A stretch of 47,627 nucleotides of DNA from Mogibacterium sp. (lineage in GTDB: Bacteria > Bacillota > Clostridia > Peptostreptococcales > Anaerovoracaceae), in the NCBI GenBank assembly GCA_017432075.1, contig JAFRJV010000067.1, positions 1 through 47,627 of the forward strand. The letters are read 5' to 3'. The notes under the pieces were generated by a model, which saw only the letters and a list, made by a program, of their open reading frames with translations, was not told where the DNA came from and ran no database searches. Position 1 is the stretch's first letter. The number at the start of each line of letters is the position of its first letter. Made by a program: the position numbers and the translations under genes. Of the stretch, positions 1 to 47,627 are shown piece by piece.

Positions 1-39
1 GAGGATGGGTTATATGGGGGCGGATTTGAAGGCGAGTAA
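1..39 (+). CDS. C-terminal end of an unidentified protein (partial)
   Basis: Frame 1 is open from the window edge and ends in TAA after a Gly-rich, acidic tail (GLYGGGFEGE). A hairpin terminator follows about 20 bases later. The fragment is too short to identify. It is called only because its end converges on the minus-strand gene with a terminator between them, the usual layout at the end of a transcription unit. Confidence 0.3.
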   Translation, partial: EDGLYGGGFEGE

Positions 40-48
40 TTAGTGCGA

Positions 49-90
49 AAAAAATACCCCCGCATCGTTTTATGATGCGAGAGTATTTGT
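49..90 (-). terminator. Intrinsic terminator of the minus-strand surface protein gene
   Basis: CGCATC (61-66) pairs with GATGCG (74-79), and the stem can be extended by ATAC/GTAT. Read on the minus strand, the hairpin is followed by a run of seven T. It lies about 60 bases after the stop codon of the minus-strand gene ending at 144. On the plus strand the T run is weaker. Confidence 0.7.
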
Positions 91-143
91 TGGTCATCTT
101 AACTTAATGACATTGGCGTTTGACGCGGGGATGTGTTTTTAAA

Positions 144-3044
144 TCAGGATCTTTGTTCTTCATTCATAACATCCAGAAAAACTTTTATTTCTTTCAGTTC
201 AGCCAATGACTTATAAAATTCTTCCGTAAATGGTTTATCCCCGTACTTGAACTGTACGATCACGAAATTGCCTGCCTGCTCAGTTTCAAAACTCACTTCT
301 TCGGTTTCCGGGTCATACTCTGCTTTATATGCAGAAAGCTCACCCTCATCAGCAAAAACTGCGTACAGGCTGTCATCATCGATCTCAGCAGGATCTCCCC
401 AGGATTCAGGGATCGTGAAAGGGAGGGTCACTTTTACCGGAGCTCCGCTCAGATCTGTAACAGCTGTTCCGCCATCTGTGATGCCGAGCTGCCATATCTG
501 CGGCATATCCGGGTGCTTAGCCGCATCTTCCGCAGTGAGCTCCCACGGTGAAACGCTTACAATCAAGCCGGCATCGTTGACCGCAGAGACTGTTTTTACG
601 GAATCCACTCTTGCAATTCTGCTGTTACTGCCATTTTTTTCTCCGCCGCCATTGTTTGTGTCTTGCTTTTCCGTTTTTTTCGGAGCCGGGTTCACCGGGT
701 CAGGTTTTACCGGGTCAGGCTCCACCGGGACAGGCTCTTCATACTTCACTCCGTAAATGACTGCGCCGTTTCCTGCTTTCATATGTCCTGATCCGGGGCT
801 GCCGATCACACCGCTTCCCGTAACGGATGCTAAGGTGTGAGTGGATGATGAACCGCCGAATCCGCCTGTTGCCATATATTGCAGCACACGAACCATTATT
901 ACGTTATTCAAAGGGATCGGGGCCCATTGTGTGTTTTCGGAAATAGCAGAGGCCGGATAGTAATCATCAGATTTGAGGAGTCTGCGGGAAAAATCAGAGT
1001 AAATGATTTCCACTGCGACATTATACTTACTACGGATCTGCCCGTTTTCGTCGAGCAAACCATACATTTTCAGGAGATCAGGATAGGTAACCGGCTGTGT
1101 GCTGCTTCTGGACAGTGTACCCCGAGCAGTCGCTTCGTCGACGCGCCAGACGCGGTACATACCTTTTTCTGTATCCCAATCATCAAAAACGACACATCCC
1201 ATGACAGGGATCTCGTCCAGAGAAGCCCGTAGATTAGCTTCGAGCCGGTTCATGTTCAATGGATACAACGTTGTTTCTGTTCCAATACCATTGACAAGTA
1301 CTCTGGAAGCATAACCAACAGGAACTGCCGGTAAGGCACCTGACTGAATTCCGGTGTATTTAACACAGCCCGCGAGTACGGACACCGTACCGCCGGTGAC
1401 TCCACCGTATATTTCCAGGAAGCTGTCAGTTAATCCGTCTCTTTCGTTGTACAAAATCTCTTCATTATAATGACCTACCCCCGAAACAGGATCGTATTTG
1501 TTGACTGCAATATCAAGATTGCCACCATTAGCAATTACAATGTTTCCGACTTTGTTATACGGATCATATTCAGAGTCTCTCGTGTCGATGCTGAGAGTGG
1601 AGGACCCCGAGACATTTAGCTTCGATATATCTATACCGGTTCCCCTTAGGTATATGGTGCTGTCCTTGACTGTTAAAGCAACAGCTCTGTTGCTGCCATC
1701 GGAATTGGCGTTTATATTCAGAATACTTTCTTCCAGAGGAACATCCAGATTTCCCGCGGGCTGCAGGTCAACTCCCGAAGACTTGACAGCTCCGGTCCCG
1801 GAAAGAGAGCCGCCGTCCTGTACTTCAATATACCCACCTGTAACAGCACCTATGACGTTCATGGCTCCCTGTATGATCAGTTCGCCTGCTATTATCGGAT
1901 TGCCAACCTCGAGATATACATTCTGAGACCTGAGCTTATTGAGGTGTACAGAAGCCTCGCTGTCTACAGTAAGGGTGCTGTTTTCTCCTATGACTAATCT
2001 GGACCCGCAGTCCATTATTCTGACTATTCCATTTTTATGAGTCGGATTACCGGAACCGGCAGGCATGTCTGTCATGTAATATGTGACGTCTGTCACGGGC
2101 TCGTCAGATCCGTCAGGAACCCAGGTTTCCGTGCGGACACACATGGCACCGAGTTTCAGGCTGGAACCATCCGGCACTACAAGATTGACACCGTCCAGAG
2201 TGTACGTTTCATCCAGGATACCTGGTATGCTGCCGTTGATGAGCACATAACTGTCATCATGCTTCAGGAAGACTGCGGCGCTTCCCTCATCATAGATTGC
2301 TGTATTAGGCATAAGGGATATGCCGTTGCCGTCTTCGATATCAATGCTGTCTATCAGCACGATACCGGAACCGACGATATTATAGGAGCAATTTCCTTTC
2401 AGCGCTCCGATCCTGTTAACACCGGCAACAGCCAGCGTAATGACTCCTTCGTCCGCAGATATCTCTTCTTCGCTTCCTTTGAAGTCAACCATGGCTATAT
2501 ATTGTCCGGCAATATTCTTCCAGCCTTTGCCATCTGACCAGTGAGATGACTCGTCATCTCCGGAATCAAATGAAGTATCACCGATATGGATCTTTTTGCC
2601 GGCAGAGCTCCCGGCAGTGGCAGCCGATGCAGTTTTTGCTGCAGATCCGGCAGGTTCTGAAGGAGCGGTGACCTTCTCGACGGCAGTATCGCTTTCACCG
2701 GCAGGCTGCTCCGGTACTTCAGTATCTGCTGAAACTTCTTCATTTATGCATGCAGTTTCTTCAGGCCCACCCTGATCCGGAACAGCTGAAGTATTTGCTG
2801 TATCCGCAGCTGCCGGCTCCGGGCCTGGTTCAGATGGTTCCGCCTCCGCGGTTTCTGAAGAAGAGGCCGGCTGTGCCTGCGGCTCTTCCTGAATATTAAT
2901 ATCAGAAACTGTGCTGTCGTCGTGACTTTGGTCCTCAGGCATTTCATCAATGGCAAAAATAGCAATAGAATTGAACAGTACCATTGCTATGATCAAACCC
3001 GAACATAAGAGTTTCCGGAGCGTTTTATTAAGTATCTCTTTCAT
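144..3044 (-). CDS. Large secreted beta-rich surface protein
   Basis: 966 residues. An N-terminal signal peptide (basic start, hydrophobic core about residues 12-31, likely cleavage after IFA) sends it out of the cell. Residues about 34-150 are a Pro/Glu/Ala/Thr-rich linker. Residues about 160-760 are beta-rich, with many short Gly/Asp turns and Val/Ile-rich strands, as in right-handed beta-helix adhesins. A Pro-rich spacer with repeated PDPV units lies at about 763-790, followed by a C-terminal domain of about 165 residues with alternating strands. No LPXTG motif or C-terminal membrane anchor is visible, so the attachment mode is unknown. The start is supported by GGAGGG about 8 bases upstream of the ATG. 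It is transcribed divergently from the cyclase gene. I do not recognise a named family; adhesin or surface-layer-like protein is an inference. Confidence 0.85.
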   Translation of the reverse strand: MKEILNKTLRKLLCSGLIIAMVLFNSIAIFAIDEMPEDQSHDDSTVSDINIQEEPQAQPASSSETAEAEPSEPGPEPAAADTANTSAVPDQGGPEETACINEEVSADTEVPEQPAGESDTAVEKVTAPSEPAGSAAKTASAATAGSSAGKKIHIGDTSFDSGDDESSHWSDGKGWKNIAGQYIAMVDFKGSEEEISADEGVITLAVAGVNRIGALKGNCSYNIVGSGIVLIDSIDIEDGNGISLMPNTAIYDEGSAAVFLKHDDSYVLINGSIPGILDETYTLDGVNLVVPDGSSLKLGAMCVRTETWVPDGSDEPVTDVTYYMTDMPAGSGNPTHKNGIVRIMDCGSRLVIGENSTLTVDSEASVHLNKLRSQNVYLEVGNPIIAGELIIQGAMNVIGAVTGGYIEVQDGGSLSGTGAVKSSGVDLQPAGNLDVPLEESILNINANSDGSNRAVALTVKDSTIYLRGTGIDISKLNVSGSSTLSIDTRDSEYDPYNKVGNIVIANGGNLDIAVNKYDPVSGVGHYNEEILYNERDGLTDSFLEIYGGVTGGTVSVLAGCVKYTGIQSGALPAVPVGYASRVLVNGIGTETTLYPLNMNRLEANLRASLDEIPVMGCVVFDDWDTEKGMYRVWRVDEATARGTLSRSSTQPVTYPDLLKMYGLLDENGQIRSKYNVAVEIIYSDFSRRLLKSDDYYPASAISENTQWAPIPLNNVIMVRVLQYMATGGFGGSSSTHTLASVTGSGVIGSPGSGHMKAGNGAVIYGVKYEEPVPVEPDPVKPDPVNPAPKKTEKQDTNNGGGEKNGSNSRIARVDSVKTVSAVNDAGLIVSVSPWELTAEDAAKHPDMPQIWQLGITDGGTAVTDLSGAPVKVTLPFTIPESWGDPAEIDDDSLYAVFADEGELSAYKAEYDPETEEVSFETEQAGNFVIVQFKYGDKPFTEEFYKSLAELKEIKVFLDVMNEEQRS

Positions 3045-3112
3045 ATTACCGGCCCTCCATTTCCATGAATCGGCTCATAGTAACTGATGAATATAATATA
3101 TCAAATCATGCA

Positions 3113-3142
3113 TTGCTATGATACAAAAGATAAAGATATAAC
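3113..3142 (+). promoter_or_regulatory. Possible promoter for the cyclase/amidohydrolase operon
   Basis: TTGCTA (3113-3118) and TATAAC (3137-3142) are separated by 18 bases in the AT-rich divergent spacer between the surface protein and the cyclase gene. Both boxes match the sigma-A consensus only partly, so this is tentative. Confidence 0.28.
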
Positions 3143-3213
3143 AACCTGATGTGATATCATATTGTTGTCACAGCTCATCGCGGTAAGCAGCATTTTGCAG
3201 TGGAGGATAAGCA

Positions 3214-3813
3214 ATGATGATCTACGATATTTCCCAGGAAGTTTTCAGCTGTCAGATATATCCCGGGGACCCGGCTCCGGAAAAAACGGTGCTCAGTTCA
3301 ATGGAAAAAGGCGACTCGTATAACCTGACGGCATTCAGCATGTGCGCTCACAACGGCACACATATAGACGCACCGTATCATTTTATTAAAGACGGGAAAA
3401 CTGTGGATGAAGTACGCCTGGATGCGTTTGTGGGAATGGCTTATGTTGCGGAACATCAGGGGATCGTCTCCGGCGATGATGCCGCAGAAATACTGAAAAA
3501 AGCGAAAGAGCAGAACCCTGAAGCGGCAAGGAGAATTCTAATTAAGGGAACAGCTGAAGTCTCTTCGGAGGCAGCAAAAGTATTTGCCTCCTCAGGGATA
3601 TTACTGCTTGGTAATGAGTCCCAGACGGTCGGCCCTGAAGACACGCCGATGGAAGTGCATGTCATACTTCTGGGTGCCGGTGTCATATTGCTTGAAGGAA
3701 TCCGGCTGGAGGATGTATCAGAAGGGGTGTATCTGTTGAATGCAGCACCACTGAACCTGTCCGGTGCGGACGGTTCGCCATGCAGAGCTGTATTGATAGA
3801 TGCTGAGAGATAA
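3214..3813 (+). CDS. Cyclase family / kynurenine formamidase-like metal hydrolase
   Basis: 199 residues, close to the usual 200-210 of the family. The family signature HxGTHxDxPxHF is present as HNGTHIDAPYHF (H46, H50, D52, H56), the metal-binding core of KynB-like formamidases and related amide hydrolases and cyclases. The start is supported by GGAGG 7 bases upstream. It is the first gene of a unit with an ATZ/TRZ-type amidohydrolase only 24 bases downstream, which suggests that the two act on successive C-N bonds of one small molecule. No tryptophan pathway genes lie nearby, so kynurenine itself is not a favoured substrate. Soluble enzyme; substrate unknown. Confidence 0.88.
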   Translation: MMIYDISQEVFSCQIYPGDPAPEKTVLSSMEKGDSYNLTAFSMCAHNGTHIDAPYHFIKDGKTVDEVRLDAFVGMAYVAEHQGIVSGDDAAEILKKAKEQNPEAARRILIKGTAEVSSEAAKVFASSGILLLGNESQTVGPEDTPMEVHVILLGAGVILLEGIRLEDVSEGVYLLNAAPLNLSGADGSPCRAVLIDAER

Positions 3814-3837
3814 AAGAGGGGTTCAACGGGGGGACGT

Positions 3838-5178
3838 ATGAGAGATTATGATCTTGTTATTGAAAATGCAGCCATACTGACGATGGTTGCCGATGGGACG
3901 ATCATTAAGAACGGAATCATCGGTGTTAAGGATGGTCTCATATCACTTCTGGGAGAACAAACAGCGAATCTCTGCTGTCAGGCTAAGAAGCGTATCGATG
4001 CTCAGGGAATGCTTGCACTTCCCGGTTTTGTAAATACACATGTACATTGCTTTCAGTCTCTGCTCAAAGGACTTGGCGCGGACAGGCCGCTCATTGACTG
4101 GCTGAACAGTTCAGTGCAGCCGTTTGGTGTCAGAGTGACTCACCGGCAGCAGGAACTCGCTGCGCTTGTTGCGTGCCTTGAAGCTATTAGGAGCGGATGC
4201 ACGACTTTATGTGAATTCTTCTATACGAATCAGGATCCCGAGCTTGCTGATGTGTGTATCGAAACGATGCAAAAGACGGGCATCCGAAGCGTCATGATGC
4301 GTACCTTTCAGGATTACGGTGAGGAATATAATGTTCCGGACTGCTATGTCGAACCGGTGGAAAAGGCGATAGAAGAGGTAGAACGTCTGAGAAAAAAGTA
4401 CAGTTCAGATGACATGCTTTCCATCTGGACGGGACCTGACGTAACATGGGCGACGACGCGAAAGGGCTATAAGACGATATTGGAGTACTGCCTTGACCGT
4501 AAAGTGCGCTACACGATGCACCTTAATGAGAGCAGGGAAGACAACGATATGTGCCGGCGGCATTACGGCAAAAGCATTGTGGATCTCCTTGATGAGATCG
4601 GTTTCCTGACCGATCAGTTCCTCGCGGTACATTGTGTATACCTTACACAGAGCGAAATAGAGCTTCTTGCAGAAAGAGGAGTTTCGATAAGTCATAACCC
4701 TGCAGCAAATCTGTACCTTGGCTCCGGGATCGCACCGGTACCGGAGTGCCTCCGTGCAGGTATCAATGTATCGCTGGGAACCGATGGTGCTGCAAGCAAT
4801 AATACGACTGACATGCTCGATACGATGAGGCTGGCAGCTCTGATACATAAAGGAGCCTGCCGCGATGCAACAGCGATGAGCGCTGAAAAGGTTGTCAGGA
4901 TGGCGACCTTGGGAGGAGCAAAAGCACTAGGAATAGAAAAAACCGTCGGGACTCTCGAGGTAGGAAAGAAAGCGGATATCATTTTGTTTGATCCGGCGAA
5001 GATAAGATCTGTTCCTATGCATGATCCTATAGCGACCCTTGTGTATTCGGCATCTGCTGAAAACATCGATACCACGATCGTAAATGGGGAAGTCGTATAC
5101 AGCAAAGGGGTCTTTTCCTGCGGTATTGATGAAGAACAGCTATATCATCAGGTGATGAGTGAGCTGGAGGAGCAATGA
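3838..5178 (+). CDS. ATZ/TRZ-family amidohydrolase (SsnA / MTA-SAH deaminase-like)
   Basis: 446 residues with a complete metal-dependent amidohydrolase core: NTHVH (H68, H70), MHLNES (H228), a further His at about 265, SHNPAAN (H286) and LGTDGAASNN (D316). The small beta domain before and after the barrel is also present, ending in the typical ADIILFDP segment. The family deaminates or dechlorinates purine-like and triazine-like heterocycles; SsnA and 5-methylthioadenosine/S-adenosylhomocysteine deaminases are close relatives. The RBS is GGGGGG before ATG. It overlaps the next lipoprotein gene by 4 bases (ATGA), so the two are translationally coupled. Paired with the cyclase upstream, it probably forms a two-step heterocycle-opening route. 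Exact substrate not deducible. Confidence 0.9.
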   Translation: MRDYDLVIENAAILTMVADGTIIKNGIIGVKDGLISLLGEQTANLCCQAKKRIDAQGMLALPGFVNTHVHCFQSLLKGLGADRPLIDWLNSSVQPFGVRVTHRQQELAALVACLEAIRSGCTTLCEFFYTNQDPELADVCIETMQKTGIRSVMMRTFQDYGEEYNVPDCYVEPVEKAIEEVERLRKKYSSDDMLSIWTGPDVTWATTRKGYKTILEYCLDRKVRYTMHLNESREDNDMCRRHYGKSIVDLLDEIGFLTDQFLAVHCVYLTQSEIELLAERGVSISHNPAANLYLGSGIAPVPECLRAGINVSLGTDGAASNNTTDMLDTMRLAALIHKGACRDATAMSAEKVVRMATLGGAKALGIEKTVGTLEVGKKADIILFDPAKIRSVPMHDPIATLVYSASAENIDTTIVNGEVVYSKGVFSCGIDEEQLYHQVMSELEEQ

Positions 5179-6059
5179 AAAAGAAACTATTATACATGTT
5201 AATGATGGCTGTACTGATCGTGGGTCTGAATGCATGCGGAGGCCCGGCGGACAGCGCTGATACAACAAGAGCCGAAACAGAAAACACTGGCGAAGCAGAA
5301 GCTGAGCCGGCGGAAGGGCATTTTACTGTGGAGGAATACATGCAGGGGAGCATGGATGGTGAAATGCACGTCATATACAAAGTCACCAATGAATGTGGCT
5401 TTGATATTTACAACCTTCACGGAGATGTAAATTTTATGTACGGAGACAGTGATGAAGTTTACGAAGGCGGATTGCATTACACCGGATGCCTGAGTGACGG
5501 ACAGACTGCATATCTCACATCGAATGCATGGAGTGTAGATCCGGAAACCATTAATACTTTCAAGCTGACAAACCTGTACTTTTTTGACGGTAACCGGGAC
5601 TACGTCTATAATACCGAAACAGGCAGGACCACTGCCGGAGACGGAAACTACGAACTTGATACGAGCGGGGATTTTGATACTGCCAACGCTCTGACTTTTT
5701 CCCTTACAGAGAAAGGCGTGAACAGCGAGGGCGAGCTCGTATATATTGCTGAGATCACCAACAACACAAGCGGGACTGTTGAGTCGATAGACTATTATAT
5801 CGATGGCCTTGACGGCGAAGGTGTTATAGTAAATGTCGGCGGAGGATATGCCGGAGATGAGTTCGGACCGGGAAAAACTGTAAGCAGCGAAGCATATTTC
5901 AGAGAGAATATTGATGGAGCAGGCCTCATAGATAAGATCAGAGAGGTCAAGGTATCTCATTACATGTATTATCTGACTGAGGACGATGAAAACGGTAATA
6001 ATTACTATGAAGTCGATGTTCTGAGCGGAACAGCCTGGGGCGCTCACATTGATGTATAG
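5175..6059 (+). CDS. Secreted lipoprotein of unknown function
   Basis: 294 residues. A type II signal peptide ends in LNAC (lipidated Cys21), followed by an acidic Glu/Ala-rich linker and a soluble beta-rich part from about residue 50. Two halves look alike: both contain acidic beta strands ending in Tyr-rich segments and a phrase about neighbouring strands with Gly-Asp turns, as in immunoglobulin-like duplications. The start overlaps the amidohydrolase stop (ATGA). Co-transcription with a hydrolase pair would fit a substrate-capture or surface role, but no transporter genes are present, so this is a guess. No family recognised. Confidence 0.8.
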   Translation: MKKKLLYMLMMAVLIVGLNACGGPADSADTTRAETENTGEAEAEPAEGHFTVEEYMQGSMDGEMHVIYKVTNECGFDIYNLHGDVNFMYGDSDEVYEGGLHYTGCLSDGQTAYLTSNAWSVDPETINTFKLTNLYFFDGNRDYVYNTETGRTTAGDGNYELDTSGDFDTANALTFSLTEKGVNSEGELVYIAEITNNTSGTVESIDYYIDGLDGEGVIVNVGGGYAGDEFGPGKTVSSEAYFRENIDGAGLIDKIREVKVSHYMYYLTEDDENGNNYYEVDVLSGTAWGAHIDV

Positions 6060-6095
6060 TACAAGATGATTGACTAAGGAGAGGCAACTGAAATA

Positions 6096-6875
6096 ATGAT
6101 ACTGAAAACATTACAAAGGCGCAGGATAAGTTTTATACTCACTTTTCTGATTTGCATTACTATGTGTTTTTCCGCTTGCGGCAGCACGGATGATGAAGAG
6201 GAACCTCAGGAACCTGCAGAAACTGCAGCGTCTGAAACTGCCGTATACACGCCTGAAGTGGATAAGGACAGTGCTCAGGCAAGACGGGAAGAAATGTGGA
6301 AATACAGAGATGATGACAAGGTTAATCAGATCCTGTTTGTGACACATACCGAAGGGACTCAGGCAACGGCAGAATTCTATGTTAAAGTTCCCGAAGAGAA
6401 CAATGCATGGGTGATGGAGTTCAGTACGGATGCTTATATAGGAGTCGATCAGATGGGTGTGCCGAATGAGCAATCCGGATATACGCCTCTGGGTGATTAC
6501 GGTATAGGCAGTGCCTTCGGGATACGCAAGGATCCGGGTACTTCGCTCAGATACATTGATATCACTCCGACTACTTTTGCATGCGATGAAGACTGCGAGT
6601 ATTACAATCAGATAATCGATATCAAAAAGACCAGTCATGACTGCAAGGGTGAGGAGATGTATAAATACTCGCCGGAGTATAATTACGGACTCCAGACAGG
6701 TACAAATCCTGACAATGAGTATAACAAGGGTTCAAACCTGTTCATCCATTGCAAAGGCGCAAAGCCATACACAATGGGCTGTGTGGCTGTTGATGAAGAA
6801 TATATGATAACTATACTGCAAAAAGCTGACCCAGGTATGAGGGTATACTATAGTGAAATGTACATGCAGCAATAA
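6096..6875 (+). CDS. Lipoprotein with L,D-transpeptidase-like (YkuD) catalytic motif
   Basis: 259 residues. A lipoprotein signal ends in FSAC (Cys28) and is followed by a Glu/Pro-rich linker. Near the C-terminus, FIHC (H218), eleven residues later GCVAVDEEYM (C229), resembles the HxxxxxxxxxxGC active site of YkuD L,D-transpeptidases. Residues 120-170 also show the GxxTPLGDYGIG segment that precedes the active site in that family (compare TPxGxF). L,D-transpeptidases cross-link or attach proteins to peptidoglycan outside the membrane. The usual Ser-His-Gly before Cys is replaced by Thr-Met-Gly, so the assignment is moderate. Same operon direction as the lipoprotein upstream, 36 bases apart. 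Confidence 0.78.
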   Translation: MILKTLQRRRISFILTFLICITMCFSACGSTDDEEEPQEPAETAASETAVYTPEVDKDSAQARREEMWKYRDDDKVNQILFVTHTEGTQATAEFYVKVPEENNAWVMEFSTDAYIGVDQMGVPNEQSGYTPLGDYGIGSAFGIRKDPGTSLRYIDITPTTFACDEDCEYYNQIIDIKKTSHDCKGEEMYKYSPEYNYGLQTGTNPDNEYNKGSNLFIHCKGAKPYTMGCVAVDEEYMITILQKADPGMRVYYSEMYMQQ

Positions 6876-6889
6876 GGAGATTTAATAAT

Positions 6890-7378
6890 ATGGGCAGATT
6901 GAAAGAACTTCGGGCATACGTAAATGCTGAACTGAATAAGATGGAAGATGAAGATAAGCGAAACAGTGCGATCGTACATCTTTACGGCGTCTCGCTTGCG
7001 GCGACTATGATAGCAAAAAAGCGTGGGCTTGACTGGGAACTCGCATCGATGGCAGCCATGCTGCATGATCTTCACGCGTATAAGAGCGGATCATATGATG
7101 ACCATGCGCATAAGGGGGCAGACCTGGCAAGAGAGATCCTGGGCGTGCTGAATCTGACGAATAAGGAAGAGACAGAGATTATTTGCTCCGCCATCTATCA
7201 TCACGACGATAAGCTTGTTACAGACGGACCGATGGATGAGGTACTGAAAGACGCAGACGTCATACATCATTGCATGAATGATCTGTCAAAAACTATCAAA
7301 GAGAAGGAACAGGCGCGTTTTGACAAACTGTGCAGGGAATTCGGCATGTGCATGGACCAGGTGAATACTGTGCTATAA
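6890..7378 (+). CDS. HD-domain phosphohydrolase
   Basis: 162 residues with an HD metal site: H30, AAMLHD (H59, D60), the following His-rich segment DDHAHKGA and a later Asp at about 121-123. HD proteins of this length hydrolyse nucleotides or phosphate esters in the cytosol; they resemble the YqeK/YfbR-like and small HDIG groups. The start follows the upstream lipoprotein by 14 bases, with AAGGAG as RBS, so it belongs to the same transcript. Substrate not deducible. Confidence 0.85.
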   Translation: MGRLKELRAYVNAELNKMEDEDKRNSAIVHLYGVSLAATMIAKKRGLDWELASMAAMLHDLHAYKSGSYDDHAHKGADLAREILGVLNLTNKEETEIICSAIYHHDDKLVTDGPMDEVLKDADVIHHCMNDLSKTIKEKEQARFDKLCREFGMCMDQVNTVL

Positions 7379-7414
7379 TCACATTATCAGGTGATAAAAG
7401 AAGGAGAGTGCTTT

Positions 7415-7450
7415 TTGAGAAAGAACTACACATCGGAGATTGTCGGCTGA
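7415..7450 (+). CDS. Possible 11-codon leader peptide
   Basis: A TTG codon with AGGAG 8 bases upstream opens an 11-codon frame that stops just where the first arm of a nested hairpin begins. The frame is far too short to judge by composition. It is listed because a good RBS, a micro-ORF, a hairpin and the RBS of the next gene come in the order expected for translation-dependent control. Confidence 0.25.
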   Translation: MRKNYTSEIVG

Positions 7451-7510
7451 CCGGGAGGTTTGCAGACATTCTTACAAACCTCCCGCTGAAAGGCAATTGA
7501 AGTCGACAAT
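7439..7510 (+). promoter_or_regulatory. Nested hairpin in the 5' region of an acetyltransferase gene
   Basis: An outer stem ATTGTCG (7439-7445) / CGACAAT (7504-7510) encloses a perfect 11-base-pair inner stem CGGGAGGTTTG (7452-7462) / CAAACCTCCCG (7475-7485). Only a short TTTTC follows, then the RBS of the next gene at about 7517, so the fold could control read-through or translation. It lies directly after the micro-ORF at 7415. Confidence 0.45.
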
Positions 7511-7527
7511 TTTCAGGAGGTTAAACA

Positions 7528-8154
7528 ATGAATACAAACGACGTTATCATACGTTTTGAGAATAAAGGCGAATACAGAGAGGTCGAGAACCTTATCAGGG
7601 AGTCGTTCTGGAACGTCTACCGCCCGGGATGCAGCGAGCATTATGTGATCCATGTGCTGCGTGATGATCCGGCGTTCGTGAAGGAGCTTGATTTCGTGAT
7701 GGAAAAAGACGGTATTCTGATAGGACAGAACATGTTCATGAGGACCGTGATCAATGCTGACGACGGCAGGGCCGTCGAGGTGCTCACGATGGGTCCGATC
7801 TGCATCACACCGGAACTCAAACGCAGGGGATTCGGAAAGATCCTGCTCGATTATTCGCTTGAAAAAGCAGCTGAAAAGGGGTTCGGAGCCGTTCTGTTTG
7901 AAGGCAATATCGATTTCTACGGTAAGAGCGGATTCGATTATGCAAGGAAGTTCGGCATCAGATACCACGATTTGCCGGAAGGCGCTGATGATTCGTTTTT
8001 CCTGTGCAGGGAACTGATACCGGGATACCTGGATGGTGTGACCGGGGTGTATCAGACACCGGCCGGATATTATGTGGATGATGCGGAAGTCAAAAAGTTC
8101 GACAAAGGCTTTCCGCCGAAGCAGAAGCTGAAACTGCCGGGACAGATCTTCTGA
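7528..8154 (+). CDS. GNAT-family N-acetyltransferase
   Basis: 208 residues. The GNAT fold is visible as a beta strand LTMGPICITPELKRRGFGK, where RRGFGK is the acetyl-CoA pyrophosphate loop, and FEGNIDFYGKSGFDYA, the typical FYxKxGF of motif B. The enzyme moves an acetyl group from acetyl-CoA to an amine; the longer C-terminal tail (about 60 residues) is seen in many predicted N-acetyltransferases of Clostridia. RBS GGAGG 7 bases before ATG. The next gene follows within 55 bases. Target unknown. Confidence 0.88.
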   Translation: MNTNDVIIRFENKGEYREVENLIRESFWNVYRPGCSEHYVIHVLRDDPAFVKELDFVMEKDGILIGQNMFMRTVINADDGRAVEVLTMGPICITPELKRRGFGKILLDYSLEKAAEKGFGAVLFEGNIDFYGKSGFDYARKFGIRYHDLPEGADDSFFLCRELIPGYLDGVTGVYQTPAGYYVDDAEVKKFDKGFPPKQKLKLPGQIF

Positions 8155-8208
8155 TCCGGAAGGGTATCGAAATACAGGTCTCTTATCATCTACAGCTTTA
8201 TCCTGTAC

Positions 8209-8973
8209 ATGTTGATAGCCTATTTCATGGTGATCCTGCCGCTTCCTGACAGGGCATCGACCGTCGGCAATACGCTGCAGGATCACCTCAATCTCATACC
8301 TTTCAGGCAGATTTGGCTTTACTGGCATGACAGGGCGGTCAACCTGCCGGCCATACTGGCCTATATGAAGAGCATGGCGTTATGGCAGCTGCTGTTCAAC
8401 ATACTGCTGACCGTCCCGTTCGGCGTTTACATGCATTACTACTTCAATAAGAGCCTGAAGCGTACGATCCTGCTCTCGTTCCTGCTGAGCCTCTTCTACG
8501 AGCTGAGCCAGCTGACGGCGCTTTTCGGTATCTATCCGGGTCCTTACAGACTGGCAGATGTCGAAGACGACTCCATTTACAGTATGGCATATCGCTGGTC
8601 GTTTTTCTGTGTATTCTCGCTCCTGCAGGTGCTGCTGACCAAAGGCTATACTCTGGGGCATGCGATCTGCCGGATGATCTTGGTATCTAAGGACGGATCA
8701 GCAGCCACCTCTTCTCAGCTCTTGAAACGCTATTTCTGCCTATGGCTTTTTACGGGCTTTCCGATTATAATAGCCGGGTGGTTTGAAAACGGACAGTATG
8801 GGTCGGTCAAAGACTATGTGATCATACTTTTATTCGTTGCTTCAAGGATCTACTTCGTGATCTATTTCATGAAAGAGGCTGTGCTGAGAGGCGAGAGACC
8901 GATGACCCATGACAAGCTCAGCGGAACGGTCTATATGGCAGCAGAGATCCCGGAGAAAAGTCCGGTTGAATAA
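8209..8973 (+). CDS. VanZ-RDD membrane protein
   Basis: 254 residues from the first ATG. Residues 1-145 show the VanZ layout (LNLIPFR, several membrane segments, LLSLFYELSQL), and residues about 143-235 an RDD-type domain (GYTLGHAICRMILVSKDG, then membrane helices). VanZ-RDD fusions are common in Firmicutes; VanZ relatives are linked to resistance against lipoglycopeptides, but the function of most is unknown. The frame stays open upstream to the TGA of the acetyltransferase and encodes a plausible missing first half of the opening membrane helix (KYRSLIIYSFILY), yet has no ATG, GTG or TTG there. The gene may be 5'-truncated or use a rare start. Confidence 0.8.
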   Translation: MLIAYFMVILPLPDRASTVGNTLQDHLNLIPFRQIWLYWHDRAVNLPAILAYMKSMALWQLLFNILLTVPFGVYMHYYFNKSLKRTILLSFLLSLFYELSQLTALFGIYPGPYRLADVEDDSIYSMAYRWSFFCVFSLLQVLLTKGYTLGHAICRMILVSKDGSAATSSQLLKRYFCLWLFTGFPIIIAGWFENGQYGSVKDYVIILLFVASRIYFVIYFMKEAVLRGERPMTHDKLSGTVYMAAEIPEKSPVE

Positions 8974-9005
8974 TATATATTAAGTGTTGGTCTGGAGGAC
9001 AGTTA

Positions 9006-9830
9006 ATGAATCGAAAACTTATATTTCTGGATGTAGATGGAACGCTCACAGCTCCGGGCGGTGTTGAACCGCCTGAAAGTGCGCTCAAGGCGATAAAAAG
9101 GGCTCAGGAGCTTGGCCACAAGGTCTTTCTGTGCTCAGGCCGTAACTTTGGGATGCTTGGACCGCTGCGTAAGTACGGCTTTGACGGCGGCGTCGCGAGC
9201 TGCGGCGGATACGTATATGCGGGCGATAAAGTGATCTATGACTGTCCTCTTACAGAAGAGCAGAAGCAAAAGGTGATCTCTCTTTTATCAAATGAGGGAG
9301 TATCCCTTTCCATCGAGGGTAAAGATTACGTCTACAGCGATGAGTTGTCTGAGGATTTCATTCAGCAGAATGAACAGAGAAACGAATATCTGCTGGGCAT
9401 GATCGATGCTGTCTGGACAGGACACAGCACAAAGCTGATGTCTGAATATGATGACTGCCCGATCTATAAGGTAGTATATACATGTGCCGGCCGGGATCAG
9501 CTTGAACCCGCAATAGAGGCGCTCGGGGATGAACTCAAATTCATCGTGCACGATTTCTCGGAACCGGGATGCCTGTTCGGTGAGATCATAAACCGCAAGT
9601 TCGATAAGGGCAGTGCTGTACGGATGGCAGCGGATGCCCTGGGCTTTGATATTGCCGACACCATCGGATTCGGAGACAGTCAGATAGACATCGAAATGAT
9701 AGAAGCTGTCGGTACAAGCGTATGCATGGATAACGGAAGCGATTTTCTCAAAGAACGGAGTGACATGATCTGCCCGTCTACAGACGATGACGGCATCGAG
9801 TGGGCATTCCGTGAACTCGGACTGATATAA
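9006..9830 (+). CDS. HAD-superfamily IIB (Cof-type) phosphatase
   Basis: 274 residues, the usual Cof size. Motif I is FLDVDGTL (D9, D11), motif II lies in FLCSGRN, and motif IV is GFGDSQIDIEM near residue 223-233. These cytosolic phosphatases remove phosphate from sugar phosphates, nucleotides or cofactor precursors. RBS GGAGG before ATG. It is followed after 23 bases by a phosphodiesterase gene in the same direction. Substrate unknown. Confidence 0.92.
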   Translation: MNRKLIFLDVDGTLTAPGGVEPPESALKAIKRAQELGHKVFLCSGRNFGMLGPLRKYGFDGGVASCGGYVYAGDKVIYDCPLTEEQKQKVISLLSNEGVSLSIEGKDYVYSDELSEDFIQQNEQRNEYLLGMIDAVWTGHSTKLMSEYDDCPIYKVVYTCAGRDQLEPAIEALGDELKFIVHDFSEPGCLFGEIINRKFDKGSAVRMAADALGFDIADTIGFGDSQIDIEMIEAVGTSVCMDNGSDFLKERSDMICPSTDDDGIEWAFRELGLI

Positions 9831-9853
9831 TAAAACAAAAGGATTTTTAATTC

Positions 9854-10324
9854 ATGAAAGCATGTGTTTTTTCGGATTCACACGGCCTCGTCGGCCATAT
9901 GATAACTGTGATAGAACTTGAGAAGCCGGATATCTGCTTCTTTCTCGGAGATGGAGAAAGGGACGTCATCAGGCTGGAGGAGCATTTTCCGGACCTCCCG
10001 ATATATGCGGTAAGGGGAAACTGCGACTTCAGAACAGATCTGCAGAGGCTGATAGTCTGCAATGTAGAAGGAGTCATCATATTTGCCACTCACGGTCATC
10101 TGTCCAACGTAAAATATGAAGATGATCTGAGGACGCTGACGTATCAGGCTAAAGAGGCCGGTGCGGATATAGCGCTTTTCGGACACACCCATTGCCAGCA
10201 TCTCTCGGAAAACGATGGGATCACGCTGCTGAATCCGGGTCCGGCAGGCTACGGCTACTATCCCGGTTATGCAGTATTGAACATAGAAAACGGAACATTC
10301 ACCGCAGAACTCAGATCCATCTGA
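9854..10324 (+). CDS. YfcE/MJ0936-type metallophosphoesterase
   Basis: 156 residues, matching the YfcE family. The two-metal site is complete: SDSH (D8, H10), LGDGE (D33), RGNCD (N56), THGH (H80) and FGHTH (H111, H113). Members hydrolyse phosphodiesters and some act on 2',3'-cyclic or glycerophosphodiester substrates; the physiological substrate is usually unknown. It sits in a run of small hydrolase and acetyltransferase genes. The RBS is weak (AAAGGA), with ATG 23 bases after the previous stop. Confidence 0.92.
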   Translation: MKACVFSDSHGLVGHMITVIELEKPDICFFLGDGERDVIRLEEHFPDLPIYAVRGNCDFRTDLQRLIVCNVEGVIIFATHGHLSNVKYEDDLRTLTYQAKEAGADIALFGHTHCQHLSENDGITLLNPGPAGYGYYPGYAVLNIENGTFTAELRSI

Positions 10325-10333
10325 TATCAAAGA

Positions 10334-10864
10334 ATGAAAAAGCTGTTCTCAGAGATACCATACATAAAGGGAGACCGCATCGTCCTCAGAAGGATAACTC
10401 AGGATGATGCTGCTTCATTGCGCGAGCTCACAGAAAGCGAAGCAGTGTACAGATATCTTCCGACATTTCTTTTTGAGAAGAAATACGACAGCATCGAATA
10501 TGTAATAGACCGGCTCTACGATGAATGCTTCAGTGAATCCATCATACTGGGAGTTTTCCTTGATGAAGAATTCTGCGGGATCGCGGAGATGTACGGTTTC
10601 CGCGATGAGATACACAAGATAAGCGTGGGATACCGGCTCCTCGAGCGCTTCTGGGGGCAGTGCATCGCATCTGAAGCGCTTGCATTGATGATCGATTATC
10701 TCTACAATGAGACGGATATCGAAATAATAACCGCCAGCACCATGATAGAAAACCGCGCTTCGGCGAGAGTGCTGGAGAAAAACGGCTTCGATCTGGTGGT
10801 GCATGCCGTCCCCGAGAACTGGGGATATGACGAGCCGACAACGACCGATAAATGGATTCGCTGA
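10334..10864 (+). CDS. GNAT-family N-acetyltransferase (RimJ/RimL-like)
   Basis: 176 residues. The N-terminus (GDRIVLRRITQDDAASLREL) is typical of RimJ/RimL-like acetyltransferases. ISVGYRLLERFWGQCIASEAL is the acetyl-CoA-binding part, and MIENRASARVLEKNGF is the closely conserved motif B (NxxSxRVLEKxGF). Enzymes of this type acetylate protein N-termini, antibiotics or small amines. Starts 10 bases after the phosphodiesterase stop, so probably co-transcribed. Target unknown. Confidence 0.9.
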   Translation: MKKLFSEIPYIKGDRIVLRRITQDDAASLRELTESEAVYRYLPTFLFEKKYDSIEYVIDRLYDECFSESIILGVFLDEEFCGIAEMYGFRDEIHKISVGYRLLERFWGQCIASEALALMIDYLYNETDIEIITASTMIENRASARVLEKNGFDLVVHAVPENWGYDEPTTTDKWIR

Positions 10865-10989
10865 GGCGCTGTAAATTCACCATTTGAACGCATTTAAATG
10901 AGCTGTTTGGATTATAATAATAAACTGTAAGGGACGGATATTTCATTCGCAAAAATGGTATCATTTGTCTCTGAACGGAGGGTATAAAA

Positions 10990-11526
10990 ATGACGATCGA
11001 GATCAAAGAAAGAGGAAGCAGAGGATTTTACAAAGAATTCGTGAATGTCATGACTCAGTACAGGCAGCTGCTGTACAGACCTCAGGACAAGCTGAAGGAT
11101 AACTTCAAAAGATACGCCTTTCTTACGATCGCAATGGTTCTTATTTGCCTTATGAGCCTTTATGGCGGCATCACAGGGTCATTTACCGCAACGAAGATAC
11201 TGACAACCGTGTTTGGCGGAGTGGCTGCAGTTGCAACAGTTGTTATCCTTGTAAGGATGAATAAAATGGTTGACGGCTATCTTGCAGATGACCGTCCGGC
11301 CGTAGTCACGATCGACGATAACGGTGTCGAGATCGAGAAGACCGGTTCGCAGGCCGTAAGACTGGCATGGGACAACGTGGCGTTTGTAAGATCATTCGTC
11401 GAGTCCACGTGCTTCTTCTCAAAGGATCTGAGCGGGATCGTTCTCTCCGTAAATAACGACTATAAGAAAGAGATCATGGACTATATCAAAAACAATGAAA
11501 ACATCAAAGTGATGGTAGTCAGCTAA
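10990..11526 (+). CDS. YcxB-like membrane protein
   Basis: 178 residues. Two membrane helices at about 42-60 and 70-88 are followed by a cytosolic beta-rich part (residues 100-178) with VTIDDNGVEIEKTGS and a WDNVAFV segment, the pattern of YcxB-like domains. A 50-residue basic N-terminal region precedes the helices. RBS GGAGGG before ATG. The spacer of 125 bases upstream is AT-rich and contains TATAAT-like sequences but no convincing -35 box. Function unknown. Confidence 0.8.
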   Translation: MTIEIKERGSRGFYKEFVNVMTQYRQLLYRPQDKLKDNFKRYAFLTIAMVLICLMSLYGGITGSFTATKILTTVFGGVAAVATVVILVRMNKMVDGYLADDRPAVVTIDDNGVEIEKTGSQAVRLAWDNVAFVRSFVESTCFFSKDLSGIVLSVNNDYKKEIMDYIKNNENIKVMVVS

Positions 11527-11585
11527 GTGTAAACAGGTAACGTGCATCAGGCATGTTTTGATTATAGATACAGAGGTTATTGAAA

Positions 11586-11960
11586 ATGGACAAGAAGACT
11601 TTTAATGAAAAAGATTTTGAATATACTATAGTAATGGATGCCAGCTATATCGGCCCTGACGTCAATGATGTCAAGAAGCCGGAGGAGGGCGCTGCTGCAG
11701 CCGAAGATCCGAACGCGGAGTATGAGCTGCTGTATAACGACTATGAGAGGATGATCCTCAGGGATCCTACCGTGCTTGACAAGGACGACGCGTATCCGCA
11801 CTCATATCAGTGGCGTATGGGCGACAGATATGACCCGGGCAAGCTCGCGGCTCTCGAAGAAGCTCTTAACAACATTTGCAGAATATCGGATACCCAGGCA
11901 TACAAAAAGTATATTGATGATATGAAAAACCGCAAGTTCAAGCCGGAGTCATGGGACTGA
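11586..11960 (+). CDS. Hypothetical acidic protein
   Basis: 124 residues. ATG at 11586 is preferred over an in-frame TTG at 11580 because AGAGG lies 9 bases before the ATG and only 3 before the TTG. The protein is acidic, predicted soluble and without signal peptide; the last 50 residues look helical (LAALEEALNN, SDTQAYKKYIDDMKN). An Ala/Glu-rich stretch occurs around residues 33-45. Followed by a terminator. No family recognised. Confidence 0.7.
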   Translation: MDKKTFNEKDFEYTIVMDASYIGPDVNDVKKPEEGAAAAEDPNAEYELLYNDYERMILRDPTVLDKDDAYPHSYQWRMGDRYDPGKLAALEEALNNICRISDTQAYKKYIDDMKNRKFKPESWD

Positions 11961-12002
11961 TCCCGGCGGATTGAACCTGCTGATAAGTATATTGATTCAA
12001 GG

Positions 12003-12037
12003 GTCTCCGGCTACCTCAACCGGGGGCGCTTTTTATG
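12003..12037 (+). terminator. Probable intrinsic terminator
   Basis: CTCCGG pairs with CCGGGG (one G-U pair) across a short loop, followed by GCGCTTTTTAT. It lies about 45 bases after the hypothetical gene and before the aminopeptidase gene. Confidence 0.5.
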
Positions 12038-12084
12038 CTGTATAAGCAATAAAAAACTATCACTGAAAGGAGTCATTAAAAAGA

Positions 12085-13317
12085 ATGGCAGATCTTGAAA
12101 AACTTAAAAGGGATTATGCAGAACTGGTCATCAGATCAGGTGTAAACATACAGAAAGGACAGAGATTACAGATCACAAGCGAGATCGAATGCGCCGACTT
12201 CGCAAAGCTTTGTGCGGAAGCGGCATACGATGCGGGATGCAAGGAAGTACTGTTCCGCTGGCACGACGATGAACTTACACGCATGAAGTACCTCAGAGCC
12301 GCTGACGAAGTGTTTGACAGCATCGACCAGTGGGAAGTGGACCGCGCGAACGGTCTGGTCGACGAAGCGTGCGGATTCCTCAACATCTATGCGGAAGATC
12401 CTGAAAGCCTGAAGGGCGTCGATCCTGACCGCATCAGAAGAGCACAGATAACCAGCGGCAGGGCGCTCGAGCACTACCGTCAGAAGATGATGAGCAGCGA
12501 AGTTCCATGGAGCATCTGCTCTGTGCCGTCAAAGGCGTGGTCGAAGCTGGTGTTCCCTGAACTCAGCGAAGAGGAAGCTATCGCAAGAATGTGGGAAGAG
12601 ATCCTCTCGTGCTGCAGAGTAGACGGCGGAGACGCGATCAAAAACTGGCAGGACCATATCGACGAGCTCAAGAAACACGTAGACATCCTGAACGGATACA
12701 ACTTCAAGACACTGAGATACAGGAATTCCGCAGGTACAGACGTTACAGTCGATCTTCCTGAAGGCCACTACTGGGAAGGCGGATCGGAGATAGCAGGTAC
12801 GGGAGTCGTCTTCTCGCCTAATATGCCTACAGAGGAAGTATTCACGCTTCCTGACAGAAACAGCATGAACGGCACCATCGTTTCCACAAAACCTCTCAGC
12901 CACAACGGAACAGTCATCGAAGGCATCGTCTTCAAGGTAGAGAACGGAAAGATCGTTGAAGCTCACGCTGACAAGGGTGAAGACATCCTTAAGGACGCAA
13001 TAACAGTTGACGAAGGAGCTTCGTACTTCGGAGAAGTAGCACTCGTTCCGTACGATTCACCGATCTCCAACAGCGGCGTGCTTTTCTTCAACACACTGTT
13101 CGATGAGAACGCATCGTGCCACTTCGCGTTCGGCGAGGCATATCCGCTGGTCAAAGGCGCTGAGAACATGACAAAGGAAGAGCTCAAGGCTCTCGGTGCA
13201 AACACATCGATGACGCACGTCGATTTCATGGTAGGATCCGAAGACCTCGAGATCACCGGAATCACGCATGACGGCGAAGAGGTTGCAGTATTCAGGAACG
13301 GCAACTTCGTATTCTAA
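12085..13317 (+). CDS. M29-family metallo-aminopeptidase
   Basis: 410 residues, the normal length for AmpS/PepS/aminopeptidase T. The two-metal site is complete: NMPTEEVFTLPDR (E250/E251), YFGEVALVP (E317), NASCHFAFGEAYP (H346), and THVDFMVGSEDLEI (H378, D380). The enzyme trims N-terminal residues from peptides in the cytosol using Co, Zn or Mn. AAAGGAG lies upstream of the ATG at a rather long distance of about 13 bases. It stands alone between two terminators, so it is probably monocistronic. Often called AmpS or PepS; the exact orthologue is not settled. Confidence 0.95.
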   Translation: MADLEKLKRDYAELVIRSGVNIQKGQRLQITSEIECADFAKLCAEAAYDAGCKEVLFRWHDDELTRMKYLRAADEVFDSIDQWEVDRANGLVDEACGFLNIYAEDPESLKGVDPDRIRRAQITSGRALEHYRQKMMSSEVPWSICSVPSKAWSKLVFPELSEEEAIARMWEEILSCCRVDGGDAIKNWQDHIDELKKHVDILNGYNFKTLRYRNSAGTDVTVDLPEGHYWEGGSEIAGTGVVFSPNMPTEEVFTLPDRNSMNGTIVSTKPLSHNGTVIEGIVFKVENGKIVEAHADKGEDILKDAITVDEGASYFGEVALVPYDSPISNSGVLFFNTLFDENASCHFAFGEAYPLVKGAENMTKEELKALGANTSMTHVDFMVGSEDLEITGITHDGEEVAVFRNGNFVF

Positions 13318-13327
13318 GCTAAAAAAG

Positions 13328-13363
13328 ACAGCTTCTGATCACAGCGATCAGAGGCTGTTTTTT
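13328..13363 (+). terminator. Intrinsic terminator of the M29 aminopeptidase gene
   Basis: ACAGC..CTGATC (13328-13340) pairs with GATCAG..GCTGT (13346-13358) around the loop ACAGC, with a short internal mismatch, followed by six T. It starts 11 bases after the stop codon. Confidence 0.85.
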
Positions 13364-13428
13364 CATTGACATGCATGTGATAGAATTGTTAACGATAGGA
13401 GATAAAGAAAAACAGAAGGGAGGGACAT

Positions 13429-14280
13429 ATGACTTATCTGTTATTCAACCCGCTGGCAAACAATTCAAAGGGAGAACAGGATGCCAGGCAGTGGGCCGCA
13501 GAAAACAGTACTGCGTGCGAATACAAGAGCCTGCTGGACATCAAAGATATGAAAGCATTCTTTGACGGTCTCAAGGATGACGACGAAGTCATCCTGACAG
13601 GCGGTGATGGCACTATGAACCGCTTTGCAAACGACGTATACGGATATGAGTTCAAAAATCCTGTGTACTACGTGAAATGCGGAAGCGGCAATGATTTCTA
13701 TCGTGACAACGAGAAATACGCCGTGAATGGAAAGATCGACCTCAGGCCGTTCCTTAAAAGCCTGCCATTGGTCACGGTCAAGGGCATACAGAGAAGATTC
13801 GTGAACGGCATCGGATACGGTATCGACGGCGAGACATGCAGGATAGGGGACATCCAGAGAGCCACATCGGACAAGCCTGTCAGCTATTCGAAGATCGCCA
13901 TAAGGCTTCTCCTTGGCAGTTATAAGCTCAAGAAAGCGACCGTTGAGGTGGATGGAAAGGTAAGCAGATTTGAGAACGTCTGGATGGCTTCGACCATGAA
14001 GGGTCGCTTCTACGGCGGAGGCATGATGGTGGCTCCGGCCCAGGACCGCTTCAACGAGGATGGCACTGTTTCGGTAGTCACGCTGTACAAGAAGAACAGG
14101 CTCGTGACGCTGATGAGATTCCCGTCGCTCAACAAGGGCGAGCACGTTCTGAAGAAGGACTGGGTGACCGTGCAGACAGGCAAAAAGGTGACGGTATCAT
14201 TCGATCAGCCTTGCGCTCTGCAGATAGACGGCGATGTTATAGAAGACGTGCTGACATATACTGTCGAGACTGAAGTATAA
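13429..14280 (+). CDS. Diacylglycerol kinase-family lipid kinase
   Basis: 283 residues. The N-terminal nucleotide-binding part shows FNPLANNSKG and LTGGDGTMNR (GGDGT at 58-62), the signature of the DagK/YegS/sphingosine-kinase catalytic domain. GSGNDFYR and the C-terminal beta domain ending in a QIDGDVI segment complete it. These enzymes phosphorylate diacylglycerol or related lipid alcohols at the membrane surface. RBS GGGAGG before ATG. It is the first gene of a tight run: the FAD oxidoreductase starts 12 bases downstream. The lipid context of the neighbours agrees with a lipid substrate. Confidence 0.88.
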   Translation: MTYLLFNPLANNSKGEQDARQWAAENSTACEYKSLLDIKDMKAFFDGLKDDDEVILTGGDGTMNRFANDVYGYEFKNPVYYVKCGSGNDFYRDNEKYAVNGKIDLRPFLKSLPLVTVKGIQRRFVNGIGYGIDGETCRIGDIQRATSDKPVSYSKIAIRLLLGSYKLKKATVEVDGKVSRFENVWMASTMKGRFYGGGMMVAPAQDRFNEDGTVSVVTLYKKNRLVTLMRFPSLNKGEHVLKKDWVTVQTGKKVTVSFDQPCALQIDGDVIEDVLTYTVETEV

Positions 14281-14292
14281 CGGGAGCGTGCC

Positions 14293-15825
14293 ATGGATAA
14301 GTATGATGTGATAGTAATAGGAGCCGGCAACGGCGGCCTCGGAGCTGCCTGCCGTATCCTCAACGCGGGGAAGACCTGCCTGGTGTGCGAAAAGCACAAT
14401 ATTCCGGGCGGCTTTGCCACAAGTTTCGTGCGGGGCAGGTTCGAGTTTGAAGCATCGCTTCACGAATTCAACGGCATAGGCACGCCTGAAGAGCCGGGAA
14501 GCACGCGCATACTGTTTGAGCAGCTGGGGGTTGCGGATAAGATCGAATGGATACAGCTCAAGGACGCATACCATCTGATCTCCGAAGCGGAAGGCTACGA
14601 TTACGTGATGCCATTTGGCTGGGAAGCTTTTGCGAAAGCAAACAATCAGCTCCACCCGGACGGTGAAAAATATATAAACGAGTTCTTCACACTGTGCCAG
14701 CAGATAAGGGACGCAATGGGCTACATCGGTGAAATGAAGGGAAAACCGGATCCGAAGGTTATGATGGAGAAATATCCGGATTACCTCGCTTGCGGATCTT
14801 ACTCGGTCAACGAGGCCTTCGAGGCGCTGGGATATCCGAAAGAGATAGTCGACAATCTCAACACCTACTGGTGTTATCTCGGAGCGGACGGAAACAACCT
14901 GAGCTTCCTTCATTATGCGAATATGATATACAGCTACTTCTCAAAAGGAGCTGCCATACCGAAGTACCGCTCGCATGAACTTTCGCTTGCCTTTGAGGAG
15001 CGCATACACGAACTCGGAGGCGATATCTGGTTCAATAGCGAGGTCGTGAAGATCCTCACCGATGAAGAGGGCCACGTGTGCGGAGTAAGGCTGAAAGACG
15101 GCAGGGAGATAGCAAGCAGGCACGTCATTGCCAACTGCTCTCCGCATGTCGTTTACGGAAAGCTCCTCGACAGCGAAGCTGTTCCTGAAAGAGCCCTTAA
15201 GCTGACGAACTTCAGAAAGCTGGCGGGCAGGGGATTTACGGTATTTCTCGGGATCAGCAGGAGTGCAGAGAAACTGGGACTGAAGGACCACAATTACTTC
15301 GTATATGACACTTCGGACAGCGTGAAGCAGTACGAGTCCATGAAGACGATCGGCAATACCGCCGCGCAGGCTACCGTATGTCTTAACAATGCGGATCCTT
15401 ACTGCTCTCCTGAAGGAACCTGTATCATCTACATGACGACGCTGTTCACGGATGACGCATGGAGCTCCGTAAAGAAAGAAGATTATTTCAAGGTGAAGAA
15501 CAAGGTGGCTGCAAGAATGATCGAAAGATTCGAGAAGGCGACCGGCACCAATATCCATGACTATATAGAAGAGATAGCTATTGCTACCCCTGAAACGTAT
15601 GCCAGATACTGCGGACATCCGCAGGGCACTGTTTACGGATACGAATCGCAGTACTACGATGGACTTATGAGCAGGATCCAGATGGTGGAAGAGGACAGAT
15701 TCGTGCCGGGACTCAGGATAGGCGGAGGCTACGGAGAAAGACTGCTTGGCTTCCCGAGCAGCTACAAATCCGGTGTAAATGAAGCCGGCCGCACCCTGAG
15801 AGACATGGAAAAGGAGGGCAGGTAG
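14293..15825 (+). CDS. CrtI/phytoene-desaturase-like FAD oxidoreductase
   Basis: 510 residues. The N-terminal dinucleotide fold has VIGAGNGGLGAA (residues 9-20), then CEKHNIPGGFATSF, the FAD-contact segment of COG1233 proteins such as phytoene desaturase and retinol saturase. The C-terminal FAD motif appears as VPGLRIGGGYGERLLG. The family reduces, saturates or isomerises C=C bonds of lipids and isoprenoids. The gene sits between a lipid kinase (12 bases) and a [2Fe-2S] reductase (1 base), so electrons probably come from or go to the latter. No carotenoid synthesis genes are visible, so a non-carotenoid lipid is likely. Substrate unknown. Confidence 0.9.
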   Translation: MDKYDVIVIGAGNGGLGAACRILNAGKTCLVCEKHNIPGGFATSFVRGRFEFEASLHEFNGIGTPEEPGSTRILFEQLGVADKIEWIQLKDAYHLISEAEGYDYVMPFGWEAFAKANNQLHPDGEKYINEFFTLCQQIRDAMGYIGEMKGKPDPKVMMEKYPDYLACGSYSVNEAFEALGYPKEIVDNLNTYWCYLGADGNNLSFLHYANMIYSYFSKGAAIPKYRSHELSLAFEERIHELGGDIWFNSEVVKILTDEEGHVCGVRLKDGREIASRHVIANCSPHVVYGKLLDSEAVPERALKLTNFRKLAGRGFTVFLGISRSAEKLGLKDHNYFVYDTSDSVKQYESMKTIGNTAAQATVCLNNADPYCSPEGTCIIYMTTLFTDDAWSSVKKEDYFKVKNKVAARMIERFEKATGTNIHDYIEEIAIATPETYARYCGHPQGTVYGYESQYYDGLMSRIQMVEEDRFVPGLRIGGGYGERLLGFPSSYKSGVNEAGRTLRDMEKEGR

Positions 15826-15826
15826 A

Positions 15827-16981
15827 ATGGCTTTTAAAAGAAGTAATGTTCCCGGCGAGGATATCAGACTCGCCATGGAAATGACCGCGAAACGCCGTCA
15901 GCTTATAGACGAAGCACCTGCAGCTCCTCTGGTTTATGAATACGGAGTCAACCGCCTGGCTAAGGCGCTGCACCCGGGCTTCGTAAAGGCCGTGATAGCA
16001 GACAAGGCTCCGTGCAGTGCCGACTGCTGGCGGATATGCCTTGAGCCTGCGGGCGGCGGAGAATTTCCGTTTTTCAGAGCCGGTCAGTTCATAACGCTGA
16101 GCTGCAAGGCCGGCGACTCGTTCCTGAGCCGCCCGTATTCGATAATCTCTTCGCCGAAAGAAGCTCTGGAAGGAAAGCTTGAGATAATGGTCCAGAGAAA
16201 AGGTATATTTTCGACCTTTATCATTGATGAAGCAGCTGCAGGCACTGAGCTTTGGATGGGCGAGCCTTCGGGCGACTTCCACCACGACGACATCCGTGAC
16301 AGGGGGCATATTGTAGCCATTGCCGGCGGAAGCGGCGTCACACCGTTCCTTTCCATGATGAAAGCGATACGAGAGGGAAGCGAGGACTTCAGACTGACTT
16401 TGGTGTACGGCGCCAGAACAAGAGCCCACATCCCGTTCGATCCCGAAGAGTTTAAATGCGAAGGAGTCGATGTGGCTGTAGTTCTATCTGAGGAGGAAGC
16501 AGATGGCTATAGGCACGGCTTCATAACCGGGGATCTGCTGAAGGAATTCATCGATGACGATACCAGTGTTTTCATGTGCGGACCTGACGCGATGTACAGA
16601 TTCGTACATAAGGAGCTGGAAAGCCTGGGATTCGATGAAACGAAGATCCGCCAGGAGAGAAACTCTGTTGGTGACCGGGAAGTCAGTGAAATCAAGGCAT
16701 TCAGGCTTACAGTGCATATCCGCGATACAGTCTATGAGCTGGAAGCGGCAAATAATGAGACGCTGATCACCGCTCTGGAGCGCGCAGGCATTCCGGCAGT
16801 CGTCAGATGCCGCAACGGAGCATGTGGATTTTGCCACAGCAGAGTACTTAACGGAGAATATTTTATCGCCAAAGAGAATGATTTCCGCCGTTCAGCGGAT
16901 AAAAAGTTCAATTACATACATCCATGCTCGACATACCCTGAGTCCGACATGGAGATCGACATTCCGATAATGAATCCGTAG
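15827..16981 (+). CDS. Flavin reductase with C-terminal [2Fe-2S] ferredoxin domain
   Basis: 384 residues. An FAD domain carries RPYSIISSP, and an NAD domain has GGSGVTPFLSM and MCGPDAMYRF. A plant-type ferredoxin follows with C328, C333, C336 and C367 (CRNGACGFC and HPCSTYP). About 60 extra N-terminal residues precede the FAD domain. Such proteins pass electrons from NAD(P)H through FAD and the cluster to a partner enzyme, or the reverse. The start lies 1 base after the stop of the CrtI-like oxidoreductase (TAGAATG), so the two are almost certainly made together and probably form one redox system. Confidence 0.92.
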   Translation: MAFKRSNVPGEDIRLAMEMTAKRRQLIDEAPAAPLVYEYGVNRLAKALHPGFVKAVIADKAPCSADCWRICLEPAGGGEFPFFRAGQFITLSCKAGDSFLSRPYSIISSPKEALEGKLEIMVQRKGIFSTFIIDEAAAGTELWMGEPSGDFHHDDIRDRGHIVAIAGGSGVTPFLSMMKAIREGSEDFRLTLVYGARTRAHIPFDPEEFKCEGVDVAVVLSEEEADGYRHGFITGDLLKEFIDDDTSVFMCGPDAMYRFVHKELESLGFDETKIRQERNSVGDREVSEIKAFRLTVHIRDTVYELEAANNETLITALERAGIPAVVRCRNGACGFCHSRVLNGEYFIAKENDFRRSADKKFNYIHPCSTYPESDMEIDIPIMNP

Positions 16982-17015
16982 TTGTTATTAGCGATATTAC
17001 GCGGAGAAAGAGAAA

Positions 17016-17684
17016 ATGATCGTATTTACAGTTGTTTATCTGATTGCTCTGTGCTGCTATTTCAAAACAAGAACGTCAGGCAATATAAAACACAGGGCTA
17101 TCAACAAATACTTCATGGCCACCATGTATCTGGTGCTGGCTATCGTGACATTCATAAACAAGTACGAATTTGCGAGTTACCAGACGCTGCTCATGGCTGC
17201 CCTGATCTTTGCCTGGCTTGGCGACATCTTCCTTGTTTTTGACTTCGGACGCGGGGGTGACTTCTTCCTCGCGGGGAACGTCTGCTTCACTTTGTACGAG
17301 CAGATAGTGCTTGTGGACAAGGGCGGTTATAGTTTCAGAAATTTCGCATGGACCTTCATAGTGGCCGGCCTGATGCTGATCATAGTGATAATTGCCACCG
17401 GCCGCTGGCCTGAGAAGATCAAAATGGGCAAGATGCGCTGGCCGATGATCTTCTACCTGTCATCGATATTCATGCACGGCATCACGGGACTTGCGCTCAT
17501 GACAATGATGCGCGGAACCAGCTATGCGTTGATGGGCCTCGGATCGTTCCTGTTCATGATCTCGGATATCGACCTGAATGTGTACAGGTATATTTTCAAC
17601 AACAACAAATGGCTCGTCAGGTTCAACAGCCTTACATACTTCGTCGGTCTGCTCCTGATAGTGCTGAGCACCACATTGGTGTAA
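17016..17684 (+). CDS. YhhN-family membrane protein (lysoplasmalogenase-like), copy 1
   Basis: 222 residues with about seven or eight membrane helices. It shows the family's conserved acidic positions in AWLGDIFLVF and MISDIDLN. YhhN/TMEM86 proteins include lysoplasmalogenases, which hydrolyse the vinyl ether bond of lysoplasmalogens in the membrane. RBS GCGGAGA before ATG. It lies 34 bases after the ferredoxin reductase and 38 before the alpha/beta hydrolase, in the same direction. A second, divergent copy is found 2.2 kb downstream. Activity inferred from the family only. Confidence 0.82.
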   Translation: MIVFTVVYLIALCCYFKTRTSGNIKHRAINKYFMATMYLVLAIVTFINKYEFASYQTLLMAALIFAWLGDIFLVFDFGRGGDFFLAGNVCFTLYEQIVLVDKGGYSFRNFAWTFIVAGLMLIIVIIATGRWPEKIKMGKMRWPMIFYLSSIFMHGITGLALMTMMRGTSYALMGLGSFLFMISDIDLNVYRYIFNNNKWLVRFNSLTYFVGLLLIVLSTTLV

Positions 17685-17722
17685 GCAGTACAGTGACTGA
17701 CTGACCGATAAGGAGACCGCAA

Positions 17723-18652
17723 ATGTACAGAGAAAAGATAGTCATTGGTAAAGGGACTGAATACCCGCTCAACGGATTGCTGACATTGCCGGACGGCACT
17801 GACGGACCGGTACCGGCTGTCGTTATGGTGCATGGCTCCGGCGCGAGCAACATGGACGAAAAGGTGCTCAGCCTTACGCCTTTCAAAGATCTTGCCGACG
17901 GACTTGCCGCACACGGAATAGCGTCCATCAGATACGACAAGCGCACTTTCGTGCACGGACGCAAAATGATGAAAGCCAATGCAGCCGGCATGACAGTGAA
18001 GGAGGAAACGATAGAAGACGCAATACTGGCGCTCGAATTGCTCAGAAACGACAGACGCATCGACAGTGACAATATCTTCATACTCGGACACAGCATGGGT
18101 GCGATGCTCGCACCGAGGATCGACGCCGAAGGCGGAAATGCCAAAGGTCTCATCATGATGGCCGGAACTCCGCACCGTCTCGAAGACATAGTGCTGAGGC
18201 AGCTGGAGCAGAGCCGTAAGGGCAGTCCGGTGCTGGGCATAGTGACCGGACTTGAAAAAAAGTACTTCGCGAAGAGATTCAGCGGCCTGTACGACATGAG
18301 TGACGAGGAAGCTAAGAAGAAGAAATTCGCAGGCAATGTATCGCTTTACTACTTCAAGGAAATGGGGAAGAAGACAGCTGCGGACTATCTGATGGGGAGC
18401 AGCAAGCCGGTGCTCATAATGCAGGGCGGCAGGGATTTCCAGGTGCTTGCAGATGATGATTTCAAAGCATTCAGGGAGCAGCTCGCGGGACGCGGCAATA
18501 CCACATTTAAGCTCTACCCGGAACTCAATCATTGCTTCGTTACAGCAAAATTCGACGACATACTTAAAGCGTCGAAGGAGTACGGCGTTGAGCGCCATAT
18601 CGGCGAAGAAGTGATCACCGACATCGCGGATTTCATTTACTCACAGGAGTAA
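17723..18652 (+). CDS. Alpha/beta hydrolase (dienelactone hydrolase-like)
   Basis: 309 residues. The catalytic triad is readable: GHSMG (S124), QGGRDFQV (D238) and LNHCF (H270); the oxyanion region is MVHGSGASN. These soluble enzymes cleave esters, lactones or peptides. RBS AAGGAGA before ATG. Located between two YhhN genes, so an acyl or lipid ester is a reasonable substrate, but this is inference. The stop codon lies inside a long perfect hairpin. Confidence 0.9.
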   Translation: MYREKIVIGKGTEYPLNGLLTLPDGTDGPVPAVVMVHGSGASNMDEKVLSLTPFKDLADGLAAHGIASIRYDKRTFVHGRKMMKANAAGMTVKEETIEDAILALELLRNDRRIDSDNIFILGHSMGAMLAPRIDAEGGNAKGLIMMAGTPHRLEDIVLRQLEQSRKGSPVLGIVTGLEKKYFAKRFSGLYDMSDEEAKKKKFAGNVSLYYFKEMGKKTAADYLMGSSKPVLIMQGGRDFQVLADDDFKAFREQLAGRGNTTFKLYPELNHCFVTAKFDDILKASKEYGVERHIGEEVITDIADFIYSQE

Positions 18653-18661
18653 ATGAAATCC
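18628..18661 (+). repeat. 15-base-pair perfect hairpin spanning a stop codon
   Basis: GGATTTCATTTACTC (18628-18642) and its exact reverse complement (18647-18661) are separated by ACAG. The TAA of the alpha/beta hydrolase gene is inside the second arm. There is no T run after it, so it is not a normal terminator; it could stabilise the 3' end of the upstream message in a processed operon mRNA. Confidence 0.7.
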
Positions 18662-18701
18662 ATACAAATCCGGCTGATGGGGAAAGAAGCGGGACGATTA
18701 C

Positions 18702-19223
18702 ATGAAGAACGATAGCAGCGTAAAACTCCGCAATATTTTACTTCCATTGTGGCTGATGGTTTTCCTGCCATCATTTCTTTGGATCGTGCTGATACCGCTG
18801 AATTACATCATCGACAGGGTGGTGCTCAGGTGGAGCCTCGGCGACTTGCCTGACAAAGGCCTTCTCTGCAGAAAACACACATGGAAGATATGCCTCGCAG
18901 GTTTTCTAAGCGATCTCGCGGGAGCCTTGATCTTGCTGGGCGTATCCATCCCGGTCTCAGAGATCAGCGAAAAGTTTTACGATATAGGCCATGCAATAAT
19001 GTTCGATCCGTTCTCGGATCTTATCGGCTTATTTATAGTAGTGTCGAGCATCGCGGTATCTGCAGCCTGCATCTATTTCTTTGATAAATGGATACTGATA
19101 AAGGCAGGTCTGGAACCGGAGCAGGTGAAACGATCGGCGATCAGACTGGCTCTCATCACCGCACCGTATCTGTATCTTTTCCCGTCGCGTCTGCTCTATG
19201 AAGGCGGTATATTGGGAAACTGA
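18702..19223 (+). CDS. Four-helix integral membrane protein, unknown
   Basis: 173 residues with about four hydrophobic helices (residues 12-32, 60-80, 103-128, 145-160) and a Lys/Arg-containing loop around residue 50. No signal for export. It sits between the alpha/beta hydrolase and the second YhhN gene, 16 bases before the latter, so it probably belongs to the same membrane-lipid operon. The RBS is weak. No family recognised. Confidence 0.72.
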   Translation: MKNDSSVKLRNILLPLWLMVFLPSFLWIVLIPLNYIIDRVVLRWSLGDLPDKGLLCRKHTWKICLAGFLSDLAGALILLGVSIPVSEISEKFYDIGHAIMFDPFSDLIGLFIVVSSIAVSAACIYFFDKWILIKAGLEPEQVKRSAIRLALITAPYLYLFPSRLLYEGGILGN

Positions 19224-19245
19224 GTAAATATAAGGGGGATTGGAT

Positions 19246-19908
19246 ATGCTGTTTGTTCTGATAGTTCTCTGCGCGGTTCTGGCGCGCATATTTCTCATCG
19301 AAGAGAGTAAGGAGGAGTACGTAAAGGCAGTAATCCTGAAAGGCCTGGCGTCGCTGTGCTTCGTAGTCATCGGGTTGACATGCAATCCGGGGAGCCATGT
19401 CTCGAATCTGATAGTCGCGGGACTCATAATCGGATGCATCGCAGACGTGATGCTCAACCTCAGGATGGTATTCAAAGAGAAAGGTCAGCTGATCTTCCTG
19501 GTGGGGATACTGGTGTTCCTGACAGGACACATCATGTACCTGGCGGCAGTGCTGCCGCTGTGCTCGTATAAGCTGGCATGCATACTCATCGGATTGGTTC
19601 TGACCGCTCTTCTGATGGTATGGATCTTCAAACGCATCACGGCAAAACCGGCATTCAAGATCTTCGGCGTCGTATACATCGGTGCCATAATGATGCTCAA
19701 CTGTGTGGCGGTCGGCAATGTGATAACAGTACAGTCACCGTTCAACATCATATTCGCGATAGGAGCCGTACTCTTCCTGGTGAGCGATATCGTGCTCATA
19801 CTGAATACTTTCAGGAGCGAGTTCAGACAGAGCCTGCGCAATACAAACATATCGCTGTACTACGCCGGACAGCTGCTGATCGCATTCAGCCTGACAATGC
19901 TGGCATAA
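19246..19908 (+). CDS. YhhN-family membrane protein (lysoplasmalogenase-like), copy 2
   Basis: 220 residues. ATG at 19246 is chosen over an in-frame TTG at 19240 because GGGGG ends 7 bases before the ATG but only 1 before the TTG. About eight membrane helices, with the acidic positions of YhhN proteins in GCIADVMLNL and LVSDIVLILN, and FLTGHIMYL between them. Clearly related to the gene at 17016 but only distantly similar, so the two are old paralogues rather than a recent duplication. Lysoplasmalogenase activity is a family-based guess. Confidence 0.82.
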   Translation: MLFVLIVLCAVLARIFLIEESKEEYVKAVILKGLASLCFVVIGLTCNPGSHVSNLIVAGLIIGCIADVMLNLRMVFKEKGQLIFLVGILVFLTGHIMYLAAVLPLCSYKLACILIGLVLTALLMVWIFKRITAKPAFKIFGVVYIGAIMMLNCVAVGNVITVQSPFNIIFAIGAVLFLVSDIVLILNTFRSEFRQSLRNTNISLYYAGQLLIAFSLTMLA

Positions 19909-19928
19909 ATTTGTAAAGGAACTATTAA

Positions 19929-20603
19929 ATGATCAAAATCTGCATTTTCGATTTGGACGGAACACTGGCTGCAACGCAGGAATCCATCGCAAGGCCTGTG
20001 AATATGACTCTGGCGCTTTACGGTCTGCCTGCGCAGCCGGTTGAGGCCTTTAATTACTTTGCCGGGGATGGCATCAAAAATGCGCTTAAAAGGGCACTGA
20101 TCGCCTCAGGCGATACTGAGGCTGTGCATCTCGAGGAGGGCCTGCCTAAATGCAGAGCCTGGATGCAGGAAGATCCTGCGTATCATGTGGTGCCATATGA
20201 TCATATGGTATGGGCACTAAAGGAACTCAAGAGACATGGAGTGAAGATCGCAGTTTTCAGCAACAAACCGCACGAAAGCGCTATAGGCGTAGTGGAGACA
20301 ATATTCGGCAAAGGTCTGTTCGACCATATTCAGGGCCAGACAGACCTGATTCCTATAAAGCCTGATCCGGCGGGAGTATTTGAGATACTCAGGAAGTTTG
20401 GGGCTGAAAAGGACGAATGTCTGTATTTCGGTGATACCAACACCGACATGCTGACCGCACGCAACGCAGGAGTCACAGCTGTAGGCGTTACGTGGGGCTT
20501 CAGGCCGAGATCGGAGCTCGAGGAGTACGGCGCAGATATCCTGATCGACAGCGCAGCAAAGATCCCGGGTCTTGCCGGAATAGAAAAGGAGGACCAGAGA
20601 TGA
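19929..20603 (+). CDS. HAD-family phosphatase (phosphoglycolate phosphatase-like)
   Basis: 224 residues. Motif I FDLDGTL (D8, D10), a Gph-type helical cap, motif II FSNKP, and motif III/IV KPDP..YFGDTNTDM. These enzymes dephosphorylate phosphoglycolate, pyrophosphate or small sugar phosphates in the cytosol. RBS AAAGGA before ATG. The stop codon overlaps the start of the nitroreductase-family gene (ATGA), so translation is coupled. Substrate not certain. Confidence 0.92.
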   Translation: MIKICIFDLDGTLAATQESIARPVNMTLALYGLPAQPVEAFNYFAGDGIKNALKRALIASGDTEAVHLEEGLPKCRAWMQEDPAYHVVPYDHMVWALKELKRHGVKIAVFSNKPHESAIGVVETIFGKGLFDHIQGQTDLIPIKPDPAGVFEILRKFGAEKDECLYFGDTNTDMLTARNAGVTAVGVTWGFRPRSELEEYGADILIDSAAKIPGLAGIEKEDQR

Positions 20604-21262
20604 CTATAATGGAAGCTATAAATGCCAGGCATTCGGTGAGGGCATACAAGGACACACCGATACCGCAGGATGTTCGTGATCAGCTGGACTCATTCGTAAA
20701 AGCGTGCAATGACGAGTCGAGGCTTAATATCACGATACGGTATGATGACCCGGCAGGATTCGACTCAAGGCTGGCGCATTACGGCAGTTTCAGCAATGTT
20801 CGCAACTACATAGTTCTGAAGGGAAGCAAATGCGCGGACTTTGATTTCATCTGCGGCTATTTCGGTGAAAAGATAGTCCTGTTTGCGCAGCAGCTTGGGC
20901 TCAACACATGCTGGACTGCACTTACCTTCAACAAAAGGAAAGTGAAGGAAATGGTTCCTGCAGGCGAAAAGCTTTGCATGGTAATAGCCCTCGGGTACGG
21001 TGAGACGCAGGGCCATGAACACAAGAGCAAAAGCATGTACGATGTGATCGACGTTAAAGGCGGCATGCCGGAGTGGTTCGTTGCCGGAGTCGAGGCAGCA
21101 CTCAAGGCGCCGACCGCCGTGAATCAGCAGAAGTTCTGCTTCATGCTTGAAAACGACGAGCCATCAGTTAAAGTCAAAGGACTCGGCACATACACCAAGG
21201 TGGATTTGGGAATTGCAGCATATCACTTTGAAGCAGCGACAGGGAAAAAAGTGAAGGCTTAA
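20600..21262 (+). CDS. Nitroreductase-family flavoprotein (TM1586-like)
   Basis: 220 residues from the ATG that overlaps the HAD stop codon; GGAGG lies 8 bases upstream. The frame is open further upstream but has no RBS. The N-terminus EAINARHSVRAYKDTPI is the classic FMN-binding opening of nitroreductases. The region FGEKIVLFAQQLGLNTCW and a second half with APTAVNQQKF agree with the TM1586-type group, in which one chain carries both halves. These proteins bind FMN and reduce small molecules with NAD(P)H. Co-translated with the HAD phosphatase; substrate unknown. Confidence 0.9.
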   Translation: MTIMEAINARHSVRAYKDTPIPQDVRDQLDSFVKACNDESRLNITIRYDDPAGFDSRLAHYGSFSNVRNYIVLKGSKCADFDFICGYFGEKIVLFAQQLGLNTCWTALTFNKRKVKEMVPAGEKLCMVIALGYGETQGHEHKSKSMYDVIDVKGGMPEWFVAGVEAALKAPTAVNQQKFCFMLENDEPSVKVKGLGTYTKVDLGIAAYHFEAATGKKVKA

Positions 21263-21454
21263 GATAACCAGAGAAGCATTGCTTTGAGATTGCTCTAAAA
21301 ATCCAAGGCAATGCTGTCATAATAGTATTTGCGAAGAAAGACTTCCGTCCCAAACGAAGAAAACCGGCCCTCGAGACGGAAGTCATAGAACTAAGCAGAA
21401 AAAACCCAAAGACTTTTTACTTAACAACCTTTAGAGCGCAACTTTAGAGTCTCT
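21263..21454. other. Gene-free region with two long inverted repeats
   Basis: No credible ORF. Two hairpin-forming repeats are visible. AGCATTGCTTT at about 21276 pairs with AAGGCAATGCT at about 21303. A perfect 10-base pair is GACTTCCGTC (21340-21349) / GACGGAAGTC (21375-21384). A palindrome TTTAGAGTCTCTAAA is found near 21443. None has a T run, so this could be a structured 3' UTR, a small RNA or the remains of a short mobile element. Confidence 0.5.
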
Positions 21455-21480
21455 AAAAGCACCTTCACGGGTGCTTTTTT
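21455..21480 (+). terminator. Intrinsic terminator
   Basis: AAAAGCACC pairs with GGTGCTTTT around a short loop and is followed by more T. It ends the HAD/nitroreductase transcript about 190 bases after the stop codon. Confidence 0.85.
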
Positions 21481-21582
21481 ACTGTCCGCTTTTCCGGACA
21501 CATAGTGAGCTACACTATAGATGTCAAAACACACTTAAGCAAACAGAAGGAGAGGATGCAGTAAAATAAGGAGGTCCATGCT

Positions 21583-21669
21583 ATGAAAACCTATAACCTT
21601 ACAAGACACCTGACCACTATAATCACGGTATTTGCAGCTATCTTTTTCCTGGCAAGCTATAGTATCTAA
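21583..21669 (+). CDS. Small single-helix membrane peptide (28 residues)
   Basis: AAGGAGG lies 10 bases before ATG. The 28-residue product begins with a basic/polar segment (MKTYNLTRHL) followed by a hydrophobic stretch (TIITVFAAIFFLA) and ends in SYSI. It stops 8 bases before the start of the YdjM-like gene, which has no clear RBS of its own, so this small frame may couple translation. Could be a small membrane protein or a leader peptide. Confidence 0.5.
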   Translation: MKTYNLTRHLTTIITVFAAIFFLASYSI

Positions 21670-21677
21670 GAAACCAC

Positions 21678-22307
21678 ATGTTAGCAAAAGCTCATATAGT
21701 AGTCGGAATGGCTGCGGCATTTTCAATAATAAGGCCTGAAACGGTCGCCGAGGCTCTGCCTGTCATTGCAGGCGGAGCTTTGGGCTGCCTCATCTGCGAC
21801 CTGGACTGCGAGAACAAATCGGAGAGGAGCGAATCGTCGCACTGGAGAATCGTGATGACACTGGTTGCTGCAGCCGCTCTCATTGAAGATTATCTACTGG
21901 ATGCCGGCATGTGGAGAACGCTGGGGCATGCCGGCGATTCTTTGTGGAACCCGTCAGACCTGATCGGACCATATCTTTGGTTTGCAGGACTTGCCGGCTT
22001 CGTTGTCACATGTGTTTTCGCAAGCGGATCCGGCCACCGCGGCTTCTCGCATTCACTTCTTTCAATGACACTGGAGACGGTCTGTCTGTGGCTTGTATTC
22101 CCATCGACGGCTTTGCCATTCGTAGTCGCGTTCGCGTCACACATACTGCTGGACCTGATGAATAAGCGTTCAGTGAGACTGTTCTATCCGGCAAAGAGGG
22201 GGTTCTGCCTCGGATGGTTCTATGCAGACAGACTTGCAAATAAAGTGATTGCAGCGTGCGGAACCATCTGGTTGATTTTTACAGTCATTCTTTGCCTTAG
22301 GGCATAA
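21678..22307 (+). CDS. YdjM-like membrane-bound metal-dependent hydrolase
   Basis: 209 residues with about four membrane helices. Family signatures are KAHIVVG at the N-terminus, CDLDCENKS, GHRGFSHSLL and SHILLDLMNKRSVRLFYP, which carry the conserved His/Asp positions of YdjM (DUF457). Members are inner-membrane proteins, some controlled by LexA, with a predicted but little studied hydrolase activity. No obvious LexA box is visible here. No strong RBS; probably translated by coupling to the 28-residue frame ending 8 bases upstream. Confidence 0.88.
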   Translation: MLAKAHIVVGMAAAFSIIRPETVAEALPVIAGGALGCLICDLDCENKSERSESSHWRIVMTLVAAAALIEDYLLDAGMWRTLGHAGDSLWNPSDLIGPYLWFAGLAGFVVTCVFASGSGHRGFSHSLLSMTLETVCLWLVFPSTALPFVVAFASHILLDLMNKRSVRLFYPAKRGFCLGWFYADRLANKVIAACGTIWLIFTVILCLRA

Positions 22308-22391
22308 GACTTACGTTTGCCGGCGAACCCGGGATCCGGCACGAAAACCCTGTGAGGCAGTACTGAATGTAAACCCATAAATGTACAGCGG

Positions 22392-22420
22392 TTGATAATT
22401 GCCAACTCGTCAAATATAAT
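22392..22420 (+). promoter_or_regulatory. Sigma-A promoter of the epimerase/serine hydrolase operon
   Basis: TTGATA (22392-22397) and a perfect TATAAT (22415-22420) are separated by 17 bases. Predicted start of transcription is about 22427, some 27 bases before the ATG. A short GCCGG/CCGGC inverted repeat lies further upstream (about 22320-22345). Confidence 0.75.
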
Positions 22421-22453
22421 GTGATAAAGGCGTATTTGTGACGGGTGACGAAA

Positions 22454-23521
22454 ATGAAAATAAAAAATATTCAGTTTGAAGTGCGCAGCTTCAGGTTCGA
22501 AGAACCGATGAAAGTCGCGTTTGCCACGATCGTAGACATGGAGACATGTATAGTCAGAATGACTACGGATGAGGGCATAACCGGCTATGGTGAAGCGGCG
22601 CCTTTTTCTTATGTCACAGGTGACAACCTTGAGACCGTGATCGCAGTCGGGAATGACATGAAAAAAGCTCTGATCGGTATGGATCCGCGTGCGATCGGAG
22701 TGATCCATCGCGTGATGGACAGCATGTACGCGGGCAACGGCGCGATCAAGGCCGGAATAGATATAGCTTGCTACGACATAGCTGCTAAGGCAGCAGGAGT
22801 CCCGCTGTACAAATATCTCGGAGGTGATGATCCTCATGTCCATTCGGACGTGACTATCGGCATAAACGAGCCGGCTGCAATGGCCGCTGACGCAAAATCA
22901 TGGGTAGATAAGGGCTTCGAAATAATAAAGGTCAAGCTGGGCGAAGGCATAGCGACAGATGCGGAGAGGATCAGAGCGATCCGCGAGGCGGTCGGAAGCG
23001 ACATTAAGATCAGGATCGACGCGAATCAGGACTGGTCGGTCAAAGATACGATCAACATAAGCCGCAGGCTTGCGGAGCTGGGTGTGGATCTCATAGAGCA
23101 GCCGGTAAAGGACTTTGATTTCGAAGGTCTTGCGGAAATAACGAAAAGATCGGATGTACTCATCGCAGCGGACGAGAGCTGCCATTCTATCCACGATGCT
23201 TCAAGGCTAGCATCCATGCGCGCTGTCGATGTGGTCAACATAAAGCTCATGAAATGCGGAGGGATATACAACGCGATAAAGATTGCTGCGATCTGTGAAG
23301 GTGCCGGGATACCGTGCATGATAGGTTGCATGGGAGAAAGCACGCTCGGAAACCTGGCAGGAATGCATCTTGCAGCCGCGACAGACAACATAAAGGATGT
23401 CGATCTTGATTCCGTATATATATTAAAGCAGGAGGACGTTTACGGTGGGTTCGACCACTGTGGAGGGCATGTCACATTATGGGATGCTCCGGGAATAGGG
23501 TGTATTGTGAAAGGAGAATAA
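22454..23521 (+). CDS. Dipeptide epimerase (enolase superfamily, AE-epimerase-like)
   Basis: 355 residues from ATG 22454; an in-frame GTG at 22445 is the alternative. The active site is complete: KVK (K159, K161), IDAN (D189), EQP (E215), ADES (D240) and NIKLMKCGG (K264), the two-lysine arrangement of L-Ala-D/L-Glu epimerases. These enzymes epimerise the second residue of dipeptides, often murein L-Ala-D-Glu, so that peptidases can use them. It shares a transcript with a serine hydrolase of the beta-lactamase fold, which fits wall-peptide turnover. Other dipeptides are possible substrates. Confidence 0.92.
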   Translation: MKIKNIQFEVRSFRFEEPMKVAFATIVDMETCIVRMTTDEGITGYGEAAPFSYVTGDNLETVIAVGNDMKKALIGMDPRAIGVIHRVMDSMYAGNGAIKAGIDIACYDIAAKAAGVPLYKYLGGDDPHVHSDVTIGINEPAAMAADAKSWVDKGFEIIKVKLGEGIATDAERIRAIREAVGSDIKIRIDANQDWSVKDTINISRRLAELGVDLIEQPVKDFDFEGLAEITKRSDVLIAADESCHSIHDASRLASMRAVDVVNIKLMKCGGIYNAIKIAAICEGAGIPCMIGCMGESTLGNLAGMHLAAATDNIKDVDLDSVYILKQEDVYGGFDHCGGHVTLWDAPGIGCIVKGE

Positions 23522-23526
23522 AGCAG

Positions 23527-24945
23527 ATGGAAAAAACTATCGCAAAACTAATGGAAGACTATAACGTAGCCGGTATGAGCGTTGCTCTCATAAAGGACGG
23601 TAAGCTGGTATATGCCGAAGGTTATGGCAAGAGAAACGTAGAGGAAGATCTGCCGATGACCAAGGACACGGTGCTCCCGATCGGTTCGATCACCAAGACA
23701 TTTACTTCGCTGGCACTGGCAATGCTCGCCGATGAGGGTAAGCTGGACTGGGATGCTCCTGTCATCACATATATCCCGTGGCTCAGGCTGAACAATCAGG
23801 AACTTACTGAGAACGTCACCGCAAGGGATCTCATGTGCCACCGTACAGGAACGCCGAAGTATGACCTGCAGGCGATATATGCAACAACTGACGATAAGGA
23901 AAAAATGGTCAGGTCACTCGAATATCTGCAGACCTTTGCACCTTTCCGCACTGCGTTCATGTACTCAAACCAGATGGTTTCACTGGCAGGATATCTCGTC
24001 GACGTGCTGTCCGGAAAGTCGTATGAGGATTTTGTCAGAGATAGGATCTTCGCGCCGCTCGGAATGACTTCAAGTGACTTCGAAATCGAGTCGCTCAGCA
24101 AGTATGAGAAAACTTCCAAGGGCTACATGTTCACAGGAGAAGCGTTCTTGGAGCCTCCATACATGCATCTCGGCGCATTCGCACCGTCAGGAGCGATCGT
24201 TTCGACAGCGGAAGACATGGCGAGATTTGCCATGTTCCAGCTGGGAGACGGCACATGGGAAGGCAAGCGCCTTGTCAGCGAGACAATGATGAACGAGATG
24301 CACAGCCCTCAGATGAACGGTTCACCATACTTCTGGGATTTCCCGGAGACAGAGAGCGCACAGTACGGACTCGGCTGGTTTACTGATATTTACAGAGGAA
24401 AGAAGCTGATCAACCACGGAGGTAACACCAACGGATTCTCCGCTCAGATGACTCTCATTCCGGATGTTAAATTTGCTGTAGTTGCATTGTCTAACGCTAC
24501 ATCCAGCTTCTCAGTAAATGCGCTTGGCCACTATGCTTCCGATGAAGCGCTTGGTGTAGAAGATATACCTGACTGGTCCGCAAGATTCAATGAGGTATTC
24601 GCAAATCTGATGAATGGAATGATGGCAGGGATGCAGGCGAAAGAGGAAGCGAAGGTACCGGATACGACACCTTCAAAGGCCTTCGAAGAATATGCCGGCA
24701 AATATGAGCACCCTGGATTCGGGACTATGGAATTTGCAATGACGGAGCAGGGACTGGCGGGAACCTGGAACGGACTGCCGGCAATGCTTGCACATTACAA
24801 TTATGATACCTTTGATCTGGTGCTGCCGATGCTTGGAACAGCGGTCCCGGCAGAATTCATTTATGAGGACGGAGAGATTGCCGGGATGGCAGTGGTGATG
24901 GAAGGTACACCTGGAATCAAACCTGAAATGTTCAAGCGTGTATAG
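23527..24945 (+). CDS. Serine hydrolase of the class C beta-lactamase / D-aminopeptidase fold
   Basis: 472 residues from ATG 23527 (AGGAG about 10 bases upstream, overlapping the end of the epimerase gene). Active-site motifs are SITK (S54, K57), YSN (146-148) and HGG (297-299). A C-terminal beta domain from about residue 385 (EYAGKYEHPGFGTMEFA) is the type found behind many Pab87-like and esterase-like relatives. No signal peptide, so it probably acts in the cytosol as a peptidase or esterase rather than a resistance enzyme. Co-transcribed with the dipeptide epimerase, 5 bases downstream. Confidence 0.92.
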   Translation: MEKTIAKLMEDYNVAGMSVALIKDGKLVYAEGYGKRNVEEDLPMTKDTVLPIGSITKTFTSLALAMLADEGKLDWDAPVITYIPWLRLNNQELTENVTARDLMCHRTGTPKYDLQAIYATTDDKEKMVRSLEYLQTFAPFRTAFMYSNQMVSLAGYLVDVLSGKSYEDFVRDRIFAPLGMTSSDFEIESLSKYEKTSKGYMFTGEAFLEPPYMHLGAFAPSGAIVSTAEDMARFAMFQLGDGTWEGKRLVSETMMNEMHSPQMNGSPYFWDFPETESAQYGLGWFTDIYRGKKLINHGGNTNGFSAQMTLIPDVKFAVVALSNATSSFSVNALGHYASDEALGVEDIPDWSARFNEVFANLMNGMMAGMQAKEEAKVPDTTPSKAFEEYAGKYEHPGFGTMEFAMTEQGLAGTWNGLPAMLAHYNYDTFDLVLPMLGTAVPAEFIYEDGEIAGMAVVMEGTPGIKPEMFKRV

Positions 24946-24975
24946 CATGTACATAGGACTGCTAATATCAGTTTC

Positions 24976-24997
24976 AAGGGCCGCAAGGCCCTTTTTT
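24976..24997 (+). terminator. Intrinsic terminator of the epimerase operon
   Basis: AAGGGCC (24976-24982), loop GCAA, GGCCCTT (24987-24993), followed by more T. It lies 30 bases after the serine hydrolase stop. Confidence 0.92.
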
Positions 24998-25037
24998 CTA
25001 TACTATTAACAGCACGAACGAAAAAGAATAAAATGCG

Positions 25038-25054
25038 GTTGACACGGTGTCAGC
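25038..25054. promoter_or_regulatory. TetR operator 1
   Basis: GTTGACACGGTGTCAGC contains the perfect palindrome TGACAC-N-GTGTCA. It covers the -35 box of the promoter. The same half sites occur in operator 2, with centres 36 bases apart. Confidence 0.75.
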
Positions 25055-25067
25055 GGAGTGCTAAAAT
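25039..25067 (+). promoter_or_regulatory. Sigma-A promoter of the TetR gene, -35 inside operator 1
   Basis: TTGACA (25039-25044) and TAAAAT (25062-25067) are 17 bases apart. The -35 box is part of the first palindromic operator and transcription should begin inside or next to the second operator, so repressor binding to either would block it. Confidence 0.85.
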
Positions 25068-25073
25068 CCAATT

Positions 25074-25090
25074 GTTGACACAGTGTCAAC
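25074..25090. promoter_or_regulatory. TetR operator 2
   Basis: GTTGACACAGTGTCAAC is a 17-base perfect palindrome around a central base. It lies at the predicted transcription start, about 48 bases before the TetR start codon. Two such sites flanking one promoter indicate self-repression. Confidence 0.78.
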
Positions 25091-25137
25091 CGACAACAGA
25101 CCCACTGTATCAATCCACAGAGAGGAGTGAAATCATC

Positions 25138-25761
25138 ATGTTCAAGGGAACCCCAGAGATAGTCGCACAGAGGAGGGAAGAGATCGTCAATGCATGCGAG
25201 AAGCTGTATCAGACGATGAGCTTCAAAGAAGTCAATCTGAAGGAAATCGGAAATATAACATCCTTCTCACGTCCGACGATCTACAACTACTTTCACACAA
25301 AAGAGGAGATCTTCCTTGCGTTGTATGAGCGTGAGTATGACAGATGGAACGCCGAGCTGGAGACCATTCTGAACAGCGACGGGACTTACACCGGAAAGCA
25401 GATCGCTGAGAAGATCGCTGAATCTCTGGAAAGGAGATCGCAGCTCCTCAGGCTCCTTTCAATGAACAACTTCGACATGGAAGCGAACAGCAGGGAGGAA
25501 TTGCTGGCATCCTTCAAGAGAGCGTACGGCCGCTCGCTGGATCTTTTCAGGAGTATCTTAGAAAAGAATTGTCCTGAGATGTCCGCTGAAGAAGTGAAGG
25601 CCGTAATGTATGTGTTCTTCCCCTTCATGTTCGGCATCTATCCGTACGCGGAAGTGACGGAGAAGCAGAAAAAAGCGATGGAAGAAGCGGAAGTTGAGTA
25701 TAAATATCAGACGATCTATGAGATCACATATAACTGCCTGGTAAGGCTTCTGGATAAGTGA
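25138..25761 (+). CDS. TetR/AcrR-family transcriptional regulator
   Basis: 207 residues. ATG 25138 is preferred because GAGGAG lies 10 bases upstream and because an earlier in-frame ATG (25033) is before the promoter. The N-terminal helix-turn-helix is clear in LKEIGNITSFSRPTIYNYFHTKEEIF (residues 36-61). The C-terminal ligand domain is helical. It most likely represses its own promoter through the two TGACACNGTGTCA palindromes and, with it, the downstream redox genes. The ligand is unknown; the company of flavodoxin, ABM monooxygenase and carboxymuconolactone-like genes suggests an electrophile or quinone. Confidence 0.9.
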   Translation: MFKGTPEIVAQRREEIVNACEKLYQTMSFKEVNLKEIGNITSFSRPTIYNYFHTKEEIFLALYEREYDRWNAELETILNSDGTYTGKQIAEKIAESLERRSQLLRLLSMNNFDMEANSREELLASFKRAYGRSLDLFRSILEKNCPEMSAEEVKAVMYVFFPFMFGIYPYAEVTEKQKKAMEEAEVEYKYQTIYEITYNCLVRLLDK

Positions 25762-25792
25762 CCCGAACAGGCAAATCAGATAAATATCAAGG

Positions 25793-25996
25793 AGGATCAT
25801 CGAGACATTCCTTGAAAGCTACGACTTTGGCGGGAAGACGATCCTCCCGTTCTGCACATCGGGCGGAAGCGGCGTCGGCAGAAGCGATACAGAGCTTCAT
25901 AAGAACGTCAGCGGCGATGTGAAATGGGGAAAAGGGATTCAGATCAACCGTCCAAACGAAACCACGATCAAAAACTGGCTCGAAAAAGTGCTTTAG
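25793..25996 (+). pseudogene. Flavodoxin C-terminal fragment
   Basis: The frame reads RIIETFLESYDF, then LPFCTSGGSGVG, and ends in TAG at 25994-25996. This matches the C-terminal third of the intact flavodoxin gene 1.4 kb downstream (RIMDTFVESYNF, IPFCTSGGSGIG). No start codon or N-terminal FMN-binding half is present; a stop lies just upstream. It follows the TetR gene by 31 bases, which suggests that a deletion removed the first two thirds of a flavodoxin gene once next to tetR. Confidence 0.82.
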
Positions 25997-26022
25997 AACA
26001 GCCGGCAGGAGGAAACAACAAT

Positions 26023-26355
26023 ATGAGTATTATTGTAAATCTATATTACAAGGGCCGGGACGGCAGCGCAAAACGCTTTGCGCAGGAAATGGAGTCCCGC
26101 GGAATCGCCGATGCCATCAGGGCTGAGGACGGAAACGAGAGATACGAGTACTTTCAGCCTTTCAACGACCCTGAAACGGTGCTTCTGATCGACTGCTGGC
26201 GCGACCAGGAGTCTCTGGATAAGCACCATGCATCGCCTATGATGGCTGAAATAGCACAATTACGCGAAAAATATGACCTGCATATGGCCGTAGAGAGATA
26301 CGTATCCGACACGGACGGCGTACCTGAAAAGGACAGGGCGTTTATAAGGAAATAG
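26023..26355 (+). CDS. Antibiotic biosynthesis monooxygenase (ABM)-domain protein
   Basis: 110 residues from ATG 26023, with AGGAGG 10 bases upstream. The frame is open further upstream only because it runs antisense to nothing and overlaps the flavodoxin remnant. The ABM ferredoxin-like fold is suggested by IIVNLYYKGR, the central LLIDCWRDQESLDKHHASPMM and the final HMAVERYVSD. ABM proteins are small dimeric enzymes that oxidise or isomerise quinones, or degrade haem. Located in a redox cluster with flavodoxin and a carboxymuconolactone decarboxylase-like protein. Confidence 0.85.
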   Translation: MSIIVNLYYKGRDGSAKRFAQEMESRGIADAIRAEDGNERYEYFQPFNDPETVLLIDCWRDQESLDKHHASPMMAEIAQLREKYDLHMAVERYVSDTDGVPEKDRAFIRK

Positions 26356-26410
26356 ACGCCGGAAGACAAAAGGACAATAAATATCAGACAATAATTGAAG
26401 GAGAACCAAA

Positions 26411-26734
26411 ATGAGTGAAAAGATCGTACAGACAGCAGGCAGAGACCAGCTTGGAGAATTCGCACCAATGTTTGCGCACCTGAACGATGACGTGCTGTTC
26501 GGCGAAGTTTGGAATGAGGAAGCGATCGATGTGAAGACAAAGTGCATCATCACTGTCGTGTCTCTTATGGCATCCGGAATCACGGATTCATCGCTTACAT
26601 ACCACCTGCAGAACGCCAAGGCACACGGCGTGACAAAAGAAGAAATCGCGGCCATCATCACACACGCAACCATGTACGTCGGCTGGCCGAAGGGCTGGGC
26701 AGTGTTCCGCCTTGCAAAGGAAGTATGGGGCTAG
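26411..26734 (+). CDS. Carboxymuconolactone decarboxylase-family protein
   Basis: 107 residues, the usual size. The family pattern is clear: GEVWNEEAIDVKTKCIITVVSLMASG, HLQNAKAHGVTKEEIAAIITH and YVGWPKGWAVFRLAKE. Many members are AhpD-like peroxidase partners or decarboxylases; this one lacks the CxxC pair of AhpD, so a non-peroxidase role is more likely. RBS AAGGAG before ATG. It lies between the ABM gene (55 bases) and the flavodoxin lipoprotein (13 bases) in one operon. Confidence 0.9.
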   Translation: MSEKIVQTAGRDQLGEFAPMFAHLNDDVLFGEVWNEEAIDVKTKCIITVVSLMASGITDSSLTYHLQNAKAHGVTKEEIAAIITHATMYVGWPKGWAVFRLAKEVWG

Positions 26735-26747
26735 AAGGAGACAGACA

Positions 26748-27383
26748 ATGAAAAGGATCATAGCATTACTCATAGCGGTATTGATGATATTCTGTCTGAC
26801 AGCGTGCGGCGGAGGAAGCAATCAGGAAAACGCTGAGAACAACACTGCTGAAAATACGGCAGAAACTGAACAGACTGAAGAGCAGGAAGCAGTACCTGAA
26901 AAAAGCGGAAAAGACACGCTCGTAGTTTATTTCTCCGCGACCGGAACGACTAAAGGTGTTGCCGAGAAGATCGCGTCGATCACAGGTGCTGACATCTATG
27001 AAATAAAGGCGGCTCAGGAATATACGACCGAAGATCTTGACTGGCATGATGACGACAGCCGTACTACCCATGAGCAGAACGACCCGTCGGTACGCCCTGA
27101 GATCGGAAGCGATCCGGTCTCGCTGGACGGCTATTCGACCATCTACATCGGATTCCCGATCTGGTGGGGCGAGGAACCGCGCATCATGGACACCTTCGTA
27201 GAAAGCTATAATTTCGACGGCATTACCATGATCCCATTCTGCACATCAGGCGGAAGCGGTATCGGCATGAGCGGAAAGAATCTTGAATCCAACGCCGGCA
27301 GCGGCAACTGGCTCGACGGAGACAGGCTCAACGGAGGCGCATCTGAAGAAGAACTTCAGGCGTGGATAGACGGTCTGCAGTAA
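26748..27383 (+). CDS. Membrane-anchored flavodoxin (lipoprotein)
   Basis: 211 residues from ATG 26748 (AAGGAGA upstream). A lipoprotein signal ends in LTAC, followed by an Asn/Glu-rich linker and then a flavodoxin domain: VVYFSATGTTKGVAEKI is the FMN phosphate loop, FPIWWGEEPR and FCTSGGSGIG the flavin-ring loops. It is therefore an electron carrier tethered to the outer face of the membrane, which is less common than cytosolic flavodoxin. The stop overlaps the start of the DUF4405 membrane gene (TAATG), hinting at electron exchange with that haem-type protein. Confidence 0.92.
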   Translation: MKRIIALLIAVLMIFCLTACGGGSNQENAENNTAENTAETEQTEEQEAVPEKSGKDTLVVYFSATGTTKGVAEKIASITGADIYEIKAAQEYTTEDLDWHDDDSRTTHEQNDPSVRPEIGSDPVSLDGYSTIYIGFPIWWGEEPRIMDTFVESYNFDGITMIPFCTSGGSGIGMSGKNLESNAGSGNWLDGDRLNGGASEEELQAWIDGLQ

Positions 27384-27870
27384 TGAAACGGATAATTGAT
27401 GTTTGCATGATGATCGTGCTTCTGTTCCTCATGGCATATCAGGTTACGGGGGAGACGCTGCACGAATGGATCGGAATAGGGATGACCGTGCTTGTGATCA
27501 TCCACCAGATCCTGAACAGAAAGTGGTACGGCGCGTTATTTAAGGGCAAATACCGCCCGTACAGAATCGTGACGACAGCAGTCAACATACTGCTGTTGTT
27601 GTCGTTCGCGCTGACGGCATTCAGCGGGATGTCGATGAGCGGCCACGCGGTGCCGTTCCTGTACGGCATGGCGCCTGTATCGTTCGCAAGACAAACTACC
27701 TGTTTTTCTGCGTTCCGTTCGCATTCCTGGACTACGAAAAATCCGGAGTGCTGGTGATACTCGAGAATATCCTGATGCTGCTGTTCTGGGTATTTACCGG
27801 AGCGCAGTGCAGCAGACTGCTTATGAGGCCGCGCAAAATGACTGATGATACCAACGGAATCAAATACTAA
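27383..27870 (+). pseudogene. DUF4405-like membrane protein, frameshifted
   Basis: The first about 106 codons from ATG 27383 encode the N-terminal helices of a DUF4405 (cytochrome b-like) protein, including EWIGIGMTVLVIIHQ and NILLLLSFALTAFSGMSMSG. Near 27690 the frame changes: the next frame continues with YLFFCVPFAFLDYEKSG and runs to TAA at 27868-27870. The middle helix with the conserved His/Trp usually found in the family is missing between the two parts, so an internal deletion caused the shift. It was probably the membrane partner of the flavodoxin lipoprotein. Confidence 0.8.
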
Positions 27871-27916
27871 AATCAAACTAACAAAATAGGAAATAAACCG
27901 GGACAAAGGGGACAAA

Positions 27917-28369
27917 ATGAAAAAAGAGAACCTTCAGAAGTATCTCGCTACAAGACGAATGGGCTGGCCATATGAAGACAGCTATCATGTGGAACATGTG
28001 GATGGGCATCGCTTTGTTGCCAGGATCGGTGACGAGCTCGCCGGCCTTTCATACGCCGAGCTCAGCGAAGACAGCAAAGCGACCGGCAAAGCAGACGGCA
28101 AAGCGACCGAAAAAGCAGAAGGTAAAGCAGACGGCAAATCGGCGGTAATGAAGATGAATCTCAAGAGCCAGTACGCCGAGTACGGAATCGGTACTGAGCT
28201 GCTTGAGCTCCTCATGGAAGACCTTCAGAACTCCGGCTTTGAGACTATCAGGTACGAGATCCCGCGTGAACGTTACGCATTTCAGATCTACAGGAACCTC
28301 GGCTTCACCGTAGAAAGCCAGGACGAAGAAACAGTCAGGTTCATCTGGCGGAAGAATACCTTTGAGTAA
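27917..28369 (+). CDS. GNAT-family acetyltransferase with an internal Lys/Ala repeat
   Basis: 150 residues. C-terminal GNAT features are QYAEYGIGTELLELLMEDL and YEIPRERYAFQIYRNLGFTVE. Residues 54-75 form a low-complexity insert made of KATGKADG / KATEKAEG / KADGKS units, placed before the acetyl-CoA-binding strand. The DNA beneath repeats with a 24-base period. The insert is probably a surface loop that expanded by slippage. Target unknown. RBS weak (AAAGGGG). Followed by a terminator. Confidence 0.8.
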   Translation: MKKENLQKYLATRRMGWPYEDSYHVEHVDGHRFVARIGDELAGLSYAELSEDSKATGKADGKATEKAEGKADGKSAVMKMNLKSQYAEYGIGTELLELLMEDLQNSGFETIRYEIPRERYAFQIYRNLGFTVESQDEETVRFIWRKNTFE

Positions 28370-28389
28370 CAGAATATAAGCATTTGAAG

Positions 28390-28438
28390 AGCTGTGTGGA
28401 TGATTATTCAAAACGATGCATGCCTACACAGCTTTTTT
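28390..28438 (+). terminator. Intrinsic terminator with a long loop
   Basis: AGCTGTGT (28390-28397) pairs with ACACAGCT (28426-28433), followed by TTTTT. The loop of 28 bases is long but the T run is good. It ends the TetR/redox/GNAT stretch. Confidence 0.65.
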
Positions 28439-28477
28439 CGTGATCAATGCATCCCTCGGGAGGAGTTTCAAAAAATG

Positions 28478-28726
28478 TTCTACATGGACACCCCTAGTTC
28501 TCGATTTCATGTAGAAAAAACCGCCAGGCAAAAGCATCGAATATAGAAAAACAAAGCTTTGAACATACTCATTACCTCAAAACCTGTTAACAACTCACAG
28601 TATAAGGTGGGTTCAAGCCTTAATAGAGCGGTTCTAGTACTAAATTTAGTTGCATAAAAATACGACGATGCGATAGGCTCCGGTTTTTCTACATGATCGC
28701 CAAAAAAACGGTATCTCATGTAGAAA
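28478..28726. repeat. Element with two TTCTACATG/CATGTAGAA hairpins
   Basis: TTCTACATG at 28478-28486 pairs with CATGTAGAA at 28508-28516. About 170 bases later the same motif recurs as an 11-base perfect stem, TTTCTACATGA (28686-28696) / TCATGTAGAAA (28716-28726). The rest of 28440-28960 has no convincing gene; the minus-strand frame across it lacks an RBS and resembles no family. The pair of like hairpins suggests a short non-autonomous mobile element or a duplicated operator. Confidence 0.55.
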
Positions 28727-28960
28727 GGTTTTAATATTTCCTTTTTCACGGGCAAGAAAAATATTCGCGCGTATGCTGTTGTATGTTAAATGTCTGGCCG
28801 ATAAAATAAACTGATACAATAGATGCGGATGGAGCAGGATGGAACATGAATGGATACCGGATTGGTCCTGCATACCCCGGCACACTAACGAAATGGATTC
28901 CGCCCACAAAGGAATCCTGCAGAAAAAGCGAAAAGGGAAGTCCCTACCGAAAAACGAAAA

Positions 28961-29638
28961 ATGACAATCAATGACCTGTACATTCGAACAATAGATGATC
29001 TGGAAAACGCTGTCACGGAGCTTGGCATTCTGCCGTTCTTTATGAACTCCATCCGCGGGTTCTCGATCGATGAGCATGTCGATCCGGGGATATGGTTCAC
29101 GGGCGAAGATGGTCCGTGGGAGTGGAAGGGACCTGTGATCAACGACCTGGGCTGTGCGTATGGCAAATTCTTTGAGAAGAAGGCGGCGTATATAAGCCTG
29201 GAGTGGTTCCTGCACTTCGCAAACTACCGCCGCGATGGATATGATTTTGACGCGAGATTTGAGGACGGGCTCGTTTATCACGGCGACAAGCTGGTGTATG
29301 ATCTGATAGACAGCAATGCGCCGATATTGTCGAAGCGTCTGAAGCAGCTCGGCAACTACCGTAAGGGTGGCAACAAGGGCTTCGACACAATCATCAACCG
29401 CCTGCAGGCGCAGGGCTACGTGATAATAAGCGACTTCCGGTACATGATCGACAGGGATGGCAGGGAGTATGGCTGGGGCGTAGCTGAATATTCTACACCG
29501 GAGCACTTCATGGGCGAGAGCTTCAGGGCGAAAGTTTATAGCTGCAAGCCTGAGGAATCATATGAGATCCTGTTCGAGCATCTCAGGGATATTCTGCCGG
29601 GTGCAGATGAAACAAGCATAAAGAAGTTTCTAAAGTAA
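28961..29638 (+). CDS. AlkZ/YcaQ-related protein, uncharacterised
   Basis: 225 residues, soluble, no signal. The segments DGPWEWKGPVI, CAYGKFFEKKAAYIS, WFLHFANYRRDGYDFD and GGNKGFDTIINRLQAQGYVIISDF resemble a group of bacterial proteins described as related to the winged-helix DNA glycosylase AlkZ (YcaQ). I recall this from family patterns and cannot test it here. If correct, it would bind DNA or nucleotides, perhaps in repair. No strong RBS; ATG 28961 is the first start in the frame. Monocistronic by layout. Confidence 0.75.
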   Translation: MTINDLYIRTIDDLENAVTELGILPFFMNSIRGFSIDEHVDPGIWFTGEDGPWEWKGPVINDLGCAYGKFFEKKAAYISLEWFLHFANYRRDGYDFDARFEDGLVYHGDKLVYDLIDSNAPILSKRLKQLGNYRKGGNKGFDTIINRLQAQGYVIISDFRYMIDRDGREYGWGVAEYSTPEHFMGESFRAKVYSCKPEESYEILFEHLRDILPGADETSIKKFLK

Positions 29639-29640
29639 AT

Positions 29641-29663
29641 TAGCCCTTATGGCGCTTTTTTGT
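29641..29663 (+). terminator. Weak intrinsic terminator
   Basis: AGCCC pairs imperfectly with GGCGCT (one bulge) around TTAT, followed by six T, directly after the stop of the gene ending at 29638. Confidence 0.4.
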
Positions 29664-29784
29664 TACCCCATGGTATCATTGACTAGCGAGCAGTATAACG
29701 ATCAAAAAAGAAGCTCATAAATGGGAAAAGAAAAACATCACGGCAAAGATCCGCGTGAAATAGCATAAAACAAAGGGGGCTGGG

Positions 29785-30963
29785 ATGAAATACAGAAAAG
29801 ACAGATACGGAAACGAGCTGTCGCAGCTCGGATACGGATGCATGAGGTTCACGAGCAAAGGCTCGAAGATCGACTATGAGAAAGCTGAACGCGAGATCAT
29901 GCGCGCGGTAGAAAAAGGAGTCAACTATTTCGACACCGCTTATGCATACGTGGGCAGCGAGGAGTGCCTCGGCAGGATACTCGAGGAAAACAACGTGCGT
30001 GACAAGGTCAACATAGCGACAAAGCTGCCGCAGTACCTTGTGCGGTCGATGAAGGCGATTGACAGGATCTTCAATGAGGAGCTCACACGCCTTCGCACAG
30101 ATCACGTCGATTATTACCTGATGCACATGTTCACCGACATCTCTGAGTGGGATCGCCTGAAGTCGTACGGGATCGAGGAGTGGATCGCCGCGCGCAAGGC
30201 AGACGGCAGCATCAGGCAGATCGGCTTCTCGTATCACGGCGATACGGAAATGTTCCTGAAGATCCTCGAAGCCTATGACTGGGACTTCTGCCAGGTGCAG
30301 TATAACTACCTCGATGAGACCAGCCAGGCCGGAAGACGTGGCGTGGAAGCCGCCGAGGAGAAGGGCATACCGGTCGTTATCATGGAGCCGCTTCGAGGTG
30401 GCAAGCTGGTGAATCTGCCGGTGAAGGCGAAGCGCGAGCTCATGGACAGCGGCAAAGGCTACACCGCTGCGGAGCTTGGCCTCAGGTGGCTCTGGAACCA
30501 GACGGGAGTGACTGTGGTGCTCTCCGGCATGAACTCACTTGAGATGGTCGATGAGAACATCAGGATCGCATCGGATGCGGAGCCCGGGAGTTTCGGTGAG
30601 AGTGACTTTGCCCTCGTAGAAAGCGTAAAAAAGATCATCAAAGAAAAAGAAAGAGTCGGATGCACAGGATGCAGGTACTGCATGCCTTGCCCGAGCGGTG
30701 TAGACATACCGGCTAACTTCCATCACTGGAACCTCATGTACATAGAGGGAAAGAAGAATCCGGTAAGATTCGAATTTGCGCGTAATGTAGGTCTGCAAGG
30801 CAAACCGGGTTTTGCGAGTCAATGCGTGGGATGCGGTAAATGCGAGATGCATTGCCCGCAGCATATCCAGATAAGGGAGATGCTTAAGAAGGCAGACAAG
30901 GAGCTCAGACCGCTTCCATACAGAATAGTTCTGCCGGTGATCAGAAAGGTCATGTCAAGATAG
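29785..30963 (+). CDS. Aldo/keto reductase with two [4Fe-4S] clusters
   Basis: 392 residues. The barrel has the AKR tetrad: D50 and Y55 in NYFDTAYAY, K80 in IATK, and a His in YYLMHMF. The C-terminal ferredoxin domain has C293/C296/C299/C302 plus CP, and C347/C350/C353/C357. This fusion is typical of anaerobic Firmicutes and probably moves electrons between ferredoxin and a carbonyl substrate. RBS GGGGG before ATG. The NADAR gene starts 15 bases after its stop, so the two may be co-transcribed. Substrate unknown. Confidence 0.93.
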   Translation: MKYRKDRYGNELSQLGYGCMRFTSKGSKIDYEKAEREIMRAVEKGVNYFDTAYAYVGSEECLGRILEENNVRDKVNIATKLPQYLVRSMKAIDRIFNEELTRLRTDHVDYYLMHMFTDISEWDRLKSYGIEEWIAARKADGSIRQIGFSYHGDTEMFLKILEAYDWDFCQVQYNYLDETSQAGRRGVEAAEEKGIPVVIMEPLRGGKLVNLPVKAKRELMDSGKGYTAAELGLRWLWNQTGVTVVLSGMNSLEMVDENIRIASDAEPGSFGESDFALVESVKKIIKEKERVGCTGCRYCMPCPSGVDIPANFHHWNLMYIEGKKNPVRFEFARNVGLQGKPGFASQCVGCGKCEMHCPQHIQIREMLKKADKELRPLPYRIVLPVIRKVMSR

Positions 30964-30978
30964 AAAGGCGCAGTGGTT

Positions 30979-31911
30979 ATGGATAAAAAGGAATTTGTAT
31001 TCTTCTGGAAAACGGATCAGCTAAATAAAGAGTTTACCAACTTTTACCCGTGCTTGTTTTTGGTTGAGGGAATCAAATACAGATGTGTTGAGCAGTACAT
31101 GATGGCAAAGAAAGCGCTTCTGTTCAATGATACAGACATCTATGAGAAAGTCATGAAGACCAAAGACCCTGATGAGATAAAAGCGCTGGGAAGGCAGGTG
31201 AAGGATTTTGATCCTGACATCTGGGACAGATGCAAATGCGAGATCGTTTATAACGGAAACTACGCAAAATACACGCAAAATACGAGGCTCAGAAATGTGC
31301 TGCTTGGTACAGGAGACGTTGTACTGGCAGAGGCCAGTCCGGTTGATAAGATCTGGGGGATCGGGCTCGACAGGGATGATCCGCTTGCATTGGATCCGGA
31401 AAACTGGCAGGGTGAAAACCTGTTAGGGAAGATCCTTATGGATATCCGTGAGGAATTAAAAGCAGGTGTGACCGACAAGTATCATAAAAAAACAAAACCT
31501 CAACTCAGTGAATCTGAGCTGGAGCTGCTGGATACGGTCGACAGGGAAAAACTTGAAGAAATTATTGCAAGTCTCTCGGCTGTTGAAGAAATCGAGTGGG
31601 GCGGAGGCAAGACCGGAGAGAAGACAACGCAGGGCCATGACGTTTATATAATGCCTTATCCCAAATATCCTTTCAGTGCTTTCGAAGCATTGCATATACT
31701 CGGACTCGCCAATCGCGGCACATCTGTCCTTGATAAAATCGATAAAATCGATCCTCATGATTTAGGTTTAAAAGAGATACAGCAATTTTTTGCAGCCCTC
31801 TATACACAGGAAAGATTCTGTGATGGGCTGATAGCCAGGTATATTAATAACGGATATATTCTTATATGCCTTGAGAAGATCCGGGATCTGATGGACTATT
31901 ACGGCAAATAA
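30979..31911 (+). CDS. NADAR-domain protein with an extra C-terminal domain
   Basis: 310 residues from ATG 30979; an in-frame GTG at 30973 is also possible. Residues 1-160 are a NADAR (YbiA/DUF1768) domain: FVFFWKTD, FTNFYPC, YRCVEQYMMAKKA, and the end GIGLDRDDP, WQGENLLGKILMDIRE. NADAR domains remove ADP-ribose or act as N-glycosidases on ADP-ribosylated nucleic acid bases and riboflavin intermediates. Residues about 165-310 are a second domain with YPKYPFSAFEALHIL and GLKEIQQFFAALYTQERFCDGLIARYINNGYIL, similar in feel to DUF6508. Its role is unknown. Located between a ferredoxin-type AKR and the rtcB leader. Confidence 0.85.
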   Translation: MDKKEFVFFWKTDQLNKEFTNFYPCLFLVEGIKYRCVEQYMMAKKALLFNDTDIYEKVMKTKDPDEIKALGRQVKDFDPDIWDRCKCEIVYNGNYAKYTQNTRLRNVLLGTGDVVLAEASPVDKIWGIGLDRDDPLALDPENWQGENLLGKILMDIREELKAGVTDKYHKKTKPQLSESELELLDTVDREKLEEIIASLSAVEEIEWGGGKTGEKTTQGHDVYIMPYPKYPFSAFEALHILGLANRGTSVLDKIDKIDPHDLGLKEIQQFFAALYTQERFCDGLIARYINNGYILICLEKIRDLMDYYGK

Positions 31912-31937
31912 GTCCGGATTTTAAACTACAGGTTTAA

Positions 31938-31966
31938 TAGACAGACGTTGACAGCTGTGGTATAGT
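31938..31966 (+). promoter_or_regulatory. Sigma-A promoter of the rtcB leader
   Basis: TAGACA (31938-31943) and TATAGT (31961-31966) are 17 bases apart. Transcription should start at about 31973, where the first leader stem begins. It is the only good promoter between the NADAR gene and rtcB. Confidence 0.68.
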
Positions 31967-31970
31967 CATG

Positions 31971-32230
31971 TACTGGAAAGGGCCGGGTGCCCGTCAATCA
32001 GATAAAAATCCAGTAAACAGAAAGAGAAGCACAAAACAAATGTTATATCATGTATTTGCATCGAGAAATATAAATACACAATCGAAACCGCAGGTCAATG
32101 ACCTGATGGGACGTCATTTTATGTGCAAATACGAGACAAGACTAATGGGTGCGCGGCAGGCAGCGATCTAGCCGGGTACATACTTTAAGGAACCATGACC
32201 GCTTGTCTCAAAAGAGGCAGGCGGTTTTTT
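31971..32230 (+). promoter_or_regulatory. Structured rtcB leader: candidate attenuator or riboswitch
   Basis: About 258 bases with ordered stems. Stem A: TACTGGA (31971-31977) / TCCAGTA (32009-32015), enclosing GGGC/GCCC. Stem B: GTATTTGCA (32052-32060) / TGCAAATAC (32124-32132), enclosing CAGGTCA (32091-32097) / TGACCTG (32099-32105). Directly after stem B, GAGACAAG (32133-32140) is the perfect complement of CTTGTCTC (32202-32209), which is the first arm of the terminator. So antiterminator and terminator are mutually exclusive. The terminator ends 3 bases before the rtcB RBS, so rtcB needs read-through. It matches no riboswitch class I know; a T-box consensus is absent. Confidence 0.68.
32198..32230 (+). 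terminator. Leader terminator upstream of rtcB
   Basis: A 12-base stem, ACCGCTTGTCTC (32198-32209) with GAGGCAGGCGGT (32214-32225), includes G-U pairs. The loop is AAAA and six T end at 32230. The RBS AGGAGGA of rtcB follows at once. Confidence 0.9.
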
Positions 32231-32247
32231 CATAGGAGGAACAGAAA

Positions 32248-33447
32248 ATGTTAATGATCAGGGGCAAGGTAAATACAGCGGTCTGCTTTGCCAGGGTAAT
32301 TGAAGAAGAGGCAATCGAGCAGATCCGCAGAATGTGCGACTACGAGATCACACGCGGAAGCCGTATCAGGATCATGCCTGACGTGCATGCCGGCAAGGGC
32401 TGCACTATCGGTACTACAATGACGATCATCGACAAGGCAGTACCGAATGTCGTCGGAGTAGACATCGGCTGCGGCATGTATACGGTAAAGCTCGGCAAGG
32501 CGGATATCGACTTTGAGAAGGTCGACGAGGCGTGCCATATCATTTCGTCAGGCTTCGACACCTGGGATAGAGTCATGTGGCCGTTCGATCTTACAGAGCT
32601 GAGATGCTACAGGGAGCTGAAGGATGCAAAGAGACTCAACAGGTCGCTCGGCACTCTCGGCGGAGGCAACCACTTTATCGAGATCGACGAGGCTGCGGAC
32701 GGCACAAAGTATCTCGTCATCCATTCGGGATCGAGAAACCTCGGTACGCAGGTCGCTATGTTTTATCAGCATCTCGCGATCGATCTGAACCACGGCAAGG
32801 AAGAGTATCTCGCTAAGCGTGAACAGATCATCGAAGAGTATAAGGCGGCAGGAAGAAAGAGCGAGATCCAGGCGGCTCTCAATGACCTCAAGTGGGAAAA
32901 GAGAGACTCAGACGTTCCGGATGACCTCTGCTACCTGTATGGCAAGTACCTGGATGACTATCTGCACGATGTGGAGATCTGCCAGGCTTTCGCAAGACTG
33001 AGCAGGGAGAAGATGGCTGAAGTGATCCTCGGGCACACGGGGCTCAAGGCGCAGGAGGCCTTCCATACGATCCACAACTATATCGATACGGATGAGATGA
33101 TCCTGCGTAAGGGAGCGATCGCAGCTCATGAGGGCGAGCTCGTGCTGATCCCGATCAACATGCGTGACGGATCGGTCCTGGCAACAGGAAAGGGCAACCC
33201 TGAGTGGAACTACTCAGCTCCGCACGGCGCAGGAAGGATCATGTCGAGATCAAAGGCTAAGGATGCGATCGGTTTGGATGAGTACAGAAAGGCTATGGAG
33301 GGGATCTACACAACTTCCGTAAGCGCTGAGACCCTGGACGAAGCGCCGATGGCATACAAGTCGCTCGGAGACATCATCGATGTCATCGAAGAATCAGTAA
33401 ACGTAATTGAAGTATTAAAGCCGGTATTTAACTACAAGGCAGGCTAG
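32248..33447 (+). CDS. rtcB: RtcB-family RNA ligase
   Basis: 399 residues. RtcB joins 2',3'-cyclic phosphate or 3'-phosphate RNA ends to 5'-OH ends with GTP and Mn. The signature sites are all present: MPDVHAGKGCTIG, GVDIGCGM (D72, C75), LGTLGGGNHFIE (N141, H142), HSGSRNLG (H159), HNY near H276, and APHGAGR (H326, the guanylylated His). It lacks an intein, and no archease gene is next to it; the shorter length than the 480-residue E. coli type fits the RtcB2-like group. RBS GGAGG. Control through the 260-base leader is likely. A tRNA 3'-half follows directly after the stop. Confidence 0.96.
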   Translation: MLMIRGKVNTAVCFARVIEEEAIEQIRRMCDYEITRGSRIRIMPDVHAGKGCTIGTTMTIIDKAVPNVVGVDIGCGMYTVKLGKADIDFEKVDEACHIISSGFDTWDRVMWPFDLTELRCYRELKDAKRLNRSLGTLGGGNHFIEIDEAADGTKYLVIHSGSRNLGTQVAMFYQHLAIDLNHGKEEYLAKREQIIEEYKAAGRKSEIQAALNDLKWEKRDSDVPDDLCYLYGKYLDDYLHDVEICQAFARLSREKMAEVILGHTGLKAQEAFHTIHNYIDTDEMILRKGAIAAHEGELVLIPINMRDGSVLATGKGNPEWNYSAPHGAGRIMSRSKAKDAIGLDEYRKAMEGIYTTSVSAETLDEAPMAYKSLGDIIDVIEESVNVIEVLKPVFNYKAG

Positions 33448-33497
33448 GCTGGAATGTTGATCCGTTGATGCGAGTTCAAGTCTCGCGGGGATCGCCA
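33448..33497 (+). pseudogene. tRNA 3'-half fragment or tRNA-like minihelix
   Basis: GCGAG-TTCAAGT-CTCGC (33470-33486) is a perfect T-arm with the universal loop. GGGGATC, discriminator G and CCA follow (33487-33497). No D-arm, anticodon arm or matching full 5' acceptor strand is found before it, since rtcB coding sequence ends at 33447. GATCC at 33459-33463 can pair with GGATC of the acceptor end, giving an acceptor/T-arm minihelix. It is either an attachment-site remnant of an integrated element or a tRNA mimic. Amino acid identity cannot be assigned. Confidence 0.7.
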
Positions 33498-33567
33498 ATT
33501 GAAAAAAAGACATAAAACAAATAAACTACTATTAGTTAACGATCAGAAATAGCAGGGGGACGTAGTA

Positions 33568-34341
33568 ATGCTTAATAAGCTTAGGGACGCCATAGAAAAA
33601 AAGCAGTATGCGGTCGGCACATTTCTCGGAGTCGCCAATCCTTCCATCGTGGAGATCATGGGGTACACCGGTCTGGATTTTGTCGTCATAGATACGGAGC
33701 ACGGACCATACGACACGATGCCGATGAGCGATCTGATACAGGCTGCGGAGAGCAAAGGAATATCGCCGCTCGTAAGGATTGCAGATATCACGCACAAGGA
33801 GATGCAGAGGGCATTGGACAACGGTGCCGAAGGCATCATCATTCCATGCCTGAAGAGCCTTGAAGACTTCCGGAAAGTCGTGGAGCTTGGCAAATTCGCT
33901 CCGCTCGGTAACAGAGGGTTCATCAAGGGTCGGGGCAGCGGTTTTGGCAACGAGCCATGGGCATCAGGAACACTGACGGAGTACATGGAGAACAGCAATG
34001 ACAAGGTGCTGCTCCTGCCGCAGTGCGAGACCATGGAGGCATTGGAAAACATAGAAGAGATCGTCCAGATAAAGGGTATCGACGGCATCTTCATCGGGCC
34101 GTTCGATCTCTCGATATGCATGGGTATTCCGGGGCAGTTCGAAGCACCTGAATTCACAGAAGCGGTGGACAAGATACTCCGTGCCTGCAAACAGGCCGGC
34201 AAGCTCTGCATGACCTTCACAAGCTCGCCTGAAGAAGCGAAAAAGTATATCTATAAAGGTTTTGACGCTGTCGCAAACAGCATAGACTCGATAGTGTTCG
34301 CACAGGCCTATAAATCGATGGTCAAAGAGATCCGCGGATAA
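33568..34341 (+). CDS. HpcH/HpaI-family aldolase
   Basis: 257 residues, the usual length. Motifs: VVIDTEHGPYD (metal/His base region), PLVRI, GIIIPCLKS, LPQCETMEALENI (metal Glu) and GIFIGPFDLSICMG (metal Asp). The family cleaves or forms carbon-carbon bonds next to pyruvate in aromatic or sugar acid breakdown, for example HpaI and GarL. The gene stands alone between the tRNA fragment and a terminator, so the pathway is not evident. RBS AGGGGGA before ATG. Confidence 0.92.
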   Translation: MLNKLRDAIEKKQYAVGTFLGVANPSIVEIMGYTGLDFVVIDTEHGPYDTMPMSDLIQAAESKGISPLVRIADITHKEMQRALDNGAEGIIIPCLKSLEDFRKVVELGKFAPLGNRGFIKGRGSGFGNEPWASGTLTEYMENSNDKVLLLPQCETMEALENIEEIVQIKGIDGIFIGPFDLSICMGIPGQFEAPEFTEAVDKILRACKQAGKLCMTFTSSPEEAKKYIYKGFDAVANSIDSIVFAQAYKSMVKEIRG

Positions 34342-34443
34342 GACCCCAAAGAGCAAACTGCTGTTCAAGCAAAAATACAATTCCTAAAAGGCATAATAAT
34401 CTACAATAATTGACCAAGATTCAACATTGCAAACACCTAAAAC

Positions 34444-34489
34444 AAAAACGCCAAAAACCATGAAATTCCAAGTGGTTGACGGCGTTTTT
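34444..34489 (+). terminator. Intrinsic terminator of the aldolase gene
   Basis: AAAACGCC (34445-34452) pairs with GGCGTTTT (34481-34488), with AACCA/TGGTT pairing inside. It ends in five T. The -35 box of the next promoter is inside its second arm. Confidence 0.82.
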
Positions 34490-34503
34490 CCAATTGATAT
34501 AAT
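34476..34503 (+). promoter_or_regulatory. Promoter of the small-peptide transcript
   Basis: TTGACG (34476-34481), 16 bases, perfect TATAAT (34498-34503). Start expected at about 34510. It drives a transcript of about 350 bases ending at the terminator 34836-34859. Confidence 0.75.
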
Positions 34504-34590
34504 TGATGCAAGTCAGGAAAGCAGTGAATCGCGGCTGGCTCGACCCAAGAAGATGCTGTCACATCTCTATACGCCAAGGAGGTGAGGCCA

Positions 34591-34674
34591 ATGACATATT
34601 CTTTAAGGGAAGGGGCCAGAGATGGTACGAGTTACCATAACGCTGAGTCGACGGACCATGCGTGTAACTATTAG
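34591..34674 (+). CDS. 27-residue peptide, first frame of a type I toxin-like locus
   Basis: A very strong RBS, AAGGAGGTGAGG, lies 3-14 bases before ATG. The product starts MTYSLREGARDG and ends DHACNY; it is polar and without a membrane helix. The DNA around the RBS (GGAGGTGAGGCCAATGAC) resembles the start region of Firmicute type I toxin genes, but the product does not look like the usual hydrophobic toxins. It overlaps a second small frame by 53 bases and may serve as a leader for it. Confidence 0.5.
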   Translation: MTYSLREGARDGTSYHNAESTDHACNY

Positions 34675-34705
34675 CATCAAAAAAGCCGCCAGTTCACGTA
34701 ACTAG
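34622..34705 (+). CDS. 27-residue basic beta-type peptide, second overlapping frame
   Basis: ATG 34622 with AAGGGAAGGGG upstream. The product (MVRVTITLSRRTMRV..., ending KKAASSRN) alternates hydrophobic and polar residues and is strongly basic, as in short cationic beta peptides. It overlaps the first small frame in another reading frame. Its last codons and stop lie in the hairpin that is the terminator of the minus-strand RNA, so the antisense RNA covers the end of this frame. Candidate toxin. Confidence 0.45.
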   Translation: MVRVTITLSRRTMRVTISIKKAASSRN

Positions 34706-34757
34706 GCGGCGCCGAAAACATCGGTCGAGTTAGTTGCTGACGAGCAACGCTCTTCCT
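34679..34757 (-). ncRNA. Candidate antisense RNA of a type I toxin-antitoxin locus
   Basis: A minus-strand promoter at 34764-34792 should start an RNA at about 34757. It runs 79 bases and stops at a hairpin GCCGCC (34685-34690) / GGCGGC (34705-34710) followed, on the minus strand, by six T. The RNA is complementary to the end of the second small frame and to the 3' UTR of the plus-strand message. Confidence 0.6.
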
Positions 34758-34763
34758 GACTCA

Positions 34764-34792
34764 ATTATATTCCGCACTAGAAATGTCTTCAA
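34764..34792 (-). promoter_or_regulatory. Promoter of the antisense RNA
   Basis: On the minus strand TTGAAG (34792-34787), 17 bases, perfect TATAAT (34769-34764). Confidence 0.72.
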
Positions 34793-34835
34793 GTGATTTA
34801 AAACATTTCAAAAGTACAAAATACCGCATTTATTC

Positions 34836-34859
34836 ACTCAAGTTCAACTTGAGTTTTTT
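34836..34859 (+). terminator. Terminator of the small-peptide transcript
   Basis: CTCAAG/CTTGAG stem (34837-34853) with a short loop, followed by six T. Confidence 0.85.
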
Positions 34860-34860
34860 A

Positions 34861-34889
34861 TTGAAAGTTCAATTGGTGCTCGCTACAAT
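34861..34889 (+). promoter_or_regulatory. Promoter of the hypothetical protein / XRE-HD operon
   Basis: TTGAAA (34861-34866), 17 bases, TACAAT (34884-34889). Start expected at about 34896. Confidence 0.72.
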
Positions 34890-34908
34890 AGTTGTGGGAA
34901 ACCTTCTA

Positions 34909-34937
34909 TCATAAGCATGTAAGAAGAGTGCTTATGA
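34909..34937. promoter_or_regulatory. 9-base inverted repeat in the 5' UTR, possible operator
   Basis: TCATAAGCA (34909-34917) and its exact reverse complement (34929-34937) with an 11-base gap lie between the promoter and the RBS of the gene at 34956. It could be a binding site for the XRE-type protein encoded second in this operon, or an RNA hairpin. Confidence 0.4.
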
Positions 34938-34955
34938 AACAGAAAGGAGGCTGCC

Positions 34956-35246
34956 ATGAAAAAGGGAACATTCTGGCTGGAAGAGAAGCCTGAGGGCGGA
35001 GTGACTATCTGGATCGAGGATTATGAGGTGGAAGCCTTTGGCGGAGCAGATTATGAGTGGTGCTATTCATTCGATTCGGCAAATACAAGGAAGTTGACCG
35101 ATATCCTGTCGAGGTCAAATGGTGGTTCGCTCAAGCATATGATCGAGGAAGAGTTCGGAATACACCTCGACAAGAAGAGCGCAAAGCTGTGGTTAGATGA
35201 AAACGGGGTGGAATATGAGTTTTTTTCCTGGGTCCACTACAACTAA
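34956..35246 (+). CDS. Hypothetical small acidic protein
   Basis: 96 residues, Trp- and Glu-rich, soluble, without signal peptide. Beta strands in the first half (FWLEEKPEGGVTIWIEDYEVEA), then helical segments (KLTDILS, LKHMIEEEFG). AAAGGAGG 6 bases before ATG. It precedes the XRE-HD gene by 15 bases in one operon, so it may be its partner. No family recognised. Confidence 0.72.
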   Translation: MKKGTFWLEEKPEGGVTIWIEDYEVEAFGGADYEWCYSFDSANTRKLTDILSRSNGGSLKHMIEEEFGIHLDKKSAKLWLDENGVEYEFFSWVHYN

Positions 35247-35261
35247 AAAGGGGTAATTTCA

Positions 35262-36077
35262 ATGAGTATAGGTGAAAACATAATCAGGCTCAGGAAGGCT
35301 AAAAATCTCACACAGGAGAAGCTGGCTGAGAAAATGGGGGTCACATTCCAGGCCGTATCATCCTGGGAACGCGATGAGTATCTGCCGGAGACAGCAAATC
35401 TGAAGAAGCTGGCTGAAGAATTCGATGTTTCGGTAGCAGCGATCCTGGAGGATAAAAAGGGCACGTTCAAGACTAAGGAAGTGATCTACAACTGGGAGCA
35501 CATGAAGACTTATGTGAAAACGACAGCATCTGCTCTCGGCATGCACGATACATACAGGGCCGTAGATTTTGCGGTTGCCGCTCATGAAGGGCAGAAACGC
35601 AAGAAATCAGAGATACCGTACATCTATCATCCGCTCAACATGGCCTGCCACGCTCTGTCGATGGGGATCAGAGAAGATGAGATTATCGCAGCAATCATGC
35701 TCCACGATGTGGTGGAAGACTGCGGTAAGACGATCGACGAACTGCCGGTCGGCGAAGAAGCCAAAGAGCTTGTAAGACTTATGACGAAGGACAAAAGCCG
35801 GGGCAGCCACGATCCGGAGACACTCGATAAATACTATGCCGAGCTCGCGTCCAATCCGAAGGCTGCGCTGATCAAGTGCATTGACAGGTGCAACAACATC
35901 ACTACAATGTCATGGGGCTTCAGCCGCGAAGGCATTTACAGATATATAGAGGAGACGGAGAAGTACTATCCGGGGCTGATCAGGGTTGTCAAGGAGACAC
36001 CTGAATACACATCAGCGTCGTGGCTGCTGAAATACCACATCGAAAGCATGCTGGACATTTACAAGAGGCTGATATAG
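35262..36077 (+). CDS. XRE helix-turn-helix protein fused to a SpoT-like HD hydrolase
   Basis: 271 residues. Residues 5-63 are an XRE/Cro helix-turn-helix (LRKAKNLTQEKLAEKMGVTFQAVSSWERDEYLP). Residues 95-265 are an HD domain of the SpoT/MESH1 type: AAHEGQKRK (H108), PYIYHPL (H123), LHDVVEDC (H148, D149, E152, D153) and KCIDRCNN. The full metal site suggests hydrolysis of (p)ppGpp or a similar pyrophosphate. The fusion could link nucleotide sensing to DNA binding. No synthetase domain. Co-transcribed with the small protein upstream. Confidence 0.9.
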   Translation: MSIGENIIRLRKAKNLTQEKLAEKMGVTFQAVSSWERDEYLPETANLKKLAEEFDVSVAAILEDKKGTFKTKEVIYNWEHMKTYVKTTASALGMHDTYRAVDFAVAAHEGQKRKKSEIPYIYHPLNMACHALSMGIREDEIIAAIMLHDVVEDCGKTIDELPVGEEAKELVRLMTKDKSRGSHDPETLDKYYAELASNPKAALIKCIDRCNNITTMSWGFSREGIYRYIEETEKYYPGLIRVVKETPEYTSASWLLKYHIESMLDIYKRLI

Positions 36078-36078
36078 G

Positions 36079-36109
36079 AAGGAGACAGAGAACCGTCCCC
36101 TGTCTCCTT
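36079..36109. repeat. REP-type palindrome (GAACCGTCCCC class)
   Basis: AAGGAGACAG (36079-36088) and CTGTCTCCTT (36100-36109) form a perfect 10-base stem around AGAACCGTCCC. Palindromes with this GAACCGTCCCC core and GGAGACAG-like arms are known companions of REP-associated (Y1, IS200-like) transposases in many bacteria. No such transposase is in the window. Confidence 0.7.
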
Positions 36110-36143
36110 AGTAGAACAATGATTCAAAGGGTGGAGAATAGAG

Positions 36144-36341
36144 ATGCTGACATACAGATTTGCAAATGAAAATGACTGCGGAAAGATACTTGAATTTATT
36201 GAGGCTCTTGCCGCGTATGAGAAAATGTCTGACGAGGTCGTAGCGACTGAAGACCTGCTGCGGGAATGGATATTTGAGAAGAAGAAGGCGGAGGTGCTGT
36301 TTGCCTGTGAAGACGGCAAAGAAGTGGGTAAGACGAAATGA
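36144..36341 (+). pseudogene. Truncated GNAT acetyltransferase
   Basis: 65 residues. The opening LTYRFANENDCGKILEFIEALAAYEKMSDEVVATEDLL is the start of a GNAT enzyme (about 150-160 residues normally), and VLFACEDGKEVG is its second strand. After that the frame ends within four codons, where the acetyl-CoA-binding half should follow. The stop overlaps the start of the DUF5714 gene, so a deletion joined the two. RBS GGGTGGAG before ATG. Confidence 0.8.
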
Positions 36342-37036
36342 ATGAAGAGTGTTTGATTTGCAAGGCTCCGCTTGAATATCTGGAAACAGATGAACTCATG
36401 GAGTGCGAGATATGCCACAAGAAAGAATACAGCAAAACAAGATGTGTCAACGGACACTATGTCTGTAATGAGTGCCATACTGAAGGCATGGACAGCATTA
36501 TTGGTGCTTGTCTGAATACTGACTCAAAGGATCCTGTCGATATCCTTGAAAAGATGATGGATATGCCGTTTTGCCACATGCATGGACCGGAACATCATGT
36601 GATGGTTGGTGCAGCTCTTTTGACTGCTTATAAAAATGCCGGAGGAAATATCGATCTTGAAAGCAGTTTAAAAGAAATGATGAGTCGTGGCAAAAGTGTG
36701 CCGGGAGGTGCGTGCGGATTCTGGGGCGCATGCGGTGCAGGAGTCAGCTCGGGAATGTTCATTTCCATTATTTCCGGTTCGACACCTCTGGAGAATGAAC
36801 CTTTTGCGTTATCTCACAGGATGACTTCAAGATCATTAGGAGCTATCGCAGACGTTGGTGGCCCGAGATGCTGTAAAAGGGACTCATTCCTGTCTATTCT
36901 CGCGGCTGTTGATTTTGTCAGAGAACATTCTGGAATAGAGATGGAGACACATAAAGTAGTGTGCAGATACTCAGCTCAAAACAATCAATGTATTGGAAAG
37001 CGATGCCCGTTTTCAAAAATCAATAATACAAAGTAA
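36338..37036 (+). CDS. DUF5714 Cys-rich protein
   Basis: 232 residues. An N-terminal zinc-ribbon-like part has ECLICKAPLE, MECEICHKKE, TRCVNGHYVCNECH. The DUF5714 core follows: PFCHMHGPEHHVMVGAALLTAYKNAGGNID, VPGGACGFWGACGAGVSSG, GGPRCCKRDSFL and CIGKRCPFS. The many Cys/His positions suggest metal binding, and the family is found in anaerobes, often next to redox or methyltransferase genes; its function is not known to me. It starts inside the end of the truncated GNAT gene. Followed by a strong terminator. Confidence 0.88.
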   Translation: MNEECLICKAPLEYLETDELMECEICHKKEYSKTRCVNGHYVCNECHTEGMDSIIGACLNTDSKDPVDILEKMMDMPFCHMHGPEHHVMVGAALLTAYKNAGGNIDLESSLKEMMSRGKSVPGGACGFWGACGAGVSSGMFISIISGSTPLENEPFALSHRMTSRSLGAIADVGGPRCCKRDSFLSILAAVDFVREHSGIEMETHKVVCRYSAQNNQCIGKRCPFSKINNTK

Positions 37037-37072
37037 TAAAGAGGGCGCTTCCGACAGGAAGCGCCCTCTTTA
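37037..37072 (+). terminator. 16-base-pair intrinsic terminator
   Basis: A perfect inverted repeat, 37037-37052 with 37057-37072 (loop GACA), with GAGGGCGCTTCC as its GC-rich core. The T run is within the second arm. It starts at the stop of the DUF5714 gene and could work in both directions. Confidence 0.92.
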
Positions 37073-37256
37073 AATCTGTTTTACTTTCATACATGAGCTT
37101 GATGATAAAAAGCTTACCAGTCTTATAAATAATTCCGTAGATATATCAGTCCAGTCCCTTAATAAACAGATTATACCAATGATGGTTTACCGTTTACGAG
37201 ACAATTGTTGTATCATTAATAAAAAAGGAGTAACCGGCAGACAATAGAGGTGGATC

Positions 37257-37754
37257 ATGAGCATGATTTATAACGAAGCAAAGGTAAAGAATCCTCTGAT
37301 AGTAGGTATACGCGAGCAGCTGGAACATCGTGCGCTGTGGATGTACCTTCTGTGTGACGAGGCGGAAAAGCATGGCCTTAAGGCTGAGGACTTTGCTCCC
37401 GATGCGATCAAGAGATGCGGGTTGTATCAGGGTAAGAATCTCGTGGAGAAAGGCAAGAAGGGCTAGTCGCTGAAGGGACTGAAGAAAGCTTTGTTTGGGT
37501 TTTTCGCGCAGAAAGTGTTCGAGATGGATATCCTCCGCTGCGATGATGATCATCTGGACATAGATTTCCATTACTGTCCGCTCGTCAAAGCCTGGCAGAA
37601 GCAGGGCTGCAGCGATGAGCAGATCGCTATGATGTGCGATCATGCAATGTGCGGTGACAGAGGAATAGGAGAGTGCTTTGGCGTAGAGCTGGATCTTCCC
37701 GGAACTATCGCGAAGGGCGATCCGACATGCCAGCTGAGGTATGTAAGAAGATAA
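37257..37754 (+). pseudogene. ATC-hydrolase-family gene interrupted by an in-frame amber codon
   Basis: Residues 1-69 (NEAKVKNPLIVGIREQLEHRALWMYLLCDEAEKHG) are followed by TAG at 37464-37466. The same frame then continues without a break for 95 codons: FHYCPLVKAWQKQGCSDEQIAMMCDHAMCGDRG and the end LDLPGTIAKGDPTCQLR, typical of L-2-amino-thiazoline-4-carboxylate hydrolase-like proteins. Total length with read-through would be 165 residues, normal for the family. RBS GAGGTGG before ATG. Either a single nonsense mutation or stop-codon read-through. Confidence 0.85.
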
Positions 37755-37769
37755 GCGAGGGCTGATGAT

Positions 37770-38174
37770 ATGTGGAAGTGTCCGAAATGCGGCCGTAGTT
37801 TCAGCAGGGAAGGCCAGCACCATTTCTGCGGCAAAATAGAGACAATAGATCAATACATAAATGAGCAGGACGAACAGGTCAGACCGTACCTGAATGAGGT
37901 GAGGCAGATCATACGCGAGGCTATTCCGGATGCGAAGGAAAAGATATCCTGGAGCATGCCGACCTACTGGAAAGGTGTCAACATCATCCACTTCGCGGCA
38001 TCGAAGAAGCATCTGGGGCTGTATCCCGGAGGAGAAGCAACTACGGTGTTCGCGGACAAACTCGAAGGCTATGATGTGAGCAAGGGAACGATCCGCCTGC
38101 CGTACAACAAACCGCTCCCGAAAGAACTGATCGCGGAAATCGCGGAATGGTGTTATAGCCAATATGCAAAGTGA
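37770..38174 (+). CDS. DUF1801 (YdhG-like) protein with a small zinc-binding N-terminus
   Basis: 134 residues. Residues 1-20 (WKCPKCGRSFSREGQHHFCG) carry CxxC-His-Cys, a possible zinc knuckle. Residues 25-134 are DUF1801: VRQIIREAIPDAKEKISWSMPTYW, LYPGGEATTVFADKL and GTIRLPYNKPLPKELIAEI. The fold is related to the frataxin-like iron-binding Fra/YdhG group and the function is unclear. Its end overlaps the long frame of the next gene but the Nudix start is placed 13 bases downstream. Confidence 0.88.
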   Translation: MWKCPKCGRSFSREGQHHFCGKIETIDQYINEQDEQVRPYLNEVRQIIREAIPDAKEKISWSMPTYWKGVNIIHFAASKKHLGLYPGGEATTVFADKLEGYDVSKGTIRLPYNKPLPKELIAEIAEWCYSQYAK

Positions 38175-38187
38175 AGGAAGTGTCGCT

Positions 38188-38709
38188 ATGGCTGAGATCA
38201 TAGATCTTTATGATGTTGACCGTCAGCTGACGGGGAAGACTGCAAATCGTGGAGATAAACTTGAAGACGGCACATACCGGATGGTAGTCCACGTCTGCAT
38301 CTTCAACAGCAAAGGCGAAATGCTGATACAGAGAAGGGCCGACGATATAGTCCGCTGGCCTTCGTATTGGGATGTAAGTGTCGGCGGCGGTGCGAGCGCC
38401 GGGGATACCAGCCGCATGGCTGCGGAGCGTGAGACAGCTGAAGAGGTTGGACTCAACATAGATTTCAGCGACAAACGACCTGTCATCTCAGTCAACTTCT
38501 CGGAAGGCTTCGATGATTTCTATACTATTGAGATGGATATATCACTCGAAGATTTGCATCTTCAGACTGAGGAAGTTGCTGAAGTAAAATGGGCGAGCCA
38601 GAAGGAAATCGAGGAAATGATAGATGACGGCAGATTCATACCTTATCAGAAGGTTCTGATCGGCTATCTCTTTTTCGCGAGAGAAAGAAGGGGAACGTGG
38701 AACCTTTGA
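38188..38709 (+). CDS. Nudix hydrolase
   Basis: 173 residues from ATG 38188, with GAAGGAAG 8 bases upstream; an earlier in-frame ATG has no RBS. Nudix box: GGGASAGDTSRMAAERETAEEVGLNI, with Asp in place of the first Glu. YWDVSVGG precedes it and the N-terminal DLYDVDRQLTGKTANRGD is typical of the IDI/YfcD-like subgroup. These enzymes cleave nucleoside diphosphates linked to another group; this subgroup is related to isopentenyl-diphosphate isomerase. It overlaps the next gene by 13 bases. Confidence 0.9.
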   Translation: MAEIIDLYDVDRQLTGKTANRGDKLEDGTYRMVVHVCIFNSKGEMLIQRRADDIVRWPSYWDVSVGGGASAGDTSRMAAERETAEEVGLNIDFSDKRPVISVNFSEGFDDFYTIEMDISLEDLHLQTEEVAEVKWASQKEIEEMIDDGRFIPYQKVLIGYLFFARERRGTWNL

Positions 38710-47538: not shown

Positions 47539-47627
47539 TTACTCTGAATCCTTGGAATAACTTTTAGAACATGCCTTCTGCACATCAGGATCCCATGGAG
47601 CAAGTTTGTCCAACTCATCATCGGACA
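47539..47627 (-). CDS. C-terminal end of an unidentified protein (partial)
   Basis: The minus-strand frame entering from the right edge reads SDDELDKLAPWDPDVQKAC and ends at a TAA (complement of 47539-47541). It looks like a genuine acidic C-terminus, but it is too short to name; a transposase end is possible given the IS30 fragment next to it. Confidence 0.5.
   Translation of the reverse strand, partial: SDDELDKLAPWDPDVQKACSKSYSKDSE

What the first reader, a model, noticed from the sequence alone, without database searches (positions are those of the whole stretch)
31938..32247. rtcB sits behind a leader RNA with terminator and perfect antiterminator: possible new riboswitch or RNA sensor
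The sequence shows a 17-spaced promoter and an approximately 258-base leader with two long-range stems (31971-32015 and 32052-32132). A 12-base-pair terminator ends 3 bases before the rtcB RBS. GAGACAAG at 32133-32140, immediately after stem B, is exactly complementary to CTTGTCTC in the terminator's first arm. This is the layout of a transcription attenuator with exclusive folds. RtcB repairs broken RNA ends, so a leader that senses damaged tRNA, a cyclic phosphate end or a signal nucleotide is plausible. I know of no described riboswitch class controlling rtcB, and the T-box consensus is missing.
Basis: partly seen in the sequence, partly recalled or inferred. Interest (0 to 1): 0.86.

Follow-up and report, generated by a model that had tools for sequence, protein, structure and literature searches.

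The report
tRNA-checklist leader peptide controls rtcB
The RNA in front of this bacterial RNA-repair gene is probably not a riboswitch but a tiny coding sequence that the ribosome seems to read as a checklist of tRNAs, so that loss of a tRNA would switch on the repair enzyme and, in relatives, an array of replacement tRNA genes.

Summary
Leaders of this kind occur in 15 of 47 genomes of the window's Mogibacterium-like genus, often ahead of rtcB and/or an HTH gene followed by tRNA arrays (up to 28 tRNAs; ROOL RNA in some). The same layout turned up in other Clostridia families, one of them including Oscillibacter.

In 55 curated leader/array pairs the leader contains 283 of the 289 amino acids whose tRNAs the array encodes (256 if pairs are shuffled). 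Own-array residues number 887 versus 699 (free) or 790 (within-group shuffling), P=0.00005. The excess lies mainly 7-26 codons upstream of the antiterminator element and fades about one ribosome edge before it. Codon choice leans to the array's isoacceptors. Antiterminator pairing covaries across families, though one group of 8 mostly lacks it.

Most likely: a ribosome stalled for lack of a tRNA frees the antiterminator, so rtcB and tRNA genes are transcribed. The window copy kept leader and rtcB but has only a truncated tRNA-Asn. There are no expression data. The mechanism class is known; tRNA arrays reading their own tRNAs did not appear in the papers searched.

The parts
31921..31937 (+). 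Promoter-upstream motif TTAAACTACAGGTTTAA (inverted repeat in the window copy), of a kind seen at most leader promoters
   Evidence: Sequence; similar motif upstream of most extracted leaders; motif plus TATATT found 30 times in 14 of 47 genus genomes, 1 control hit (the window copy itself has TATAGT and is not among the 30)
31938..31966 (+). Sigma-70-type promoter, TAGACA - 17 - TATAGT
32020..32028 (+). Probable ribosome-binding site of the leader ORF (GAAAGAGAA)
   Evidence: Sequence; purine-rich stretch at the same place in relatives
32040..32171 (+). Leader ORF, 43 codons: MLYHVFASRNINTQSKPQVNDLMGRHFMCKYETRLMGARQAAI
   Evidence: homologues; selection
32055..32114 (+). Inferred sensor codons 6-25 (-26 to -7 relative to R2), where tRNA-matched codons are enriched in relatives
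   Evidence: by analogy; this copy has only a tRNA-Asn remnant downstream
32133..32140 (+). R2, antiterminator 5' half GAGACAAG (codons 32-34, E-T-R)
32149..32179 (+). Hairpin spanning the leader stop codon, inside the antiterminator loop
   Evidence: 92.6% of cells paired in 17 leaders; covariation not above shuffles
32197..32230 (+). Intrinsic terminator; first arm holds R3 CTTGTCTC at 32202-32209
32248..33447 (+). rtcB, RNA ligase, 399 aa
   Evidence: PF01139 E 5.3e-53
33447..33500 (+). Truncated tRNA-Asn(gtt) gene lacking its first 26 nt, taken as remnant of a lost tRNA block
   Evidence: 91% identity over 54 nt to an array tRNA-Asn; ARAGORN finds no whole tRNA in the window

Best explanation
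rtcB is controlled by ribosome-mediated transcription attenuation. RNA polymerase starts at about 31973 and makes a leader with a 43-codon ORF. If all tRNAs needed for codons about 6-25 are present and charged, the ribosome runs on, R2 is not available for antitermination (by upstream pairing or ribosome passage, inferred), the terminator forms and rtcB is off. If a tRNA is missing, the ribosome stalls 7-26 codons before R2, leaves R2 (GAGACAAG) free to pair with R3 (CTTGTCTC), the terminator cannot form and the operon is read. In intact loci the operon encodes RtcB and/or a Cro/C1-type HTH protein and then the very tRNAs whose codons are in the leader, so each leader is a checklist for its own tRNA block: loss of a tRNA, for example by cleavage, would call up the repair ligase and replacement tRNAs. 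Shown here by sequence: leader ORF, selection, antiterminator/terminator, tRNA arrays, leader-array match and its position. Inferred: stalling, antitermination in cells, tRNA cleavage as the natural trigger, and that the reduced window copy still works. The confidence is for leader-peptide attenuation keyed to the array's tRNAs; whether missing or merely uncharged tRNA is the natural trigger is the first rival's question.
For: pN/pS 0.49 (11 class-1 leaders) and 0.47 (7 class-2 leaders) in the N-terminal parts versus 0.65-1.70 in shifted frames. R2:R3 pairs 8/8 in 26 of 29 Mogibacterium-type leaders; across 55 leaders own R3 fits better than shuffled R3 (360.4 vs mean 321.9, max 340.8, P=0.0005) with G-C/A-U and C-G/U-A exchanges. 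tRNA arrays follow leaders. Leader-array match: 283/289 amino acids covered vs 256.3 free and 271.3 within groups, residues 887 vs 699.1 and 789.9, all P=0.00005; with 14 more leaders, 363/372 vs 329.9 and 349.2, P=0.0002. Trp: W in 12/16 leaders with tRNA-Trp in the block, 7/39 without, P=0.0001. Position, 42 leaders: excess at codons -26 to -7 before R2, weak at -6 to -4, none from -3 on. Isoacceptors: 346/369 have a readable codon vs 334.9 (P=0.004) or 333.6 within groups (P=0.0013); readable codons 510/625 vs 486.5 (P=0.0013) or 497.0 (P=0.023).
Against: No expression or translation data. Only 42 of 55 leaders have a clear R2; in the L group 1 of 8 (own R3 scores 4.25, foreign 5.01) and in the P group 2 of 5. 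In the R2-bearing codons pN/pS (0.67, 0.69) is not set apart from the shifted frames (0.61-1.15). Group by group the residue match is not significant in R (n=3, P=0.33) and A (n=6, P=0.14), and the coverage match not in P, R, L and A. In the last 40% of the leader residues show no excess (P=0.14) but coverage does weakly in the 55 (P=0.011; 0.076 with 69). Watson-Crick-only codon matching is not significant within groups (P=0.069). Single class-1 leaders are only marginal against random protein windows (coverage P 0.03-0.36). Trp is missing from 4 of 16 leaders whose block has tRNA-Trp; Ala counts run the wrong way. Inside class 1, 7 of 8 R2:R3 pairs never vary and antiterminator covariation is not above shuffles. 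The window copy has no intact tRNA, so its own match cannot be tested. Some arrays are cut by contig ends. How R2 is hidden without a stall is not uniformly predicted.
Confidence: 0.85

Rival explanations
1. Amino-acid starvation attenuator of the his/trp kind: same switch, but the natural signal is shortage of amino acids (uncharged tRNA), not loss of tRNA molecules. A variant of the trigger, so not exclusive of the best explanation.
For: Same anatomy; a stalled ribosome cannot tell a missing from an uncharged tRNA; leader codons follow the array.
Against: The controlled genes are tRNAs and RtcB, not amino-acid genes. A leader can test 12 amino acids at once (L300). Codon choice leans to the isoacceptors encoded.
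Confidence: 0.3
2. Translation-inhibitor sensor: ribosomes stalled by ribosome-targeting antibiotics free R2, as for many resistance-gene leaders; amino-acid content is incidental.
For: Anabaena's accessory tRNA operon and rtcB are induced by elongation inhibitors (PMC10272220). Any stall in codons 6-25 would work.
Against: It does not explain why leader residues and codons follow the encoded tRNAs, mainly in the window before R2.
Confidence: 0.12
3. A ligand-binding riboswitch or other translation-independent RNA sensor.
For: Long structured leader with terminator and antiterminator.
Against: Selected ORF, no Rfam match, coding content tracks tRNA genes in relatives.
Confidence: 0.03
4. Arrest peptide: the conserved C-terminal FVCKYET..VRH stalls the ribosome in response to a ligand in the exit tunnel.
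For: C-terminal peptide is conserved in both Mogibacterium leader classes.
Against: R2 and the stop-codon hairpin overlap those codons, so RNA constraint can explain it; O, P, R, L and A group leaders have other C-termini.
Confidence: 0.07

Closest known systems
his/trp-type leader-peptide attenuators (recalled textbook systems)
   Same: Short leader ORF, codons matched to the controlled pathway, exclusive antiterminator and terminator, stalled ribosome as switch
   Different: Output is tRNA genes plus RtcB, not amino-acid synthesis; one leader tests many amino acids; separate leaders match separate tRNA blocks
Salmonella rsr-yrlBA-rtcBA operon, RtcR (PMC7790460, abstract and outline seen)
   Same: RtcB expression tied to damaged tRNA
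   Different: There a CARF-domain activator binds tRNA fragments; here a leader peptide would read the loss at the codon
Anabaena accessory trn operon and rtcB under TrcR (PMC10272220, abstract and passages seen)
   Same: Spare tRNA operon and rtcB induced under translational stress
   Different: RHH repressor; the words 'leader' and 'attenuation' do not occur in that paper's main text; tRNA operon on a megaplasmid, rtcB on the chromosome
ROOL-bearing tRNA islands of phages and prophages (PMC12286853, passages seen)
   Same: ROOL RNA beside tRNA clusters (L054, L055, L065)
   Different: Our motif scan found no leader at a ROOL/tmRNA-like/tRNA island of G1136; the arrays here carry HTH genes and leaders, many also rtcB
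T-box leaders (recalled)
   Same: Transcription attenuation that reports tRNA state in Gram-positive bacteria
   Different: No T-box Rfam match; sensing here would be by translation, not by direct tRNA binding

Membership tests
Ribosome-mediated leader-peptide attenuator | Translated short ORF with ribosome-binding site ahead of a terminator | tested here: met
   (by sequence and selection, not by experiment; leaders were picked as ORFs with such a site)
Ribosome-mediated leader-peptide attenuator | Antiterminator and terminator share a strand and exclude each other | tested here: met
   clear in 42 of 55 leaders, 1 of 8 in the L group
Ribosome-mediated leader-peptide attenuator | Regulatory codons matched to the controlled genes, upstream of the antiterminator | tested here: met
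   for the pooled set; not testable in the window copy, which has no intact tRNA
Ribosome-mediated leader-peptide attenuator | Stalling at those codons raises read-through | not testable with these tools
   needs reporter or in vitro work
Riboswitch (any Rfam class) | Match to a known family | tested here: not met
   no match, even at E 10
T-box | Rfam T-box match | tested here: not met
Accessory tRNA operon | Many tRNA genes beyond the housekeeping set, in one operon | tested here: inconclusive
   Arrays of up to 28 tRNAs; G1136 has 95 tRNA matches in all, but housekeeping sets were not compared anticodon by anticodon; the window copy has only a remnant

The most novel reading that the evidence does not exclude
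A widespread Clostridia immune-like system against tRNA-cleaving toxins: leader peptides act as ribosome-read checklists of tRNA isoacceptors, each calling up RtcB and replacement copies of exactly the tRNAs that fail, each block regulated by its own tRNAs and its leader rebuilt in evolution as the block gains or loses tRNA genes.
Probability: 0.5. Interest if true: 0.95.

Novelty: new variant of a known kind. Interest (0 to 1): 0.86.

Why it matters
It would be a case of tRNA genes controlled by attenuation that reads the very tRNAs they encode, with many amino acids tested by one leader. It gives rtcB of these Gram-positive bacteria a candidate sensor where the CARF activator of Salmonella is the known case, offers a reason for tRNA arrays (some with ROOL RNA) in gut bacteria, and makes clear predictions: adding or removing a codon in the leader should add or remove the response to one tRNA.

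Tried and rejected
Riboswitch and T-box: no Rfam match. Pangram idea (class-1 leaders just sample all amino acids): 18-20 distinct residues is unusual (P of 19 or more about 0.04, of 20 about 0.005 per 42-43 aa window), but leaders with 14-17 exist and follow their block instead, so it was replaced by the checklist reading. Random-window tests of single class-1 leaders were marginal; the pooled shuffles carry the claim. Covariation inside class 1 was uninformative for R2:R3. Ro60/TROVE reading of the array-end protein was dropped: Pfam gives DUF2828 and DUF7788 for the one tested.

Rows left out of the 55: near-duplicates of leaders kept (among them L069, L107/L130, L123, L124, L133, L166, L238, L259, L261, L303, L304, G000b-2, G004, G004-2, G019, G026b), doubtful or single-tRNA cases (L062, L128, L180, L260, L281, L289, the window copy) and leaders without tRNA found downstream (among them L059, L063, L064, L070, L103, L106, L120, L122, L134, L135, L140, L143, L154). 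Fourteen of these, including the window copy with Asn as its block, were put back and the result held; leaders without any tRNA cannot be scored. Where a longer in-frame ORF existed the inner ATG was taken by homology (L242, L282, L296 and several Mogibacterium loci, the window among them). tRNAs between leader and rtcB were counted in the block. Structure counts used 17 of the 29 leaders (alignment A4); alignment A3 held 27 of 29 but the two classes are out of register there.

Not followed: what the promoter motif binds; whether all 30 motif sites stand at leaders; the R1:R2 fold in detail; a covariance model.

Full report
WHAT IS THERE. The window holds, in order, a promoter-like site (31938-31966), a leader ORF of 43 codons (32040-32171), a terminator (32197-32230) and rtcB (32248-33447, PF01139 E 5.3e-53). 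The frame is also open from an ATG at 31968, which sits at the likely transcript start. Rfam finds nothing in the window at gathering scores or in 31900-32260 at E 10.

HOMOLOGUES. The leader DNA matches three places in the window's own genome. Of 60 genomes searched, own included, 14 match, none of the 24 from other genera. In the genus 16 of 47 match by DNA, two of these only over a 31-base terminator stretch (G022, G069). A peptide profile finds 18 of 47 at E 0.1, 15 of them at E 0.001 or better; those 15 are the 14 real DNA matches plus G001. Record titles call near relatives Mogibacterium sp. or Clostridiales gut MAGs. Twenty-nine leaders were extracted as ORFs with a terminator. In the N-terminal parts pN/pS is 0.49 (11 class-1 leaders) and 0.47 (7 class-2), against 0.65-1.70 in the shifted frames; in the R2-bearing codons it is 0.67 and 0.69 against 0.61-1.15, so there the coding signal is not separable.

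WHAT THE LEADERS PRECEDE. ARAGORN finds 5 to 28 tRNAs in 13 of 18 fetched regions, one in L062 and none in L059, L063, L064 and L070. A typical locus has two blocks, each with promoter, leader, terminator, an HTH_3 protein of about 105 aa and tRNAs; rtcB or another gene may stand between leader and HTH gene. ROOL RNA lies in L054, L055 and L065. In the window only a tRNA-Asn lacking its first 26 nt follows rtcB.

OUTSIDE THE GENUS. The HTH protein led to 79 loci in named records of Mogibacterium, Oscillospiraceae, Lachnospiraceae, Erysipelotrichaceae and others, to 129 of 397 genomes of one unnamed family of the class, 38 of 300 of another, which includes a genome with the contig length of Oscillibacter sp. 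MSJ-31, 10 of 391 across the class, own included, and 13 viral contigs. Many stand alone: 17 of 63 loci examined had three or more tRNAs within 4 kb downstream, and 27 of 40 larger regions had tRNAs. Of those 27, 25 gave a candidate leader with this type of terminator; rtcB motifs occur in 19 of the 40 (by motif only). In one search, a stricter scan of 128 loci that asked for the promoter motif, 32 leaders came out.

THE MATCH. Leaders look like lists of the tRNAs behind them. Block Pro, Arg, Thr, Lys, Arg: MLNTRRLPRTNNRTTRFPRVGKGTG.... Block Glu, Gly, Lys, Leu, Tyr: MIDIRTIKGLEYGKELYELQGKLYG.... Block with Glu, Gln, Trp, Asp, Leu, Ser, Lys, Asn, Met, His, Phe, Tyr: MIAVRFSLSWKKHMEQLQSSFNYLDRHF.... 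In the O group, W is in 7 of 7 leaders with tRNA-Trp and in 0 of 7 without (rows). In 55 curated pairs (19 Mogibacterium-type, 36 others), 283 of 289 block amino acids occur in the leader; shuffling blocks among leaders gives 256.3, shuffling only within groups 271.3; own-block residues are 887 against 699.1 and 789.9 (all P=0.00005, the limit of 20,000 shuffles). For the 36 others within groups: 486 against 417.5, P=0.00005. Group by group the residue test is significant in O (P=0.0004), L (P=0.001) and P (P=0.04), not in R (n=3, P=0.33) and A (n=6, P=0.14); the coverage test is significant in O only (P=0.0002; P 0.65, R 0.33, L 0.57, A 1.0). With 14 further leaders: 1100 residues against 872.1 and 986.0, P=0.0002.

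ISOACCEPTORS. Shuffling synonymous codons among leaders: 346 of 369 block isoacceptors have a readable codon against 334.9 (P=0.004) or 333.6 within groups (P=0.0013); readable codons 510 of 625 against 486.5 (P=0.0013) or 497.0 (P=0.023); Watson-Crick only 379 against 352.8 (P=0.0027) or 367.8 (P=0.069). Blocks with only Arg(tct) have 14 AGR and 5 CGN codons, blocks with only Arg(acg) 9 and 18; Ser codons show no such split.

POSITION. The residue excess sits in the 20-60% stretch of the leader (249/471 vs 163.9 and 241/470 vs 156.0, P=0.0005 each) and not in the first 20% or the last 40% (P 0.12, 0.31, 0.37). Within groups the last 40% shows no residue excess (P=0.14) but a weak coverage excess (P=0.011 with 55, 0.076 with 69 leaders). 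Measured from R2 in the 42 leaders with a clear R2, the excess runs from codon -26 to -7 (free P=0.002 in each bin; within groups P 0.008, 0.068, 0.005, 0.002, 0.002), is weak at -6 to -4 (0.045 free, 0.10 within) and absent from -3 on and before -26. A ribosome waiting with an empty A site covers about 4-5 further codons (recalled), so it would leave R2 free only if it stalls where the excess lies. This is the strongest mechanistic evidence; R2 position was not used in choosing the leaders.

SWITCH. With the ribosome taken as stalled before R2, the RNA from R2 to R3 is predicted to fold with at least 6 of the 8 R2 positions paired in 28 of 29 Mogibacterium-type leaders; in the remaining one (G017-2) a shifted pairing is predicted. 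Across the 55, own R3 fits the leader better than shuffled R3 (360.4 vs 321.9, maximum 340.8, P=0.0005), with exchanges G-C/A-U (17/22) at pair 1 and C-G/U-A (19/7) at pair 5 among the 42 leaders with a clear R2. Clear R2 by group: O 14/14, M1 7/7, M2 6/7, M3 4/5, A 5/6, R 3/3, P 2/5, L 1/8. In 17 class-1 leaders R2:R3 is fully paired but 7 of 8 pairs never vary; the terminator is 98.6% paired with covariation above shuffles (2 of 500 reach it); the stop-codon hairpin is 92.6% paired, its covariation not above shuffles (115 of 500). How R2 is hidden when the ribosome does not stall is open: upstream pairing of R2's core has mean probability 0.00-0.71 over 29 leaders.

PROMOTERS. A motif TTAAACYAC...TNANT with TATATT 18-32 nt on was found 30 times in 14 of 47 genus genomes, with 1 control match. 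Most of the sites seen in detail stand before leaders; not all were examined. The HTH protein is a candidate to bind it (inference).

KNOWN AND NEW. Ten searches of the open-access library listed no paper on leader peptides controlling tRNA arrays or rtcB; several listings were cut (for example 15 of 177) and subscription papers are missing, so this is not proof. RtcB control by broken tRNA is known in Salmonella through RtcR (PMC7790460, abstract and outline). Anabaena has an accessory tRNA operon and rtcB under the repressor TrcR, induced by elongation inhibitors (PMC10272220, abstract and passages). ROOL near tRNA islands is known (PMC12286853, passages). The mechanism class is the classical leader-peptide attenuator; the object it controls and the multi-tRNA checklist appear new.

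LIMITS. All evidence is by sequence. Many genomes are MAGs with arrays cut by contig ends. Leaders within groups are related, which is why within-group shuffles are given. The curated set was chosen by ORF, ribosome-binding site and terminator, not by composition, but by one person. The window copy itself has lost its array, so for it the function is inferred from relatives; its sensor part holds three Asn codons where most class-1 relatives have one, which fits the Asn remnant but is an anecdote.

Noticed in passing
window 33447-33500: tRNA-Asn(gtt) gene lacking its first 26 nt right after rtcB, 91% identical to an array tRNA-Asn.
   Followed up: yes
L056 12706-12854 and 14255-14405 (minus strand): Two array tRNAs carry a 75-76 nt insert in the anticodon loop (by place in relatives they look like Val(tac) and Ile(tat), ARAGORN with introns names them Arg(tct) and Lys(ctt)). 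The insert is a dispersed, partly tandem repeat with matches in 38 of 47 genus genomes at E 0.01.
   Followed up: partly
L314 2266-2935 (G1136): Three tRNA genes with predicted inserts of 42-53 nt in or beside the anticodon loop, near an ORF whose start resembles the array-end protein by eye. Possible small tRNA introns in a bacterium; not explained.
   Followed up: partly
L018, L020, L022: A related attenuator (terminator GCTTGTCTCTAAAAGAGGCAGGC, R2-like GAGGCAAG) ahead of a methyltransferase gene (PF08241 in L020); the leader is Asn-rich (L018: MKTLFASANVNNNNTTLNNHQGDSFRSHIRGKKR).
   Followed up: no
window 30973-31911: The gene before the leader is a NADAR-domain protein (PF08719 E 6e-55) with a match to a PADLOC candidate defence model.
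   Followed up: no
L054 1234-5535 versus window 28961-38709: Several genes before a tRNA array in a relative resemble genes around the window's rtcB (by eye, protein starts), so the window site may be a former array site.
   Followed up: no
L054 11513-13009; similar ORF starts in L055, L056, L063, L070: A protein with DUF2828 and DUF7788 domains (tested for L054 only) follows arrays or leader loci.
   Followed up: partly
L312 (G1136:C1:1050000-1061500): A separate tRNA island with ROOL and a tmRNA-like match; our motif scan found no leader there.
   Followed up: partly
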